Positions 1 through 64,000 of a stretch of 64,000 nt of DNA are shown here, piece after piece. This DNA is from an uncultured Opitutia bacterium. Its GTDB lineage: Bacteria; Verrucomicrobiota; Verrucomicrobiia; Opitutales; Opitutaceae. The stretch is from positions 248,001-312,000 of the forward strand of contig CAIPAH010000024.1 of NCBI GenBank assembly GCA_903862955.1, given 5' to 3'. Every line of letters starts with the position of its first letter. Position 1 is the stretch's first letter. The translations under genes and the position numbers were made by a program. Under the pieces are notes generated by a model that ran no database searches, was not told the origin of the DNA, and was given only the letters and a program-made list of their open reading frames with translations.

Positions 1-428
1 CAGACGCCGTGCTCCGGCACCTCGCCAACCGCTCCGACCGACCCGTTGCCGCGTTCCCGCTTCGCTTGCGCGCGGCGGATGAGGTGCAGTCCCAGCAGGC
101 TCAGCACAATCAGCCCGATCAACACTTTCGCCTGCCGGTCATCGATCCGCCCCAGCGCGAAGTAGCCCGCCACCACCCCTAGCGCCGTCCACGGAAACAG
201 TTTCCACAGGTAACTCCATTGCGCGTGCCGGCGATACGACGCCACGGCCACGACGTCGGCAAACACCAGCATCGGCAGCACGAACCCGCTCGCCTGCCGC
301 GCGGGCAAGAGGTTCGCGAAGATCACCACCGCCAGCATCCCCAGGCCGCTGATGCCCGTCTTGGCGAGGCCGATCGCCAGCGCGGCCACCACCGCCAAGA
401 CCCATTGCCAGAGTTCGAGATGCATCAT
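1..428 (-). CDS. TauE/SafE-family membrane exporter (N-terminal part, runs off the left edge)
   Basis: The first 142 codons of a minus-strand gene are present; the 3' end lies outside the window. The N-terminus is a hydrophobic helix followed by the stretch [17 protein letters not shown], which is typical of TauE/SafE (DUF81) sulfite/organosulfonate exporters, and two more membrane segments follow (around residues 80-92 and 104-115). The start ATG at 428 overlaps the recF stop in an ATGA arrangement, so the two are probably translated together. A second ATG follows directly. The family transports small anions across the inner membrane; the substrate cannot be read from the sequence. Confidence 0.8.
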
Positions 429-1513
429 GGGGCGGCGGTCTCCCCGGTAAACGTGCCGTCCACCACGGCGAACACCTGCCACTCGCCCAAGCCCTCTTCC
501 GGCCGCGTCGTGCCCGTCGCGATGATCTGCGACGCCGGGTCGATCACCGACCAGAATTTTGCCCGCCGCGCCGGGTCCAACTCGCCCAGCACGTCGTCTG
601 CCAGCAGCACCGGCCGCACGCCGCTCTTTTCGTGAAACCACGCGGCCTGCGCCAGCCGCAGCGCCAGCACCAGCGATCGTTGCTGGCCCTCCGACGCGAA
701 ATCCTTCGCCGCCGTGCCGTGCACGGAAAAATGAAAGTCATCGCGATGCGGCCCCGTCAGCGTCGTGCGGAATTGCGCGTCGCGCGCCCGACCCGACTCG
801 AACCGCGCCAGCAGCGCCTCCGCCGATGCGTCCGCAAAATCCGGCTCGTAGGCCAGTCCCGCCGCCTCCGCACCGTCGCACAACCGGCCATAGGCCCCCT
901 GCAGCGACGCGCCGAGTTCCTTCAACCCCGCCGCGCGCCGGGCAACCAACTCCGCCGCCGCGGGCGCGAGGATGCGCTCGAACGCCGCCAGTTCGGCTTC
1001 CACCGCGCCACCGCGCTTGAGCAGGCTGTTCCGCTCCGCCAGCGCACGGCCGTATTGCTGCAGCGCGGTGAGATAACCGGCGTCCATCGCCGACAGCGTG
1101 AGATCCAGCCAGCGGCGCCGCAGCGCGGGCGCGCCCCGCACGAGCTGCAGGTCCTGCGCCGAGAACACCACCGTCGGAAACTTGCCCAGGTAATCCGCCA
1201 GCCGCGTGACGCGCCCCTGGTCGTGCCACAATTCCTTGCCGTCGTGACGCAGCTTGATCGTGACATGCGTTTCGCCATGGCGCTCATGCTCCAACTCCGC
1301 CGTCACCGCCGCGATGTGCTGGCCGTGGCCGATCAGCAGCTTGTTGTCCGTCGCCCGGAACGACCGCAGTGCCGTGATGAACCCCGCCGCCTCGAGCAGG
1401 TTGGTCTTCCCCTGCCCGTTTGCCCCCACGAGAAACGACTGCCGGCCGGCCAGCTCGAGCGTGGCAAAGCCCACGTTTCGAAAATGCCGCAGCGTGATCT
1501 TTTTCAGGCGCAT
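425..1513 (-). CDS. recF: DNA replication and repair protein RecF
   Basis: RecF is an SMC-like ATPase that binds gapped DNA and helps load RecA through RecFOR. The 362-residue protein starts [13 protein letters not shown], has Walker A GANGQGKT at residues 30-37 and a C-terminal Walker B/D-loop region reading [15 protein letters not shown]. Length is usual for the family. The reading frame extends 48 codons further upstream, but that stretch crosses an inverted repeat and has no family similarity, so ATG 1513 is preferred. It overlaps the downstream TauE-like gene by 4 nt. No dnaA, dnaN or gyrB is next to it, unlike the classical origin-linked arrangement. Confidence 0.93.
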
Positions 1514-1538
1514 GACCGGGAGCGCCTGATTCAGGCAG

Positions 1539-1659
1539 GGTTGACCACGAAAAGGCACGAAAATTTCCGGGGTTTCGGCTCTAATCACCCGCGCGCCCAT
1601 AGGCGCAATGGAGTCACATCCGCAGCCCCGGCAATTCTTGTGCCTCTTCGTGGCCAACC
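1539..1659. repeat. Imperfect inverted repeat between recF and gmhA
   Basis: Two 34-bp arms (1539-1572 and 1626-1659) are imperfect reverse complements. The left arm contains GACCACGAAAAGGCACGAA, and the right arm contains its counterpart in opposite orientation. It sits between two divergently transcribed genes. A related CACGAA-type inverted repeat occurs at 59993-60052. It is probably a dispersed REP-like element; no function is visible. Confidence 0.6.
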
Positions 1660-1725
1660 TCCGGTCGTTTCCGGCCGCAACAATTTCTTTCCCTCCTCCG
1701 CACTCTCGGCTACTCCTTTTCCCGC

Positions 1726-2286
1726 ATGACCTTCGAAGCCTCGCTCGCGGAATCCGTCAAAACGCTGCAGGGCCTGACTGCCCTCCGCCCCACCATCGAC
1801 CGGGCCGGCCAGATGATCCTCGCGACGCTGCAGCGCGGGGGAAAACTGCTCATCGCCGGCAACGGCGGGAGCGCCGCCGAGGCCGCGCATTTCTCGACGG
1901 AACTCGTCGGCCGCTACCAGAAGAGCCGACGCGCCCTCCCGGCCATCGCGCTGTCGTCCGACGGCTCGCTCATCACCTGCATCGGCAACGACTACGGCTT
2001 CGACCAGGTCTTCTCCCGCCAGATCGCCGGCCTCGCCCAGCCCGGCGACCTCGTCGTCGTGCTGACCTCCAGCGGCAACTCCGCCAACATCCTCGCCGCG
2101 CTCGCCGAGGCGAAGAAACTCGGACTCGAAAGCCTCGCCTTCCTCGGCCGCGGCGGCGGCAAGGCGAAGGGCCTCGCCACCTGCGAATTGATCATGCCCG
2201 GCCAGAGCGGCGCCGCCGCCCAGGAAGCCCACCTCTTCCTCATCCACCACTTCTGCGAATTGCTGGACGCGGCCTACCCGGCCTGA
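1726..2286 (+). CDS. gmhA: D-sedoheptulose-7-phosphate isomerase (SIS domain)
   Basis: This 186-residue single-SIS-domain protein matches GmhA, which converts sedoheptulose 7-phosphate to D-glycero-D-manno-heptose 7-phosphate, the first step of ADP-heptose supply for lipopolysaccharide inner core. Diagnostic motifs are the sugar-phosphate loop [13 protein letters not shown], the TSSGNS loop, and the C-terminal [13 protein letters not shown] that carries the metal-binding histidines. The start ATG follows a C/T-rich leader with no Shine-Dalgarno sequence. It is oriented away from recF and shares the repeat-bearing intergenic region with it. Presence of a GmhA supports a Gram-negative envelope with heptose-containing glycans. 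Confidence 0.88.
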
Positions 2287-2345
2287 GCGCGTCCGCGACG
2301 GTCGCGCCGCGGCATCTGTCGCTCTTCGTTTCACCCCGAACCCCG

Positions 2346-4205
2346 ATGCTGCGAATTCCCCGACTCGCCCTGCTGGTCCTGTCCGCGCTGCCCGCAATCA
2401 CCCTCCCCGCCGCACCAGCGGAAGCGCCCAAGCCGGCGCTGGGTGCCGATCTGTTCTTCAAGTCGCCCGAATTCACCGCGCCTGCCATTTCCCCTGACGG
2501 CCGGAATGTTGGGTTCATCGCACAAAGCAATGGCCACGCGTGCCTGTTCCGCCTCGACCTGCAGACGGGCCAGATGGCCGGCATTTTCAGCGCGGGCGAG
2601 GGCGATGTGGAGGCGTTTTGGTGGACGGGAAACGACCGCGTTTTGATCGCCGCCCGGGGACGGGATAACCTGACGTATCTCGTCCAGGACCTCGCGAATT
2701 CCAAGCCACGCACCGTGGATAACCTGCACAACTGGTCGTCGGACTGGATCAAAATCCTCCCCCATGATCCGAACCACATCGTCGGCTTCAACAAGCGGAT
2801 CGATCTTACGACCGGCAAATACAGCCTGATTGAATACGCCTCCGCGGACGACGTTCCCGTCTTTTCCGCCGACGGCGAAATTCGCGCGAAGCTTTGGGCC
2901 GAGATGGGCAAGTGGCACATTACGTGGCGCGCCAACCAGAAGGACCCTTGGCACACCATTACTTGCAGTTCGGAAGAGCAGCCCACCTTTGTGCCCTTGG
3001 CGGTGGACGTTGACGACCATGGCATCCTCGTGGTCGCCAACGACCAAGGGAACACCCAAGCCTTGATGCGGCTCGATCCGCTGACCGGCCAGCGGACCCT
3101 GATTGAGCAACGGCCCAATCGCGATGTCTGGGGACTTCTCACCACGGGCCCGGAACGTCGGCCGATTGGTGTGCTATTCTGCGGGCTCGATACGCGGGAA
3201 GTCGTGCACTTTGACGAAGCCGACCGGCAGTTTTCCACCGCGCTCGATCGGTCGTTGCCCGGGATGATTCACCGGGTCACCAGCACCTCCGCCGACGGGA
3301 CCAAGCGAATCATTGAGGCCTGGTTTCCCGGCTATCCGCCCCGCCATTTCCTGTTCGACGCGGTGGCCCGGCGGCTGTCCCAGCTGGGCGATGAGCGGCC
3401 GGATATCACCGCGGGCGTCCTCGGCGACGTGGAATTCTTCAAGTTCAAGTCGCGGGACGGACTCGATGAGTTCGGTTATGTGGTCGTCCCGAAAGCGGCG
3501 CCCAAGCCCGCGCCAATAATCGTGCGAGCCATCAATGGGGCCGGTGATGCCCTGCCGGATCCCGGCTGGTTTAACGCCCAGGACCAGTATTTCGCGAGCC
3601 GCGGCTATGCGGTCGCCCACATCGGCGTGCGCGGGACGCCCGGTTTTGGCCGGGAGTTCCAGAATGCCGGCGACTTCCAGTTGGCCGGGAAGGTCGTTTG
3701 CGATCTGGAGGATGCCGTCGATTATCTGGGCCGAACCGGCCAGATTGACCTGCGCCGCGTCGCCATCCTGGGCGACGGCTTGGGCGGCCTCTCGGCCCTG
3801 CACACGGCGGCAGTTTCCAACCGTTTTCACGCGGTCGTGGCCTACGACCCCACCTGTGACCTCACGGCCACCTCCATTGGCTGGCTGAGCAGCTCCCGCG
3901 CCGACACTCCCACTATCGTCAAGCTGGCGGGCGGCACCAAGGCAGCCTATGATTTGGTTCACCAGTTCGAACCCGACTCTTTCATGGCAAAGCTGACGGC
4001 CCCGGTCCTGCTGGTGAACACATCGTGGTATGGCTTCTCCAGCGACACGGGCGGCAAGCGGATCCGCGGCAGCATGGACCGGCATCACAAGGTCTACGAG
4101 TGGTACGAACTCGACCTCCGTGACTATGAGCACGTCAAAAACGAGACCTATCTGGCCAAAATCAACACCCAGATCGCCGACTATCTCGACCACACGCTGA
4201 AATAG
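2346..4205 (+). CDS. S9 (prolyl oligopeptidase) family homologue lacking the catalytic serine
   Basis: The 619-residue protein has a signal peptide (MLRIPRLALLVLSALPAIT), a beta-propeller-like N-terminal half with the typical APAISPDGRNVGFIAQ opening, and a C-terminal alpha/beta-hydrolase domain. The region RGTPGFGREFQNAGDFQ and the following VCDLEDAVDYL are characteristic of S9 enzymes. However, the nucleophile elbow, normally GxSxGG, reads GDGLGG: Gly478 stands where serine should be. The usual GxxD motif for the acid residue is also absent (LLVNTSWYGFSS). A histidine remains at residue 596 (DYEH). By family rules it should not be an active serine peptidase, although it may bind peptides. 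The frame is open upstream, but the signal peptide fixes the start at 2346. Confidence 0.8.
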   Translation: MLRIPRLALLVLSALPAITLPAAPAEAPKPALGADLFFKSPEFTAPAISPDGRNVGFIAQSNGHACLFRLDLQTGQMAGIFSAGEGDVEAFWWTGNDRVLIAARGRDNLTYLVQDLANSKPRTVDNLHNWSSDWIKILPHDPNHIVGFNKRIDLTTGKYSLIEYASADDVPVFSADGEIRAKLWAEMGKWHITWRANQKDPWHTITCSSEEQPTFVPLAVDVDDHGILVVANDQGNTQALMRLDPLTGQRTLIEQRPNRDVWGLLTTGPERRPIGVLFCGLDTREVVHFDEADRQFSTALDRSLPGMIHRVTSTSADGTKRIIEAWFPGYPPRHFLFDAVARRLSQLGDERPDITAGVLGDVEFFKFKSRDGLDEFGYVVVPKAAPKPAPIIVRAINGAGDALPDPGWFNAQDQYFASRGYAVAHIGVRGTPGFGREFQNAGDFQLAGKVVCDLEDAVDYLGRTGQIDLRRVAILGDGLGGLSALHTAAVSNRFHAVVAYDPTCDLTATSIGWLSSSRADTPTIVKLAGGTKAAYDLVHQFEPDSFMAKLTAPVLLVNTSWYGFSSDTGGKRIRGSMDRHHKVYEWYELDLRDYEHVKNETYLAKINTQIADYLDHTLK

Positions 4206-4263
4206 CCGCGCGATTTTTTCTCCTCGCTACCCGCCACCCTCCCCGCGCTACACTTTCCTTCCC

Positions 4264-4782
4264 ATGAGCACTCCCGCACCCGCCGAACACGCCCTGATCA
4301 AGACTTCCTACGGTGACATGACGATCGCCTTCTGGCCCGACGTCGCGCCCAAGACGGTCGAGAATTTCAAGAAGCTCGCCAAGGAGAAGTTCTACGATGG
4401 CACCGCGTTCCACCGCGTCATCAAGGGCTTCATGATCCAGGGCGGCTGCCCCAACACCAGGAAGGGCCAGTCCGGGATGCCCGGCACCGGCGGCCCCGGC
4501 CACACCATCAAGGCCGAGTTCAATCCCAAGTCGCACGTCCGCGGCGTCATCTCCATGGCCCGCTCCGCCCATCCCGACTCCGCCGGCAGCCAGTTCTTCA
4601 TCTGCCACGGTGACGCCAAGTTCCTCGACCGCCAGTATACCGCCTTCGGCGAACTGGTGAGCGGCGACGACGTCCTCGAGCGCATCGCCACGATGCCCAC
4701 GAGCTCCGGCGGCGGTGGCGAAAAAAGCACCCCGATCGAGCGCGTCGAGGTCACGAGCATCACGATCGTCCCGGCGAAGTAA
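4264..4782 (+). CDS. Cyclophilin-type peptidyl-prolyl cis-trans isomerase
   Basis: The 172-residue protein is a single cyclophilin domain that catalyses proline isomerisation during folding. Family motifs are complete: FHRVIKGFMIQGG (catalytic Arg), MARSAHPDSAGSQFFI, and FLDRQYTAFGELVSG. No signal peptide is visible, so it should be cytoplasmic. The leader before the ATG is pyrimidine-rich (CTTTCCTTCCC). It lies 58 bp after the S9 homologue and 52 bp before folA, all on the plus strand, so a loose operon is possible. Confidence 0.92.
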   Translation: MSTPAPAEHALIKTSYGDMTIAFWPDVAPKTVENFKKLAKEKFYDGTAFHRVIKGFMIQGGCPNTRKGQSGMPGTGGPGHTIKAEFNPKSHVRGVISMARSAHPDSAGSQFFICHGDAKFLDRQYTAFGELVSGDDVLERIATMPTSSGGGGEKSTPIERVEVTSITIVPAK

Positions 4783-4834
4783 GGGCGGTCGGGCCATCCC
4801 GACACCCCGGCATGACGGCCGGCGGAATCCCGCC

Positions 4835-5332
4835 ATGCCCAAGCTCCTCCACCTCCAGGTCGCCTGCGCCGAGAATCGCGTCATCGGGCGCGACGGACGC
4901 CTGCCGTGGCGCATCCCGGAGGACCTGAAATTCTTCCACGACCAGACCGCCGGCCAGATCGTCGTGCTCGGCCGCGTGTGCTTTGAGACCTGGCCGCGTG
5001 TGCTCCAGGACGGCCGCCGCCCCGTTGTCGTCTCGCGCAATGCCGCCCTCGCCTCGGACCAGGTTCGCGTCGCGACCTCACTTTCCGAGGCCCTGGCGAT
5101 CGCGGAATCCCTGCCCGGTGAAATCCACATCTGCGGCGGGCAACGCATCTACGCGGAAACCCTCGCGCTGGGGCGACCGATGCGCCTGCACCTCACCCTT
5201 GTCCACGCGGACGTGCCGGGGGACACGTTCTTCCCGGAATGGCGGCACCTCGCCTGGCGCGAACTCGACCGTCGCGACAGTGCGGACGCCAACTACCGCT
5301 ACACCTTCTACACGCTTGAATGGGTGCCGTGA
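4835..5332 (+). CDS. folA: Dihydrofolate reductase
   Basis: DHFR reduces dihydrofolate to tetrahydrofolate with NADPH. The 165-residue protein begins MPKLLHLQVACAENRVIG and contains the substrate loop RDGRLPWRIPEDLKFF with the catalytic Asp/Glu region, the nucleotide-binding VVLGRVCFETWP, and ICGGQRIYAETL. The frame is open upstream into the cyclophilin, but only ATG 4835 gives a proper DHFR N-terminus. The last 25 bases overlap the convergent DUF2892 gene. No thyA is adjacent. Confidence 0.92.
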   Translation: MPKLLHLQVACAENRVIGRDGRLPWRIPEDLKFFHDQTAGQIVVLGRVCFETWPRVLQDGRRPVVVSRNAALASDQVRVATSLSEALAIAESLPGEIHICGGQRIYAETLALGRPMRLHLTLVHADVPGDTFFPEWRHLAWRELDRRDSADANYRYTFYTLEWVP

Positions 5333-5541
5333 TGCGGATGATCCGTGGGATCCGCATCCTGCGCACAGGTGTCAAAATGGAACAGGCAGTAGGCGGGACA
5401 GAACGCCAGCATGGCGGTGAGCACGGGAATGAATCCGAGCAGAGACCACCAGCTGTGGTAGTGGTGGTGGACGATCAGGACGAATAAGATGCCACCGACG
5501 GTGCGGGCCGCCGCGTCGAAGGAACCGACATTGTGTTTCAT
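5308..5541 (-). CDS. Small DUF2892-family inner membrane protein
   Basis: The 76-residue protein starts MKHNVGSFDAAARTVGGI, a typical DUF2892 opening, then has two hydrophobic segments (ILFVLIVHHHYHSWWSLLGFI and PVLTAMLAFCPAYCLF). The cysteine pair in the second segment (CPAYC) and the His-rich link are family-like. A proper Shine-Dalgarno sequence, AAAGGAG, sits 8 nt before the ATG, which is unusual in this window. The gene is convergent with folA and overlaps its 3' end. DUF2892 domains often accompany rhodanese or sulfur-handling proteins, but the function is not established. Confidence 0.8.
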   Translation of the reverse strand: MKHNVGSFDAAARTVGGILFVLIVHHHYHSWWSLLGFIPVLTAMLAFCPAYCLFHFDTCAQDADPTDHPHHGTHSSV

Positions 5542-5625
5542 GAGCGGGACTCCTTTCGGTCGCCACTCTAGTCCCGTCGGACCCGTCCTGCTGCGCACAT
5601 CTTGCGCAATACTACGCGCTTGCTG

Positions 5626-6153
5626 TCAGTGCCCGAGGGCCGCGTGCGCCTTCGCTGTCGCCACGTATTTTTCGGCCCACGGTTTCAGGCCGGCGATTTC
5701 CTCCGGCTTCAGCGGGCGGACCACCTTGGCAGGCGAACCGTAAACCATCGATCCCGGCGGGCACTCGAAATGCTGCGGCACGAGGGAATTCGCACCCACG
5801 ATGCTCTGCGCGCCAATCTTCGCACCGTCCAGCACCGTGGCGCCCATGCCGATGAGGCACTCATCGCCGATCGTGCAGGCGTGGATGATGGCGGCATGCC
5901 CGATGGTGCACCACTTGCCGATATACGCGCCGTAGTCATCGGCCAGGTGCACGATCGCGTTGTCTTGGATGTTCGTGCCCTCCCCCACGCGGATCTCGTG
6001 GATGTCGCCGCGCAGTACCGCGCCGTAAAACACGCTGGTCTGCGGCCCGAGCACCACGTCGCCATTCACCGTGGCGTTCGCCGCGATGAACAACGCGCCG
6101 GTAACGTCGGGTTTTTTCGAAAAATGGCGGGCGAGGCGTTCCTGGATCGTCAT
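5626..6153 (-). CDS. Gamma-carbonic-anhydrase-like hexapeptide-repeat protein
   Basis: The 175-residue protein has the left-handed beta-helix hexapeptide pattern throughout and the three metal-ligand histidines of the gamma-class carbonic anhydrase family (VHLADDY, then GHAAIIHACTIG). It is as long as other YrdA/PaaY-type members. These trimeric enzymes hydrate CO2 or act as acetyl- or thioester-related hexapeptide proteins; the exact activity is unknown. The ATG at 6153 follows the permease stop by one base, so it is almost certainly the last gene of the ABC transporter operon and translationally coupled to it. Confidence 0.82.
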   Translation of the reverse strand: MTIQERLARHFSKKPDVTGALFIAANATVNGDVVLGPQTSVFYGAVLRGDIHEIRVGEGTNIQDNAIVHLADDYGAYIGKWCTIGHAAIIHACTIGDECLIGMGATVLDGAKIGAQSIVGANSLVPQHFECPPGSMVYGSPAKVVRPLKPEEIAGLKPWAEKYVATAKAHAALGH

Positions 6154-6154
6154 G

Positions 6155-7129
6155 TCACTTCTCCTTCAAATATGGCACACCGATGGCCCGGGGCGCAACC
6201 GCCGTTCCCACAAAACCCGCCAGCAGCAGGACCGTCAGCACGTAGGGTAGCGCGAGGATGAACTGCACCGGGATCACCCCCACCAGCGGCAACGCCACGC
6301 CCTGCAGCCGCGTGGCCAGGGCGTCGGTGAAGGCAAACAGCAGGCAGGCGCCGCACGTCGGCCAGGGTTTCCATTTGCCAAAAATCAGCGCCGCCAGCGC
6401 GAGGTAGCCCTTGCCCGCCGTCATGTCGCGCACGAAACCCGAACTCGCCGCCGTGGAGAGATAAGTACCCGCGACGCCGCACAATGCGCCCGAGATCAAC
6501 ACCGCCTGGTAGCGGAGCCGATTGACCGCGACGCCCGCCGTGTCGACCGCCGCCGGGTTCTCGCCGACCGCCCGCAACCGCAGGCCAAATCGCGTGCGAT
6601 ACAGCACCCACGCGCTGATGGGCACCAGCGCCGCCGCGAAATAGACCAGGAAATTGTGCCCGCTGATCAATTCCGCGTAGAGCAGCCCCGGCGCCGGATG
6701 CGCGCGGGCCGCCTCCGCCCACGGCCAGCGGAGTGACAGGAAACGCTGTCCCGCCGCTTCCAACTGCGGCGTCTGGCCGCCGAGATCGAACCACGCCAGC
6801 GCCAGCGCCGGCCCCAAGCCCGCGACCATGAGATTGATCGCCATGCCGGCGATGACCTGGTTGCCGCGTTGCGTGACACACGCAAACGCGAGCAGCAACG
6901 CCAGCGCCATCGCTGCGACGATCCCCGCCCCCAGCCCGAGCCACGCCGAACCGCTCACCGCCGCCACCGCAGCCGAGGCAAACGCGGCCCCGAGCATCAT
7001 GCCCTCGAGGCCCAGCGCGATCACACCCGACCGTTCGGAAAACATCCCAGCCAACGCCGCGAGAAGCAGCGGCGTCGCCACGCGGATCGTGGCGGCCAGC
7101 AGCAGGACGATGAGTGTGTATGTTTCCAT
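6155..7129 (-). CDS. BMP-type ABC importer, inner-membrane permease 2
   Basis: The 324-residue polytopic protein belongs to the branched-chain-type (BPD_transp_2) permease family. It contains GVIALGLEGMMLGAAFAS and GNQVIAGMAINLMVAGL, which match permeases of nucleoside and simple-sugar importers of the BMP (BmpA/NupQ) type. About nine membrane segments are visible. The start ATG 7129 lies just after the stop of the upstream permease (7131). It should form the membrane channel with the neighbouring permease and the double-domain ATPase. Confidence 0.9.
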   Translation of the reverse strand: METYTLIVLLLAATIRVATPLLLAALAGMFSERSGVIALGLEGMMLGAAFASAAVAAVSGSAWLGLGAGIVAAMALALLLAFACVTQRGNQVIAGMAINLMVAGLGPALALAWFDLGGQTPQLEAAGQRFLSLRWPWAEAARAHPAPGLLYAELISGHNFLVYFAAALVPISAWVLYRTRFGLRLRAVGENPAAVDTAGVAVNRLRYQAVLISGALCGVAGTYLSTAASSGFVRDMTAGKGYLALAALIFGKWKPWPTCGACLLFAFTDALATRLQGVALPLVGVIPVQFILALPYVLTVLLLAGFVGTAVAPRAIGVPYLKEK

Positions 7130-7130
7130 C

Positions 7131-8240
7131 CTAAACCTCGTCCTTTCGGCCGGCGAAACGTGCCAGCAACGCCGCGAGCGGGCGCCGGAAGATGTTTTCC
7201 AACGCACCACAGGACAGGATCACGAGGCCCTGGATGACCACGACCATGTCGCGATTGACGCGGGGCATGTCGAACGAGAGCTGCGATCCGCCCTGCGTCA
7301 GCGCCCCAAAGAGCACCGCGGCGAGAAAAATCCCCAGCGGGTGGTTGCGTCCCATCAGCGCCACCGCGATCCCCACAAAGCCCGCCCCGCCGGGGAAATC
7401 CAGCAGGATGCGGTGCTGCGAGCCCATCAGCTCGTTCAGCCCAAGCGAGCCCGCGAGCGCGCCGGACAGCAGCATCGCCCAGATCGTCACGCGCGGCGGG
7501 TGAATGCCGGCATACACCGCCGCCGCCGGGTTCAGGCCCGCCACGCGCATCGCGTAGCCCCAGCGCGTGCGCCAGACGAGCAACCACACCAGCACCGCCG
7601 CCGCCAGCGCCAGCACGAAGGCCAGGTTGAGCGGCGTGCTCGTAAACGTGATTCCCACCTTGGCCAGTAGCTCGTGCAACGCCGGCATGAAGGCATTCGG
7701 CGCAAACTCCCGTGACTCCGGCGACTGCTGACCCGGCTTGATCAGGACGTTGACCAACAGCCAGGTCATCACCGCCGCCGCGATGAAGTTGAACATGATT
7801 GTCGTGATGACGATATGGCTGCCCCGCCGCGCCTGCAGCCAGGCCGGGATGAACGCCCAGCCCGCGCCAAACAGCGCGCCCGCGAGGATCGCCAGCGGCA
7901 GCACCAGCCAGAACGGCCAGGCCCCGAGCCACAGGCAGACAAGCCCCACCCCGAGCCCGCCGATGTAGGCCTGCCCCTCCGCGCCGATGTTGAACAGACC
8001 CGCGTGATACGCGACGGCGACGGCGAGGCCCGTGAAAATGAAGTTCGTCGCGTAATAGAGCGTGTAGCCGATCGACTCCTGCGACCCGAACGCACCGCCG
8101 GTCATCAACTTCAACGCCGCCCACGGACTCTCGCCCATGACCTTGATGACCACGCCTGCCAGCAGGAGGGCGACGAGCAGGTTGATCGCCGGGAGCAGGA
8201 ACAGCTCGGCCCATCGGGGAAGCTTCGCGGGCGTGCTCAT
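7131..8240 (-). CDS. BMP-type ABC importer, inner-membrane permease 1
   Basis: The 369-residue permease carries the family signature FNIGAEGQAYIGGLGVGL, followed by several hydrophobic segments and MLLSGALAGSLGLNELMGSQHR. It is the larger of two paralogous permeases that pair in nucleoside/simple-sugar importers. Its start overlaps the 3' end of the ATPase gene (8237) in an ATGA arrangement, and it is followed immediately by permease 2. Confidence 0.9.
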   Translation of the reverse strand: MSTPAKLPRWAELFLLPAINLLVALLLAGVVIKVMGESPWAALKLMTGGAFGSQESIGYTLYYATNFIFTGLAVAVAYHAGLFNIGAEGQAYIGGLGVGLVCLWLGAWPFWLVLPLAILAGALFGAGWAFIPAWLQARRGSHIVITTIMFNFIAAAVMTWLLVNVLIKPGQQSPESREFAPNAFMPALHELLAKVGITFTSTPLNLAFVLALAAAVLVWLLVWRTRWGYAMRVAGLNPAAAVYAGIHPPRVTIWAMLLSGALAGSLGLNELMGSQHRILLDFPGGAGFVGIAVALMGRNHPLGIFLAAVLFGALTQGGSQLSFDMPRVNRDMVVVIQGLVILSCGALENIFRRPLAALLARFAGRKDEV

Positions 8241-9760
8241 GCGTGGCCCTCCCCTTTGACGCCCGCCATCATCAGGCCGACTTTCTTTTCCGTGGCGTCG
8301 GCACTGGCGATTTCCCCGACGATTTCGCCGGCGCTCATCACGAGGATGCGGTCGGCGAGCCCCAGGATCTCCTCGAGTTCGACCGACACAAGCAGCAGCG
8401 CCTTCCCGGCATCCCGCAATGCCACCAGTTGCCGGTGGATGAATTCGATCGCGCCGATGTCCACGCCGCGCGTGGGCTGGCCGATGAGCAACACACGCGG
8501 GTCGGAGTCGATCTCGCGCGCCAGGACCAGCTTCTGCTGGTTGCCTCCGGAAAATGAACCGATGCGCAGCGCCGGGTTCGGCGGCCGGACGTCGTAGGCC
8601 GACATCTTTTTTTCACAGCCGGCCAGGACTGCCGCGCGGTCCAGCAGGAGTCCGCGCTGGTAGGCCGGCAGGTCGTGATAGCCCAAGATGGCATTGTCCT
8701 GCGCCGAATATCCCGCCACGACGCCCATCCGCAGCCGGTCTTCGGGCACGTGCGCCAGGCCCAGCCGCCGACGCGCGCGGGCGTCAAGACCTTCGCGCAC
8801 GAGGTGGCGGCCACCGAGTTCGATCTCCCCGCGGCTGGGCGCGCGAATGCCCGCGAGTGTTTCCAGCAGCTCCGACTGGCCGTTGCCGGCGACGCCCGCG
8901 ATGCCCACGATCTCACCCGCCTGCAGCGTGAAACTGACGCCTTTCACCCGCGCCACGCCAAGCCGGTCGCGCACCTCGAGATCGCGCACCGTCAGCAGCG
9001 TCGCCCCCGGCCGGGCCGGTCCCCGCTCCACGTTCAGGAGCACGGCGCGGCCCACCATCTTCTCGGCCAATTCGCGCGGTGACGTGTCACAAGTTGCAAC
9101 TTCCCCCACGATCGCGCCTTGGCGCATGACGGTCACTCGGTCGGTCACCGCCATGATTTCCCGCAGCTTGTGCGTGACCAGCAGGACGGTTTTCCCCTGC
9201 GCCCGCAGCCGCTCCAGCATCTTGAACAGCTGATCGGCCTCCTGCGGCGTCAACACCGCGGTCGGTTCGTCAAGGATCAAAATGTCCGCGCCGCGATAGA
9301 GCGCCTTGAGGATTTCCACGCGCTGCTGCAGGCCGACCGGCAGCTCCGACACGATCGCGTCCAACGGCACTTCCAGGCCGTAATCGCGGGCCAGCTGCTC
9401 CAGCCCGGCCCGCGCCGCCCCGAGTCCTTCGGCGAGCCGCCGGCCGCCCTCTGCGCCGAGGACGATGTTCTCCAGCACCGTGAAATTCTCCACGAGCATG
9501 AAGTGCTGGTGCACCATGCCGATGCCCGCCGCGATGGCGTCCTGCGGCGAACTGATCGCCACCGTCCGGCCCTGCACGCGAATCTCGCCGGCGTCGGCGC
9601 GGTGCAGGCCGTAAACGATGTTCATCAGCGTGGACTTGCCCGCGCCGTTTTCCCCGATGATGCCGTGGACGCTGCCGCGCGCCGCCGAAAACGACACCCC
9701 GCGGTTCGCGTGGACGGCCCCGAAGCGCTTGTCGATGCCGCGCAGCTCCAGCGCGGGCAC
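8237..9760 (-). CDS. BMP-type ABC importer ATPase with two nucleotide-binding domains
   Basis: The protein (507 residues from GTG 9760) has two tandem ABC domains, as in RbsA/NupO-like ATPases. The first has Walker A GENGAGKST, a VHQHFMLV Q-loop, and Walker B ILILDEPTAVL. The second has a degenerate Walker A (GVAGNGQSEL), signature FSGGNQQKLVLA, and B motif LLIGQPTRGVD. A start at GTG 9802 would add 14 residues, but that codon lies inside the left arm of a 29-bp perfect inverted repeat, so GTG 9760 is more plausible. The gene couples ATP hydrolysis to import through the two permeases downstream. Confidence 0.9.
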   Translation of the reverse strand: MPALELRGIDKRFGAVHANRGVSFSAARGSVHGIIGENGAGKSTLMNIVYGLHRADAGEIRVQGRTVAISSPQDAIAAGIGMVHQHFMLVENFTVLENIVLGAEGGRRLAEGLGAARAGLEQLARDYGLEVPLDAIVSELPVGLQQRVEILKALYRGADILILDEPTAVLTPQEADQLFKMLERLRAQGKTVLLVTHKLREIMAVTDRVTVMRQGAIVGEVATCDTSPRELAEKMVGRAVLLNVERGPARPGATLLTVRDLEVRDRLGVARVKGVSFTLQAGEIVGIAGVAGNGQSELLETLAGIRAPSRGEIELGGRHLVREGLDARARRRLGLAHVPEDRLRMGVVAGYSAQDNAILGYHDLPAYQRGLLLDRAAVLAGCEKKMSAYDVRPPNPALRIGSFSGGNQQKLVLAREIDSDPRVLLIGQPTRGVDIGAIEFIHRQLVALRDAGKALLLVSVELEEILGLADRILVMSAGEIVGEIASADATEKKVGLMMAGVKGEGHA

Positions 9761-9778
9761 TGATGGATCGGACGGCGA

Positions 9779-9871
9779 AACCGCGAATGGACGCGAATTC
9801 ACGCGAACAAAACTCCGGAGCGATCACGGACCCGGTTCATCATTCGCGTGAATTCGCGTCCATTCGCGGTT
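9779..9871. repeat. Perfect 29-bp inverted repeat inside the ABC operon
   Basis: The arms at 9779-9807 and 9843-9871 are exact reverse complements (core GCGAATTCACGCGAA) separated by 35 bp. Transcribed from the minus strand it would form a very stable hairpin between the binding-protein gene and the ATPase gene. It ends three bases from the bmpA-like stop codon. It could act as an mRNA stabiliser or partial terminator that lifts binding-protein levels above the transporter; this is inference. Confidence 0.85.
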
Positions 9872-9874
9872 GGG

Positions 9875-10861
9875 TCAGGGCTTGTATTCCGAAACCTTGA
9901 TCTTCCCGCTGACGATGTCGGCGCGCGCCTGATCGAGGCGCTGCTTCATCGCCGGGGTGAGCACGGTCCGGTTGTGTTCGTCGAAGGAGTAATCGACGCC
10001 GTTCTCGGCGAGCCCGAGCACGAGCTGCCCGGGCTTCCATGTGCCGTTGCGCGCGTCGGTGAACGCCTTGTCCACCGCGACGTCCACGCGCTTCAGCGCC
10101 GATGTCAGCACGCTGCCCGGGTGCAGGTAATCCTGGTTGCTGTCGCAGCCGATGCTGAGCAGCCCCGCGTCCGCCGCCGCCTGCATCACGCCGATGCCGG
10201 TCGCACCCGCCGCGTGAAACACCACGTCGGCGCCGCGCCCAAACTGGCTCTTCGCCAGCTCCGCGCCCTTCGTCGGGTCGCCCCACGCCGCAGGTGTCGT
10301 GCCCGTCATGTTCTCAAAAACCTCGACCTGCGGGTTCACGTATTTCGCGCCCTCGACGTAGCCCAGGGCGAATTTCCGGATCAGCGGGATGTCCATGCCG
10401 CCCACGAAGCCGATCTTGCCGGTTTTCGACGCCAGCGCGGCCGCCATGCCGCAGAGGAAGGACGACTCCTGCTCGCGGAAGTTGATCGACTGGACATTCG
10501 GCAGGTCGACCACCGCATCTACGATCGTGAACTTCACCTCCGGAAACTGCCGCGCCACCTTTTCCACCGCCGACGCCTGCGTGAAGCCGATGGCGACGAT
10601 GATCGTGGCGCCCCGCTTGGCCGCCTGCGCCATGAACTGCTCCCTCTGGGCCGCATTGGTGATCTCGAATTCGCGGTAGGCGACGCCCGTGTCCGCCTTG
10701 AATTTCTGCGCGCCCTCGCTGGCCGACTGGTTGAAGGAGCGGTCGAACTTGCCGCCGAAATCGTAGACGATGACCGGGAGAAAATCCTTGGCAGCGGCGT
10801 GGGCCGCGACACCGAGGGCCAGCAACAACGCGAGACAGAGGCGGGAGGACATCATCGGCAT
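9875..10861 (-). CDS. BMP-family ABC substrate-binding protein
   Basis: The 328-residue protein has an N-terminal signal peptide (MMSSRLCLALLLALGVAAHA) without an obvious lipobox cysteine, then the BMP/Med-family domain: IVYDFGGKFDRSFNQSASEG, IGFTQASAVEKVA, ESSFLCGMAAALASKTGKIGFVGG and VVFHAAGATGIGVMQAA. Members bind nucleosides, notably purine nucleosides, in the periplasm. It is the first gene of a five-gene operon with the ATPase, two permeases and the gamma-carbonic-anhydrase-like protein. ATG 10852 is an alternative start three codons later. No purine riboswitch was recognised upstream. Confidence 0.9.
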   Translation of the reverse strand: MPMMSSRLCLALLLALGVAAHAAAKDFLPVIVYDFGGKFDRSFNQSASEGAQKFKADTGVAYREFEITNAAQREQFMAQAAKRGATIIVAIGFTQASAVEKVARQFPEVKFTIVDAVVDLPNVQSINFREQESSFLCGMAAALASKTGKIGFVGGMDIPLIRKFALGYVEGAKYVNPQVEVFENMTGTTPAAWGDPTKGAELAKSQFGRGADVVFHAAGATGIGVMQAAADAGLLSIGCDSNQDYLHPGSVLTSALKRVDVAVDKAFTDARNGTWKPGQLVLGLAENGVDYSFDEHNRTVLTPAMKQRLDQARADIVSGKIKVSEYKP

Positions 10862-10934
10862 GGGACTGCCGAGAAGCTGGGAAAAACCCCGGAGCTAATC
10901 AATGCCCATCCCGCCCGGCTGCGCCCGCCCAAAT

Positions 10935-13439
10935 TCAGGGGACGGGCACTGCCGGCAGGTGCCAGATTTGCTCGGCATACTCGCGGATGGTGCGGTCGCT
11001 GGAGAACTTGCCGACGCGGGCGGTGTTGAGGATGGCCATCTTCGCCCACTTCGCCGGGTCGCGGTAGGCAGCATCGACCCGCAGGTGCGCATCGCTGTAG
11101 GCCCGGAAATCGGCGAGCACCATGAACGGGTCGCCGCCCCGCAGCAGGCTGTCGTGCGTGAGGGCAAAGGCCTCGTGTTCGCCGGGCGAAAAGTAGTCCG
11201 ACCCAAGCCAGTCCACGACCGTCCGCAGCTCCTCGTCCGCGCGGTAAATCTCCACCGGATGATAGCCCGCGGCGCGGCGCGCCTCGACCTCGTTCACCGT
11301 CAGCCCGAAGATGAAGATGTTGTCGTCGCCGACCTCCGCCCCGATTTCGACGTTGGCGCCATCGAGGGTGCCGATGGTGAGCGCGCCGTTCAGCGCGAGT
11401 TTCATGTTGCCGGTGCCCGACGCTTCCTTGCCGGCGGTGGAAATCTGCTCGGAGAGGTCCGCGGCCGGGATGATTTTCTCGGCGAGCGAAACGCGGTAAT
11501 TCGGCAGGAAGGCGACCTTGAGTTTGCCGTTGATGCGCGGGTCGGAGTTGATGCGCTCGCCGATGAGATTGATCGCGCGGATGATGTTCTTCGCCAGGTC
11601 GTAGCCGGGCGCGGCCTTGGCGCCAAAGATGAAGACCCGCGGGACCACGTCCAGGTTGGGATTCTGCAGCAGCCGGCGATAGAGCGCGATGATGTGCAGC
11701 AGGTTCAGGTGCTGGCGCTTGTATTCGTGCAGGCGCTTGATCTGGACGTCGAAGAGCGCGTCGGGCGAGACGTCGACGCCACACTGCGCCTTGATGATCC
11801 CGGCCAGCTCGACCTTGTTGGCGCGCTTGATCGCCATGAACTCGCGCTGGAAGCCGGCGTCGTCCGCCACTTTTTCCAATCCCCGCAGCAGGTCGAGATC
11901 GCGCGCCCACGCCTCGCTGCCGAGCTGCCGCGTGATGAGCGCGGCGAGCCGCGGGTTGGCCTTGAGGAGCCAGCGCCGCGGGGTGATGCCGTTGGTCTTG
12001 TTCTGGAATTTGCCCGGGTAGAGCGCGTCGAATTCCGGGAAAAGGTTCTTCTTGAGCAACGCGGTGTGCAGCGCCGCGACGCCGTTGACCGTGTGCGAGC
12101 CCGCCACCGCGAGATTCGCCATGCGCACGAGCTTGCCGCCGTTCTCCTCGATCAGCGAACAGACGCGCTTCTTGTCATTGTCGCCCGGCCACTTGGCCTC
12201 GACCGCAAGCAGCAGGTGCGTGTTGATGTCGAAGATGAGCTGCAGGTGACGCGGCAGGACCCGCTCGAAGAGCCCCACGCCCCACTTCTCCAACGCCTCG
12301 GGCAGGAGAGTGTGGTTGGTGTAGGCAAACGTGGCATTGGCGATGCCCCACGCTTCGGCCCAGGTCATGTTCTCCTCGTCCACGAGGATGCGCATCAATT
12401 CCACGATGGCGACGGCCGGATGGGTGTCGTTGAGCTGCACCGCGACCTTGTCGGCGAAGTTCTGCCAGGAATTTCCCGGCGTGCGGAAATGCCGCCGGAT
12501 GATGTCCCGCAGGGAGCACGCCACGAAGAAATACTGCTGGACGAGGCGCAGCTCCTTGCCGCTCTCGGTCTTGTCGTTCGGATAAAGCACCTTCGAGACG
12601 GAGTCGCCGATGGCTTTTTCCTGGACCGCGCCCACGTAGCCGCCGGCGTTGAAAGCCGCCAGGTCGAAGCCCTCGTCGGACTTCGACGCCCACAAGCGGA
12701 GCAGGTTCACCGTGTTGGTGCCGTAGCCTGCGATCGGGATGTCGTGCGGCACGCCGAGGACGGTCTTGGTGCCAACCCAGCGCGGCCGGTAGTTGCCGCG
12801 GTCATCGAACTCGTTTTCCACGCGTCCGTAGAGCTGGACTTTCTGCGCGTATTCGGGACGCACCACCTCCCACGGATCACCGAAGCGAATCCAGTTGTCC
12901 GGCAGCTCGATCTGCGCGCCCTTCACGAACTCCTGCTTGAACAAGCCAAACTCGTAATAAATGCCGTAGCCCAGCGCCGGGTAGTCGAGCGTCGAGAGTG
13001 AATCCAGGAAGCACGCCGCCAGTCGGCCGAGGCCGCCGTTGCCGAGGCCCATGTCCATCTCGGACTCGCGGATCTCCTCAAAGTCCTGCCCCAGCGACTC
13101 CAGGGCGGTCTTGGCCGTGTCGAACAGGCCGGTGGCGAGCAGGTTGTTGCCAAAAAGCCGGCCGATGAGGTATTCGAGCGAAAAGTAGTAGATGCGGCGG
13201 ACATTCTGGGCGTTGTGCACGCCCTGCGTCGCGATCATCCGCTCGTGGATCGTGTCGCGCACGGCCAGCGCCGTGGCCACCCACCAGTCGCGCGGGCGGG
13301 CCGAGCCGGTGTCGCGGGCCAGTGTGGAGATCAGGTGCCGCTGGATCAGCGAGCGCATGATCTCCGCCGGCGCGTCCAGATGGGCGCGGCCAGCATTGGC
13401 TGGGACTTGGGCGGGCTTCTTGCGGGCGTCGGATGGCAT
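10935..13439 (-). CDS. glgP: Glycogen/alpha-glucan phosphorylase
   Basis: GlgP releases glucose 1-phosphate from alpha-1,4-glucans using pyridoxal phosphate. The 834-residue protein is of normal length and has the PLP-lysine motif [19 protein letters not shown], the substrate loop DGANVEI, and the N-terminal [12 protein letters not shown] and [12 protein letters not shown]. The frame is open 18 codons further upstream; ATG 13439 ([11 protein letters not shown]) gives the usual short N-terminal tail. It is flanked by the mutL gene 56 bp upstream and the ABC operon downstream, with no other glycogen genes in view. Confidence 0.95.
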
Positions 13440-13495
13440 GGGCAAAGGTGCAGTGATGCTACCTAGTTTCGTGCCACTAGTGGCGCGAGGCACGC

Positions 13496-15322
13496 CTATT
13501 TTTGGAAGCGCCGCGCGAGTTCACCATGGTGTAACTCGATGAAAGTCGGCCGGCCCGCGGGATTCGTCAGCGGCGAACGCGTCGCAAACAGCTGCACGGC
13601 GAGCGCCTGCATCTCCGCCTCCCCCGCCGACGCCGGCAACCGCACCGCCTTCGCGGCGGCCAGTCGCGCGAGTTCCTCGCGGGCCAGGCCGGGATTGTCG
13701 TCCGGCACCCGGCCTTCGCGAAATGCAGCGAGCACGTCGCGCAGGAAAGCTTCCGCGTCCGCCGGCTCCATCCAGGTCGGCACCGACTCGATCCGGAAAA
13801 AATTCCGTCCAAACTCCGCGATCTCGAGTCCGTGGGCCGTCAGGAACGCCAGCCGGTCGAGCAGCAACGCCGCCAGGATCGGGTCGAGTTCCACCGGCAG
13901 TGGCAGTAGCAACCGCTGGCTCGGCACGGCACCCGTGGCGAACTGCTCGCGCAGCCGCTCAAACCAGACACGCTCATGCGCCGCCCGGCGGTCCAGCAGC
14001 ACGAGACCCGCTGCGGTCTCAAAAAGTGCATAATTGCCGTGGGCCAACCCAACGAACCGCCACTGCAACGCCGCCGGCGCACGCGCAGGCGAACTCGAGG
14101 TGGCATGGGTGTCCCGAGTCGTGGCCGAGCCCGGCGTCGTCAGTGGCGAGGGCACAGATGGAAGAACATGAGCAGGCGGCTGCGTCGGCGGGTGGAGCGC
14201 GTTGCTCCCACCGCGCTGGTTTGCGGCCGTGAGCAACGGCGCCGTCGGCGCCACCGGCAAAAAATCCGCGGGCACCGCGGCGCCGGGCCGCTGGATTCCG
14301 CCCGTTTCCGTCATCACCGGCGCGGCCGCGGCACCCAATTCCCGCAGGCGTTGCAGCACGCTGCGAATCACGAACGCGCGCACGGCCGGCTCGCTGCGGA
14401 AACGCACCTCGCGCTTCGCCGGGTGCACGTTCACGTCCACTGCCGCCGGATCGCAGTCGAAAAACACGAAGGCCAGCGGGTAGCGTCCTTTCGGCAGCGA
14501 CTCGTGATAGCTCTCGATCAGCGCGTAATTCAGCGTGCGGCTGTCCACCGGCCGCTGGTTCACGAAAACAATCATCTCATGCCGCGTCGCCCGGCCTGTG
14601 CCCGGCCGCCCGATCAATCCGCTCAGGCGCATCCCGCCCTCCCCCGCCTCCAGCGGCACCAGCGCCGCCGCGGTCTGTCGTCCGAAAATCTCCGCCACGC
14701 GCTCCGCCAGCGTGGTGCACTCCGGCGAGCGGAAGATCACGCGGCCATCCTCGATCAGCGTGAACGCCGCCGTCGGGCAGGCCAGCGCGTAAAGCCGCAC
14801 GCACTGGATGATGTGCGCCGCCTCCGTCTGGTCGGTCTTGAGAAATTTTCGGCGTGCTGGGACCGAGTTGAACAAGTGCGTGACCTCGATCCGCGTCCCC
14901 ACCGGACGCCCGCAGTCGCGCACGTGCACGAATTTGCCGCCGTTGACCAAAATCTCCGTGCCGACGTCGCTGCCCGTCTCGCGCGTCTGCAGCTCGAAGC
15001 GCGACACGCTCGCGATAGATGGCAGCGCCTCGCCGCGAAAACCGTAGCTGGCCAGCCGGTCGAGATCCGCCGCCTCGGCGATCTTGCTCGTGGCGTGGCG
15101 CTCGAGGGCCAGCAACGCATCATCGCGCGACATGCCCGAGCCGTTGTCCTCGATCCGCATGAGCGACCGCCCGCCGTGGCGAAACTCGACCTCGATCCGC
15201 GTGGCGCCGGCGTCGAGGGCGTTCTCCACGAGTTCCTTCACCACCGCCGCCGGGCGCTCGATGACCTCGCCCGCGGCGATCTGGTTGGCGACGCGGTCGG
15301 AAAGGATGCGGACTTTGGCCAT
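13496..15322 (-). CDS. mutL: DNA mismatch repair protein MutL
   Basis: MutL links mismatch recognition by MutS to strand incision. The 608-residue protein starts [20 protein letters not shown], then shows the GHKL ATPase motifs [19 protein letters not shown] and GFRGEAL. A Ser/Pro/Ala-rich linker of roughly 100 residues leads to the C-terminal dimerisation domain. The endonuclease motif DQHA(x)2E(x)4E is present only as [12 protein letters not shown], with QH changed to RR but both glutamates kept, so nicking activity is uncertain. The open frame upstream of 15322 crosses a repeat and is not coding. Confidence 0.94.
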
Positions 15323-15344
15323 CGCAATGAACGCGGAATTGATT

Positions 15345-15406
15345 CGTAGGCGGGGTTTATCCCCGACATCCGGGGATTGCTCGTCGGGCGTAAAGCTCGA
15401 CCTACG
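15345..15406. repeat. REP-like inverted repeat between argH and mutL
   Basis: The element begins CGTAGGCGGGGTTTATCCCC and ends with the opposite-strand form GTAGGTCGAGCTTTACGCCC (read on the minus strand from 15405). It has the same layout as the element at 49346-49431. Its outer arm supplies the argH stop codon (TAG at 15404-15402). As RNA on the minus strand it would fold into a long hairpin and may end or stabilise the argH transcript. Confidence 0.7.
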
Positions 15407-16805
15407 ACAGTATCTTTTCCCAGCGTTTGAACTGTTTCGCGAGCTGCGTTGGGCCGGGCATGCCGGGGCCGGTGCGCTTCGCGAGCGCGCGCGTGAGGTC
15501 AAACACCTGCACCCAGTCCGCCCCAAACGCGGGATGGATCTGCTGCACCTCCGAGGTCGGGAGCTGGTCGAGCCGGATGACGCTCTTTTCGGCCAGCTGC
15601 ACCACCGCGCCCACCGCATGGTGGGCGTCGCGGAACGGCACGCCCTTGAGCACGAGATAGTCGGCCAGGTCGGTCGCCAGCAGCGCCGGGTCCGCCACCG
15701 CGGCGGCGCAGCGCTCGCGGTTGAAGGTCAGCCCGCCGAGCACGCCGGCCAGCACGTCGGCACACAGCGCGGACTGGTCGTAGCTGTCGAAGATCGCCGG
15801 CTTGTCCTCCTGCAGGTCGCGGTTGTACGTCAGCGGCAGGCCCTTCACGAGCGTGAGCAGCGTGTGCAGGTTGCCCTGGAGGCGTGCCGACTTGCCGCGC
15901 AGCAGTTCGCAGGCGTCGGGGTTCTTCTTCTGCGGCATCAGCGACGAGCCGGTGCTGAACGCATCGGCCATCTCGACGAACTTGAACTCGACGCTGCTCC
16001 AGAGGATCAGGTCCTCCGCGATGCGGGAAAGGTGGACGCCGAACAGGGCGCACGCGGTGGCGAACTCGATGTGCACGTCGCGGTCCGCCACGGCGTCCAT
16101 CGAGTTGGGCGTGACCTGCGGCCGGCCCTTCGCGTCGGTGAAGCCGAGGGCCTTCGCGGTGTACTCGCGGTCAATGGGCAGCGTGGTGCCGGCGATGGCG
16201 CCGGCGCCGAGCGGGCACCAGTTGGCGTGCGCCACCACGTCGGCCAGGCGCGCGCGGTCGCGCTCGAGCATCTCGAGCCACGCGAAAAGGTGATGGGCCG
16301 CCGGCACCGGCTGGGCGCGCTGGAGGTGCGTGTAGCCCGGGATCAGCACGTCGCGGTTGGCCCTGGCCAGGGCGAGCAGCGCGCGCTGGGCCGCGGCGAT
16401 CTTGCCGGCGAGCACGCCGGCGGAGAACTTGAGCCAGAGCCGCATGTCGGTCGCGATCTGGTCGTTCCGGCTGCGCGCGGTGTGGAGCTTGGCGGCGGCG
16501 GGCACGCGCTTCGTCAGCGCGGCCTCGATGTTCATGTGGACGTCCTCGAGCGCGGTGTCCCAGGTGAAATTACCCGCGGCGATCTCGGCGAGGATGGCGT
16601 CCAGCCCGGCGTGGATCGCGTCGCGTTCCTTCGCGGTGATGAGGCCGACGGACGCGAGCATGGCCGAGTGGGCCTTGCTCCCGGCGATGTCAAACGCGGC
16701 GAGGCGGCGGTCGAACGAGACGGACTCGCTAAACTGCAGCATCAACTCGGCGGGACCCGCGGTAAAGCGGCCGCCCCAAATCGCGGGGGAAGTCTTCTTG
16801 GCCAT
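15402..16805 (-). CDS. argH: Argininosuccinate lyase
   Basis: ArgH cleaves argininosuccinate into arginine and fumarate, the last step of arginine synthesis. The 467-residue protein starts [18 protein letters not shown] and has [36 protein letters not shown] and the fumarase/lyase-superfamily signature [12 protein letters not shown]. The frame is open 87 codons upstream, but that stretch has no lyase similarity and crosses an inverted repeat, so ATG 16805 is used. The stop codon lies inside a REP-like repeat. It is upstream of mutL on the same strand, 79 bp apart. Confidence 0.95.
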
Positions 16806-16876
16806 GGCACCCCCACAAGACGCCGGGGCGTGCCGGCGCGCAACGCGAAAACAGGCAGTCCCGACCCGCCCGTCCT

Positions 16877-16941
16877 TCGTCGTCCCGCCGGCCGGTCGCA
16901 GCCTGGACAAGGGAGGGCCGAAGCGGGACAAAGGAGGACGG
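16877..16941. repeat. Imperfect inverted repeat upstream of argH
   Basis: CCCGTCCTTCGTCGTCCCGC near 16877 is answered by GCGGGACAAAGGAGGACGGG near 16922-16941, an imperfect inverted repeat with eight-base CCCGTCCT/AGGACGGG ends. It lies between the divergent argH and a secreted-protein gene. No promoter boxes are clear within it. Confidence 0.5.
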
Positions 16942-17008
16942 GATACAGCCGGATCATGCCCTTCGAAAACGGGATGGCCATGCCCCACCCGGCCGCCAAA
17001 GTCAGGAC

Positions 17009-17464
17009 ATGCTTCGTCGCTTGCTGCTGGCCTGCCTTTCCCTCGCGCTGGGGGGATCCACCGCACGGGCCACGGAGGATCTCACGCTCCGCCGCTACGA
17101 TTTGGTCACGGTCGAGCCGGTCAGCACGTCCATCTACGTCGGCAGCGTGTCGCTGTCCGTGACGCCCTTTATCCGCAAGGCCGGGGTCTACCACTCCAAC
17201 TATGTGGCCAAGGTTTTCCCGTATTTCTTCTGGGGGGAACAGGGCTGGATCACGATCGACATGTCGGATGACGACCTGCGCCGGCTCGCGCTGGGCGAGG
17301 TCGTGCAGTTCAAGGGTCGGGGCAGGAACGACGACGGCGAGGAGCGCCACATCGAGGGCCGGGCGGTGCCGGCCGACGCCCATTCCGGCAAGATCAAGGT
17401 GCGCGTGTTCGTCTCCAAGCGCATCCAGCTGATTTTTAATTCAACGTACAAAATCGGGTCATAG
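17009..17464 (+). CDS. Secreted protein of unknown function
   Basis: The 151-residue protein has a clear signal peptide ([21 protein letters not shown]) with a probable cleavage site after ARA. The mature part is mixed charged and beta-rich, including [25 protein letters not shown] and [22 protein letters not shown] do not recognise a family. It is probably periplasmic or surface-located. It is divergent from argH and followed by a palindromic intergenic element, then the OsmC gene on the other strand. Confidence 0.7.
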
Positions 17465-17469
17465 GTCAT

Positions 17470-17530
17470 GGGCGATAGGCGATGGGTTCGGAGGTTTTCC
17501 CTCTCGCCCATCGCCAATCACCCATCGCCC
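17470..17530. repeat. Palindromic CATCGCC-type intergenic repeat
   Basis: GGGCGATAGGCGATGGGTT at 17470-17488 is matched in opposite orientation by CGCCCATCGCCAATCACCCATCGCCC at about 17505-17530, so short arms can pair in two registers. The element lies between convergent genes and may serve as a bidirectional terminator, although there is no T-run. Confidence 0.5.
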
Positions 17531-17535
17531 GGCGG

Positions 17536-17946
17536 CTAAGCTGCCCAATGAAACGTGATCGGCTTCTCAATTGCGGGGTTCAGGCTCTGGGCGACGGGGC
17601 AGTTATGCGCGGCGGTTTCGAGCAGCTTGGCCGTTTCCGGCGTCTTCGCGATCGGCAGCCAGACCTGGGTGGCCAGGCGGACGATCCGGCGCGGGGCGTC
17701 GGTGGACATTTCCTTGGTCACCTCAAACTTCACCCCGGGCAGCTCGAAGCCGTTTTTGCGCGCCACGAGGGCCATGGTCGTCGCGATGCAGGTGATGAGC
17801 GACGTGGCGGTGAGGTCGGTCGGCGAAAACGCCTCGCCCCGACCCTGGTTGTCCTTGGGCGCGTCCGTGTAGAGCACGGTGCCCGAGGGACCGTGGATCG
17901 CCTGACAGTGCAATTCGCCCTGATATTCGCCGGTGATTTTGACCAT
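17536..17946 (-). CDS. OsmC-family protein
   Basis: The 136-residue protein matches the OsmC/Ohr family, thiol peroxidases that reduce organic hydroperoxides. Both redox cysteines are in the expected contexts: LITCIATTMALVA and AHNCPVAQSLN. The opening EYQGELHCQAIHGPSG and the SPTDLTATSL segment are also typical. No signal peptide, so cytoplasmic. The gene lies between the receiver gene of the two-component locus (51 bp upstream) and a palindrome; it could be read from the same transcript but has its own spacing. Confidence 0.85.
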   Translation of the reverse strand: MVKITGEYQGELHCQAIHGPSGTVLYTDAPKDNQGRGEAFSPTDLTATSLITCIATTMALVARKNGFELPGVKFEVTKEMSTDAPRRIVRLATQVWLPIAKTPETAKLLETAAHNCPVAQSLNPAIEKPITFHWAA

Positions 17947-17997
17947 GCCGCCAGCGTCGGTGTTTTTACCGGCTTGGCAATGCCGGCGGATGACCCG

Positions 17998-18429
17998 TCA
18001 CACGGGGGGCGGAATTTTCCTCGCTGGCTCCGAAGTGTACTGCGCGAGGAGCTGGGCGAGGCGGTCAAAGTCCATCGGCTTGCTCAGGTGCAGCACCGCC
18101 CCCGCCTCCCGGCTGCGGGCGGCTTCCTTTTCCATCGCAAGGGCCGTCAGGCAGATGACCGGGATCCCCGCGGTCGCCGGGTCCTGCTTGAGCGCCCGCG
18201 TCGCCGTCAGGCCGTCCATGTTCGGCATCTGGACATCCATCAGGATGAGACTGGGCTGGTGCTGGCGCGCGCAGGTGATCGCCTCAAGACCGTCGCGGGC
18301 GACGACCACATTGTAGCCGAAATGGCTGATGACCTCGGCTGTCATTTCCGCGGTCGCGACGTTGTCCTCCGCCAGCAGGATCGTGCGGCGGGGTTCGGTA
18401 CTCCCGGGTGTGGCAGGTGAGTTAGGCAT
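17998..18429 (-). CDS. Stand-alone receiver (CheY-like) protein
   Basis: The 143-residue protein is a single receiver domain: acidic pair E21-D22, phosphoacceptor Asp65 in LILMDVQMPNMDG, switch residues ICLTA, and conserved Lys in LSKPMDF. There is no output domain, so it should act as a phosphate shuttle or by protein contact. It is the last gene of the seven-gene two-component locus; its start overlaps the upstream kinase gene by 8 bp. Its sequence is close to the receiver at the C-terminus of the hybrid kinase encoded at 21654-25154, including the shared KP-M/V-DF ending. Confidence 0.85.
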   Translation of the reverse strand: MPNSPATPGSTEPRRTILLAEDNVATAEMTAEVISHFGYNVVVARDGLEAITCARQHQPSLILMDVQMPNMDGLTATRALKQDPATAGIPVICLTALAMEKEAARSREAGAVLHLSKPMDFDRLAQLLAQYTSEPARKIPPPV

Positions 18430-20911
18430 GGGAAAATGCGACCGGGTCAATTCCAAGCGGGGTGGCGGGCAACTCAACCGTGAAACGGCTTCCGGCACCG
18501 GGAGTGGAGGTCACCGAGATGGTCCCGCCGTGCAGGGCGGCGAGGCGCTTGACGATCGTGAGACCCAGCCCGGTGCCCGAATAGCGGCGCACCAAGCTGC
18601 TGTCGATTTGCTCAAAGGGCTTGAACAGTCGTTCCTGCTCGGCCGCCGATAGGCCAATGCCCGTGTCCCAGACCGTGAACCTGACCGAGGTGCCCTCGTT
18701 CGCGGCGGCCACGTCGATGCCGATGGCGCCACCCTCCGGGGTAAACTTCACGGCATTGCTGATCAGGTTGTAGAGGATCTGTCGCAGGCGGCGTGTATCC
18801 GCCACCAATTTGGTGGATTCCAGGGCGAGATTGACGGATAAGGTGAGCCGGACCCGGGCGCACTCCTCCTTGAAAAAGTCCTCGCAATCGCGGATGAGCT
18901 GCGCGACTTCCACCGGTCCCACCTCCAGTTCAATCTTGTCCGCCTCCAGCTTGGCCAGGTCCAGGATATCGTTGATCAGGACCAGCAGGTGATCCGCGCT
19001 GGCCTTGATCCGGACGATACGGGCGGCCTGGGCCGGGCTCAGCGGGTCCGTCGCGGAGCGTTCCAACAGGTGAATGTTGCCCAGGGTCACGTTGAGCGGC
19101 GTGCGCAGTTCATGGCTGACGCTCGCGAGGAATTCCGTCTTGGCCCGGTTGGCGCGCTCGGCCAGCTGCCGGGCGGTCTCCAGGTCCTTGGTGCGCTCCC
19201 GGACGCGCTCGTCCAGTTCGCTCGTCAGCGACCGGAGCTTGGCATTGCTGAGCTCGCGTTCGGCCACCGCCGACTCGAGTTCGGCGTTGGTCTGCGCCAG
19301 GCTGGCCGCGGCGTTGCGCAGATCGAGGGCCAGGCTGCGCCACTCCGTGGGCAGGAGGCCGTGCGGCAGGATCAAGGGCAGCGGATTCCGGCGGAGGACA
19401 AGGGCGTGGGCATTACCGACGATGTCCTGGACCGGCTGGGTGAAGTGCTCCGACGTGGAGCGCGCGATCAGGAAGGCCAGCGCCAGCGCGCCGATCAGCC
19501 CGATCCCTTCCAGCAGGAGGAATCGCGCCACGGGAGCCTCGCTGGTCCACACTTCCTCGCGGAGGTAGATGTTCCAGCCGAGCGACGGCACGGTGTGCCA
19601 GATGCCCAGGTACCGCTGATAAGTGCCGGTCCGCGGATCCACCGCATCATCCGGCAGCAATACGTCCAGCAGGTCGCGCGCGGGCAGCCGGTAGAGATCG
19701 GAACTGTCAAAATTATCGCCGAATCCCTGCCGGAAAATGACGCGGGAGCGCCCGTCCAGCACGAGAATTTCGCGTTGCTGCAGCTCGGAGTTGCGCAGCA
19801 CCAGGTCGCGCATCCGGTTCAAGTGCAGCGAACCCTCGATCACTGTCCGGTGACCCTCGGCGGTGGCATACGCCGCGCTGATCGCGACGATCAGGTCGTG
19901 GCCAAACCCGCGGCCGCGAAACACCGAGCTGACAAACGCCCGGCCGCCGAGCTGCGGGTGCAAATAATAATCCCGGTCCGCGACCATCATCAGGGAGACC
20001 GGCCGGCCATTCGCCGCCGTGGGTTGCTGGGGGGCGATGACCCGACCCTGCTCATCCGCCACGAGCATGGTGATGAAGCCGCTGTTGTTGGCGGCGATGC
20101 GCTTCAGCAGGGAATCCAAGCTCGCCGGATTTTGCGGGCGTCCCTCCAGGGCGGCCGCCGAGCTCTCGATGGCCTGGACGTGGTTGGCCACGTAGGTGGC
20201 GACGACTTCGCTGGTCCAGTTGGCTTCGCGGGCCAGGTTGACCCGGACGTCGTTGCGATGCTGCCGGTTGACAATGTAGGCGGCGCCGACCGCAAAGACC
20301 GCGGCCGGGAGCACGGCCAGAATCATCAGGCGCCGGCTCAGATTCGTCAGCAGGCTCTCCTCGCGGTCGGCCAGCTGCGGTCGCACGGGCAACTTGAGAA
20401 AGGACCGCGTGAACACCAGGAACTGCACCAGCACGTAGACGAGCAGGCCATTGACCAGGTACTTGATCGCCATGGCCCAGTTGTGGGGAAACGGCGGGCG
20501 CAACAGCCCGAAGATGCAGATCGCGGTCACGGGCAGACCCAATACCGCCCAGAAAGTCAGTGTGGCGCGAAACAGGGTTTGGCCCCGCCGGTGCATGAGC
20601 CACCCGATGGTCCACGCCTCGAGGGAAAAAACCAGGAGGCCGTAGGGGTGATTCCAGTCGCCGAGCGTCTCCAGATAGGTTCCCACCGCCGTGAGCAGGC
20701 CCCACCACGGACCGTAGGCGACCGCCATGAGCATCGGGAAGATGCCGCCAAAAACCAGCGAAGTGCCGCCGAAGACCGGGATATTGATGCTGGCCAGCAG
20801 GTAGCCGCACGTGCCGGCGATGGTGCAGATGATCGCCCGGCGGCTCAGCGGGGTGAGCCAGGCGTTCGACCCGGGGGTCGGTATCGGCGGTACACTGTCA
20901 GCGGCTGGCAT
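18422..20911 (-). CDS. Membrane-bound sensor histidine kinase with an extracytoplasmic cache-like sensor
   Basis: The 829-residue protein has an N-terminal polytopic block of five to six helices (about residues 25-170), a further helix near 195, an extracytoplasmic region of about 240 residues that resembles a dCache sensor (GFITMLVADEQGRVIA, SVFRGRGFGHDLIVAIS), a helix near 455, a coiled-coil segment, then HisKA with His600 in SVSHELRTPLN and a complete HATPase domain (NLISNAVKF, DTGIGL, GTGLGL). The start overlaps the upstream small kinase gene by 14 bp. The combination of a multi-helix N-terminal block and a cache domain is unusual. Confidence 0.85.
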   Translation of the reverse strand: MPAADSVPPIPTPGSNAWLTPLSRRAIICTIAGTCGYLLASINIPVFGGTSLVFGGIFPMLMAVAYGPWWGLLTAVGTYLETLGDWNHPYGLLVFSLEAWTIGWLMHRRGQTLFRATLTFWAVLGLPVTAICIFGLLRPPFPHNWAMAIKYLVNGLLVYVLVQFLVFTRSFLKLPVRPQLADREESLLTNLSRRLMILAVLPAAVFAVGAAYIVNRQHRNDVRVNLAREANWTSEVVATYVANHVQAIESSAAALEGRPQNPASLDSLLKRIAANNSGFITMLVADEQGRVIAPQQPTAANGRPVSLMMVADRDYYLHPQLGGRAFVSSVFRGRGFGHDLIVAISAAYATAEGHRTVIEGSLHLNRMRDLVLRNSELQQREILVLDGRSRVIFRQGFGDNFDSSDLYRLPARDLLDVLLPDDAVDPRTGTYQRYLGIWHTVPSLGWNIYLREEVWTSEAPVARFLLLEGIGLIGALALAFLIARSTSEHFTQPVQDIVGNAHALVLRRNPLPLILPHGLLPTEWRSLALDLRNAAASLAQTNAELESAVAERELSNAKLRSLTSELDERVRERTKDLETARQLAERANRAKTEFLASVSHELRTPLNVTLGNIHLLERSATDPLSPAQAARIVRIKASADHLLVLINDILDLAKLEADKIELEVGPVEVAQLIRDCEDFFKEECARVRLTLSVNLALESTKLVADTRRLRQILYNLISNAVKFTPEGGAIGIDVAAANEGTSVRFTVWDTGIGLSAAEQERLFKPFEQIDSSLVRRYSGTGLGLTIVKRLAALHGGTISVTSTPGAGSRFTVELPATPLGIDPVAFSHA

Positions 20912-21632
20912 CGGAAGAGGTGAAACCGGGTGAGACCGGGAAGAACAGGTTCACGCAGGTGCCCTGACCCGGGCTGCTCTCAATCCGCAGCGCCCCGCGA
21001 TGGGCCTGCATCACGCGGCGCACCGTTGGCAGGCCCAGCCCGAATCCCCGCACCGCGGACTTGGTGGTGAAATACGGCCGGTCCAATTGGGCGCGCTCGT
21101 CCGCCGTCAGGCCGGGACCGTGGTCCCGCACCGCCAGGACCACCCAGGCCTGGCCCGCCTCTTTCCGGGTCTCCGCGCTGATCTCCAGGGGCTGCCCCGG
21201 CGCCGCCCGGCGGGAATTTGCCACAAGATTGGTGAGCGCGATCAGGATCAGGTCGGGACAACCAAAAATTTCCGGGATCGGGCTGACTAGTCGCAGCTGC
21301 AGGGATGACGCCGTGTCCGGTGTCGCCGTCGCCTTGAGCACAAAATCCCGCAGCAGCGGTTCCAACCCGAGCGCGACGAAATCCCCCCGGGCGGGAGTCG
21401 CGGCCCCGAATTCCGCCAACCGGTCCATGAGCGACGTCGCGAGGTCCACATTGCCCCGCATCCGGCCGATCAACTGCCGCAGGCGGGCATCGTCCACCTG
21501 CCGCGAAATCATTTCCAGCACCAGAGGAAAGGAAGCGATCAGGTTCTTGACCTCGTGGGTCAGGCCTTCGGTCAGTTCCGTAATTTCGTCGGGGGCGGCG
21601 GGCGGCGGAAGATTTTTATCCGTGGGTGGCAT
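20898..21632 (-). CDS. Short soluble histidine kinase
   Basis: The 244-residue protein lacks any sensor domain and membrane segment. Its phosphoacceptor region is LTHEVKNLIASFPLVLEM with His26, and the ATPase domain has NLVANSRRA, VRDHGPGL and GFGLGLPTVRRVMQAHRG. The H-E-x-x-N form of the H-box recalls NtrB-like or chemotaxis-independent kinases. It lies between two large membrane kinases in the same locus, 21 bp after one and overlapping the other, and may act as an adaptor kinase or phosphatase in the relay; that role is inference. Confidence 0.8.
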   Translation of the reverse strand: MPPTDKNLPPPAAPDEITELTEGLTHEVKNLIASFPLVLEMISRQVDDARLRQLIGRMRGNVDLATSLMDRLAEFGAATPARGDFVALGLEPLLRDFVLKATATPDTASSLQLRLVSPIPEIFGCPDLILIALTNLVANSRRAAPGQPLEISAETRKEAGQAWVVLAVRDHGPGLTADERAQLDRPYFTTKSAVRGFGLGLPTVRRVMQAHRGALRIESSPGQGTCVNLFFPVSPGFTSSDASR

Positions 21633-21653
21633 TTCGGGTCGGAAATGGGCGGG

Positions 21654-24600
21654 TTAAGTTTGTCCCCGCAGGTGGGTGGCGAGCATGGCATCGAGCGCGG
21701 CAAAATCCACGGGCTTGGACAGGTAGCCCACGGCACCCGCCTCAAAGCACCGCGTGGCGTCCGAGAGGCGCGCAAAGGCCGTGAGGGAGACGACGGGAAT
21801 TTCCGCGGTCCGGGGATCCGCCTTGAGGCGGCGCGTGGCCTCCAGGCCGTCGATGCCGGGCATGCGCACGTCCATCAGGATGAGGTTCGGCTGCAGGGAG
21901 GCGGCCAGGGTGAGCGCCTCCTCGCCGGAGGTAGCCTGGGCCACCCGGTAGCCCTCCAGCTCCAGGTAGGACGCGAGGATCTCCAGGTTGGCGGGAAAGT
22001 CCTCGACGGCCAGAATCAGGAAATCGCCCGGCCGCTTCGGCTTGGCCGGGGCGGATTCCGCGGGCGGGAGAATTTCGGTGGCGCGAGCTGGCTTCCGGAT
22101 CGGCAGACGCAGGATAAATTCGCTGGTATGGCCCGGCTCGCTGCCGAGTCCCAGGGATCCGCCATGCAGCTCCGCCAGGCGGCGCGCAATAGTCAGCCCC
22201 AGGCCGGTGCCGCTCGTCGCCAGCTTGGCCGCCTCGGTGGAGGAACCCTGCTGGAATTCCTCGAAGATCCGGTCGCGATCACCCGGGGCGACCCCCGCCC
22301 CGGTGTCGGACACGATGAAGATGAGTTCCGGGGGCGTGACCGTTTCCCGTGTCCGCAAGGTGACCACGCCCTGCTCGGGCGTGAACTTCAGCGCATTGCT
22401 GAGGAGGTTGAGCAGGATCTGCTTGAGGCGCAGCGGATCAGCCTCGATCACCGGCGTGACGTGGGTGAAGTCCTTCTGCAGCTGGATCGACTTGAGCGCC
22501 GCCTGGTTCTCCACCATCATTAAACAGTCGTCGCACAGAGCGGTCACCGCCACGGCGCCCAGCTGCATGGCGATCTTGCCGGATTCGGATTTGGTGACAT
22601 CCAGCAGGTCGTTGATCAGGGAGAGCAAGTGGGCCCCGTTCACGTGGGCCTGCGACAGCGAGACCTGCTGGCGGTCGTTGAGGGCGCCGTAGCGGCCTTT
22701 TTCGAGCATATGGAGGTTACCCAGAATCACATTCAACGGGGTCCGCAGTTCGTGACTGACATTGGCGAGGAACATGCTTTTTGCCTGGTTCGCCTCCTCG
22801 GCCCGCTGCTTCGCCTGCTCCATGGCAAACGCGGACTGCATCAGCCCCGTGATGTTCGTGCTGATGCCCAGGTAGTTCACGAGGAGGCCGTCCTCGTCGA
22901 GCACCGGGTGCACCTGGACACTGAACCAGATTTCCGCCCCGGCCTTGGTGTAGTCCTGCATCACCACGGTGAATTCGCGCTGCGAGGCCAGGCCTTCGCG
23001 GAACCGCCGGGCGCCCTCCTGGTTGGTTTCCGGCCTTTGCAGCAGGGAGCCGGGCTTGCGGCCCAGCGCCTCCGCCTGCTGGTAGCCGGTCGTGCGGGTG
23101 AAGCCCGCGTTGGTCCACAGGATCTTGCCCGTGGCATCCGTGAGGATCACCGAATCGTTGGTGTAGGTCGCCACCAGCGTCAGCCGGCGCCGTTCCAAAT
23201 CCTGGTCCCGGATGAGCCGGTTCGCGGCGAGGATGGATTCGTTGTAGGCGACCAGCTGTTGGTTCGCCAAACTGAGATCGTGGGTTCGCACCTCGGCAAT
23301 CTGGTTTGCCCGCCGGGCGAAGCTCTGCAGGTCCAGGATCAGGCCGGCGAGCAGCACCATCACCAAGGCCAGGCCACCGGCCGTCCAGAAGGCCGCGAAC
23401 TGCCCGAAACTTGCCGACTCGGATTGGATGCCCAAGACCAGCGTGTAGCGATTCTGCGCCAGCTGCAGCGGGACAATCCGTTCAAAGCCGCCGGGGGCCG
23501 GCGCATCCGCGTAAAGCCGGGCGGACGGAGCCATGGAGTCGCCTTCATACAAACTGCAGGTGAACTCCCGCCGCTCCGGTCCCAGCGCGCCATGGATGAA
23601 TTCCTCATAGACAAACGGGGAGTAGACCCAGCATTGAAAGGCGGCGCGCCGCTGCGTGACGGTGGCGATCTCGTGTCCCACCGCATAGACCGGGACCATG
23701 AGCAGAAAACCAAGCCGGTTCCGTTGGTCCTGCACGAGGTGGATGGGCCGAGTGATCTGGGGCAGCCCAGTGTCCCGCGCCAGATCCGCGGCTTCCCGGC
23801 GTTTGCCTTCCGAGGCCAGATCCAATCCCAGGGCCTCCCGGTTGGACTGGAGGGGGTCGATCAGGCTGATCACGTAGTGCGGCCCGGAGGCGGACACGGC
23901 TTGGCCTGGGGCGACCGCATGGATCCGCAGGGCCGGCCGGCCGGCTTTAGCCCGGCTCGCCACAAACGCGGCGAGTGATTCCGGGGTCACCGGGTAAACC
24001 ACCCCGGCGCCATGGACCCCGGGATACTCGTCGAACAGGCGCAGACTGGTGAAATAGTTGTGCCACTGCGACTGGCTCAGGGGTGCGGCCGTGACACTGA
24101 GCATGCTGCCCCCACCCCGGAGGGTGTCCACGTAGGTCCGCATCTGGTCCTGCAGGTTGTGCTGGGCGTTCTCAATCAGGCCCGTCACGAGCTGTTCGTC
24201 CAGCACCCGCCGCTCCGCCTCCATTTCGGTAAACACCCAGTTGCTCAGGCAGAATCCCGCCAGGAGAATCATCCCCGACCAGCCGAGCAGCGGGCGACGC
24301 TCGAACGAGGCGATCAGGAGGCTGATCAGGCAGTAAAGCAGCAGAAAGACTCCCAGGAGCATGAAATTGTCGTCCGTCTGACCCGGAATCAGGGACCAGC
24401 CGCGGAATCGCTCGACCAGAACCAGGGCCGACACGACGACCGCGAGTGAGAGCGTGACCGCCTTCTCCCCGAGCAGGAGATGCACCAGCGCGGGCAGCAG
24501 GAACAGCAAGAAGGCCAAATTCCAGCCCGCGGGGGTCGTGACCATGTACCAGAGCGCGGCGGCAAACAGCCCGGCCAAGAGCGCTCCCGACCCGAGCTTG

Positions 24601-25154
24601 CCCCACGCGATGCGCTCCCGGCTCATGACCCAGTTGCTGAGCGTCAGGCATGCCGGGCCGACCGCCAGGATCCCCAGCGCGTCGCCCAGCCACCAAGTCT
24701 GGCCCATGGCCGGCGCATCCGCGCCCGGAATGGAGCCCAGCCCGATCAGGATGCAGCCGCCTATCAGCAGCGAGCAGAGCGGGGCCACGGCGGCTGTGAC
24801 CAAAATTGCGACCGTTGCCTGCAGGCGGTTCAGCCAGCCGCCGCCGGCCAGAACCCGGCCATAAATCTCGGCGCCCAGCCAGGCCGAGGCCGTCGCGCCG
24901 ACGGCAATGCCCGCGGCACCCAAGACGGGATAATCACAAAGGCAGCTGATAAACGCCCCGGCCAGCGTGCCCAGCAAGGTCCGGCGCCCACCCTTGATCG
25001 CCGCCACCGTGGCCAGGCCCGCGGCGGGCCAGAAGGCCGAGATCTGCCCATGCGAGAATCCGAAATGAACCCCGGCCCGGCCCAGAATAAAATATCCCGC
25101 AGCCACCATGGCCACGAGTGGAAGCGTGGAAAATGCCGGCCTATTGGGTCGCAT
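21654..25154 (-). CDS. Hybrid histidine kinase: MASE1, CHASE, PAS, HisKA, HATPase, receiver
   Basis: The 1166-residue protein starts with a MASE1-like membrane sensor of eight or more helices (GVHFGFSHGQISAFWPAAGL; about residues 10-290), then a CHASE-type extracytoplasmic domain (VHGAGVVYPVTPESLAAF; about 330-570), a helix, a PAS domain (ILTDATGKILWTNAGFTRTT; about 665-785), HisKA with NVSHELRTPLNVILGN, HATPase (LLNLLSNALKF, SDTGAGVAPGD, GTGLGL) and a C-terminal receiver with Asp in LILMDVRMPGIDGLE. The architecture implies an internal His-to-Asp phosphorelay. No Hpt domain gene was seen in the locus. The start overlaps the upstream REC-kinase gene by 14 bp. Confidence 0.88.
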   Translation of the reverse strand: MRPNRPAFSTLPLVAMVAAGYFILGRAGVHFGFSHGQISAFWPAAGLATVAAIKGGRRTLLGTLAGAFISCLCDYPVLGAAGIAVGATASAWLGAEIYGRVLAGGGWLNRLQATVAILVTAAVAPLCSLLIGGCILIGLGSIPGADAPAMGQTWWLGDALGILAVGPACLTLSNWVMSRERIAWGKLGSGALLAGLFAAALWYMVTTPAGWNLAFLLFLLPALVHLLLGEKAVTLSLAVVVSALVLVERFRGWSLIPGQTDDNFMLLGVFLLLYCLISLLIASFERRPLLGWSGMILLAGFCLSNWVFTEMEAERRVLDEQLVTGLIENAQHNLQDQMRTYVDTLRGGGSMLSVTAAPLSQSQWHNYFTSLRLFDEYPGVHGAGVVYPVTPESLAAFVASRAKAGRPALRIHAVAPGQAVSASGPHYVISLIDPLQSNREALGLDLASEGKRREAADLARDTGLPQITRPIHLVQDQRNRLGFLLMVPVYAVGHEIATVTQRRAAFQCWVYSPFVYEEFIHGALGPERREFTCSLYEGDSMAPSARLYADAPAPGGFERIVPLQLAQNRYTLVLGIQSESASFGQFAAFWTAGGLALVMVLLAGLILDLQSFARRANQIAEVRTHDLSLANQQLVAYNESILAANRLIRDQDLERRRLTLVATYTNDSVILTDATGKILWTNAGFTRTTGYQQAEALGRKPGSLLQRPETNQEGARRFREGLASQREFTVVMQDYTKAGAEIWFSVQVHPVLDEDGLLVNYLGISTNITGLMQSAFAMEQAKQRAEEANQAKSMFLANVSHELRTPLNVILGNLHMLEKGRYGALNDRQQVSLSQAHVNGAHLLSLINDLLDVTKSESGKIAMQLGAVAVTALCDDCLMMVENQAALKSIQLQKDFTHVTPVIEADPLRLKQILLNLLSNALKFTPEQGVVTLRTRETVTPPELIFIVSDTGAGVAPGDRDRIFEEFQQGSSTEAAKLATSGTGLGLTIARRLAELHGGSLGLGSEPGHTSEFILRLPIRKPARATEILPPAESAPAKPKRPGDFLILAVEDFPANLEILASYLELEGYRVAQATSGEEALTLAASLQPNLILMDVRMPGIDGLEATRRLKADPRTAEIPVVSLTAFARLSDATRCFEAGAVGYLSKPVDFAALDAMLATHLRGQT

Positions 25155-26235
25155 GGAAGGTGAACCCGGCCTCGACGCCGCGGCCCTCGTGGTTGCGGAT
25201 GAAAAACGCGCAATTCACCATCTGGGCGAACAGGGTGCAGGTCGCCAGGCCCAGGCCGATGCCCTGCTGCTCCGCGTGACCGCGATCCGACTGGCGGAAG
25301 GTGCCGACCTGGGGAATGAACCCCTCGGCAATGCCCGGGCCGTGATCCACCATGGTCAACTGGTAGCCGGTGGGCGTCATCTGGCCAAACAAGTGGATGG
25401 GTGTGCGCGGCAGGGTAAATTTGCAGGCGTTGTCCACCAGCTGCGCCACCACCCGGTGCATGAAGCCGTCGGGAATATTGAGTGCGGCCGGCGCCACGTT
25501 CAACGAGAGGTCGCGCTCGCGGCCATACCGCTCCGCGGTCCAGGTCGCCGAGGCCAGCACCTGCTCCCTCCACCCGGCAGTACCGGCTGCTTTCCGCGGG
25601 CTGGGATCCCGGACACGGCCGTCCAGTTCCAGCCACAACGTAAATGTGTCCATCATCGCCATGAGCCGGTTGCCACTCGCCTTGAGGTTCGTGGCAAACT
25701 GCCGGGTCTCTTCCGGCGTCAGCCCCCGGCCCTCGCGGGCGGTCTCCGACATGAGATCCGCGTAGCCCAGCAACCCGGTCAGCGGAGTCCGGATTTCGTG
25801 GGGCAGGTAGCGCAGCAGGTAGCGCGTCTGTTCCTCGCGCGTGTGGCGGATCCGCTCGGCGCGTTCCAGACGGACGCGGATGCTGCCAAGTGCGTCCGTC
25901 GGCTCAAACGGCTTGGGAATATAATCGTCCGCGCCCATTGCCAGGCCGGTGCGCACGTCGTCCACCGCGGCCTTGGCGGAAAGAAAGATGAACGGCACGT
26001 CGTCAAACGCCGGCAGGCTGCGCACGCTTCGCAGCAGCTCGTAGCCGTTCTTGTTCGGCATGCGGATGTCGCTGAGGATCAGGGCGGGCTTGGCTCCCGC
26101 CAGCAGCAGGTCCAGCGCCACCTGGCCGTCCGTGGCCGTCAGCACCTCATAGCCCTCGCCCGTGAGCAGCATCTCCAGGGTGGCGATGATGAGCGGATCA
26201 TCCTCCGCGATCAGCAGCAGGGGCTTGGCGTTCAT
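25141..26235 (-). CDS. Receiver-histidine kinase (REC-HisKA-HATPase)
   Basis: The 364-residue cytoplasmic protein has an N-terminal receiver (Asp56 in LILSDIRMPNKNG, Lys in IPKPFEPTDAL) joined to HisKA with His146 in LPHEIRTPLTGLLGYADL and an ATPase domain with QLVDNACKF, MVDHGPGI and GIGLGLATC. A kinase with an N-terminal receiver is usually driven by phosphorylation from another kinase. It overlaps the upstream PAS kinase gene by 4 bp (ATGA) and the downstream hybrid kinase gene by 14 bp, so expression of the three should be tightly linked. Confidence 0.87.
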   Translation of the reverse strand: MNAKPLLLIAEDDPLIIATLEMLLTGEGYEVLTATDGQVALDLLLAGAKPALILSDIRMPNKNGYELLRSVRSLPAFDDVPFIFLSAKAAVDDVRTGLAMGADDYIPKPFEPTDALGSIRVRLERAERIRHTREEQTRYLLRYLPHEIRTPLTGLLGYADLMSETAREGRGLTPEETRQFATNLKASGNRLMAMMDTFTLWLELDGRVRDPSPRKAAGTAGWREQVLASATWTAERYGRERDLSLNVAPAALNIPDGFMHRVVAQLVDNACKFTLPRTPIHLFGQMTPTGYQLTMVDHGPGIAEGFIPQVGTFRQSDRGHAEQQGIGLGLATCTLFAQMVNCAFFIRNHEGRGVEAGFTFHATQ

Positions 26236-28421
26236 GGGTTGGATTTGGCGCCGGCCGCCGGTTGGTGCAGGGGAAAGTAGAGCTGGAAGGTGGTGCCGGT
26301 GCCCTCGGCGCTGTGGAACTCGATGCGCCCGTGGTGGCTGTCCACCGCGCGCTTCACGATCGCCAGCCCGAGACCGGTGCCCGGCGTCACCCCGACGTTG
26401 GAGGCCCGGAAGAACGCGGAGAAGACCTTGGCCTGCTGCTTTTGGGGAATGCCCCGGCCCTTGTCGCTGATGGTGAAGGCCAGCTGGCCTTCGACGATCG
26501 CGACGTGGATGAATACCTTGGTCGCGGAGGGCGAATACTTGATCGCGTTGGAAATCAGGTTTTCGAATGCGGCGCTCAACAGGGACTCGTCCGCGTTGAG
26601 GGTGAGGTCCGGGGCCACGGTGCAGGTCAGCTGCAACCGGGGATCGGCCGTGAGGGTCGTGTCGTTGAACCGGGTGACGATCGAGGTGATCAGCTCCGCC
26701 ACCGGCAGCGGCTTCAGTTCCAGTTCCCCCATGCTGTACTCCAGCCGGTTCAGGAACAGCATCTGGTCCACCAGTTCCTTCAGCGCCTGGATTGATTCCG
26801 CCTGCAGGTCGAAGTACCGGGTCACCTTCTCGTCGTTCGCCTGGTCGATGCGCTTCCGGAGGAGATAATGGGCCCCCTGGATGGCGGTGAGCGGGGTGCG
26901 GAACTCGTGCGAGATCATCGACACAAATTCGCGCTGCATGATGAGCAGTTCGCCCTGATGGCCCGCAAACTCAGCCGCCTCCCGCTCCAGCCGCCTCCGT
27001 TGGGTGACATCGAGATAGATCCCGCCAATCTGCTGCACCTGTCCGGCGTGGTCGAAGATCGGGAATTTCACCACCTCCAGCTCCATGTCACCCTCCGGCC
27101 GGTGAAACACGCCCAGCTGCTTCACGGCCTTGGCCGTGCGCAAGGCCTCGGAGTCCGCTTTCTCAATTTGCTTGGCATCATGCGGGACCACTTCGTCAGC
27201 GCGGCGCCCGATCATGGATTCCTGGCTGATTCCCAGCATGTCGGATCCATGACGATTGAGAAAGATGCACTGCCCATTCGCCTGCTTGATCGTGACGGCG
27301 GCCGGCACATGATCCACGAAACTGCGGAACAGCGTTTCGCTGGCCGCCAGCCGCTCGTGCAACACCACCTCGCTGCTGCGGTCGCGGCAGTTGCACGCGA
27401 TGCCGCCGTCCGGCAGGATCGAGAGGGTCAGGTCCTCGCTAAAGATGACTCCGTCCTTCCGGCGCGCCGGCACCACGCCGTGCCAATGGCCTTGGGATTG
27501 GAGCGCGGGAAAGACCTCCGTCTGGATGCGCGCCACGCTTTCCGGTGAATAGAGGATCTCCCACGACTGGCCCAACAACTCCGACCGGTCCTTGAAGCCG
27601 AACATGACCAGATGTTCCGGGTTCACATAGGTAAAGCAGCCGGCCGCATCGGTCAGGGCAAAGCCCTCGCGGGACTTCTCGATCCCGTGCTGCAGCTTCC
27701 TCGCGCGGTCATCCACCGCCGTGAACGGCGTATAGTCCACCACGCACCCGATGATCAGGGGCGGAACGTGCGACGGCAGCAGCACGGCCTGGTCCTTCAG
27801 GGTATGAATGCGCCCGGCCGGGTCGCGCAGGCGGTAGGTCCGGGTGCAAGAACCCTGCTTTCGCACCAGGGCGGTGGCCTCCTGCGCCTCCTTTTGCGAA
27901 TCGGGCAACAGGCAGGAATACCATGCGCTGGGCGTCGCCCGCAACCGGTCCAGGTCTGATCCACAAAGGGCGAGCAGCTCGTCCGCGATAAACAGGGGGC
28001 TGAGATCATCGGCCTTCAGCGCATAAAACAACGTGCCTGCCAGCTCCAGCGTCCGCAGCACCGAATGGCCCAGGGCGGTGGCGACAAAGCCGGGCAGGCT
28101 CTCCTCACTGGGCGTGAAGGTTACAATCGCCTCATCCGGGCCGGGATTGAAGATTTGGAGCGTGGTGACCCAAGCCCCGGCACCCTCGAACGTCAGTTTC
28201 GCCTGGCCGTCGGGCCGCCCGGTTCCCCCAAAAATCCAGTGTCCCGCCAGCGCCGAGCGCTGCTCCGCCAATTGTCGCGCCACCCGTGCTCCGGGGTTCG
28301 CCGGATTCGCCGGGAGCCAATCCGCGCCGAGCGAGCCCGCCACGACCGTGCATTGAATCGCGGAACCCTGGCGGCAAAACCGCAGGACGCCGGCCCAAGT
28401 CAGACGCGACCCGGCCTTCAC
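26232..28421 (-). CDS. Soluble multi-PAS sensor histidine kinase
   Basis: The 729-residue protein has no membrane segment. The first 120 residues are not recognised. Two to three PAS modules follow: a degenerate one around residues 125-235, then SREGFALTDAAGCFTYVNPE, and VTIKQANGQCIFLNRHGSDM. HisKA carries SMISHEFRTPLTAI, and the ATPase domain has NLISNAIKYS, SDKGRGIP and GTGLGLAIVKRAV. It overlaps the LuxR-type regulator gene by 4 bp and the REC-kinase gene by 4 bp. It is the most likely direct partner of the LuxR-type regulator because of this coupling. Confidence 0.86.
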   Translation of the reverse strand: MKAGSRLTWAGVLRFCRQGSAIQCTVVAGSLGADWLPANPANPGARVARQLAEQRSALAGHWIFGGTGRPDGQAKLTFEGAGAWVTTLQIFNPGPDEAIVTFTPSEESLPGFVATALGHSVLRTLELAGTLFYALKADDLSPLFIADELLALCGSDLDRLRATPSAWYSCLLPDSQKEAQEATALVRKQGSCTRTYRLRDPAGRIHTLKDQAVLLPSHVPPLIIGCVVDYTPFTAVDDRARKLQHGIEKSREGFALTDAAGCFTYVNPEHLVMFGFKDRSELLGQSWEILYSPESVARIQTEVFPALQSQGHWHGVVPARRKDGVIFSEDLTLSILPDGGIACNCRDRSSEVVLHERLAASETLFRSFVDHVPAAVTIKQANGQCIFLNRHGSDMLGISQESMIGRRADEVVPHDAKQIEKADSEALRTAKAVKQLGVFHRPEGDMELEVVKFPIFDHAGQVQQIGGIYLDVTQRRRLEREAAEFAGHQGELLIMQREFVSMISHEFRTPLTAIQGAHYLLRKRIDQANDEKVTRYFDLQAESIQALKELVDQMLFLNRLEYSMGELELKPLPVAELITSIVTRFNDTTLTADPRLQLTCTVAPDLTLNADESLLSAAFENLISNAIKYSPSATKVFIHVAIVEGQLAFTISDKGRGIPQKQQAKVFSAFFRASNVGVTPGTGLGLAIVKRAVDSHHGRIEFHSAEGTGTTFQLYFPLHQPAAGAKSNP

Positions 28422-29176
28422 GACGAAGTCCCCCGGGGTGCGGTGTCGGTCTTTATCGGCTGCGCCTCAATTTCCAGCCACCCTTGGGCGACCGCCAGGA
28501 CGACCAAGTCCTCGTTGGTCCGCGCCGAGAACTTGGCGCGGAGCTTCATCAGCAGCTTGTAGATCATGGAGACGCTGAGATCGAGTTCGGTGGCGATTTC
28601 CTTCACGACCGCGCCCCGGGCCAGACCCCGAAGAATCGCCAGCTCCTGTTTCGCCATGGTCTGCTTCACCCCGCCGCGGACGGCCTCGCGCAGCAAGGCG
28701 CTGGCCTGCGCGCCCAGATAGGTGTGCCCGTCCCGGACGCGGTTGATGGCATCGACCAACTCCGTGAAACGGGCGGATTTCTCCAGGAAGCCATGGGCGC
28801 CGAGGCTGATGACCTCCCGGACCACCTGCATGGTGCAGGACGCGGTGAACACGAGGACATTGACGTCCGGATAATCCTTCCTGACCTCGGCCAGCAACGC
28901 GTAGCCCACGCTTTTTTCCGGCAAGCCGATGTCCAGGAGCAGCAGGTTCGGACGGGTGGAAGCGAAGGCTTCGCGTGCGCTCGCGGCATCGTGGGCAATG
29001 CCCGCGACCTCATAGCCGGGTTGCTGGGAGACAAAGTCCGCCAGCAGCTGGGCGATGGAATGGTGATCATCAACAATCAGGATCCGACACACGTTCGCGG
29101 ATGAATTTGAGTGGGGTTTCGAAGCAGCGGGCACAATGCCCAGACTACCCCCAAAGGGATGAACTTGATATGGCAT
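28418..29176 (-). CDS. NarL/FixJ (LuxR)-type response regulator
   Basis: The regulator has a receiver domain (acidic pair D36-D37, phosphoacceptor Asp82 in LLLLDIGLPEKSVGY, Lys in FLEKSARF) and a C-terminal LuxR-type helix-turn-helix (ARGAVVKEIATELDLSVSMIYKLL). It is the only member of the seven-gene locus with a DNA-binding domain. ATG 29176 gives 252 residues, but a TATAAT box lies only 2 nt upstream of it (29184-29179), so the true start may be GTG 29134 or GTG 29092; the last begins right at the receiver (VCRILIVDDHH). The upstream region is AT-rich and holds palindromic elements that may be its operators. Confidence 0.87.
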   Translation of the reverse strand: MPYQVHPFGGSLGIVPAASKPHSNSSANVCRILIVDDHHSIAQLLADFVSQQPGYEVAGIAHDAASAREAFASTRPNLLLLDIGLPEKSVGYALLAEVRKDYPDVNVLVFTASCTMQVVREVISLGAHGFLEKSARFTELVDAINRVRDGHTYLGAQASALLREAVRGGVKQTMAKQELAILRGLARGAVVKEIATELDLSVSMIYKLLMKLRAKFSARTNEDLVVLAVAQGWLEIEAQPIKTDTAPRGTSS

Positions 29177-29178
29177 AA

Positions 29179-29184
29179 ATTATA
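29179..29184 (-). promoter_or_regulatory. Candidate -10 box of the two-component locus
   Basis: The minus strand reads TATAAT here, a perfect sigma-70-type -10. No good -35 is found 16-18 bp upstream; that region is instead covered by the palindrome at 29190-29209, as expected for an activator-dependent or repressed promoter. Inference from position only. Confidence 0.45.
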
Positions 29185-29189
29185 AATAA

Positions 29190-29209
29190 GTAGGGTATAT
29201 TACCCATTT
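29190..29209. promoter_or_regulatory. 20-bp palindromic element, copy 1
   Basis: GTAGGGTATATTACCCATTT contains the inverted repeat GGGTA-TAT-TACCC. It sits directly upstream of the candidate -10 box of the two-component locus. The half site TACCCAT fits the heptamer pattern known for NarL-type regulators, although the orientation of the two halves is opposite to the classical 7-2-7 site. An identical copy lies at 29336-29355. Confidence 0.6.
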
Positions 29210-29228
29210 GCAATTATCATACTACGAT

Positions 29229-29276
29229 AAGTGATAGTACTAATGAGGCATTTATTGCCTATGCATATTATCACTT
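29229..29276. promoter_or_regulatory. Nested stem-loop in the AT-rich region
   Basis: AAGTGATA (29229-29236) pairs with TATCACTT (29269-29276), and inside this AGGCA (29246-29250) pairs with TGCCT (29256-29260) around the loop TTTAT. It lies between the two copies of the 20-bp palindrome. It may be an RNA leader structure or a protein site. Nothing else coding is seen between 29177 and 29467. Confidence 0.4.
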
Positions 29277-29335
29277 TATATGCTCTTTATAATGTGTTTA
29301 CACGATTCAGAAGGAATCAGGAGAGGAATTGGTGC

Positions 29336-29355
29336 GTAGGGTATATTACCCATTT
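29336..29355. promoter_or_regulatory. 20-bp palindromic element, copy 2
   Basis: An exact copy of GTAGGGTATATTACCCATTT, in the same orientation as copy 1 and 146 bp away from it. No TATAAT-like box is placed next to this copy, so it may be an auxiliary operator or the second end of a small duplicated element. Confidence 0.6.
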
Positions 29356-29467
29356 AATGTACTCCATTCCACCAACTACTCCATGCGAATTTTTACCGCT
29401 GCTGGGGGGTGGATTGCCGGGAATGGTTCCAGCCCGGAAGTGGATGACTCGGTGGGTCCATCCGTGA

Positions 29468-29884
29468 TCACCCGTCGCGCAGGGCAAAGGAGAAGGTGCC
29501 TCCCCGCCCTACTCGTAACCCCGATCCAGCTCTCGTGACCTTCGTCGATGCACTAACCGCGTATGCAGGAAGAGATCTTTCCGGACCGATGACAAAATTA
29601 ACCTTAGCTGTACTGGTTTGGATCGTGCGGAGAATTCTTCGGTTGTGAGCGACAATTCGTTTATTTTTTTCGTGCAGTTGCTTGGTAAGCGGAGAATCCA
29701 TGCCGACGCGTAGGCTCAGGAATGAAGCAAACTCCTCATCGTCAGTGGAAAATTGGTGGTTACACTCGTCACAAGCGGGCACCGTAATGAGCTGAGGACG
29801 AGGCTTAGGGAAAAACACCTTCGGCGGTACGTGGTCGTAGGTTGTCGCCTCTCGACATACACAATACACGCAGAGCGGTTGCAT
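29468..29884 (-). CDS. HNH-type zinc-finger/nuclease-like protein, possibly truncated
   Basis: The 138-residue protein has an N-terminal CVYC motif, then TYDHVPPKVFFPKPRP and VPACDECNHQFS, the Cys4/His arrangement of HNH-like domains of the DHVPPK group. These proteins are usually longer, and the C-terminus here (SGLRVGRGGTFSFALRDG) looks unrelated to the domain, so the 3' part may be lost or frameshifted. It lies at the boundary of the AT-rich segment. Possible function: DNA cleavage in defence or a domesticated remnant; not established. Confidence 0.6.
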   Translation of the reverse strand: MQPLCVYCVCREATTYDHVPPKVFFPKPRPQLITVPACDECNHQFSTDDEEFASFLSLRVGMDSPLTKQLHEKNKRIVAHNRRILRTIQTSTAKVNFVIGPERSLPAYAVSASTKVTRAGSGLRVGRGGTFSFALRDG

Positions 29885-29965
29885 GGGACGAGGTAATGCA
29901 AAAATGCTGCCAACGTCGATCCTTCGACTACCGCGATTTCGGCAGTTTACGCTGCCTCAGGCGAT

Positions 29966-30475
29966 TCAGTTCGAGCGGTTCAAAATCTTCTGCTTCTCGG
30001 CGGCGAACTCGGCGTCGGTGATGACTCCTTTTTTCCGTAGGTCATCGAGCTTCATCAGCTCCGTGTAAGTGTCCTGCTTCTTGTCGCTCACGTCCTTCGT
30101 CTGCACGTCGGCGGTGATCTTCTCGGTCTTTTCAATGACCACATCGGCGCGGGGCGCGAGGGAAGTGCGCCGGGCCGCCGGGTCATTCTTATCGACGACC
30201 ATGAACTGATATTCGACGTTTGCCCAATCGCCGAGCACGCCGACCGGGTGTTCCTTCATCGAGACGGGAATGGCAATTTTGCCTTGGCTCGCGGCGAAGG
30301 CGTTCGCCTGCTCCATCGCCTTCGTCTTCAACTTGGCCCGGTTGAAGGCGAAGATGCCGCCGTGATCTTCTACTGTCACCATGTAGGTATCCGGCGACAT
30401 TTGAACAACGCCGGGGCTCGAACAGCCGGTAAGGACGACGGCGACAGCGAGAAACAGAATAAGAGGCGATTTCAT
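29966..30475 (-). CDS. Lipoprotein with a C-terminal SHOCT-like segment
   Basis: The 169-residue protein begins MKSPLILFLAVAVVLTGCSS with a lipobox (LTGC), so it should be a lipid-anchored envelope protein. The middle part includes VVQMSPDTYMVTVEDHGGIFAF, and the end, ELMKLDDLRKKGVITDAEFAAEKQKIL, is a clear SHOCT (short C-terminal) motif of the form LKKLKELRDKGLITEEEFEAKK. The frame is open 36 codons upstream, but the lipoprotein signal fixes the start at 30475. It is divergent from the small gene at 30624. Confidence 0.75.
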   Translation of the reverse strand: MKSPLILFLAVAVVLTGCSSPGVVQMSPDTYMVTVEDHGGIFAFNRAKLKTKAMEQANAFAASQGKIAIPVSMKEHPVGVLGDWANVEYQFMVVDKNDPAARRTSLAPRADVVIEKTEKITADVQTKDVSDKKQDTYTELMKLDDLRKKGVITDAEFAAEKQKILNRSN

Positions 30476-30623
30476 CGGGGGTCGCGCGAGTAGAACAAAG
30501 TAGGCAGCGAACGCGACAGAGGAATTGGCCGCCGCTTTAATCGCGCTTTCTGAGGGTTTTAGCGCGGAAATTTGCCGAAACAAAGGCTAGGCTTTCCCGT
30601 CCAAGGAGAGGCATATTGACACC

Positions 30624-30944
30624 ATGGAACCGCCCAGCCACCTTGCCACCGATTCGATGGAAGCCCTCCAGCCAGTCACCCTACCGACGAATCTGCCGTT
30701 GCTCTATTTTAACGGCATAGCCGTGGGCGTTGGGTCGGTTGATCTATCGGTCATTTTGAATCATAATCAGACGCCGCTCACGGAGCTGAAAATGACCTAT
30801 GCCATCGCCAAGAACCTGTCAGAGTCGCTGGCCATGGCGGTTGCGAACTACGAAAAATTTTCGGGGCAAAAGGTTGTCGGAGCGAAGGAGATGACCGATA
30901 GCATCTCGACGAACATCGCTGACGCAGCACGGAAAGGCGGCTGA
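30624..30944 (+). CDS. Small protein of unknown function, accessory region
   Basis: The 106-residue protein reads TNLPLLYFNGIAVGVGSVDLS followed by a helical part ending ATG-distal with EMTDSISTNIADAARKGG. It resembles the short DUF3467-like proteins in layout (beta strands then a helix), but I cannot confirm the family. An AAGGAG motif lies about 13 nt before the ATG. It ends 2 bp before the next gene's GTG, so the two are probably cotranscribed. Confidence 0.55.
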   Translation: MEPPSHLATDSMEALQPVTLPTNLPLLYFNGIAVGVGSVDLSVILNHNQTPLTELKMTYAIAKNLSESLAMAVANYEKFSGQKVVGAKEMTDSISTNIADAARKGG

Positions 30945-30946
30945 TC

Positions 30947-31558
30947 GTGCATTCACGTTTTTACACGACGGGTGTTGTCCTCTCTGAGGAGGTCGAGAAA
31001 AAGCTCAAGGCGTTCAAGGCCTTGGAGAAGGGGTGGCATTTTGGCGAAGGAGCGCGCATTTCAACCCGGGCATTGGCAGCAGCACGTCGCTTGCTTCACG
31101 TAGCTTTTTCGGCAAATCCACAGGTCGAGCTAGATATTTTTCCCGGCATCGCCGGTGAAGTGCGCGTGTGCGTTTACTCCAAGCAGGATTATTACGAGTT
31201 TACGGTTGAGCCCGACTACACCGTTACCTTCCGCCGGGAGGAAAATGATGTTGAGGTGGGGGACGCGATTTCGCTCACTCTGAACGAAGCCGCCGACAAA
31301 ATCTCCGCCGCCGCCGCACCCCAATGGCCCTCCTTCGCATCATTTCCGCCGAGCACCATTACGACCGAAGGAAGCGACGCATTGTCAGTCTTGCTTTCCG
31401 CCCAGGGTCGGACGGGACGATTTCAACCGTCGCAGAGGATTGTGTGGCAGGTCGCGCAGTTTCAAATTGTGCCCACCTTCGAGAGTTCTACTCCAAGATT
31501 TTTCAGAACATTTTCCTTCGATTCGATCTCGCAACTTTGCCCAGCGGGCACAAGATAG
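30947..31558 (+). CDS. Unknown protein, upstream partner of an overlapping gene pair
   Basis: From a GTG at 30947 the frame encodes 203 residues. The first two thirds look like a folded protein (EEVEKKLKAFKALEKGWHFG, ELDIFPGIAGEVRVCVYS, YYEFTVEPDYTVTFRREE). After about residue 125 the composition becomes Ser/Thr/Phe-rich. From 31324 onwards a second frame is open and also protein-like, so the last 78 codons of this gene are shared with it. The functional C-terminus may be much shorter than the open frame. No family recognised; it may be an antitoxin-like or accessory small gene. Confidence 0.5.
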   Translation: MHSRFYTTGVVLSEEVEKKLKAFKALEKGWHFGEGARISTRALAAARRLLHVAFSANPQVELDIFPGIAGEVRVCVYSKQDYYEFTVEPDYTVTFRREENDVEVGDAISLTLNEAADKISAAAAPQWPSFASFPPSTITTEGSDALSVLLSAQGRTGRFQPSQRIVWQVAQFQIVPTFESSTPRFFRTFSFDSISQLCPAGTR

Positions 31559-31737
31559 TCGCCACTCGGAGCGACACCGGGGACGACTGTCACCGTGAGA
31601 TTGTAAACCTGCCGCGAGACGAAGCGGAGGCGTTTCTGAAAACTTTCCCGCTTTTCGGGGGCGCGTTTCGATTCTGCGCCCACGATGGGGAACGCGCTAT
31701 CCAAGAGAGCGACCTCCCTCCCTCGCCCGCCACCTAA
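31324..31737 (+). CDS. Unknown protein, downstream partner of an overlapping gene pair
   Basis: The 137-residue protein (MALLRIISAEHHYDRRKRR...) overlaps the 3' 235 bp of the preceding gene in another frame. It contains two cysteine pairs spread along the chain (EDCVAGRAVSNCAHLREFY and GDDCHREI) and a Phe-rich C-terminal part. The amino-acid texture is that of a real protein, with balanced hydrophobic and charged residues. No family recognised. It ends about 220 bp before tRNA-Asp. Confidence 0.5.
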   Translation: MALLRIISAEHHYDRRKRRIVSLAFRPGSDGTISTVAEDCVAGRAVSNCAHLREFYSKIFQNIFLRFDLATLPSGHKIVATRSDTGDDCHREIVNLPRDEAEAFLKTFPLFGGAFRFCAHDGERAIQESDLPPSPAT

Positions 31738-31954
31738 ACAGCGTCCCGTCGGAGTCAGTCAAGCGAGCGCTAGAACCACCCGGAAGTCGCGTTTCCCGGC
31801 CCGAGGCGCGCGGCAAGATCGCAGCGAGGGTCAACGCCGCCACCTCGCCCAGATCGCCCGTTTTCGAGGGCGTAAGGTAACAGGCAAGGTAACAAACGGC
31901 CCCTCCAAACAGCTAAAAACCCGGTTCTCCTAGGGGAAAAACGGGTTAAAAAAT
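31738..31954. other. Non-coding stretch between accessory genes and tRNA-Asp
   Basis: No convincing gene. It contains the tandem-like GGTAACAGGCAAGGTAACA near 31875-31895 and ends at the 3' side of tRNA-Asp, the usual place for integration of mobile elements. No duplicated tRNA end (att site) was found elsewhere in the segment. Confidence 0.4.
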
Positions 31955-32031
31955 TGGCGGGATGGACGGGACTCGAACCCGCGACCTTCTGCGTGACAGG
32001 CAGACGCTCTAACCAGCTGAGCTACCACCCC
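31955..32031 (-). tRNA. tRNA-Asp (GTC)
   Basis: Cloverleaf on the minus strand with acceptor GGGGTGG/CCATCCC (one G-U pair), D-arm TAGCTCAGCTGGTTAGAGC, anticodon loop containing GTC, T-arm GGTTCGAGTCC and encoded CCA (31957-31955). It lies at the edge of a small accessory region. Confidence 0.95.
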
Positions 32032-32327
32032 GGAAATCGGGAAAGAGGCGGAAAGTAGAATCGGGGGTTGGCAAGTCAAGAGTGGTTTTCCCCAGTGCGC
32101 ACATTCGCCTTCATTTCGGAGGCCGGTCGTGTAGAGTCGACGCCATGATTCGGCTCCCCACGCGAAGAACGTTCGCCTGCGACGGCCGCTGATCCTGCCC
32201 GGATCGGCGACGAACCTGCTGGTTCCAAGCCGTCGACAGGTCAAAACCGCGGGGATTCGTTCTCGTTGGCGCCAAGCCCCGGAAACATCGGGAAGGGTCG
32301 TTCAAGGATCAATTTGTCAGTATGCAC

Positions 32328-32404
32328 GCAGTGGTAGCTCAGCTGGATAGAGCAGCGGTTTTCTAAACCGCCGGTCGGGTGTTCGAGTCACCTCCACTGC
32401 GCCA
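32328..32404 (+). tRNA. tRNA-Arg (TCT)
   Basis: Acceptor GCAGTGG/CCACTGC, D-arm TAGCTCAGCTGGATAGAGC, anticodon stem GCGGT/ACCGC with loop TTTCTAA (anticodon TCT), T-loop TTCGAGT and encoded CCA. It is divergent from tRNA-Asp. The 296 bp between the two tRNAs hold no recognisable gene. Confidence 0.95.
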
Positions 32405-32410
32405 TACTCC

Positions 32411-32435
32411 GCTCCGCGGTCGTCGCCCGCGGAGC
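32411..32435 (+). terminator. Hairpin just after tRNA-Arg
   Basis: GCTCCGCG (32411-32418) pairs with CGCGGAGC (32428-32435), starting seven bases after the tRNA CCA end. There is no T-run, so it may be a factor-dependent terminator or part of a REP-like element; a second CCTCC/GGAGG stem follows at 32450-32473. Confidence 0.4.
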
Positions 32436-32486
32436 TACGCATGGCAGGGCCTCCGAAGCTTTAGCGAAGGAGGGCACGGCTCTCTT

Positions 32487-33017
32487 TCAGACTGCAGTCA
32501 GCACTCCGCGCCAAAGTTCGGCTTCGCCGGGCAGACCGTGCGCCTGCAGCTGCGCGGCGATTTCGTCCCGCGTGGGCTCCTGGACCCGATGCTTCGGGTC
32601 GCCCGCCAGGTCCGGGCGCACGGCTCGCGTGAGCGCCCAGCAGGCCCAGGCGCGCCAGCGGCGTTGCTCCCGCCGGGGCTCGTTCATCCGGTCGGCATAG
32701 TGCTGGAAATGCACGCGCGGGTTGCCCACGAAGATGTCCGGCGGCGTGTGCGCGATCAGCCACGCCATCGCCGCATACGGCACCGGCCAGTCGCGGAGCA
32801 CCGGTTCAGTGCCGTCCAGGTCCGCGCCCATCGCCCGGTCCAGGCAGAGCAGCGCCCGGGCGGCGAGCCGGCGCTGCCAGAGCGCCTGTGCGTATTCGAG
32901 GCAGTCGCGGTAGAATTCCGCGCCGCGGACGTCCTCGCGGTGGACATGCAGCGTCCGCCAATCGAGCCCCGGACGGGCAGCGGGCAAATGCGGGCAGGCA
33001 GGCAAGGCGGTGGGCAT
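32487..33017 (-). CDS. Conserved hypothetical protein
   Basis: The 176-residue protein is Arg/Ala/Trp-rich and probably all-helical: LDWRTLHVHREDVRGAEFY, ARALLCLDRAMGADLDG, YAAMAWLIAHTP, HFQHYADRMNEPRREQRRWRAWACW. No signal peptide or membrane helix. The segment RPDLAGDPKHRVQEPTRDEIA suggests a small cytoplasmic protein. I do not recognise a named family. Divergent from the acyltransferase gene. Confidence 0.65.
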   Translation of the reverse strand: MPTALPACPHLPAARPGLDWRTLHVHREDVRGAEFYRDCLEYAQALWQRRLAARALLCLDRAMGADLDGTEPVLRDWPVPYAAMAWLIAHTPPDIFVGNPRVHFQHYADRMNEPRREQRRWRAWACWALTRAVRPDLAGDPKHRVQEPTRDEIAAQLQAHGLPGEAELWRGVLTAV

Positions 33018-33900
33018 GGTTGGAAATGAAGCGAACGAGGATTCACCCCACGAAGGGCACGAAGCGCACCAAGCTCAAGCCCGCCGAAGCTTGTGCGTCG
33101 CGCCCGTTGCGTCCGTCGCGAGACATTTTCCGGCCCGCCGCGCGAAACCCCGCCTGCGACTCTTCGCTTGGCGGCCGCGCCCGTTTCGTGGACAAACATG
33201 GGCGCTGAATCCGTCCCCCACAGGCACTCCCCTGCCCGCGTCCGACCGCACGATTTATGGCATCACCGGCTGGCGTCACGTGCTGATGTGGCCCCTGGCC
33301 CGGCTGGTGCGCCTCTGGGGCATGACGTTGCGCTTCGAGATTTCGCCCGAGACCGTGCGCATTTTCCGCAAATGCGACGTGCCGGTGGCCTTTGTCCTGT
33401 GGCACAACCGGCTCTTTCTCGCGACGGAGATTCACCGTCGCTACCGGCCGCAGCGGAAACTTTACGCGCTGATCAGCGCCAGCAAGGACGGCGCGTGGCT
33501 GGCGGAGTTTTTCGCGATGGTCGGCGGCATGGGCGCCGCGCGCGGCTCCAGCAGCCGGCTCGGCCGCGAGGCGGCGACGGCCCTCGTCGAGGTGCAGCGC
33601 GCGGGACACGACATCGGCATCACGCCGGATGGCCCGCGCGGGCCCTGCTATGACTTCAAGCCCGGCGCAGTGATCGTGCCGCGGCGCACGGGTGCGCCGG
33701 TGATCCTCGTGGGCGGGGACTTCACGCGGGCGTGGCGGCTGGGCAGCTGGGACAGGTTCTACCTGCCCCTGCCTTTCTCGCGCGTGCGGATGAGCGGTGA
33801 GCTGATCGAAAACCACGAACTGGCCGACCGCGACGCCGCGTCGGCGCGCATCAAGGCGCGCCTGCTCGAACTCAATCCCGACGACCGGCGCCCCGCTTAG
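33010..33900 (+). CDS. Lysophospholipid acyltransferase family protein (DUF374)
   Basis: The C-terminal 215 residues form a DUF374-type acyltransferase: VAFVLWHNRLFLATEIHRR (the HN-based active-site motif of this group), SASKDGAWLAEFFAMVGGMGAARGSSSRLG, and ITPDGPRGPCYDFKPGAV. These proteins are thought to acylate lipid A or other lipids at the inner membrane. The first 65-80 codons of the open frame run through a CACGAA-rich stretch and are not protein-like; the true start is probably later (TTG 33091 or CTG 33205 are in frame). The domain itself begins near 33250. Confidence 0.75.
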   Translation: MGMVGNEANEDSPHEGHEAHQAQARRSLCVAPVASVARHFPARRAKPRLRLFAWRPRPFRGQTWALNPSPTGTPLPASDRTIYGITGWRHVLMWPLARLVRLWGMTLRFEISPETVRIFRKCDVPVAFVLWHNRLFLATEIHRRYRPQRKLYALISASKDGAWLAEFFAMVGGMGAARGSSSRLGREAATALVEVQRAGHDIGITPDGPRGPCYDFKPGAVIVPRRTGAPVILVGGDFTRAWRLGSWDRFYLPLPFSRVRMSGELIENHELADRDAASARIKARLLELNPDDRRPA

Positions 33901-34286
33901 AACGTGGGCACCAGCAGCAGGCTCGAACCGGGCTTCGCCGAGTAATCCTCGCCGACGCTCCAGACCTGGTCGTTGATGAGGAACTTGAACGCGAGGGGAC
34001 GGGCCGACTCACCCAACACGAGCGTCCACTGGTCATCGCCGGTGCATTCCATGGCGACACCCTGGTCCCAGCTCAGGCCGGGGCCTTCGCCGCGGACGAA
34101 GAGGGAATTGCCGAAACCGACATCGATGCGGGCGGAGATGGTGGTGACGATGGCCTTCGGCGCCGTGGCCTTGGGTGCTGCGGTCTTTGGCGACGCGGTC
34201 TTGGCGGCAGAAGCCGGGGCCTTGGGCGCCGGCGCGGATTTCTTCGCCGGGGCGGGCGTCTTGGTGGGCTTGGATGATTTTTTCAT
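33897..34286 (-). CDS. Ala/Lys/Pro-tailed protein with a carbohydrate-binding-like domain
   Basis: The 129-residue protein has an N-terminal tail of about 45 residues made almost wholly of A, K, P, S and T (SKPTKTPAPAKKSAPAPK), similar to histone-H1-like or linker tails. It is followed by a compact beta domain: ARIDVGFGNSLFVRGEGPGL, DDQWTLVLGESARPLAFKFL and a hydrophobic SSLLLVPTF end. The beta part resembles the starch-binding CBM20/CBM48 fold. No signal peptide. Its 3' end overlaps the acyltransferase gene tail by 4 bp in convergent orientation. Function not assigned. Confidence 0.6.
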   Translation of the reverse strand: MKKSSKPTKTPAPAKKSAPAPKAPASAAKTASPKTAAPKATAPKAIVTTISARIDVGFGNSLFVRGEGPGLSWDQGVAMECTGDDQWTLVLGESARPLAFKFLINDQVWSVGEDYSAKPGSSLLLVPTF

Positions 34287-34393
34287 GACGTGGGAGGGAG
34301 CCAGTGGAGATATGTAGGTTCCAAACGCCGAAAAAGCAATTACGAGGCCAAACGGCCGGATATGTCAGAAGTTGCCGGCCCGTAACCATGGGG

Positions 34394-34465
34394 GTCGTCG
34401 GTTTCCCCACCGACGACATTCCCGCAGGGGGACCGACGTCTGTCGTCGGTATGGAAACCGACGAC
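34394..34465. repeat. Compound palindromic repeat of the GTCGTCGGT type
   Basis: Outer arms GTCGTCGGTTTCC (34394-34406) and GGAAACCGACGAC (34453-34465) pair perfectly, and inner units ACCGACGAC (34409-34417) and GTCGTCGGT (34442-34450) pair with each other or with the outer arms. The element lies in the 219-bp gap between two minus-strand genes. Confidence 0.7.
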
Positions 34466-34505
34466 CACCTCTTTACACCCGCGACGGGTTACGACGCCTC
34501 TCGCT

Positions 34506-37667
<3,162 letters not shown>

Positions 37668-37743
37668 TGGTGGAGCAGATGGGGATCAAACCCACGACCT
37701 CGTCGTTGCGAACGACGCGCTCTATCAACTGAGCTACTGCCCC
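37668..37743 (-). tRNA. tRNA-Ala (CGC)
   Basis: Minus-strand cloverleaf with acceptor GGGGCAG/CTGCTCC, including the G3:U70 pair that marks alanine tRNAs, D-arm TAGCTCAGTTGATAGAGC, anticodon loop TTCGCAA (CGC) and encoded CCA. Such a CGC-anticodon isoacceptor fits a GC-rich genome that uses GCG heavily. Confidence 0.95.
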
Positions 37744-37898
37744 GAAAGGGAGGGGAGGTTTTGGGCAATCGCGCGGCGCGAGTAAACACCTATTTTCCAT
37801 CGGCACCCGAGGGGAAAATGCCCGCGATCCGTCCCGCCGCGCTGGGAGGGCCCGCGGACTGCGCGCCACACCACGGGAAACGCCCCGCACGGTGACCG

Positions 37899-38903
37899 TC
37901 AGTTCGCCGTCAGCAGCTTCGCAAAGACCATCTTGCCGCCGGCCGTCGGCAGCACGCTGATGATCTCGGCACTGACCCGGCGGCCAATGAAGGCCCGCGA
38001 TGAATTGACGACCACCATCGAGCCATCCTCGAGGAAACCCACCGCCTGGCCTTCGTCCTTGCCGGCCTTGACCAACTCGACCTCGACGGTTTCGCCCAGC
38101 ATCAGCTCCGAACGCAGCGAGCGCGCCAGCTCGTTGAGGTTTAGCCACGGCACGCCTTGGAACTCCGCCATCTTGGCCAGGTTGTAATCCGTGGTCAGCA
38201 GCTTCGCGCGCATGCTCTGGGCGAGGAAGACGAGCTTCGCCTCGATGTCCTCCTTCTTGGCGACCTCGCTCTCCGCAATGCGGATATCGAGGCGCTTGTT
38301 GCGCCGCAGGTCGTTCAGGACCTCGAGCCCGCGCCGGCCGCGCGCCTGCTTGTGCGGATCAGTCGAGTCGGCGACCGACTGCAGTTCGTTCAGCACGAAG
38401 CGAGGAATGATCAAGGCCGCGCTGAGAAAGCCGGCATCACAAACCCGCGCGATACGCCCGTCGATCAGCACGCTCGTGTCCACGACCACCAGCGGCACGT
38501 CCACGTCGTGCGGCACGAAGCGCACATACGGGATGACCAGGTTGAACTCGTCCTTGCCGCGCAGAGCGATGACGGTGCTCAGGTAGGTGCAGATGATGAA
38601 CAGCGCGAGCTGCGACAGATAGATGATCTGCGGCTCGCCGAAGCGGAACAGCGGGGAGGTGCCGATGAAATAGGCGATGAGGGTTCCCATTCCCAGGCCG
38701 AACGTGATGGCCGACAACCCGCGGAGGGAAAAGCCCTTGAGCAGGAAGTCCACGAGGATGACCAGGGCGCCGAGCAGCAAGCCGATGATCGTCGCGAGCA
38801 GGCGATGGCTGTCCCATTCCTCGATCGCGTAGCACACCAGCCACCCGGCCGCGCCGCACAGCACGAAAAACACCGAACGGATGGCGAGCATGGTCTTGTT
38901 CAT
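37899..38903 (-). CDS. PIN-TRAM domain membrane protein
   Basis: The 334-residue protein has four N-terminal membrane helices (about residues 5-115), then a PIN nuclease domain with its acidic residues in VVVDTSVLIDGRI, FVLNELQSVADS and LTTDYNLAKMA, and a C-terminal TRAM-like domain (GETVEVELVKAGKDEGQAVGFL). This is the YacL/PilT-N-terminal architecture. It probably cleaves RNA near the membrane. It is preceded on the same strand, 16 bp away, by a 37-residue membrane peptide gene. Confidence 0.88.
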   Translation of the reverse strand: MNKTMLAIRSVFFVLCGAAGWLVCYAIEEWDSHRLLATIIGLLLGALVILVDFLLKGFSLRGLSAITFGLGMGTLIAYFIGTSPLFRFGEPQIIYLSQLALFIICTYLSTVIALRGKDEFNLVIPYVRFVPHDVDVPLVVVDTSVLIDGRIARVCDAGFLSAALIIPRFVLNELQSVADSTDPHKQARGRRGLEVLNDLRRNKRLDIRIAESEVAKKEDIEAKLVFLAQSMRAKLLTTDYNLAKMAEFQGVPWLNLNELARSLRSELMLGETVEVELVKAGKDEGQAVGFLEDGSMVVVNSSRAFIGRRVSAEIISVLPTAGGKMVFAKLLTAN

Positions 38904-38919
38904 GACGGGGAAAGGGAGC

Positions 38920-39033
38920 TCAGCGGAAAAAATAGAACAACACGAGCGGCAACAGCACGCCGACGAGCATCACCAGGAGCAGAATCGTCTGGGCGCGCTC
39001 GGCTTTTGCCTTTTCAGGGGTCTGCTCGTCCAT
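38920..39033 (-). CDS. 37-residue single-helix membrane peptide
   Basis: The small frame encodes MDEQTPEKAKAERAQ followed by a hydrophobic helix (TILLLVMLVGVLLPLVLFYFF) and a final Arg. Its charge layout (negative/positive head, one helix) is that of a small membrane protein. The stop lies 16 bp before the PIN-TRAM gene on the same strand, so the two are likely cotranscribed. It could modulate the membrane nuclease, by analogy with other micropeptides; there is no direct evidence. Confidence 0.55.
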   Translation of the reverse strand: MDEQTPEKAKAERAQTILLLVMLVGVLLPLVLFYFFR

Positions 39034-39064
39034 TTCAGTGCCAGCGCACCAAACCCCCCTCGGC

Positions 39065-39475
39065 ATGACAACCCAATACTGGCTGGTTAAATCTGAACCT
39101 GAGTCCTACGCGTGGACCGATTTCGTGCGCGACGGCCGCACCGCGTGGACCGGCGTTCGCAATTACGCCGCGCGGATTCACCTCAACGCCATGAAGCGAG
39201 GCGATCGCGTGTTGTTCTACGAGAGCATGACGACAAAGGCCGTCGTGGGCACGTGCGCGGTAACCAAAACCGCCTTTCCCGACACCACCGCGGACGAACC
39301 CGGCTGGGTGGCCGTCGAACTCAAGGCGGACGCGCCCCTCCCCCAGGCCGTGACGTTGGCCCAGATCAAGGCGGATCCGCTCCTCGCCAAGATGGAACTG
39401 CTGCGCCAGGGCCGGCTGTCCGTCACGCCCGTCACCGCGGCGGAATTCGAGCACATCGTGAAACTCGGAGGCTGA
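39065..39475 (+). CDS. EVE domain protein
   Basis: The 136-residue protein is a complete EVE domain: YWLVKSEPESYAWTDF, AWTGVRNYAARIHLNAMKRGDRVLFYES, and DEPGWVAVELKADAPLP. EVE domains are PUA-like and bind modified bases in DNA or RNA. ATG 39065 is used (MTTQYWLVKSEP); the frame is open nine codons earlier. It is divergent from the small membrane peptide gene, with 31 bp between the start codons. Confidence 0.9.
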   Translation: MTTQYWLVKSEPESYAWTDFVRDGRTAWTGVRNYAARIHLNAMKRGDRVLFYESMTTKAVVGTCAVTKTAFPDTTADEPGWVAVELKADAPLPQAVTLAQIKADPLLAKMELLRQGRLSVTPVTAAEFEHIVKLGG

Positions 39476-39584
39476 AGCCGGAAGCCACGAATCCAGGAAG
39501 CGATTCATCCGGGGTTCCCCTTTCAAAACCCGCGAATTTCTTCCCACGCTCGACACTCCGGGGTTTTGCCGCTTCCAAGGAGCC

Positions 39585-40439
39585 GTGTCCGTCAACCTCA
39601 CCATCCTCGCCCCCGGCCTGCTCGGTGGGTCCGTCGCCCGCGCCGCGCGCGCGCATGGCGTCGCCGTGCGGATCACGCTCTGGGCGCGCCGGCCCGAAGC
39701 GCGGTTGAAACTCCGCGAGCAGCCGTGGTGTGACGCCGTGGCGGAGACGCCCGAGGCCGCGGTCCGCGACGCCAACCTGGTGGTCATCGCCGCCCCGGTG
39801 GACTGCATTCTCCCGCTGGCGCGCCAAATCGCGCCGCACCTCGCCGCGGGTGCAGTCGTCACCGACGTCGGCAGCGTGAAGGGCGAGATTGCGCGACTTG
39901 GCCAGGTCGCGACGGGCGAGCGGGCGCATTTTGTCGGTTCGCACCCGATGGCCGGCTCGGAAAAAACCGGCTGGGAACACGGCAGCGCCGACCTCTTCAA
40001 GCACCGCACGTGCTTCGTCACTCCCCTCGAGTCGACCGATACCGCCGCCGTCGCGACGGTCGTGCGCTTCTGGAAGGATCTCGGCGGCGAACCCGTCACC
40101 CTCTCGCCCGACGAGCACGACGAGATCGTCGCGCACATCAGCCACCTGCCACAGGTGCTGGCGTCGAGCCTCTGCGCGTTCCTCGCGCAGAAAAACCCCG
40201 CCTGGCGCAACCACGCCGGCGGCGGCCTCCGTGACACCACGCGCATCGCCGCCAGCGATCCCGCGCTCTGGCGCACGATTCTCGAGCAGAACCGTGACGA
40301 AGTCCTCCGCGCCCTGCGCGCCTACCAGGACGAGTTGCACCATTTGACCGCGGCGATCTCCAACCGCGACTGGGTCGACGTCCGCGCCCGCCTCGAGCGC
40401 GGCAAAGTTTACCGCGACCAATTCCGGCCGCTGGCGTAG
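39585..40439 (+). CDS. tyrA: Prephenate dehydrogenase
   Basis: TyrA oxidises prephenate to 4-hydroxyphenylpyruvate in tyrosine synthesis. The 284-residue protein starts (GTG) with a Rossmann motif LTILAPGLLGGSVARAARA, and has AAPVDCILPLA, VTDVGSVKGEI, FVGSHPMAGSEKTGWEH and HLPQVLASSLCAFL, the NAD-binding and catalytic parts of the family. An AAGGAG motif ends two bases before the GTG. No chorismate mutase domain is fused. It is followed by aroA, so aromatic amino-acid genes are grouped here. Confidence 0.93.
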   Translation: MSVNLTILAPGLLGGSVARAARAHGVAVRITLWARRPEARLKLREQPWCDAVAETPEAAVRDANLVVIAAPVDCILPLARQIAPHLAAGAVVTDVGSVKGEIARLGQVATGERAHFVGSHPMAGSEKTGWEHGSADLFKHRTCFVTPLESTDTAAVATVVRFWKDLGGEPVTLSPDEHDEIVAHISHLPQVLASSLCAFLAQKNPAWRNHAGGGLRDTTRIAASDPALWRTILEQNRDEVLRALRAYQDELHHLTAAISNRDWVDVRARLERGKVYRDQFRPLA

Positions 40440-40441
40440 CG

Positions 40442-40492
40442 CAGGCGTCCCCGCCTGCTCGCTTCAGCTCCGGATGCAGGCGGGGACGCCTG
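40442..40492. repeat. Perfect 17-bp inverted repeat between tyrA and aroA
   Basis: CAGGCGTCCCCGCCTGC (40442-40458) and its exact reverse complement (40476-40492) with a 17-bp loop, starting three bases after the tyrA stop. It could terminate or process the tyrA transcript ahead of aroA. Confidence 0.8.
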
Positions 40493-40571
40493 AACTGCTT
40501 CGGAGCCTCTCCCATGCCGGTGCAAAAAACACCTTGGCGCAGCGGGCGGCCTGATTGACGCTGGAGGCGCC

Positions 40572-41798
40572 ATGTCTTTGCCCGACCCGTTGCCGATCCC
40601 GCCCTTCACGCGCCCCGTGCGCGGCGCGGTCACGCTGCCCGGATCGAAGAGCATCACGAACCGCGCGCTGCTCCTGGCGGCACTGTCGGATGGCCCGGTC
40701 ACGCTGACCAACGCGCTGTTCAGCCGGGACACGGAGATCATGGCCGCGGCGCTGAACCAACTCGGCATCAAGGTCGAGACCGACGCGAAGACCCGGACGA
40801 TGCGTGTCGCGGGCCAGGGCGGGAAAATTCCCGTGACCAACGCGCGCTTGCACGTCGGCAACGCCGGGACCGCTGCACGTTTTCTCACCGCCTTGGTCTG
40901 CCTCCGCGCCGGCGGGGAATATCACTTTGACAGCGATCCGGCCATGTATCGCCGCCCCATCGGCGGCCTGCTCGACGCCCTCGCGAGCCAAGGCGCAACG
41001 GCCAGCGCGCGAAATTTTCCATTCACGCTCCGGACGACCGGCTTGGCGGGTGGCGTGGTCGAAGTGGATGCGTCCGAAAGCTCGCAGCTCTTGTCCGCGC
41101 TCCTGCTCGTGGCGTCCAAGGCCCGCACTAACCTCACCGTCAAGTTGAAGGGCGAGACGGTTTCGCAGCCCTTCATCGCGATGACCGAGCGAATGGTCCG
41201 GCAATTCGCCGCGCGCCCCTCAGCCTATGCCATCGAGGGGGACGCAACTGCCGCCACGTATTTTCAGGCCCTCCCTCTCGTTGTCGGTGGCTCGCTCGCG
41301 TTGCCGGGATTGCAATCGCCAGCCACCAGCCTCCAGGGCGATGCGGTTTTCGTCGATGTGCTCGCCCGGGTGCGCGCCCGCTCAGGCAACGTGCTCCTCA
41401 CGGAGGATTTCCACGCGATCTCTGACACGTTCCTCACGCTCGCCGCCCTGGCCCCGCTGCTGCCCGGCCCCACCCGCATCACCGGCATCGCCCACACCCG
41501 CAAGCAGGAGACCGACCGCGTTGCGGGCATGGCGCGCGAGCTGCGCAAGCTCGGCCAGGAGGTTATCGAAACGGAGGATTCGCTCACGATCACGCCCCGC
41601 CCGCTCACGCCCGGCGCCCAAATCGAAACCTACCACGATCACCGTTTCGCGATGAGCTTCGGCATCCTGGGCTGCCACGATTTGCACGGAGATGGCCGGC
41701 CGTGGCTCTCGATCAAGGATCCGAGCTGCTGCGCGAAGACGTTTCCCAATTTCTTTGAAGAGCTGGCGGCCCTGCGCGCACAATCCCTGGCATCCTGA
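40572..41798 (+). CDS. aroA: 3-phosphoshikimate 1-carboxyvinyltransferase (EPSP synthase)
   Basis: The 408-residue protein is slightly short for the family but complete. It has the PEP/S3P-binding LPGSKSITNRALLLAAL, the LHVGNAGTAARFLTAL motif, the RRPIGGLLDAL arginines, SSQLLSALLLV and the C-terminal KETDR-like KQETDRVAGMARELRKLG. It makes EPSP in the shikimate pathway. A GGAGG-like motif (CTGGAGGCGCC) precedes the ATG. The stop shares one base with the cmk start, which makes an aroA-cmk-plsC operon. Confidence 0.94.
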   Translation: MSLPDPLPIPPFTRPVRGAVTLPGSKSITNRALLLAALSDGPVTLTNALFSRDTEIMAAALNQLGIKVETDAKTRTMRVAGQGGKIPVTNARLHVGNAGTAARFLTALVCLRAGGEYHFDSDPAMYRRPIGGLLDALASQGATASARNFPFTLRTTGLAGGVVEVDASESSQLLSALLLVASKARTNLTVKLKGETVSQPFIAMTERMVRQFAARPSAYAIEGDATAATYFQALPLVVGGSLALPGLQSPATSLQGDAVFVDVLARVRARSGNVLLTEDFHAISDTFLTLAALAPLLPGPTRITGIAHTRKQETDRVAGMARELRKLGQEVIETEDSLTITPRPLTPGAQIETYHDHRFAMSFGILGCHDLHGDGRPWLSIKDPSCCAKTFPNFFEELAALRAQSLAS

Positions 41799-42469
41799 TG
41801 GCCACGTCCCCCTTCATCATTGTCGCCATCGACGGCGGCGCCGCGTCGGGCAAATCGTCGTCGTCGCGCACATTGAGCGACCGCTTCGACCTCCTGCACG
41901 TTGACACCGGCTCGTTTTACCGCGCGCTCACGGCGGAAATGCTGCGCCGCGGCGTGCGGCCCGACGATTTGGCGGCGCTCCAATCCGCGCTGGCGGACAT
42001 CAAGCTCAGCACGCGCCTGCGCGGCCGCTCCGCCGAGATGGAAATCAACGGGCGCGTCGCCGGTGACGAAATCCGCAGCCGCGAGGTCAACGACGCCGTC
42101 TCGCCTTTTGCCGCCATTCCCGAGCTCCGGTCTGCGCTGCTCGCCTACCAGCGCGGCCTGGCTGGCGTGGCGCGGGAAAAGGGCTTTCGCGGGCTCGTGA
42201 TGGAGGGCCGGGACATCGGCTCGGTGATTTTCCCGCAGGCGGATTTTCGGTTTTTCCTCCACGCCGACGCCGGTGAACGCGAGCGCCGCCGCGCGGGCCA
42301 GGGCCTGCACGACCAAATCCGGGAGCGCGATCGCATCGACTCGTCGCGCAAGACCTCGCCGCTCACGTGTTCAGACGGCGCGACGTCGATCAACACGACG
42401 CATGTCACGCTCGACCAGGTCGTCGAGCAAATGGCCGCCGCCATCGCGACCAGGCTGCCGCCCGCATGA
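41798..42469 (+). CDS. cmk: Cytidylate kinase
   Basis: The 223-residue protein phosphorylates CMP and dCMP. It has a P-loop-type opening AIDGGAASGKSSSSRTL, YRALTAEMLRRG, the CMP-binding MEGRDIGSVIFPQADFRFFLHADAGERERRR, and IDSSRKTSPL. Some consensus residues differ (IDGGAASGKS where IDGPAGSGKS is usual). The frame starts on the A of the aroA stop (TGATGG) and ends with ATGA overlap to plsC. Confidence 0.92.
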   Translation: MATSPFIIVAIDGGAASGKSSSSRTLSDRFDLLHVDTGSFYRALTAEMLRRGVRPDDLAALQSALADIKLSTRLRGRSAEMEINGRVAGDEIRSREVNDAVSPFAAIPELRSALLAYQRGLAGVAREKGFRGLVMEGRDIGSVIFPQADFRFFLHADAGERERRRAGQGLHDQIRERDRIDSSRKTSPLTCSDGATSINTTHVTLDQVVEQMAAAIATRLPPA

Positions 42470-43125
42470 ACCACTCGTATCAGCAGGTGGAAATGCAGCC
42501 GGTCTACGGCTTTTTCCACTATCTCACGACGGTGCTCTACGACATCGGTTTCCGCGGCGAAGTCGCTGGCTTGGAAAACCTGCCCGAACGAGGCTCGTTC
42601 CTCCTCGCGGCCAACCACGCGAGTCATCTCGATCCGTTTCTAATCGGCTCCCAGGTGCAGCGTCAGATCGCCTTCTTTGCGCGCAAGACGCTGTGGAAAC
42701 CCGGTTTCTCCTCGTGGTGGCTCGACACCGTCGGCACCATCCCGGTGGATCGCGATGGCGGGCAGGCGCTGAGCGCCATCAAGCGCGTGCTGCGCGTGTT
42801 GAAGGATGACCGCGGGCTGATTTTATTTCCCGAGGGCACCCGCAGTCCGGACGGCAACCTGCAAACGCCCAAGCCCGGCGTGGGCATGATCGCCTGCAGC
42901 ACCCAGGTGCCCGTGGTGCCGGTGCGGATTTTCGGCTCCTACGAGGCGTTCGGACGGGGCCGCGGCGTGCGGCTCGGCACGCCCGTCTCAATCGTGTTCG
43001 GCCCCCCGATCCCGCCGGCGGAGTATGATGATCCCGCGGCCGGCAAGGAACGCTATCAAGTCGCCAGCAACCGCATCATGGCGCGCATCGCCGGATTGCG
43101 GATGCCGCCCGTGTTGGTGAATTAA
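42466..43125 (+). CDS. plsC: 1-acyl-sn-glycerol-3-phosphate acyltransferase
   Basis: The 219-residue protein (MNHSYQQVEMQ) carries the PlsC/LPAAT motifs: AANHASHLDPFLIG (HxxxxD), VGTIPVDRDGGQAL, FPEGTRSPDG and VPVVPVRIFGSYEAFGRG. It adds the second acyl chain of phosphatidic acid at the membrane. The start overlaps the cmk stop by 4 bp, so it belongs to the aroA-cmk-plsC operon. A hairpin just downstream separates it from the convergent trpS. Confidence 0.93.
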   Translation: MNHSYQQVEMQPVYGFFHYLTTVLYDIGFRGEVAGLENLPERGSFLLAANHASHLDPFLIGSQVQRQIAFFARKTLWKPGFSSWWLDTVGTIPVDRDGGQALSAIKRVLRVLKDDRGLILFPEGTRSPDGNLQTPKPGVGMIACSTQVPVVPVRIFGSYEAFGRGRGVRLGTPVSIVFGPPIPPAEYDDPAAGKERYQVASNRIMARIAGLRMPPVLVN

Positions 43126-43130
43126 GGACG

Positions 43131-43148
43131 ACGGACCGGGAGGTCCGT
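43131..43148. terminator. Short hairpin between convergent plsC and trpS
   Basis: ACGGACC (43131-43137), loop GGGA, GGTCCGT (43142-43148), 6 bp after the plsC stop and 23 bp before the trpS stop. Suitable as a bidirectional terminator, although the T-run is weak. Confidence 0.45.
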
Positions 43149-43171
43149 TCTCCGGCAACACGCTGCGGCGC

Positions 43172-44137
43172 TCACTCCAGACCGCTGGCCTTGCGGGCGC
43201 GCTGGAGCACGACGGACGCCACCGCGCGGGCGCGCTCGGCACCGTCGCGGAGGACGCCCTCCACGTAGCCGGAATTCGCCGCCAGCTCGGCGCGACGAGC
43301 GCGCGCGATGGCAAAGTAGGCCCAATAGTGCTCGAACAGCGCCTTCTTCAGGTCGCCATAGCCGAGTCCACCGGCGCGCAGCCGGTTCTCGAAATCCGTC
43401 GCCACGGCCGCTGGTGCGACGAGGCGAAGCAGCTGGATGGCGAGATTCTTGTCGGCGTCGGGCTTGGGCTCCGCCGGCGTGCGGCTGTCCATCTTGATGC
43501 CCATGATTTTCTTCCGGAGCACCGCCTCGTCCCCGAAAATCTCGATCGTGTTGCCGTAGCTCTTGCTCATCTTCTGGCCGTCCAAGCCAGGGACGACCGC
43601 GACCTCGTCGCGGATCACGGGCTCCGGCACCACGAGCGTTTCGCCGTAGGTCTCGTTGAATTTGATCGCGATGTCGCGTGTCATCTCGACGTGCTGCTTC
43701 TGGTCGCGGCCGACCGGCACCTTCTGGGTATCGTAGAGCAGGATGTCCGCAGCCATGAGCACCGGGTAGGCAAACAGGCCGAAGTTCGCGGCGATGCCCT
43801 TCGCGGTCTTGTCCTTGTAGCTGTGCGCCCGTTCGAGCAACCCCATGGGCGTGACGGAACCGAGCATCCAGGTGAGCTCGCACACCGCCGGCACGTCGCT
43901 CTGGCGCCAGAAGACGCTCTTGGCGGGGTCGAGGCCGCACGCCAGCCAGTCGAGCGCGATGCCCAGCGTGTGGGCCTTGCGCTCCGCCGGGTTGGTGACG
44001 GTGGTCATCGAGTGGTAGTCGGCGATGAAATAGTAACAATCGCCCTTCGCCTGCGCCTCGATGGCCGGGCGCATCGCGCCAAAGTAGTTGCCGATGTGGA
44101 GCGAGCCGGAGGGCGTGATGCCAGTGAGGGTGCGCAT
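43172..44137 (-). CDS. trpS: Tryptophanyl-tRNA synthetase
   Basis: The 321-residue class I synthetase has the HIGH-type motif SGSLHIGNYFGA and the KMSKS motif GQKMSKSYGNTIEIFG, and the typical DIAIKFNETYGETLVVPE. It charges tRNA-Trp. Length is normal for the bacterial enzyme. The leader before the ATG has no Shine-Dalgarno sequence. It is cotranscribed at most with the hexapeptide-repeat gene, which lies 36 bp upstream on the same strand. Confidence 0.95.
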   Translation of the reverse strand: MRTLTGITPSGSLHIGNYFGAMRPAIEAQAKGDCYYFIADYHSMTTVTNPAERKAHTLGIALDWLACGLDPAKSVFWRQSDVPAVCELTWMLGSVTPMGLLERAHSYKDKTAKGIAANFGLFAYPVLMAADILLYDTQKVPVGRDQKQHVEMTRDIAIKFNETYGETLVVPEPVIRDEVAVVPGLDGQKMSKSYGNTIEIFGDEAVLRKKIMGIKMDSRTPAEPKPDADKNLAIQLLRLVAPAAVATDFENRLRAGGLGYGDLKKALFEHYWAYFAIARARRAELAANSGYVEGVLRDGAERARAVASVVLQRARKASGLE

Positions 44138-44173
44138 GGGAGGGCGAAGCTTCGCGGAGGGCGGCGGCTGGCG

Positions 44174-44857
44174 TCAATCCCGGCGCGGCAGCGTGCTCAA
44201 CTGCTGCCGGCTGTGCGCAATCGTGGCGGGAGGCAGGACGCCGCCGAAGGCCGTGAGCGGCATCACCAGCGAGCGCGGGCCGAGCATCGTGCCCGGCTGG
44301 AGCACGGCGTTGCAGCCCACCTCCGCGAAGTCGCCGACGATGGCGCCGAATTTCTTGAGCCCGGTGTCGACCACCACCCCGCCGGGCAGCGCAATCGTCA
44401 CGTGCTTCTGGTCGAGGCGGACGTTGGAGCAGATCACCCCCGCCCCGAAATGCGCGCCGTTCCCGAGGATCGAGTCGCCGACGTAGTTGAAATGCGGCGT
44501 CTGCACGCGGTTCATCAGGAGGCAGTTCTTGAACTCACACGCGTTGCCGAGGACGCAGTGCTCGCCGACGATGACATTGCCCCGGATGAACGCCCCGGGC
44601 CGGATCTCGGTGTCCGCGCCAATCCAGGCGGGCCCGATGATCGTGGCGGTGTGCGGCAGCGTCACCGTCGGATGCAGGTAGACAAAGCCCTCCACGTGGA
44701 CGCCGCGCGGCACCTTCAGCATGGGCTGGTCGAAGTGGTGCGCCGCCAGCACTGGGGCGATCTGCTTCAGCCAGTCCCACGGCGTGGCATCGGGCAGAAA
44801 CGCCGCGCTAAACGGCGCCAGCGACGCGGGCAGGGCGAAAAAATCGGAGGCTTTCAC
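44174..44857 (-). CDS. Left-handed beta-helix (hexapeptide) protein
   Basis: The 227-residue protein has a short helical N-terminus and then about 140 residues of hexapeptide repeats: VEGFVYLHPTVTLP, GPAWIGADTEIRPGAFIRG and VIVGEHCVLGNACEF. The KFGAIVGDFAEVGCNAVL region and GFGVLPP-like end match the C-terminal acyltransferase/uridyltransferase-like beta-helix of GlmU and related sugar-nucleotide enzymes, but no nucleotidyltransferase domain is present. It may be a stand-alone acetyltransferase or a partner of a sugar-1-phosphate nucleotidyltransferase. Confidence 0.8.
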   Translation of the reverse strand: MKASDFFALPASLAPFSAAFLPDATPWDWLKQIAPVLAAHHFDQPMLKVPRGVHVEGFVYLHPTVTLPHTATIIGPAWIGADTEIRPGAFIRGNVIVGEHCVLGNACEFKNCLLMNRVQTPHFNYVGDSILGNGAHFGAGVICSNVRLDQKHVTIALPGGVVVDTGLKKFGAIVGDFAEVGCNAVLQPGTMLGPRSLVMPLTAFGGVLPPATIAHSRQQLSTLPRRD

Positions 44858-45026
44858 GGCGCGATTAAGGGCGGTGCCGCCGCGTCTCGCAACGCACGAA
44901 TCGTCCGTCCCGTGGACTTTCCCGCGGTGCCCGGCCCCAACTAACCCCTTGACGGTCTAGGCATGAAAGGCTTCGCTATGGTCCGGTCGTCCACCCCGGA
45001 TCACCCACCTGTTTCTCCCCCTAAAA

Positions 45027-45560
45027 ATGAAAAAACTCCCTGTCATCCTCGGCGCTTCCCTCGGGCTGGCGCTGCTCTTCACGGGCTGCGAATCCGACGG
45101 CATCGCTGCCCGCACCCAGGAAAAGTCCGCCGTCTACGCGACCCTGAAGCCCTGGCAAAAGAAGAACATCGATAGCGGCGTGATCGCGCTGACCTTCACG
45201 CCCGACATGGTTTACATGGCGATCGGCAATCCCTCGAGCAAGGCCCCCGTCGTTGGAGGCGGCGAGATCTGGACGTATAAAAATTACTATCCTTCCGTCG
45301 GCGCCACGCAGGCGCAGCGGAGCTTGAACACGGACCGCGGTCTCGGAGACAGCAACTTCCACAATGGCATCCAGTCTGAGTCTAATGGCGCCGGTGGCCG
45401 GCAGAGAGTCGGCTCGACCCAAGGCGGTACGGGTCCCAGCATCTCCACCACGGGCGGCCCGCAGGGCGGTTCGATGGAGCCGCCGGACCTGCAGTCCTTC
45501 ACGCTCTGGGTCACGTTCCTGGACGGCAAGGTGTCCAAGCTGAAGCTCGATCCAAACTGA
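45027..45560 (+). CDS. Lipoprotein of unknown function
   Basis: The 177-residue protein has a lipoprotein signal (MKKLPVILGASLGLALLFTGCE, lipobox LFTGC). The mature part has SGVIALTFTPDMVYMAIGNPSSK with an IWTYKNYYP region, then a Gly/Ser/Thr-rich stretch, and a final beta strand QSFTLWVTFLDGKVSKLKL. This pattern resembles SmpA/OmlA-like proteins that report envelope state, but the link is weak. A strong Rho-independent terminator follows at 45586-45616. The leader is C/T-rich. Confidence 0.75.
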   Translation: MKKLPVILGASLGLALLFTGCESDGIAARTQEKSAVYATLKPWQKKNIDSGVIALTFTPDMVYMAIGNPSSKAPVVGGGEIWTYKNYYPSVGATQAQRSLNTDRGLGDSNFHNGIQSESNGAGGRQRVGSTQGGTGPSISTTGGPQGGSMEPPDLQSFTLWVTFLDGKVSKLKLDPN

Positions 45561-45585
45561 GCTCGGTCGAGAACCGCAGATTTCA

Positions 45586-45616
45586 GGCCCCGGTGAATTC
45601 GCCGGGGCCTTTTTTT
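45586..45616 (+). terminator. Rho-independent terminator of the lipoprotein gene
   Basis: GGCCCCGG (45586-45593) pairs with CCGGGGCC (45602-45609), followed by a run of seven T (45610-45616). Placed 25 bp after the lipoprotein stop. Confidence 0.9.
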
Positions 45617-45695
45617 AGAGGTAGCAGCCGAACGCCTGCGCCGCCGCCTCGCCCGGCGCCGCAGGCACAACCGCTATCCCGACGACAGGGAGCGC

Positions 45696-48600
45696 TCAGC
45701 GCGGATTCATCACCGACAGGCCCATCAACCCGATCACCACCTCGGCCGAGAGCGTGCGCAGTGTCACGCTCTGCAGCACGGCCCCCTTCCGCAGCCGCCA
45801 GCCAAGCAGCATCGCGCGGCAATTCTCCCCGAGCTGCACCGTCTGCGGCCACACCGCAGGGACACAAAACGCGTCCGTCGGCGCCGTGTAATCGAAGCGG
45901 CTCTCCTGCCCCGGCGCCGTGATCACGGGCCTGATCGGGCTGAGATTCCAGAAATTCACCGGTGGCACCAGCTCGAGCGTTTCCTCGGCGCCCTCCGCAT
46001 ATTTCATGACGAGCACGGCATTCGCGATCCGCCCCTGCATCGGGTTCGTCGAGCCGCACACCAGGAACCACACGGCGTCACCGGCGCAACCCACGGGCAC
46101 CGTCACGGTCTCCGGCCAGTTGTCCCACTGCGACGTGAAGGCGACATTGCGCGCTTCGCCCGGCCAGCAGAAGGGCACACCTTGCGGCGTGCGCAACTTC
46201 CCGTCACCGGCTGACCCGAGGAGCCGCGGCACGCCGTCGAGTTGGATGACCGGCGGGAAGCTGTTCCAGTAGAGAAACGTCCACGGCGTGTAGCCGTCCA
46301 CGCCGATCCGCGCCGAGATCGTCGCAGGACGGGGCGAAAGATATTTCTGCGTGTAGATCGTGCGAATATCGCCGTTCAGCACCGTCCCGAGGTCCACGCA
46401 CGTCCATTTTGCCTTCGGCGGAACCCGCTCAAGGCACTGCGCGGCGCGGGCCCGCACGGCCGCAGGATCGCCCACGCGCACATAAAACCGCTCCCATTGC
46501 GGCAACGCGCCCACCGTTACGCGCGCGAAGACGGTGTGCTCACCCGCCTCACCGACCACCTGCCCCGAAGCCTTGCCGCCGCGCACTTTCATCCCAGCCA
46601 GCACACCCTGCGGATCAGCGATCTCGCTGATGCGTCCCACCGGGGAGCGGAGAACTGCTTGCCGCCCCACACGGGTCGAAACTTTCACCCCAGGGCGCAC
46701 GGGAATGACGCCCTGACAAATTACTTTGACCGAGGCCCGACGCGAAACGGGCAGCTTGATTCGCACCAGCGTCCGGCCAAAACCCGGCTCCGCTTTCCAG
46801 CGCGTGGCACGTCCGTTGACCGAGACCGCGACAATCTTCCGGGCCGCCACGGGCAACGTGATTTCCATTTTCGCCGGCTCGGTCAGCTCGATCTCCAGTG
46901 ACATTTCCGACCCGGCGCGCGCGAATTTCAGGTGGAAATCCGGCGACTGCAGCCGGGCGTGTTTCCACTCCGCGGGAAACTGCGGGAAAATCCGCACCAC
47001 GCCGCGCGGTCGGTCGGGAGCGAAGCCAAACAGGCCCTCCACCAGCGTCCGCGCGAACATGTGCGTGCTGTCGCCGAAGTCCGTGCCGCCCGCCGGCGCG
47101 CCGAGATCGCCCGGGACCGTGAAGTCAAACGCCGTATGCAGGAACGACCCGCGGAAAATGTCCCATCCGTCCTCGCCCAGTCCGGCTTGGAAATACGCGA
47201 GCGCGAGGTGGTGGTTGTCCCCGGGCCAGCGCTCGCGCACCGACCAGATGCCCGGCACGAAATTCGAGGTCCACACCATCCGGCCGCCGCCTGGCATCCG
47301 GTCGTTTTGCAGGCCCGCCTCCGTGTAGCGCAGTGACTCCGCCGCTTCCCGCGAATCGAGCAGACCCGCGTCAATTGGCAGGAAGATGCTGTAGAGCCAC
47401 GCGTCGTCGTGACGCCGCTGCGTGCCGTGCTGTTCGCGATAGAGTGCCGCATGGCCGCGCTCCCGGATCCACAACCGGCCGTGAAACGCCGCGCGAATTT
47501 TCGCCGCGCGCCCGGCATGGCGACGCGCCCCGGCCTCATCGCCCGCGCGCTGCGCGAGTTCGCCCGCCGTCACATGCGCCCGATACGCATACGCGGTCTC
47601 CTCCGTCGCTCCGCCGCCGGCGAACCAGACCGAGTCGGTCGGCCAGACGTTGATGAAGCTTTCATAGAGACCGTCGTCATCGGGATCGAAGCACTCCTGC
47701 AGCCATTCCAAGTGCAGCTCGAGCGCCGGCCGCAGCGTCGCCTCCAGCGCGGCCTCGCCCGTCCAGTGCCAGGCATGGATCAGCTGGTCGAAGAACTGCG
47801 ACTGCATGTTGTAGAGGCCCTGGTCCTGCAGGATTCGCCCGCGACCGTAGAAGCGGGAGTCCTTCGCGGGAATCGTCAGCAGCGTCGCCGGATCCGCGGC
47901 CCGCGACGTCAACTTCGACTCCTTGACTTGGTGACCGGTGTAGAAATCCGCCTCGGCCTTCACGCGGTCGTGCCAGCCCAGCGCGGTGCCGCCACAGAGC
48001 GTGCGCCAGCCGGGATAACGCACGTTCCACAGCATCGCCCCGTGGCGGAACGCATCGCCATACCACGCGCCATCCAACGCCGCCGCCAGCGCGCCTGCGG
48101 CGGCATTCAGGCGCGGCTCCGGCGTCTCAACGACCAGTTGCGTCGCCAATTTGCCAGCCCGCTCGCGCCCCTGCGCAAACGCCGCTGCCGGGCTCATGTC
48201 GCGCGGTCGCGGTGCGCGGGCCGAAAGCAGGCGGACAAAATGCCAGTGCATGACCGTGCCGACGGCCAGCTCTGCCTCAGCCACTGCCAGCGGCAGCCGG
48301 CCCGTGGTCGACGCCAGAAGTTTCCGGGGACTCGCCAAGCCAGTCGCGTCGCCCGCTCGCGGCGATCCGCCGGCATCGCAGCGTCCAAGGGCGACCGCCG
48401 ACTTCCCCAAGCCGGGCGCCAAGGCGAACGAGCCGGGCGACGTCGCGAGTCGGTTGCCCGCGCACAGCTCGGCGGCCAAGGGCTCCGGGATCAGGAGCGG
48501 AGTCCGGTGCGGGTCGAGATCCCAGTTGATGATGCCCTTGGGCCAGACGTGAGCCCCGCCAAAGAACCAGGCCAGCCGGTCGCCGGGACGCGCCCGCGTG

Positions 48601-49025
48601 ACAGTAAGCCGCGCCGCGAAGCCCACGGCGTCGCCCTGCCCCACCAACTCGAGTTTCAGCTCCAATCCGGCGAATGCTCGATCGCGGGCAATCCACGTCG
48701 CATGGTTGGGCCGGTATTCAAAGGTCAGGTCGGAAAACGCATGCAGCCAGGCCGACCGGGCGCCGCGCACGACACCGAGGCCAAAGGTGCCATGCAGCGT
48801 GTGGCCGCTGGCGAAGCGCAACAGCGGACGGTCGCCGGCGAGGACAAACGCGTCGGTGTTGGCCAGGTAGACCGGCCGGTTGAAATACCCGCCGAGGTTG
48901 TGGCCGACGATGGCGCCGTCTTGCGCCTGGTAGCGGGTGGGCTTTTCGGTGCGGGAAGCGGAACGGGCGGGACGTGGGGCGGGCATGGGGGCGGGCGGAC
49001 GTGGAGTCCGACTGGATGCGGGCAT
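45696..49025 (-). CDS. Large DUF4450 glycosidase-like protein
   Basis: The 1109-residue protein matches DUF4450, a family with a six-hairpin (alpha/alpha barrel) fold related to glycoside hydrolases. The N-terminal region GYFNRPVYLANTDAFVLAGD with a beta-sandwich precedes the barrel (NVRYPGWRTLCGGTALGWHDRV, QDQGLYNMQSQFFDQLIHAW), and the last 300 residues are beta-rich. Acidic residues in ECFDPDDDGLYESFINVWPTDS and NHHLALAYFQAGLGEDGWDIF are candidates for catalysis. No signal peptide is evident. The frame is open upstream to 49295 but that part is antisense-free tRNA-Gly translation, so ATG 49025 is used. Confidence 0.8.
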   Translation of the reverse strand: MPASSRTPRPPAPMPAPRPARSASRTEKPTRYQAQDGAIVGHNLGGYFNRPVYLANTDAFVLAGDRPLLRFASGHTLHGTFGLGVVRGARSAWLHAFSDLTFEYRPNHATWIARDRAFAGLELKLELVGQGDAVGFAARLTVTRARPGDRLAWFFGGAHVWPKGIINWDLDPHRTPLLIPEPLAAELCAGNRLATSPGSFALAPGLGKSAVALGRCDAGGSPRAGDATGLASPRKLLASTTGRLPLAVAEAELAVGTVMHWHFVRLLSARAPRPRDMSPAAAFAQGRERAGKLATQLVVETPEPRLNAAAGALAAALDGAWYGDAFRHGAMLWNVRYPGWRTLCGGTALGWHDRVKAEADFYTGHQVKESKLTSRAADPATLLTIPAKDSRFYGRGRILQDQGLYNMQSQFFDQLIHAWHWTGEAALEATLRPALELHLEWLQECFDPDDDGLYESFINVWPTDSVWFAGGGATEETAYAYRAHVTAGELAQRAGDEAGARRHAGRAAKIRAAFHGRLWIRERGHAALYREQHGTQRRHDDAWLYSIFLPIDAGLLDSREAAESLRYTEAGLQNDRMPGGGRMVWTSNFVPGIWSVRERWPGDNHHLALAYFQAGLGEDGWDIFRGSFLHTAFDFTVPGDLGAPAGGTDFGDSTHMFARTLVEGLFGFAPDRPRGVVRIFPQFPAEWKHARLQSPDFHLKFARAGSEMSLEIELTEPAKMEITLPVAARKIVAVSVNGRATRWKAEPGFGRTLVRIKLPVSRRASVKVICQGVIPVRPGVKVSTRVGRQAVLRSPVGRISEIADPQGVLAGMKVRGGKASGQVVGEAGEHTVFARVTVGALPQWERFYVRVGDPAAVRARAAQCLERVPPKAKWTCVDLGTVLNGDIRTIYTQKYLSPRPATISARIGVDGYTPWTFLYWNSFPPVIQLDGVPRLLGSAGDGKLRTPQGVPFCWPGEARNVAFTSQWDNWPETVTVPVGCAGDAVWFLVCGSTNPMQGRIANAVLVMKYAEGAEETLELVPPVNFWNLSPIRPVITAPGQESRFDYTAPTDAFCVPAVWPQTVQLGENCRAMLLGWRLRKGAVLQSVTLRTLSAEVVIGLMGLSVMNPR

Positions 49026-49137
49026 GACGGGGGACACAAAGTTTTTCCCGCGACCACCAATGAATAATTGGCAGCCCGTGTGGCCTGGGTCGGCGCGATT
49101 CTGCGCCTTCGGTTCGCCGTGATTTACAACCAGATAC

Positions 49138-49168
49138 AAAAAGACCCCCGGAGTCGCCTCCGGGGGTC
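49138..49168 (-). terminator. Rho-independent terminator of tRNA-Gly
   Basis: GACCCCCGGAG (49143-49153) pairs with CTCCGGGGGTC (49158-49168) with a four-base loop, and on the minus strand is followed by TTTTT (49142-49138). It lies ten bases after the tRNA 3' end. Confidence 0.9.
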
Positions 49169-49177
49169 TGATTAAAA

Positions 49178-49253
<76 letters not shown>

Positions 49254-49345
49254 AAAACAGGGTGTCAGAACTAGGGCGCATGCCAGCTTCGTCAACAGCT
49301 ATTTTGGCGGGTGGTGGGGTCGGCCGAGGGTCGGCGTAAAACGTC

Positions 49346-49431
49346 GTAGGCGGGCTTTACGCCCGATATCCGCGGAGCCCAACGGCCCCTACCGACCAGT
49401 CCCCGGATATCGGGCGTAAAGCCCGACCTAC
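49346..49431. repeat. REP-like inverted repeat at the end of the tyrosine kinase gene
   Basis: GTAGGCGGGCTTTACGCCCG (from 49346) is mirrored by GTAGGTCGGGCTTTACGCCC on the minus strand (from 49431). Arms of about 28 bp include GATATCCG. The outer right arm contains the kinase stop codon (TAG at 49430-49428). It has the same layout as the element at 15345-15406. Confidence 0.8.
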
Positions 49432-51569
49432 AGGTCCAGCTTCTCCTCGGCCTTGCCGCCTGCGGGCTTGGACTTGGCCGACGACCGCCGGCGCTTGCCG
49501 TGGTCGTCGCTGTAATACGAATAGTTGCTCGTATAGTAGCCGTAGTCGTCGCCGGAATTGTTCGGCACCTGGTTGAGCACGACCCCGAGCAGCGTGGTCT
49601 TGAGGCCGTCGACGATCTGCTGCGCGCGCACGACCATGCTTTGCGGGTTGCGCCGGTGCTGGATCAGCAGGATGGCGCCGTCCACCGCGCTCGCCAGCAC
49701 ACTGGCGTCGCTCACGCCGATGATCGGGGGCGAATCGAACACGATCTTGTCGTAACGGCCGCGGAGCGACACGATGAGCTCCTTCAGACGGTTGAGGTGA
49801 AGCAGGCCGAGGGTGAAGCCGGGGACGTTGCCGCTCGGGATGAAGTCGAGGCCCGGCGTGACGTCCTTCTGGATAACCGAGTCGAGGCTCTGCCGGTTGA
49901 GCATGACCTCCGACAGGCCCGGTTCGCGCGGGCGGTCGGCCAGGCGATGCTGCGTGGGCCGGCGGACGTCGGAGTCGATCAGGAGGACACGCTCGCCGCC
50001 CGCCGCCATGACGCGCACGAGGCGGAACAGCGTGGTGGACTTGCCTTCGCCGGGTCCGGCGGAAAAGAGCACGAGGCTGGCCGGCTGGCCGGGTTTGAGG
50101 GCCAGGTTGAGATTCGTGTGCAACACGCGGAACGGCTCGGTCTCCGCCGGGTCGCCGTCCTCGTCCAGCGGCGTGCGATGATACGGGATGACGCCGAGCA
50201 CCGGCAGTTTCAGGCGCGTCTCGACGTCCGCCACGTTGCGGAAGCTGGTGTCAAAATACTCCAGCAGCACCGCGACGCCCACACCGAGGATCGTCCCGAA
50301 GAGCAGCGCGAAGGCGATGTTGAGCGGCCAGCTGGGGCGGCTCGGGTGCCGGGCGGGCTCGGCGGTGTTGAGGATCTCGATGGTGCGCTTCGGCACCTGA
50401 AAATCGATTTCCCGCTGGCGGAGCGTGAGCTTGAGCGTGGTGAGCAGCTTCGTCTCATCCTCCAGCTTTTGCGCCGCCTCCTCGAACGGCCGCATGCGGT
50501 CGCGGGCGGACAGGATCTGGTCCACCTTGGCCTGGCTCAACTGGCGCTTGAGCTCGCTGACGCGCGACTCGGCTTCCTTGTAGGCGATCTCGAGGGCGTG
50601 CTCATAGCCGCGCAGCTGGGAGTCGAGCTGTTCCCGGATCTTTGCCCGGTTCTCGACAGCGGAAATAAGATCAGGATGGGCCTCGCCGAGACGGGCCTTG
50701 AGCTTGGTCACCGTCTGGTCGGCGAGCAGGTAGGTCTGCAGCAGGTTCTGGATATTGACGTCGGGAATGAGCTCGGTGTTGACGAGGCTCACGCGCTCCT
50801 CGAACGGGATGTTTTGGAAGCGCTCCCAGCGGGTCTTCCGGCCGATGGCCTCGACGCTGAGGGTGATGAGCGAGTTCTGCATCTGGCGCAGCGTCTCGAT
50901 CTCCATGTCGGAATAGTGCGCGTTGAGGTCGACGCCGGAAATGTTGAGGTCCTTGCGGAGCTTCTCGACGACATCGCGCTGCCGCGACACGACCTGCTCC
51001 TGGCTGTTCAACTCGTCGCGCAGCTTGGCAAAGCCCTCGCGTTGGCCCGAGGTGGCAAGGGCGATGCGGTCATCCGAGTAAACCCGCGCGACCTCGTTGG
51101 CGATGGTGGCGCCGAGCTGCGGGTCCTCGGAATAGACGTTGATCTCGATCAGCGACGAACTCCGCTGCGACTCGACGCGCAGCATTTTCGCGAGCAGGTA
51201 GTTGTAGGTGATCGCGTCGGGCAGCGGGCTGGCCGAGTCGAGGGCGGGCGCGAGGACGGTGTTGAGCTTCAGGTTGGCGATGACCGGATACAGGATCTTC
51301 TCCGACTGCATGATCTTGAACTGATCCTGCAGGAAATACGGGTCGTAGCTGCTGCTGCTCTGGGCCTGGAAGAGCTTCACCTCGCCCTCCGGTTTCTCGA
51401 CGCGGATCTTGGCCGTGGCCAGATACCATTTCGGCAGGAACGCGGTGACGGCCACCGTCGTGATCACGACGAGCGACAGGATGAGCAAAATCATCGAGCG
51501 CCGCAGCTGCAGGAGACGCAGAAAATCGGTAAGCGTCGCGCTGTCCTTGCTGGCGGCGGAATGGCCCAT
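49428..51569 (-). CDS. Polysaccharide co-polymerase / tyrosine autokinase (Wzc-like)
   Basis: The 713-residue protein has a Wzz-type N-terminal domain between two membrane helices (about residues 28-48 and 420-445), with a long coiled-coil periplasmic part (KLRDELNSQEQVVSRQRDVVEKL). A cytoplasmic BY-kinase domain follows with Walker A SAGPGEGKSTT, Walker A' VLLIDSDVRRP and Walker B KIVFDSPPIIGVSD. A tyrosine cluster (YGYYTSNYSYY) lies near the C-terminus, then a basic tail. It should regulate exopolysaccharide chain length and export. ATG 51569 is preferred over TTG 51581. The stop codon lies inside a REP-like repeat. Confidence 0.9.
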   Translation of the reverse strand: MGHSAASKDSATLTDFLRLLQLRRSMILLILSLVVITTVAVTAFLPKWYLATAKIRVEKPEGEVKLFQAQSSSSYDPYFLQDQFKIMQSEKILYPVIANLKLNTVLAPALDSASPLPDAITYNYLLAKMLRVESQRSSSLIEINVYSEDPQLGATIANEVARVYSDDRIALATSGQREGFAKLRDELNSQEQVVSRQRDVVEKLRKDLNISGVDLNAHYSDMEIETLRQMQNSLITLSVEAIGRKTRWERFQNIPFEERVSLVNTELIPDVNIQNLLQTYLLADQTVTKLKARLGEAHPDLISAVENRAKIREQLDSQLRGYEHALEIAYKEAESRVSELKRQLSQAKVDQILSARDRMRPFEEAAQKLEDETKLLTTLKLTLRQREIDFQVPKRTIEILNTAEPARHPSRPSWPLNIAFALLFGTILGVGVAVLLEYFDTSFRNVADVETRLKLPVLGVIPYHRTPLDEDGDPAETEPFRVLHTNLNLALKPGQPASLVLFSAGPGEGKSTTLFRLVRVMAAGGERVLLIDSDVRRPTQHRLADRPREPGLSEVMLNRQSLDSVIQKDVTPGLDFIPSGNVPGFTLGLLHLNRLKELIVSLRGRYDKIVFDSPPIIGVSDASVLASAVDGAILLIQHRRNPQSMVVRAQQIVDGLKTTLLGVVLNQVPNNSGDDYGYYTSNYSYYSDDHGKRRRSSAKSKPAGGKAEEKLDL

Positions 51570-51620
51570 GTCGGGCGCCAAGGGAACGCTGGCAGCAGAA
51601 CCCCCGCAAGCTCATTGTGC

Positions 51621-51638
51621 CCGCGCCCCGGGGCGCGG
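51621..51638. repeat. 18-bp perfect palindrome
   Basis: CCGCGCCCCGGGGCGCGG is a self-complementary sequence without loop, placed in the 76-bp gap between the outer-membrane protein gene and the tyrosine kinase gene. Function unknown. Confidence 0.6.
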
Positions 51639-51645
51639 CGCGCGA

Positions 51646-52821
51646 TCAATACGTGAACGTCGCGCTCAGGCCCGTCCGCGAGCGATTCTGGCCGCGCGTG
51701 GGATCATCCGAGGCGATGTTGTCGTAGTCGTAACTCGCCGAAATCTGCCAGTTCTTGACCGGCAGGTAAGTGAGCGCGAAGCCAAGGCGCGTGGTGGTCT
51801 CCGCAACATTCGGCTGCGCACCGCGGCCCTGCAGTTCGGAGGGCTCGTAGTCAATGGAGCCAGACGCGATCACCAGCGCGCTGAGGGCGTGCTGCACGCT
51901 GATCATAAACCGGTTCACCCGGGTGTCGTTGTATTGGATGAGATTGGAATTCTCCTCGAAAGTGTAGACATAGCCCGCGGTCACGAACGACTGCGGGGCG
52001 TAGTTGTATTTCAGGTCGAACTCGACGTAGGGCGCCTGGGTGTCGGAGGAGCCTTTGCGCTGCCGCCACTGATAACCGAGGCGGCCGGTGGCGGTGAGCC
52101 GCTCGGCCACCGCGTAATCGGCGCCCCCGATCAGGAAATCCGTATGCTTGTCCTTCGTGCTGCCGCCGGTGCGATACAGGATGTCCTGGTGCCGGAACTC
52201 GGCCACCGTCTTCACCTCGGGCAGGAGCGCGTAGTCGAAGGCCACGCTGTAGAGCTCCTCGCTGTGATCCAGCTCGGTGGCGAGGTTGGCGTCATCGTAG
52301 GCGTAGTCGACCGATTGGAAGGTGCCGGACGCCCCGATCTTGGGCGCCAGGTTCGTCACGAAATTCGCGTCCAGCACGTTGCGCTTGAACGACTGGTCGG
52401 TGTTGAGCGTGATGCCCGACAGGAGCGACTCGGGATTACGGACGATGGAATAACCGTCGCTGAGATGGAGCGACGTCACCGACGAAAACGCATGGTCGAG
52501 GCGGGCGGTGAAATCATGGCTGTCCAGCGTCTTTTCGCCGGGCCGGTTGTCGTAGTGGTCCAGCGTCAGCGCGTAGGACGCCGACACAAAAGTCTGGGCG
52601 GTCAGCGAGGAATTGAAGGCGATCTTCGGCGCAAACTCGTAAACCATGCTGCTGATTTCGCCGGACGGGGAGCCGAAGATGTTGCTGTCATGGGCGATGC
52701 CGCCCCGCGCCGTGATCGTCCAGTCCTTGCCCTGCTCCTGCTCCGGGATGGGAGCATACACCGCCCATGCCGACAGCGCGGGCATAAGACAGCCAAGCAG
52801 GACGATGCGCGAGGGTTTCAT
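51646..52821 (-). CDS. Outer-membrane beta-barrel protein of the exopolysaccharide operon
   Basis: The 391-residue protein has a signal peptide (MKPSRIVLLGCLMPALSAWA). It then alternates aromatic and polar residues in amphipathic strands (YALTLDHYDN, YSVAFDYALL, QSFVTAGYVYTF) and ends SRTGLSATFTY, a terminal aromatic strand typical of BamA-inserted barrels. It resembles the BBP2 barrel type found with exopolysaccharide export systems. It is probably the outer-membrane partner of the Wzc-like kinase encoded downstream. An ATG eight codons upstream (52845) overlaps a TAA in another frame (TAATG), which is of interest for the upstream gene. Confidence 0.82.
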   Translation of the reverse strand: MKPSRIVLLGCLMPALSAWAVYAPIPEQEQGKDWTITARGGIAHDSNIFGSPSGEISSMVYEFAPKIAFNSSLTAQTFVSASYALTLDHYDNRPGEKTLDSHDFTARLDHAFSSVTSLHLSDGYSIVRNPESLLSGITLNTDQSFKRNVLDANFVTNLAPKIGASGTFQSVDYAYDDANLATELDHSEELYSVAFDYALLPEVKTVAEFRHQDILYRTGGSTKDKHTDFLIGGADYAVAERLTATGRLGYQWRQRKGSSDTQAPYVEFDLKYNYAPQSFVTAGYVYTFEENSNLIQYNDTRVNRFMISVQHALSALVIASGSIDYEPSELQGRGAQPNVAETTTRLGFALTYLPVKNWQISASYDYDNIASDDPTRGQNRSRTGLSATFTY

Positions 52822-54667
52822 GGGCCAGGCCAACTGGATGCACATTAACGCTGCAGGATTTGGACCGCGCGAGTAAATTTTTTTTACGCGGGGCCGGAAG
52901 CGTGGGATTCAGCAGGACGTAGAGGTCATCGGCAATGCGCTGCGGCACGCGCAACGGAAAGGTGGCGGGCATGACCCCCGTGACGATGCCGCCGTAAATC
53001 TCGCCCCAGTTGCCCAGCTTGTCCGGCTCGGGACCCCCGGCAGGGAGACGCGGGTTGAGCTCGCTGAAGAACGGGCGGTCCAACGTGCGCGGGCTCAGCA
53101 GCAGTGCCCCGATGGGCTGGATTTCCACCGCCACGGTGTAGAAGTCGCGCAAGTTCACGGGCTGGGCCCAGACGCGTTGCCGGCCATACCACGCAACGCC
53201 CGCCGGCACGTCCGCCATCACGCCGAAGTGACCGGTGTCGTCCCGACGCTCCAACTCCTGCCGCAAGCCGACGAAGAGTGCGGGATAATACGGCGGGTAA
53301 TTGATGTGCATCCGCCGCGGTTCCAGCACGTCGTGCAACAGCGGCAGCGCCTGGGCCAGCAGCAGGACGCCGGCGCACGCGCGCGGCCACGCCGCCAGGA
53401 ACGGGTTGCTGGACAGCAGCACGAAGAAAAATCCCGCGCCAAAGATCATCACCAGCGGGGCGAGCCAGCCCGCCACGTGATGCTCGTATTCCCCGGAGTT
53501 GCCCACCGCTTGCACCGCCAGCAACACCACCAGCGCCGCGGTAAACGTCCAACGCAGCCGGTTGGCGGCGGCCCCGCGAAACGCATACAGCCAGCCCGCC
53601 ACGAAAAATGCCGTCAACCACAGCCCGCCGGCCGACCAGAGCCGGTTCCGCAGGCTGTCTTGCAGATAGCTCAGCACCTTGTTGCCCAGCTTCGCCAGGT
53701 TCACGTCCGGCAGGCTGGCGGAGAGCTGCGCGTGCCGGTTCGCCGGCTCGGCTGTCGTGTCGCCGGCTTTCAACGCCACGTCCTGCGCCGCCAGTGCCAC
53801 CGGGTTGCCCGTCAGCGCCACGTTGCGCGCAACCCACGGCAGCGTCACCAGCGCAAATCCCGCGATAACCAGCGCCCACGCCAGCCAGCGCCGCCGGCCT
53901 TCCCAGCGCCACGCGGCGTAACCGAGCGCGACCAGCACCAGCGCCCCGGCCGAATATTCCGCCAAAAACAAAAGTCCGCACATGCCTCCCAGCACGGCCA
54001 GCCACGTCGGGGAGAAATATTCGGGCTCATTCTCCTGCCCTTCCAGCCGCGCGAAAATCCAGAATGCCGCCAGCGCGAGCACCATGAGCAGCGGCGTGCC
54101 ATTCACCGCGACGGTCTGCTGCCAGGCACCCACCGAAACCAGCAGCGCACCCGCCGCCAGCCAAGCCGCGCGCACGTCAAAAAGCCGTCGCGCGAGCACC
54201 CACGTCAGGACGGCGGCCAGCCACAGCAGCAGCAAATTTATCCCCAGCAGAAAATAATCCGCTCCGAATCCACCGCCGGGCGGGACCGACGTGTGGGCGA
54301 AGAGCGATTCCCGCATGCCGGCCGGCAGCACGCGCAGCGCGGTCGCGATGACGATCGAGTAAAGCGGCGCTTGGTAGAGTTCCGGGTAAGGTTTCGCCGA
54401 ATCGAAGCGCACGCCGCGCCCCGCCAGGAAAGCAGCGGTCTGCGGGTAATTCACCAGCGTGGTGAAACCCTCGCCGCGCGCCAGCTGGCGGCCGACGTCG
54501 GCCTGGATCATCGTCGCTTCAGTCGCCGCACCGTGAAACTGGACCCACGCGAGGCGCAGCGAGAGTGCGACCGTCACCGCGAGGATCGCCGCCAGCGCGA
54601 CCCAGCGGGCGCCCGCGCCCTCCTCGAGCCAGTGAATCAGCTCCTGCGCGGTCTTGGGACGGCTCAT
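52688..54667 (-). CDS. Polytopic membrane protein, PMT/ArnT-like glycosyltransferase
   Basis: The open frame gives 659 residues from ATG 54667. About eleven membrane segments are seen, with the N-terminal AWVQFHGAATEATMIQADVGRQLARGEG typical of PMT-type (GT39/GT83-like) transferases that use polyprenyl-phosphate sugars. The last 45-55 codons (after NPTLPAPRKKN) run through an A8 tract into the signal-peptide region of the outer-membrane protein gene, a 134-bp overlap, and are unlike a membrane protein. A one-base shift at the A8 tract would instead end the protein at a TAA (52847-52845). Start overlaps the regulator stop (ATGA). Confidence 0.75.
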   Translation of the reverse strand: MSRPKTAQELIHWLEEGAGARWVALAAILAVTVALSLRLAWVQFHGAATEATMIQADVGRQLARGEGFTTLVNYPQTAAFLAGRGVRFDSAKPYPELYQAPLYSIVIATALRVLPAGMRESLFAHTSVPPGGGFGADYFLLGINLLLLWLAAVLTWVLARRLFDVRAAWLAAGALLVSVGAWQQTVAVNGTPLLMVLALAAFWIFARLEGQENEPEYFSPTWLAVLGGMCGLLFLAEYSAGALVLVALGYAAWRWEGRRRWLAWALVIAGFALVTLPWVARNVALTGNPVALAAQDVALKAGDTTAEPANRHAQLSASLPDVNLAKLGNKVLSYLQDSLRNRLWSAGGLWLTAFFVAGWLYAFRGAAANRLRWTFTAALVVLLAVQAVGNSGEYEHHVAGWLAPLVMIFGAGFFFVLLSSNPFLAAWPRACAGVLLLAQALPLLHDVLEPRRMHINYPPYYPALFVGLRQELERRDDTGHFGVMADVPAGVAWYGRQRVWAQPVNLRDFYTVAVEIQPIGALLLSPRTLDRPFFSELNPRLPAGGPEPDKLGNWGEIYGGIVTGVMPATFPLRVPQRIADDLYVLLNPTLPAPRKKNLLARSKSCSVNVHPVGLAHETLAHRPAWLSYARAVGMGGVCSHPGAGAGQGLDDHGAGRHRP

Positions 54668-56043
54668 TTGTCCGTCACGTCGAGCTCCGGCCACTGGGCC
54701 AGCTTGCGATGCAGTGTCCGGCGGCTGAGGCCCATGAGCTCCGCCGCCTTCGTGCGGTTGCCGCGGGCCTTGATCAGCGCCTCACGCAGCAGCCGCCGCT
54801 CGTTTTGCTCAACCGACAACGGGTTGGCCGCCGGGGCGGCCGCCGCGCCGGCAGGGCCCGCGGCGGGCGCGGGGGCGGCGCGATACTTCGCGTCGAGATC
54901 GTATTCCGTGAGCGCGCCGCCGTGGTGGAGGACGACGGCATTCTCGGCAAAATTGCGCAACTCCCGGACGTTGCCCGGCCACGGGTAAGCTTGCAGCGTC
55001 TGCAGCGCACCCGCCTCGAGCGTCAGCGGCGGCAGGTTGTTTTCCTCGCTGAACACTTTCAGGTAGTGCGCCAGCAGCAGCGGGATGTCCTCGGCACGCT
55101 CGCGCAAGGGCGGGAGGAGGATGCGCACGACGTTGAGGCGGAAGAAAAGGTCCTCGCGGAACTTCCCCTCGCGCACCAGCTGCTCGAGATTGCGATTCGT
55201 CGCGGCCACCAGGCGCACGTCGAGCTCGATGGGCTTGGACCCGCCCACCCGCTCGATGCTCTTGGTCTCGAGGAAACGCAGCAGCTTCACCTGCGTGGAC
55301 GCCGAGATCTCCCCGATCTCGTCGAGGAACAGCGTGCCGCCGTCCGCCGCCTCGAACCGCCCGATCCGGCGCTCCATGGCGCCGGTGAACGAACCCTTCT
55401 CGTGGCCGAAAATCTCACTCTCAAGCAGGTTCTCCGATAGCGCCGCGCAGTGCACCGCGATGAACGGCCCGCGCGCGCGACCGCTGGCCTGGTGCAGGGC
55501 CTGCGCGATCAGCTCCTTGCCCGTGCCCGATTCGCCCTCGATCAGGATCGTGGCGCGCGACGGAGCGACGAGCTTCACGCGGTCAATCACCTCCTGCAGC
55601 CGGGGGGAATTGCCGATGATGCCCTCGAAGTTGAATTTCTCGTCGAGCCGCTCGTGCAGCTGCTTCACCTCGACTTCGAGCGTCTTCGTCTTGAGCGCGC
55701 GCTGCAGCAGGACCTCGAGGCGCTCGATGTTGACCGGCTTCGTCAGGAAATCCACTGCTCCGCGTTTCATCGCCTCGACGGCCGTGTCGATGTTGCCGTA
55801 GGCCGTCATCATCAGCACCGCCGGGCGGTTCGGCAGCGCCAGGGCCTTGTCGATCACCTTGAGGCCGGATTTCCCCGGCATGCGCAGGTCGGTCACGATC
55901 ACGTCGAACGGCTGCGCATCCATGAGGTTGAACGCCTCCTCGGCGTTGGCTGCGAGGGACACGTCATAGTTGTCCTGCAGTGCCTGCTGCAGGCCTTCGC
56001 GAGTGTGCTTCTCGTCGTCCACGATCAATACGCTCGGCACCAT
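54664..56043 (-). CDS. NtrC-family sigma-54-dependent response regulator
   Basis: The 459-residue protein has a receiver domain (Asp52 in DVIVTDLRMPGKSG, Lys in FLTKPVNIERL), a complete AAA+ domain with Walker A GESGTGKEL, the sigma-54 contact loop GSFTGA (usual GAFTGA), Walker B GGTLFLDEIGE and the R-finger region FREDLFFRLNVVRI. A linker of Ala/Pro repeats leads to a Fis-type helix-turn-helix (NRTKAAELMGLSRRTLHRKL). It is the first gene of the exopolysaccharide operon and overlaps the next gene by 4 bp. It likely controls its own operon, though no sigma-54 promoter was seen near 56044-56220. Confidence 0.93.
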   Translation of the reverse strand: MVPSVLIVDDEKHTREGLQQALQDNYDVSLAANAEEAFNLMDAQPFDVIVTDLRMPGKSGLKVIDKALALPNRPAVLMMTAYGNIDTAVEAMKRGAVDFLTKPVNIERLEVLLQRALKTKTLEVEVKQLHERLDEKFNFEGIIGNSPRLQEVIDRVKLVAPSRATILIEGESGTGKELIAQALHQASGRARGPFIAVHCAALSENLLESEIFGHEKGSFTGAMERRIGRFEAADGGTLFLDEIGEISASTQVKLLRFLETKSIERVGGSKPIELDVRLVAATNRNLEQLVREGKFREDLFFRLNVVRILLPPLRERAEDIPLLLAHYLKVFSEENNLPPLTLEAGALQTLQAYPWPGNVRELRNFAENAVVLHHGGALTEYDLDAKYRAAPAPAAGPAGAAAAPAANPLSVEQNERRLLREALIKARGNRTKAAELMGLSRRTLHRKLAQWPELDVTDK

Positions 56044-56257
56044 GGGCCTAGCAATCAGGCGCAGGGCGGAATCGGGTCAATGGGAAATAATGTCGCACCC
56101 ACCCGTCGCCCGCGCCGCCACCACCCCGGCGAAGAGGGAGCGAAACCGCCCAGAAGCGCTCCCAGTGCTCGTCCCACCTTGTAAACAAAGTGAGAACTCG
56201 GCGCTGGGCGCGGATTCCATGCAACCTTTTTGCCCTTACTGCGTCACTCCTGACGCC

Positions 56258-56854
56258 ATGGAACAACCGATCACGATGTGGCCGCGAGGCGCACTGTTGG
56301 GGGCGATGTTGGCGGGACTTCTCCTGGTCCCTGTGTTCGTCGTCATGCTGTTCGACTCGGTCGCGGGCATCCCCGAGCCCACCCCGTCCGGGACTCCGCA
56401 TTTCGCACTGTTTCAGCATCCGGTCCGCATGCAGGCCCACAGCGCCTTCTTCGCTGGAAAAATCGCGGTGCAGGCCGTGCTGTCCCAGCGATTCGCCCCC
56501 CTGCCCGGCCCGTCGCAAAATTCGCCCGCCCAAGTTCGTCGCAACCTGGCGGCCGAGGACCCCGCGCCCCCGCTCGCGCGGTCCACGATGATGCAGCTGC
56601 GGCTGGAAAATCTTTCCACGGAGAACATGACGATCGACATCGTGAGCGTGATTTCCCCGTGGGGCGCCATCCGCGGCGAACCCCACCGTTTGATCCTGGC
56701 CCCCCACCAAAGCTCCAGCGTCGACGCCCCCGTCCCCGAGCAGAAAATCACCGCCGCCTCCGTTCCCCTCGCGGTCGCGTTACGGGTGGACGGCAGCATG
56801 GAGACCCAGAAGCTGCTCCTTAACGAGCGCATGCTGGCGCAGGCGGGGAACTGA
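56258..56854 (+). CDS. Membrane-anchored protein of unknown function
   Basis: The 198-residue protein has one N-terminal helix (ALLGAMLAGLLLVPVFVVML) and an outside part rich in Pro, Gln and Ser, including MQLRLENLSTENMTIDIVSV, VISPWGAIRG and APHQSSSVDAPV. The domain looks beta-rich, with a repeated LRL/VAL pattern and a closing helix LLLNERMLAQAGN. I do not recognise a family. ATG 56219 would add 13 residues. It is divergent from the NtrC-type regulator gene. Confidence 0.65.
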   Translation: MEQPITMWPRGALLGAMLAGLLLVPVFVVMLFDSVAGIPEPTPSGTPHFALFQHPVRMQAHSAFFAGKIAVQAVLSQRFAPLPGPSQNSPAQVRRNLAAEDPAPPLARSTMMQLRLENLSTENMTIDIVSVISPWGAIRGEPHRLILAPHQSSSVDAPVPEQKITAASVPLAVALRVDGSMETQKLLLNERMLAQAGN

Positions 56855-57043
56855 CCCAATTTCGTCCGCCACCCATTAAATTGGGCGACACCGGGCCCGA
56901 GCAACATTTCGCCAATTGCTTGCGGAACTTTGCGGCCGGAGCTCGGACCAATGGGCGGAAGATTTCACCCTTGCCCGCCAATGGCGGAATCGGTCGTTCC
57001 GATTGTCATAGACCATAGCCACGGATTACTCCCGGAACCCATC

Positions 57044-57478
57044 ATGAGCCTGAGCCGCGTCGCCAGTTCCCATCCGATTTCCAACCTGCCGGCGTCTTCA
57101 GCCCCGGCGGCGGCTTCCGCGGACGAGATCCGCCTGCGTGACGCCCTCAAGCATTGCCCACCCGCCGTCCATGAGGCTGTCCGCCGCTTCCGGCTGGATC
57201 CCCGGCCGGAGCTCCTTTCGCTGATTCTCAGCCATCTCATCGAGCGCTACGTCGCACCGGACCTGCGGGTCCGGCTGCAAGGCCCGAGCGACGACCTCCT
57301 CCTGCTCGAACACCTGGGCCTCGATTCCCTTTCCCTGATGGAAATCATGATCCGGTTGGAGGACGTGTTTCCGATCACGATCCGCGATGACGAGTTGCGC
57401 CAGGTGCGCACGCTTGGCGACATTCGGCAGCTGATTCAGCGGCATATGGCAGGCATGGACGCTGCCGAGTCGTTCTGA
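57044..57478 (+). CDS. Stand-alone acyl-carrier protein with an N-terminal extension
   Basis: The 144-residue protein has an N-terminal Ser/Ala-rich leader (about 27 residues), a helical stretch, then an ACP/PCP domain with the phosphopantetheine site LGLDSLSLMEIMIRLEDVF (Ser95). The LEHLGLDSL motif matches the usual (L)GxDSL form. An extension of about 60 residues ahead of the ACP core is unusual. It lies directly upstream of the ferritin-like and dioxygenase genes, so it may carry the substrate of those enzymes. No fab cluster is near, so it is not the housekeeping AcpP. Confidence 0.75.
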   Translation: MSLSRVASSHPISNLPASSAPAAASADEIRLRDALKHCPPAVHEAVRRFRLDPRPELLSLILSHLIERYVAPDLRVRLQGPSDDLLLLEHLGLDSLSLMEIMIRLEDVFPITIRDDELRQVRTLGDIRQLIQRHMAGMDAAESF

Positions 57479-57612
57479 TTTGCCCGGAGCCCCGCGGGGT
57501 GCCGGCGCGCGTCTGCCATCGAACCACGGGACGCCCCAAGCCGGGACGCCGCCGCCGTTTTCGACTGCCGATACCGTAGTCTGGCTCGATTTAGTGGCGG
57601 GTCTCGTTCTTC

Positions 57613-59064
57613 ATGCCGCCCATGAAAGCCGCCGCCCTCACCCCGGAAACATACCGCCCGTATCGCAATCTCCCGCCAGTGGCCGGTCTCTGCTCGATCA
57701 CCGACGCCATGGCGCCCGGCATGGGTGTCGAGCCGTGCGTCACCCGACTGAAGCGCCTGCACTACGCGTTCAAGCGCCTCCACGAAACCTGGATCGCGCG
57801 CCTCACCGCCGAACCGATCTACGAGTTGAAAATGGCTTTCAGCCTGCATGCCTACTACGCGGCGGAACACGTGAGTGCCTTCGCCAAGCGCGTCGGCGAG
57901 ATGCGCGAGCCGCCCCTCGGCCTCGACGCCGTGCCCGACCCGGCGCTGGAAATCTTCTTTGACGAGATCCTCGTCGCGCCCACGACCGAGGCGCTCCTGC
58001 TGGGCCTCTACGAAAGCGCCCTTCCCGCCGTCGCCGCCGCGCTCGCCCGCTACACGGCGGACACGAACCTTTTGATCGACAGCCCCAGCGTGCGCGTCTG
58101 CCGCTTCGCCGCCCTCGAGGTGAAGGATCTCCTCGACTACGGTCGCTCCGCCGTCCCGTGCCTCGTGACCGCGGCGGTCCGGCAGGAAAATGTCGCGTGG
58201 CTCGCGCGCCTGGCCGAACTGCTCGCAGCCGCCGGCGAACTCGACGGGACCCAGCCGACATCTGCGCCGCCCGCGCGCCTGCACTCGGCTAAGCCTTATG
58301 TGTTCGACCCGAAGCCGCGCCGCGACGAGCGGTTTCCCGATCCCTACAACATGGGCGTGCACGCCGAGGTGTTTCTCTACGACGAGAAATTTAGCCCGCG
58401 CGACAAGACGCTCATGATGCTCTACAAGCGGCTGCGCGAAATCGACGTCCCCGAGATGATGGCCTCCATCATCCGCGAAACCCCGGGCAAGCCGTGGGGC
58501 TACTATCTCGACATGACGCGCCAGCTCTGGGACGAGGCGCGCCATGCCATCATCGGCGAGGTCGGCTTCGTCCGCCTCGGCCTCGACTGGGGCAAACTCG
58601 TGCACGTCAATTTCACCTGGTCGCTCGCGCTCAACACGCAGCTCGGCCCCCGCGAACGCCACGCGGTGCTCTACTTCATCGAGCAGGGCCTGATGCCGAG
58701 GAACGGGAAGCGCTACGAATGGGAGGTGGGCCGCGAATCGGGCGACGCGTTCGCGGCGCTCAGCCAGGATTTCGACTGGGCGGACGAGGTGCTGCACGCG
58801 CGCATCGGCCGCGACTGGTATGTGAGCACGTTTGCCAGTTCGAAGGAGGCGGTCACCTACGGCGACCAGAACTGGTCCAAAATCCTGATCGACTGGAACG
58901 CCTACAAGTCTGCCGGCCTCACGCAGCACCACAACTGGTGGCCCGAGCTGTACCGCGCCGCCTGTAAACACTGGGGCTGTAAGCCTGACCCGCGCGCGCT
59001 GGCCTACGCCACGAGCTACGAGGTCGCCCGCGCCGACCTGAAGGACATTTCCGCCTCCGCCTGA
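57613..59064 (+). CDS. Ferritin-like, candidate diiron protein of unknown function
   Basis: The 483-residue protein is helical. It contains two E-x-x-H motifs, EARH (308-311 in LWDEARHAIIGEVGF) and EVLH (392-395 in ADEVLHARIGRDWY), plus AEH (84-86 in YYAAEHVSAFAKRV), Glu71 and Glu169 (ALEVKDLLDYG). This spread of Glu and His over four helices fits a ferritin-like diiron site. ATG 57613 or 57622 are both possible. The protein lies between the ACP gene and a non-heme iron dioxygenase gene, 40 bp before the latter. It could be an oxygenase acting on a carrier-bound substrate; not shown. Confidence 0.65.
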   Translation: MPPMKAAALTPETYRPYRNLPPVAGLCSITDAMAPGMGVEPCVTRLKRLHYAFKRLHETWIARLTAEPIYELKMAFSLHAYYAAEHVSAFAKRVGEMREPPLGLDAVPDPALEIFFDEILVAPTTEALLLGLYESALPAVAAALARYTADTNLLIDSPSVRVCRFAALEVKDLLDYGRSAVPCLVTAAVRQENVAWLARLAELLAAAGELDGTQPTSAPPARLHSAKPYVFDPKPRRDERFPDPYNMGVHAEVFLYDEKFSPRDKTLMMLYKRLREIDVPEMMASIIRETPGKPWGYYLDMTRQLWDEARHAIIGEVGFVRLGLDWGKLVHVNFTWSLALNTQLGPRERHAVLYFIEQGLMPRNGKRYEWEVGRESGDAFAALSQDFDWADEVLHARIGRDWYVSTFASSKEAVTYGDQNWSKILIDWNAYKSAGLTQHHNWWPELYRAACKHWGCKPDPRALAYATSYEVARADLKDISASA

Positions 59065-59104
59065 CCCCGCCTCCAACCGGGAACCCCTGCCCGGCGCCCC
59101 ACTC

Positions 59105-59971
59105 ATGCTTACGCCCCAACAGATCCAGTTCTACCGCGATGCCGGCTATCTCGGCGTGGAGAACGTCTTCTCGCCGGCCGAGGTTGCGGAGCTGCGCCGC
59201 GTCACGGATGAGTTCGTCGAGAAATCCCGCGCGATCACCGCCAACGACGCGGTTTTCGACCTTGAGCCCAGCCACACTCCGCAAGTTCCCCGCCTGCGCC
59301 GGCTCAAGGACCCGATCAAGCAGCATGCTGTTTACCGCCACGCGATCCTGCATCCCGAACTGCTCGGCATCGTCGGCCAGCTCATCGGGCCCGGCATTGC
59401 GAGCAACGGCAACAAGCTCAACCTCAAGCTCGCCGACGTCGGCAGCCCGGTCGAGTGGCACCAGGATTGGGCGTTTTACCCGCACACCAACGACGACCTG
59501 CTCGCCGTCGGCGTGGCGATGGACGACTCCACCCTCGAAAATGGCTGCCTCATGGTCATTCCTAGCACGCACCGCGGGCCCGTCCTCGACCACCACCAGG
59601 ACGGCGTCTTTATCGGCGCGGTGACCGACCCTGGCTTCCGTCCCGACGGCGCCGTCCCGATCCTGCTGAAGGCCGGCGGCATTTCCATTCACCACGTCCG
59701 CACGCTGCATGGCTCCGCGCCCAACCGCTCGCCGCACCCGCGCCGGTTGTTGCTGTTCCAATATTGCGCCGCCGACGCCTGGCCGCTGTTGCCCGGCGAC
59801 AAACCGTGGGACAGTTACGCCGCGTCGATGCTCCAGGGTTCCCCCGTCAGCCAGCCGCGCCTCGCCCCCGTGCCAGTGCGGCTGCCGCTGCCCGCCGCCA
59901 AGTTCGGCGGCTCAATTTACGAGAACCAGCGCGGGTTGAAGAACATGCTCTTCGGCGCGGCGAAAATGTAG
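59105..59971 (+). CDS. Phytanoyl-CoA dioxygenase family (Fe(II)/2-oxoglutarate) enzyme
   Basis: The 288-residue protein has the PhyH fold: YRDAGYLGVENVFSPAEV start, the HxD iron ligands in VEWHQDWAFYPHTNDD, DDSTLENGCLMVIPSTHRG, and the distal His in IHHVRTLHGSAPNRS followed by the Arg that binds 2-oxoglutarate (RRLLLFQY). It hydroxylates an unknown substrate, probably a carrier- or CoA-bound acid. It is the third gene of a plus-strand set with an ACP and a ferritin-like protein. It ends before a CACGAA-type inverted repeat. Confidence 0.88.
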   Translation: MLTPQQIQFYRDAGYLGVENVFSPAEVAELRRVTDEFVEKSRAITANDAVFDLEPSHTPQVPRLRRLKDPIKQHAVYRHAILHPELLGIVGQLIGPGIASNGNKLNLKLADVGSPVEWHQDWAFYPHTNDDLLAVGVAMDDSTLENGCLMVIPSTHRGPVLDHHQDGVFIGAVTDPGFRPDGAVPILLKAGGISIHHVRTLHGSAPNRSPHPRRLLLFQYCAADAWPLLPGDKPWDSYAASMLQGSPVSQPRLAPVPVRLPLPAAKFGGSIYENQRGLKNMLFGAAKM

Positions 59972-59992
59972 GGCGGGGCGACCGGAAATTTT

Positions 59993-60052
59993 GACCACGA
60001 AACACCCGAAATCCGCACTGCCAGATTTCGTGTGTTTCGTGTCTTTCCTGGT
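59993..60052. repeat. CACGAA-type imperfect inverted repeat
   Basis: GACCACGAAACACCCGAAAT (59993-60012) is matched in opposite orientation by ATTTCGTGTGTTTCGTG followed by TCTTTCCTGGTC (60024-60052). Same type as the element at 1539-1659. It lies between convergent genes. Confidence 0.65.
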
Positions 60053-60072
60053 CCCCAAATCCGAGCCTCTGC

Positions 60073-62025
60073 TCAGCGCTTGAGCGCCGCATAGCCGTCG
60101 CGCACGTCCGCCAGGCTCGACTTCACGTCGTAGGGATAGGCGATGTAGGCGTCGGACATCTGCGGCCAGCTGTCGGCGAGATTCCAGAGAAAGATGCCCC
60201 AGCAGTTCGGCTGGTTGCCGTAGAACTCGATCCAGAACTTCGACGCCTCGCCCTGCAGCCGCTGCGTCAGGTCAATTAACTCGGTGAGGTTCTTCGGCTC
60301 CGGCCAGCCGCGCTCCTTGATGCTCTTGAAGTTCAGGCGGTGGCGCTCGATGCGGTCGAGGCGGATGCAGTCCGCGCCGTGGGTAAGATACTCTTCATTG
60401 TAAACCGGCCAGAGATTCTCGGGGCTGACGTAGGTGCGGATGGTCTTCTCCGACGCGAAGCTGAGGTGGCCGATTTCCGTCACCATGCGCGGCTGCTGCT
60501 TCACATAGAAATCCGACTTGAACGACATCCCGTGGCCCCAGATGTGGCAGTCGCCTTCCTTCGGCTCGTTCTGGTCATAGGTGAGCGGCGAGTACGGCGA
60601 GGTCGGCACGTAGGGCGTCAGCGGCGCGTGCGCCTGCACGACATCGCGCAGGATGACCTTGCTGAGTTGGTTGTGGCGGTAATTCGGGTAGCCAAAGCTG
60701 TTGTCGGCCAGCACGTCGTTCTCGTTGTCGCCGAACCAAGCGACCACGCAGGCGAAGTGCCGCAGCCGCTTCACCTGGAACTCCGCCTCGCGGCGGCATT
60801 CGGCGAGGAACGGCTCGTCCTGCGGGTAGCAGCCGCAGGCGAACATGAAGTCGTGCGTGATCACGATGCCGAGCTCGTCGCACTTTTGGTAGAACGAGTC
60901 TTTCTCATACACGCCGCCGCCCCACACGCGCATGGCGTTGATGTTGGCGCCCTTCGCGGCCGCCAGCAGCTGGTCGTAGCGCGCGTCGTCGACGCGCGTG
61001 AAGATCGCGTCGGCGGGCGTCCAGTTCATGCCCTTCAGAAATATCTTCTTCCCGTTGATCGCGAAGACGAACGAGATGCCGCCATCGTCACAGGGTTCCT
61101 GGATCAGGCTCACCGTGCGAATGCCGAACTTGCCGCTGCGCCGGTCCAATTCCTGCCCGCCCCGGCGAATCGTGGCGCTCCAGTCGTAAAGCGGCTGCGC
61201 GCCGTGGTTGTGCGGCCACCAGAGCTTCGCCGCGGCCACCGTGAATTTTTCCACGTGGCGCCCGCCCATCGGGTCACACGCGATCGAGACTTTGCGCGTC
61301 TGCCCCGCCACCGTCAGCTCGCACTCCACCACGCCTGGTGTGCCGTGATTGTGCCGCAACTCGACGAGCGCCTCGAGTTCCGCGACGCCGTCCTTGATCG
61401 ACGTCGTGCTCACGAAGACGTCCGCGATCTCCGCGCCGTCCACCAGTACCCAGGAAACGGGCTTCCAGATGCCGATGGTGACCATGCGCGGCGAGATGTT
61501 CCAGCCGTAGCAGGATTGGGATTTCCGCACCTGCAGCCGCGTGATCTGGCCATAGCCGCGCACCCAGGGCGTGTAGGTCCGGCCTTCCGGGAAGAGCGGC
61601 GCGCCCAGACGAACTTCGAGATTGTTCGCGCCGGCGACGACGAAGTCTGTCACGTCCACGCGCAACGGCGTGAACTGGTTGGCGTTCCGGCCGACTTCCT
61701 TGCCGTTGAGAAACACCGTGGCGAAACAATCCAGCCCCTCGAACAGCATGTGCAGGCGCTTGCCCTGCTCGACTGCCGGCGGCGTGACCTGGGCCTGATA
61801 CCACCAGTCCATCTCCTCCATCCAGCGCAGCTTGTCGTGGTTCATGCCGAAAAACGGGTCCGCGATCAGCCCCGCGCGCTGGTAATCGAGATGCACATCG
61901 CCCGGCACCTGAGCCGGCACCCAGCGCTCCTCAAACGGGAGCGGCGAGCAGGCCGCGGTCAGGCCGAGGTTCGGCTCGGCGTGCATGATTCTCCACGTGG
62001 CGGTCAGGGGAACGGATTTTTTCAT
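60073..62025 (-). CDS. Glycoside hydrolase family 2, beta-mannosidase-like
   Basis: The 650-residue protein has the GH2 layout: an N-terminal sugar-binding jelly roll (GMNHDKLRWMEEMDWWYQ), an Ig-like middle, and a TIM barrel with acid/base Glu in VAWFGDNEND (N-E pair) and nucleophile Glu in RMVTEIGHLSF. WGGGVYEKDSFYQKCDELGI and GIFLWNLADSWPQMSD are characteristic of beta-mannosidases. Compared with usual family members of about 850 residues, it ends shortly after the barrel and lacks the C-terminal Ig-like domains. No signal peptide, so cytoplasmic. ATG 62025 is preferred (MKKSVPLTATWR). Confidence 0.9.
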   Translation of the reverse strand: MKKSVPLTATWRIMHAEPNLGLTAACSPLPFEERWVPAQVPGDVHLDYQRAGLIADPFFGMNHDKLRWMEEMDWWYQAQVTPPAVEQGKRLHMLFEGLDCFATVFLNGKEVGRNANQFTPLRVDVTDFVVAGANNLEVRLGAPLFPEGRTYTPWVRGYGQITRLQVRKSQSCYGWNISPRMVTIGIWKPVSWVLVDGAEIADVFVSTTSIKDGVAELEALVELRHNHGTPGVVECELTVAGQTRKVSIACDPMGGRHVEKFTVAAAKLWWPHNHGAQPLYDWSATIRRGGQELDRRSGKFGIRTVSLIQEPCDDGGISFVFAINGKKIFLKGMNWTPADAIFTRVDDARYDQLLAAAKGANINAMRVWGGGVYEKDSFYQKCDELGIVITHDFMFACGCYPQDEPFLAECRREAEFQVKRLRHFACVVAWFGDNENDVLADNSFGYPNYRHNQLSKVILRDVVQAHAPLTPYVPTSPYSPLTYDQNEPKEGDCHIWGHGMSFKSDFYVKQQPRMVTEIGHLSFASEKTIRTYVSPENLWPVYNEEYLTHGADCIRLDRIERHRLNFKSIKERGWPEPKNLTELIDLTQRLQGEASKFWIEFYGNQPNCWGIFLWNLADSWPQMSDAYIAYPYDVKSSLADVRDGYAALKR

Positions 62026-62175
62026 GAGGTAAGCAAAATAGCGCAGCAAGGTTCAGCCGCAGGAACGCGGAATCAAACCCGGCCACTACCGGCTGACCAG
62101 CAGGAAACGAAGCCTGCTCGGGAGTAAAGCGAGGACTGCCTCCTCCGTTTATCTTCCGTCCGCCAACCGCCCCGC

Positions 62176-62583
62176 TCAGAGGCTCCTCAAAACATAAGCG
62201 AGAGTACATTCAACGATCATTCCGACCGGGCGCTCATTCTTTCGCCGATTTACCACTTCGATGAACCGCCACTGTTTCACCGCCATCAAGGTGGGAGCCT
62301 CAAACTCCTTGAACGTCGATTGGAGCACCGCAACGTCCTTCACACGCCCATCCTTGCCGACAATAATTTTGACGGTGCAGGTGCCTTGGAGTCCGGCTCG
62401 GTTCATCTCGAGAGGATATAACGGCATAGGACCGGCTAAGGGGTAACCCCGGCCCGGCGAGTCACTCGTGACCGTCCAAGACTTTAACTCCGCCAACATC
62501 TCATCGCTCCCCTGAGCGGATAAATCAGGCGAGATAGACACGAATGCGAAGACCGTCAGCACTACTGCAAGAAAGGTTTTCAT
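62176..62583 (-). CDS. Secreted protein with a TonB C-terminal domain
   Basis: The 135-residue protein has a signal peptide (MKTFLAVVLTVFAFVSISPDLSAQ) and then a TonB-C-type domain: PLYPLEMNRAGLQGTCTVKIIVGKDGRVKDVAVLQST and APTLMAVKQWRFIEVVNRR. True TonB proteins have an uncleaved N-terminal anchor and a Pro-rich spacer; neither is seen, so this may be a periplasmic TonB-like binding protein rather than an energy transducer. It lies between the NtrB-like kinase (11 bp upstream) and the GH2 gene. Confidence 0.75.
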   Translation of the reverse strand: MKTFLAVVLTVFAFVSISPDLSAQGSDEMLAELKSWTVTSDSPGRGYPLAGPMPLYPLEMNRAGLQGTCTVKIIVGKDGRVKDVAVLQSTFKEFEAPTLMAVKQWRFIEVVNRRKNERPVGMIVECTLAYVLRSL

Positions 62584-62594
62584 CGGGTTCCATC

Positions 62595-63776
62595 CTAATT
62601 CCGCAACATCCGCACGCGCCGGTCCTTCCTCGGGAACTGCAGCGTCACCACCGTGCCGACGCCTTCCTTGCTCTCGATGCCGATCTGGCCGCCGTGTTCG
62701 CGCATGATGCGCTGGACGATCGTCAGGCCGAGGCCATGGCCGCCGGGCTTCGTCGTGTGATAGGGCTCGAAGAGGCGGCCGAGATCCTCCTGCTTGATGC
62801 CTGAGCCGCTGTCGCCGAAGAGCAAGAACACGTTGTCGTCGTCGGCGCGCGTGCGGATCCGCAACGTGCCGCCGGGCGCCATCGCCTCCACCGCATTCTT
62901 GATCAGGTTGAAAAACACCTGCTTCAACTGGTTGCGGTCGGCCATCACCGGCGGCAGGTCCGCGGGCGTCTCCGCCTCGACCGTAATGCCGCGGTCAGCC
63001 AGCTCCCCCTGCTGGAAGCGCAACACCTCGGCCAGCACGTCCGCGGGGTTGACCTCGGCCAGGTCGGGCGGACGCGGCCGGATGGCCTCCAGGAAATTGC
63101 TAACGATGCCGTCGAGCCGCTTGACCTCCTCCTCACAGATGCGGATCGACTCGTCCAGCGAGTCAGCATCGGCCGCCTTCGCCAGTTTCAGCTTCTTCAG
63201 CTTCCGCTCGATGAGCTGGAGGTGGATCGTGAGCGAATTGAGCGGGTTGCCCAGCTCGTGGGCCACGCCGGCCGCCAGCAGCAAGATCGATGACGTGCGC
63301 TCGCTCTCGATGCGCGCGGCCGTGGTCTGCTTGTCCTGCGTGATGTCCGAGAGAATGACCGCAAAGCGGCGCGGCGCCGCCTTCCCCTCGCCCCGAAACG
63401 GCACCATGTAGAGTCGGACACTGCGCGCCTCTGGATAAGTCAGCTCGAACTCCCGCGTCACGACCGACGGCGTGACACCCTCCGCATCCAACGCCGCCTC
63501 AAGGGAGCCTCGCAGCCCCGGCACGAGCCGCCAGAGCGTCTCGCCGGCCAGCGCCTCGTCGCCCAACCCGACCAAGCGCTGCGCCGCAGTGTTCGCATAC
63601 TCGATGCGGCCGTCGGCGGTGATTACGAGCACGCCCTCCTGCAGCGTGTTGAAGATGTCCTCGAACAACCCCCGCTCGCGCGCCAGGCGCTGCACGAGGT
63701 TGGCCAGATTGACCGAGTCGAGCGTGTCGAGCCGCCCCAACACACGGTCGAGCGAGGAATTCTTCTTTCCGGACAT
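62595..63776 (-). CDS. NtrB-like PAS histidine kinase
   Basis: The 393-residue soluble kinase has a PAS domain (LQEGVLVITADGRIEYANTA), HisKA with the H-box GVAHELGNPLNSLTIHLQL and an ATPase domain with NLIKNAVEAMAPGG, GDSGSGI and HGLGLTIVQRIMREHGG. The H-E-L-x-N-P-L motif and soluble PAS sensor match NtrB-type kinases that pair with NtrC-like regulators. The nearest such regulator is encoded at 54664-56043, about 6.5 kb away. ATG 63776 is used; the upstream open frame adds 12 residues of no value. Confidence 0.88.
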   Translation of the reverse strand: MSGKKNSSLDRVLGRLDTLDSVNLANLVQRLARERGLFEDIFNTLQEGVLVITADGRIEYANTAAQRLVGLGDEALAGETLWRLVPGLRGSLEAALDAEGVTPSVVTREFELTYPEARSVRLYMVPFRGEGKAAPRRFAVILSDITQDKQTTAARIESERTSSILLLAAGVAHELGNPLNSLTIHLQLIERKLKKLKLAKAADADSLDESIRICEEEVKRLDGIVSNFLEAIRPRPPDLAEVNPADVLAEVLRFQQGELADRGITVEAETPADLPPVMADRNQLKQVFFNLIKNAVEAMAPGGTLRIRTRADDDNVFLLFGDSGSGIKQEDLGRLFEPYHTTKPGGHGLGLTIVQRIMREHGGQIGIESKEGVGTVVTLQFPRKDRRVRMLRN

Positions 63777-63808
63777 CGGCCGACTATGGGCGGAAGCCCC
63801 GCCGTCGG

Positions 63809-64000
63809 TCAACGGTTCCGCTGCCAGGCAAAAACCGACGGCGCCTCCAGCCGGTCACCCGGGCCCACGCTGCTCAACCAGACATCGGTGCCCGCGAGCT
63901 CCTTTTCGCGCCCCGGCGGCGCCACCAGCTCGATGCGGTCCTGGTCGGCTTTCGCCACGAGTCCGATCGACTGGTAGGCGGCATCCAGCGCCGTTGTCCC
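63809..64000 (-). CDS. C-terminal part of an unknown gene (runs off the right edge)
   Basis: The last 63 codons of a minus-strand gene are present and read ALDAAYQSIGLVAKADQDRI, then ELVAPPGREKELAGTDVWLS, ending SVFAWQRNR. This is protein-like and in the same direction as the kinase, 32 bp upstream of it. Family not recognised from this fragment. Confidence 0.55.
   Translation of the reverse strand, partial: GTTALDAAYQSIGLVAKADQDRIELVAPPGREKELAGTDVWLSSVGPGDRLEAPSVFAWQRNR

Follow-up and report, generated by a model that had tools for sequence, protein, structure and literature searches.

Paired 16-bp dyads upstream of a LuxR-type regulator gene in an Opitutaceae genome: a predicted operator pair of a family-wide surface and exopolysaccharide regulon

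Two identical palindromes stand upstream of a LuxR-type response regulator gene and its sensor kinase genes in this Opitutia genome, which raises the question whether they are operators and, if so, which protein reads them and at which genes. We analyzed a stretch of 64,000 nucleotides (the window) together with the 3.61-Mb genome to which it belongs and related genomes. The 20-mer GTAGGGTATATTACCCATTT occupies positions 29190–29209 and 29336–29355, identical and in the same orientation, with a start-to-start distance of 146 bp. An earlier note on this DNA had reported two such elements at exactly this distance and orientation and had placed them in the most AT-rich part of the window. Both statements are correct, as the 200 bp from 29161 have an AT content of 68%, the maximum of the window, compared with 34.6% for the window as a whole. 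No further copy of the 20-mer with up to three mismatches was found in the whole window (shuffle mean 0.00, n = 100), and there is no other copy in the 3.61-Mb genome. The pattern GGGTA-N3-TACCC occurs exactly twice within the window, and its 13-bp core GGGTATATTACCC, scanned over the genome with up to one mismatch, is absent outside the two copies. Since the core is confined to these two places, the palindromes do not belong to a repeat family, which the earlier note had wanted to see decided by such a scan.

The earlier note had taken GGGTA-TAT-TACCC as the symmetric core. This core is present in both copies, but comparison with relatives showed that the conserved unit is a 16-mer, TRGGTA-N4-ACCCTA in the minus-strand reading, whose center is offset by half a base from that of GGGTA-TAT-TACCC. 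Relatives show no enrichment of the 13-mer (46 places with up to one mismatch in 57 genomes, compared with 56 for the reversed control; summed by hand). We refer to the two elements as the predicted proximal operator (29190–29209, minus strand, with the 16-bp core TGGGTAATATACCCTA at 29191–29206) and the predicted distal operator (29336–29355, minus strand, with its 16-bp core at 29337–29352). In the genus alignment a partly conserved block, AGTACTATCAC...GATAATTGCAAATGGGTA (29201–29241, minus strand), runs into the proximal operator, and a conserved block, CAGCAGCGGTAAAAATTCGCATGGAGTAG (29376–29404, minus strand), is located upstream of the distal operator. Both blocks include half-site-like words, GGTA or AGTA.

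The gene that follows the pair (P0001, 28418–29134, minus strand) encodes a LuxR/NarL-type response regulator. Its receiver domain matches Response_reg (PF00072) with E = 1.4e-21 and 77.2 bits (cut-off 30.2), and the GerE/LuxR helix-turn-helix (PF00196) scores 21.8 bits (E = 1.5e-4), slightly below the cut-off of 23.5. Past the receiver the protein also aligns with the structures of DevR, VraR and NarL. The nearest solved full-length structures are DevR (DosR, PDB-entry 3c3w, E = 5.5e-17) and VraR (5hev, E = 9.8e-15), with which P0001 shares the architecture of a receiver and a LuxR-type output domain, aligned over most of its length; this similarity is at the family level only and concerns the proteins, not their operators. 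Close named relatives come from five Opitutae/Verrucomicrobia metagenome genomes. The start codon is probably the GTG at 29134–29132, 14 codons past the first ATG of the longer frame (29176), because in-frame stops precede that codon in genomes G010 and G011. At this position six genus sequences have GTG or ATG. The end of the regulator gene is overlapped by a PAS/HisKA/HATPase_c sensor kinase gene (26232–28421, minus strand), the first gene of the kinase locus, and more kinases lie behind these two genes.

With a start at 29134, the proximal site is located approximately 55 nt before the gene. A candidate -10 element, TATAAT (29179–29184, minus strand), has its -35 position inside the proximal operator. 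The earlier claim that one copy covers the -35 of a TATAAT promoter thus holds for the position, and a consensus scan found no sigma-70-like promoter at this TATAAT. The element is kept in the window, G002, G010 and G011, while G004 and G006 have a GGAATAAA-type sequence. As an alternative -10 we propose TACTTA (29187–29192, minus strand), whose first two letters are the terminal TA of the operator and which would have the same register as at fecR (see below). A possible -35, TTGCAA (29208–29213, minus strand), lies just upstream of the proximal operator; it is absent from the other genus sequences in the alignment at this gene.

The pair is conserved in the genus. Our genus set comprised 12 genomes, including the genome of the window (G000), and orthologues of P0001 were accepted at E ≤ 1e-40. 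Eight of the 12, the own genome included, have an orthologue; G003, G005, G007 and G009 do not. Two sites in corresponding places were observed in six of these eight sequences, with the window among them, at spacings of 146, 147, 146, 147, 145 and 142 bp. The proximal site is in place in all eight, in degenerate form in G008 and G001. G008 has two weaker sites 156 bp apart, and no distal site was found in G001, where the proximal one is weak. Over five aligned sequences (without G010, which is nearly identical to G011, and without G008 and G001) identity in the 11 specified columns is 95% at the distal and 86% at the proximal site, compared with 52% between the sites and 73% for the best equal-sized window there, and the conservation of these columns is inflated, like that of the 65-site fecR alignment below, as they were picked by motif match. 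The 142-bp spacing in G010 corresponds to 13.5 helical turns and counts against strict phasing. A second paired locus precedes a membrane-protein gene for a protein of about 375 amino acids (P0004), which is present in 3 of the 12 genus genomes and has the pair in all three (G002:C4:26258 and 26407; G004:C28:20234 and 149 bp further; G011:C72:16479 and 16626), with spacings of 149, 149 and 147 bp. Within the loci read, a paired spacing of about 147 bp was seen at these two only, both of them in this genus. As a family-wide rule the paired spacing was rejected: five second sites, one of them from the G011 pair, were found near 70 exact sites of the family, barely above the control mean of 3.0.

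A second target in the own genome is found at G000:C8:79630 (L092:131–146), where TAGGTATTTTACCCTA stands 35 nt before the ATG of a fecR-type gene. The gene order at this locus is leuS, fecR, BBP2_2 porin, Poly_export, AAA_31/CbiA ATPase and then lpxI (gene run L092:182–5019). Judged by the gene names, the run led by fecR would be a polysaccharide-export operon. A fecR orthologue was identified in nine genus genomes (E = 1.2e-60 or better), and in all nine a site with at most two mismatches to TRGGTN5ACCCTA lies directly upstream; what was compared in each genome is the region before fecR. The perfect dyad TAGGGT-N4-ACCCTA is present at fecR in G003 and G008. In the clade nearest the window (G000, G002, G004 and G006) the fecR site has a TAGGTA half, which is also found at the regulator's own promoter and in addition in G198, a genome of genus g57 without P0001.

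Relatives of fecR (E ≤ 1e-25) are present in 105 of the 200 family genomes searched. We read the upstream regions of 90, leaving out the 15 weakest matches. TAGGGT-N4-ACCCTA with at most two mismatches precedes fecR in 65 of the 90 genomes, whereas four permuted dyads gave 0, 0, 1 and 1 in the same regions. The best match has no mismatch in 16 regions, one in 25, two in 24, three in 8, four in 11 and five in 6, and a clear site is thus missing in 25 of the 90 (three to five mismatches). Alternative spacers, again with at most two mismatches, were found 0 (N1), 1 (N2), 13 (N3), 0 (N5) and 1 (N6) times. Among the 65 good sites, a set selected for its match and without the 25 that have more than two mismatches, the arms reach up to 2 bits per column. 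Outside the selected columns a central TA is preferred and GTT follows the dyad, and the farther surroundings are nearly random. A -10-like TANNNT whose first two letters are the final TA of the dyad is seen in 19 of the 65 sites. A TTG within 12 nt upstream of the site is present in 58 of 73 genomes (background 15%), in a set from which the 17 of the 90 sequences with more than three mismatches had been excluded. The dyad is located between a -35-like TTG and a -10-like TA and would therefore be in a repressor's place. Exact sites also persist between leuS and lpxI where fecR is missing (L256 of G009 and L206 of G108) or cut down (L259 of G005).

Throughout the family we counted 103 exact dyads, spread over 67 of the 200 genomes, compared with 25 for the reversed pattern (summed by hand). 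We read 70 of these places, leaving 33 unread, and took the longest frame on each side as the downstream gene; antisense frames, for example a cluster antisense to leuS, were not counted as targets. Secreted proteins of the autotransporter type follow at nine loci in eight genera, several of them with autotransporter repeats, which possibly hold this cluster together in part. The fecR gene follows at eight loci in seven genera, and asparagine-synthase-type amidotransferases at six loci in five genera. The one of these six that was tested (L223, cut off by the end of the locus) scores above the cut-off of TIGR01536 and below that of TIGR03108, the model of the XrtA/PEP-CTERM amidotransferase. 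Four loci in two genera have PEP-tailed secreted proteins downstream, with the exact site 7, 1, 35 and 60 nt before the PEP-CTERM-type genes in L201, L207, L227 and L241. By eye, all four proteins end in a PEP, a hydrophobic and a basic stretch, and two of the four (L227 and L241) are above the TIGR02595 cut-off. A kinase cluster follows at four loci in four genera, of which two (L217 and L250) were checked in Pfam, and signal-peptidase-like proteins follow at three loci in two genera. Response regulators, a flagellin and a pseudopilin are single targets. At several of the 70 exact sites, e.g. L215, an obvious target is wanting.

In the own genome a site with one mismatch is found at G000:C30:213540 (L319), flanked on one side by a signal-peptidase-like gene and on the other by a double-receiver gene. 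By eye, the former resembles the targets in genera g58 and g64. Two-component genes therefore look like a regular type of target. Counts of degenerate patterns within the genus were mixed relative to the reversed controls: 16 vs. 21 for TRGGTN5ACCCTA (12 genomes), 10 vs. 12 for TAGGGTN4ACCCTA with one mismatch (6 genomes) and 17 vs. 9 for TAGGTAN4ACCCTA with one mismatch (4 genomes). Single genus hits away from orthologous loci therefore mean little, and the case for the dyad rests on orthologous position and on the exact counts in the family.

Taken together, the two 20-mers are probably an operator pair for a dimeric DNA-binding protein, with the dyad serving as the operator of a family-wide surface and exopolysaccharide regulon that has the window locus as one of its targets. 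This reading is based on the recurrence of sites before fecR, autotransporter-type, PEP-CTERM, amidotransferase and kinase genes. The earlier note had seen in the pair the operators of the first gene's product, the regulator. Position and conservation place the pair at the promoter of this gene, but ownership by its product does not follow. A dedicated autoregulation, in which P0001 reads the operators mainly for its own feedback with a small regulon, would explain why sites lie upstream of the P0001 gene in all eight genus sequences (degenerate in two), why the pairs of about 147 bp are limited, among the loci read, to this genus at the P0001 promoter and one other gene, and why the clade nearest the window has the same TAGGTA half at fecR; a 16-bp dyad would also suit a NarL-type dimer. 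We nevertheless consider it unlikely. Three genus genomes without an orthologue retain exact sites at leuS-fecR-lpxI, before fecR or its remnant in G003 and G005 and between leuS and lpxI in G009, which makes P0001 improbable as the sole reader (G007, the fourth genome without it, was not read at this locus). G005 and G009 also use the window's TGGGTA form before secreted proteins, the TAGGTA half occurs in G198, and fecR sites are present in most family genomes read, whereas among the 200 genomes searched there is no close orthologue of P0001 outside the genus (best match 42% identical, G186, E = 2.3e-54). The site is most likely read by a regulator other than, or besides, P0001. P0001 may still bind the dyad, since, among the loci read, no other genus showed pairs of about 147 bp, which this one has at P0001 and P0004.

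Two further explanations dispense with an operator. The palindromes could act as RNA, as weak intrinsic terminators or attenuator hairpins: a terminator scan flags both copies, one per strand, the fecR dyad follows directly after leuS, often with GTT next to it, and folding of the own genome's fecR copy is slightly stronger than that of shuffled sequences (z = -2.20). The fold energies of the window copies are ordinary, however (z = -0.86 and -1.37), mispairs in the arms are frequent and lack compensation (68 of 438 cells across 73 sites, e.g. A-C in 14 of 73), and no T run is seen at the distal window copy when it is read along the regulator gene. On the strength of the mispairs and the window fold energies we rejected this explanation as very improbable. 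The identical direct repeats also bound an AT-rich segment and could be read as a repeat or as the scar of a 126-bp insertion, but in orthologues the arrangement is the same and both the copies and the interior have diverged, and single sites occur alone elsewhere. Uniqueness in the genome and the diverged orthologous arrangement leave this origin hardly any probability, and it was rejected as well.

For the operator reading we predict a LuxR/NarL-type regulator as the reader, i.e. P0001, a paralogue or both. Another candidate is the conserved core LuxR-type regulator at G000:C1:47581; for it, matches to P0003 (E ≤ 1e-35, paralogues included) were found in 154 of the 200 genomes. At none of the 20 loci read does this gene have an upstream site with two or fewer mismatches (the upstream region was short at two of them), and it may still be the reader. 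P0003 itself, another LuxR-type regulator encoded by G001, is preceded by an exact site, located 58 nt from its start (G001:C113:4214, L253), and for its homologue in G186 (56%) a three-mismatch site was found at equal distance. The other 15 of 17 homologues scanned, out of 30, have at least four mismatches. Among the homologues of P0001 outside the genus, L047 and L049 have no site with at most two mismatches, and L048, L050 and L051 have two-mismatch hits of ambiguous position. A search for the binder in three non-genus and three genus regulator neighborhoods did not find it.

The dyad is similar to known NarL sites in geometry and different in letters. An engineered NarL site, TACCCCTAAAGGGGTA, consists of inverted heptamers in a 7-2-7 arrangement (PMC4549865). 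Over the 65 fecR sites the 16-bp dyad can likewise be written as TAGGGTN-TA-NACCCTA, with heptamers 2 bp apart. Its arms, TAGGGTN and NACCCTA, differ from TACCCCT and AGGGGTA of NarL: the outer TA is kept and GGG replaces CCC. The likeness to the NarL heptamer proposed in the earlier note therefore applies to the 16-bp, 7-2-7 layout and fails for the letters. As candidate reader we consider a protein of the NarL type with a receiver and a LuxR output, and the dyad would lie over the spacer between -35 and -10.

A functional parallel is the PrsK/PrsR/PrsT system of Proteobacteria, in which, according to the sections of Haft et al. (2006, PMC1569441) considered here, PEP-CTERM genes are preceded by a cis-site with a sigma-54 -24/-12 element and controlled by an NtrC-like regulator. 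In both cases a conserved cis-site stands before many PEP-CTERM genes, with links to exopolysaccharide genes and a two-component system. In place of the -24/-12 element described in these sections we observed the TAGGGT-N4-ACCCTA dyad, and inspection of the region from -40 to +60 of the 65 fecR sites revealed no conserved -24 (GG)/-12 (GC) pair at these sites. Because of this absence at fecR and the different dyad, we do not file the dyad as a member of the PrsR system; at most it works alike. The same sections state that PEP-CTERM was first met by its definers in a verrucomicrobium, that Verrucomicrobium spinosum has sixty-five instances and that the control site is proteobacterial; they contain no cis-site for V. 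spinosum. We tentatively suggest, with somewhat less than even confidence, that the PrsR site has its verrucomicrobial counterpart in this dyad, a single operator for the family, read by a NarL-type regulator, and that the dyad ties exopolysaccharide export, PEP-CTERM and autotransporter proteins and several sensor kinases together, with the genus locus wired in by a pair about 14 turns apart that forms a repression loop. We found no earlier description of the TAGGGT-N4-ACCCTA motif in a literature search that included the motif letters and was made partly by title.

Based on the positions and targets of the sites we propose the following mechanism. The regulon operator would be TAGGGT-N4-ACCCTA, in the form TRGGTA-N4-ACCCTA in the closest relatives of the window. 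The regulon would control exopolysaccharide export through the genes for fecR, the porin, Poly_export and the Wzc-like ATPase, and in addition autotransporter-type and PEP-CTERM surface proteins as well as several two-component genes. The pair in the window would put the LuxR-type regulator and the kinase locus, probably as one transcript, under the same control. A dimer with NarL geometry, bound to the promoter over the spacer between -35 and -10, would block RNA polymerase. With the sites about 14 helical turns apart, two dimers could cooperate, possibly via a short DNA loop. A conserved operator with a recurrent list of targets offers a handle on the switching of slime, surface proteins and possibly biofilm in these bacteria and should make the regulator findable by a single pull-down.

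A few further sites were noted. Three exact sites of genus g20 are flanked by a gene for an MscS-type channel (checked in Pfam in one of three cases) and by a divergent gene named rsmA/ksgA-like by eye (L198 of G093, L231 of G154 and L236 of G118). Sites of the TGGGTA form at G009:C3:681 (L074) and G005:C79:432 (L077), two genomes without P0001, are preceded by a common CTTGGGG-TTGAAA stretch and followed by secreted proteins whose starts resemble each other. The own genome has TAGGTGATAAACCCTAGTTT at G000:C5:703 (L095), approximately 350 nt upstream of a gene that by eye encodes a type II pseudopilin, and in G154 (L200) a pseudopilin gene follows 22 nt after an exact site.
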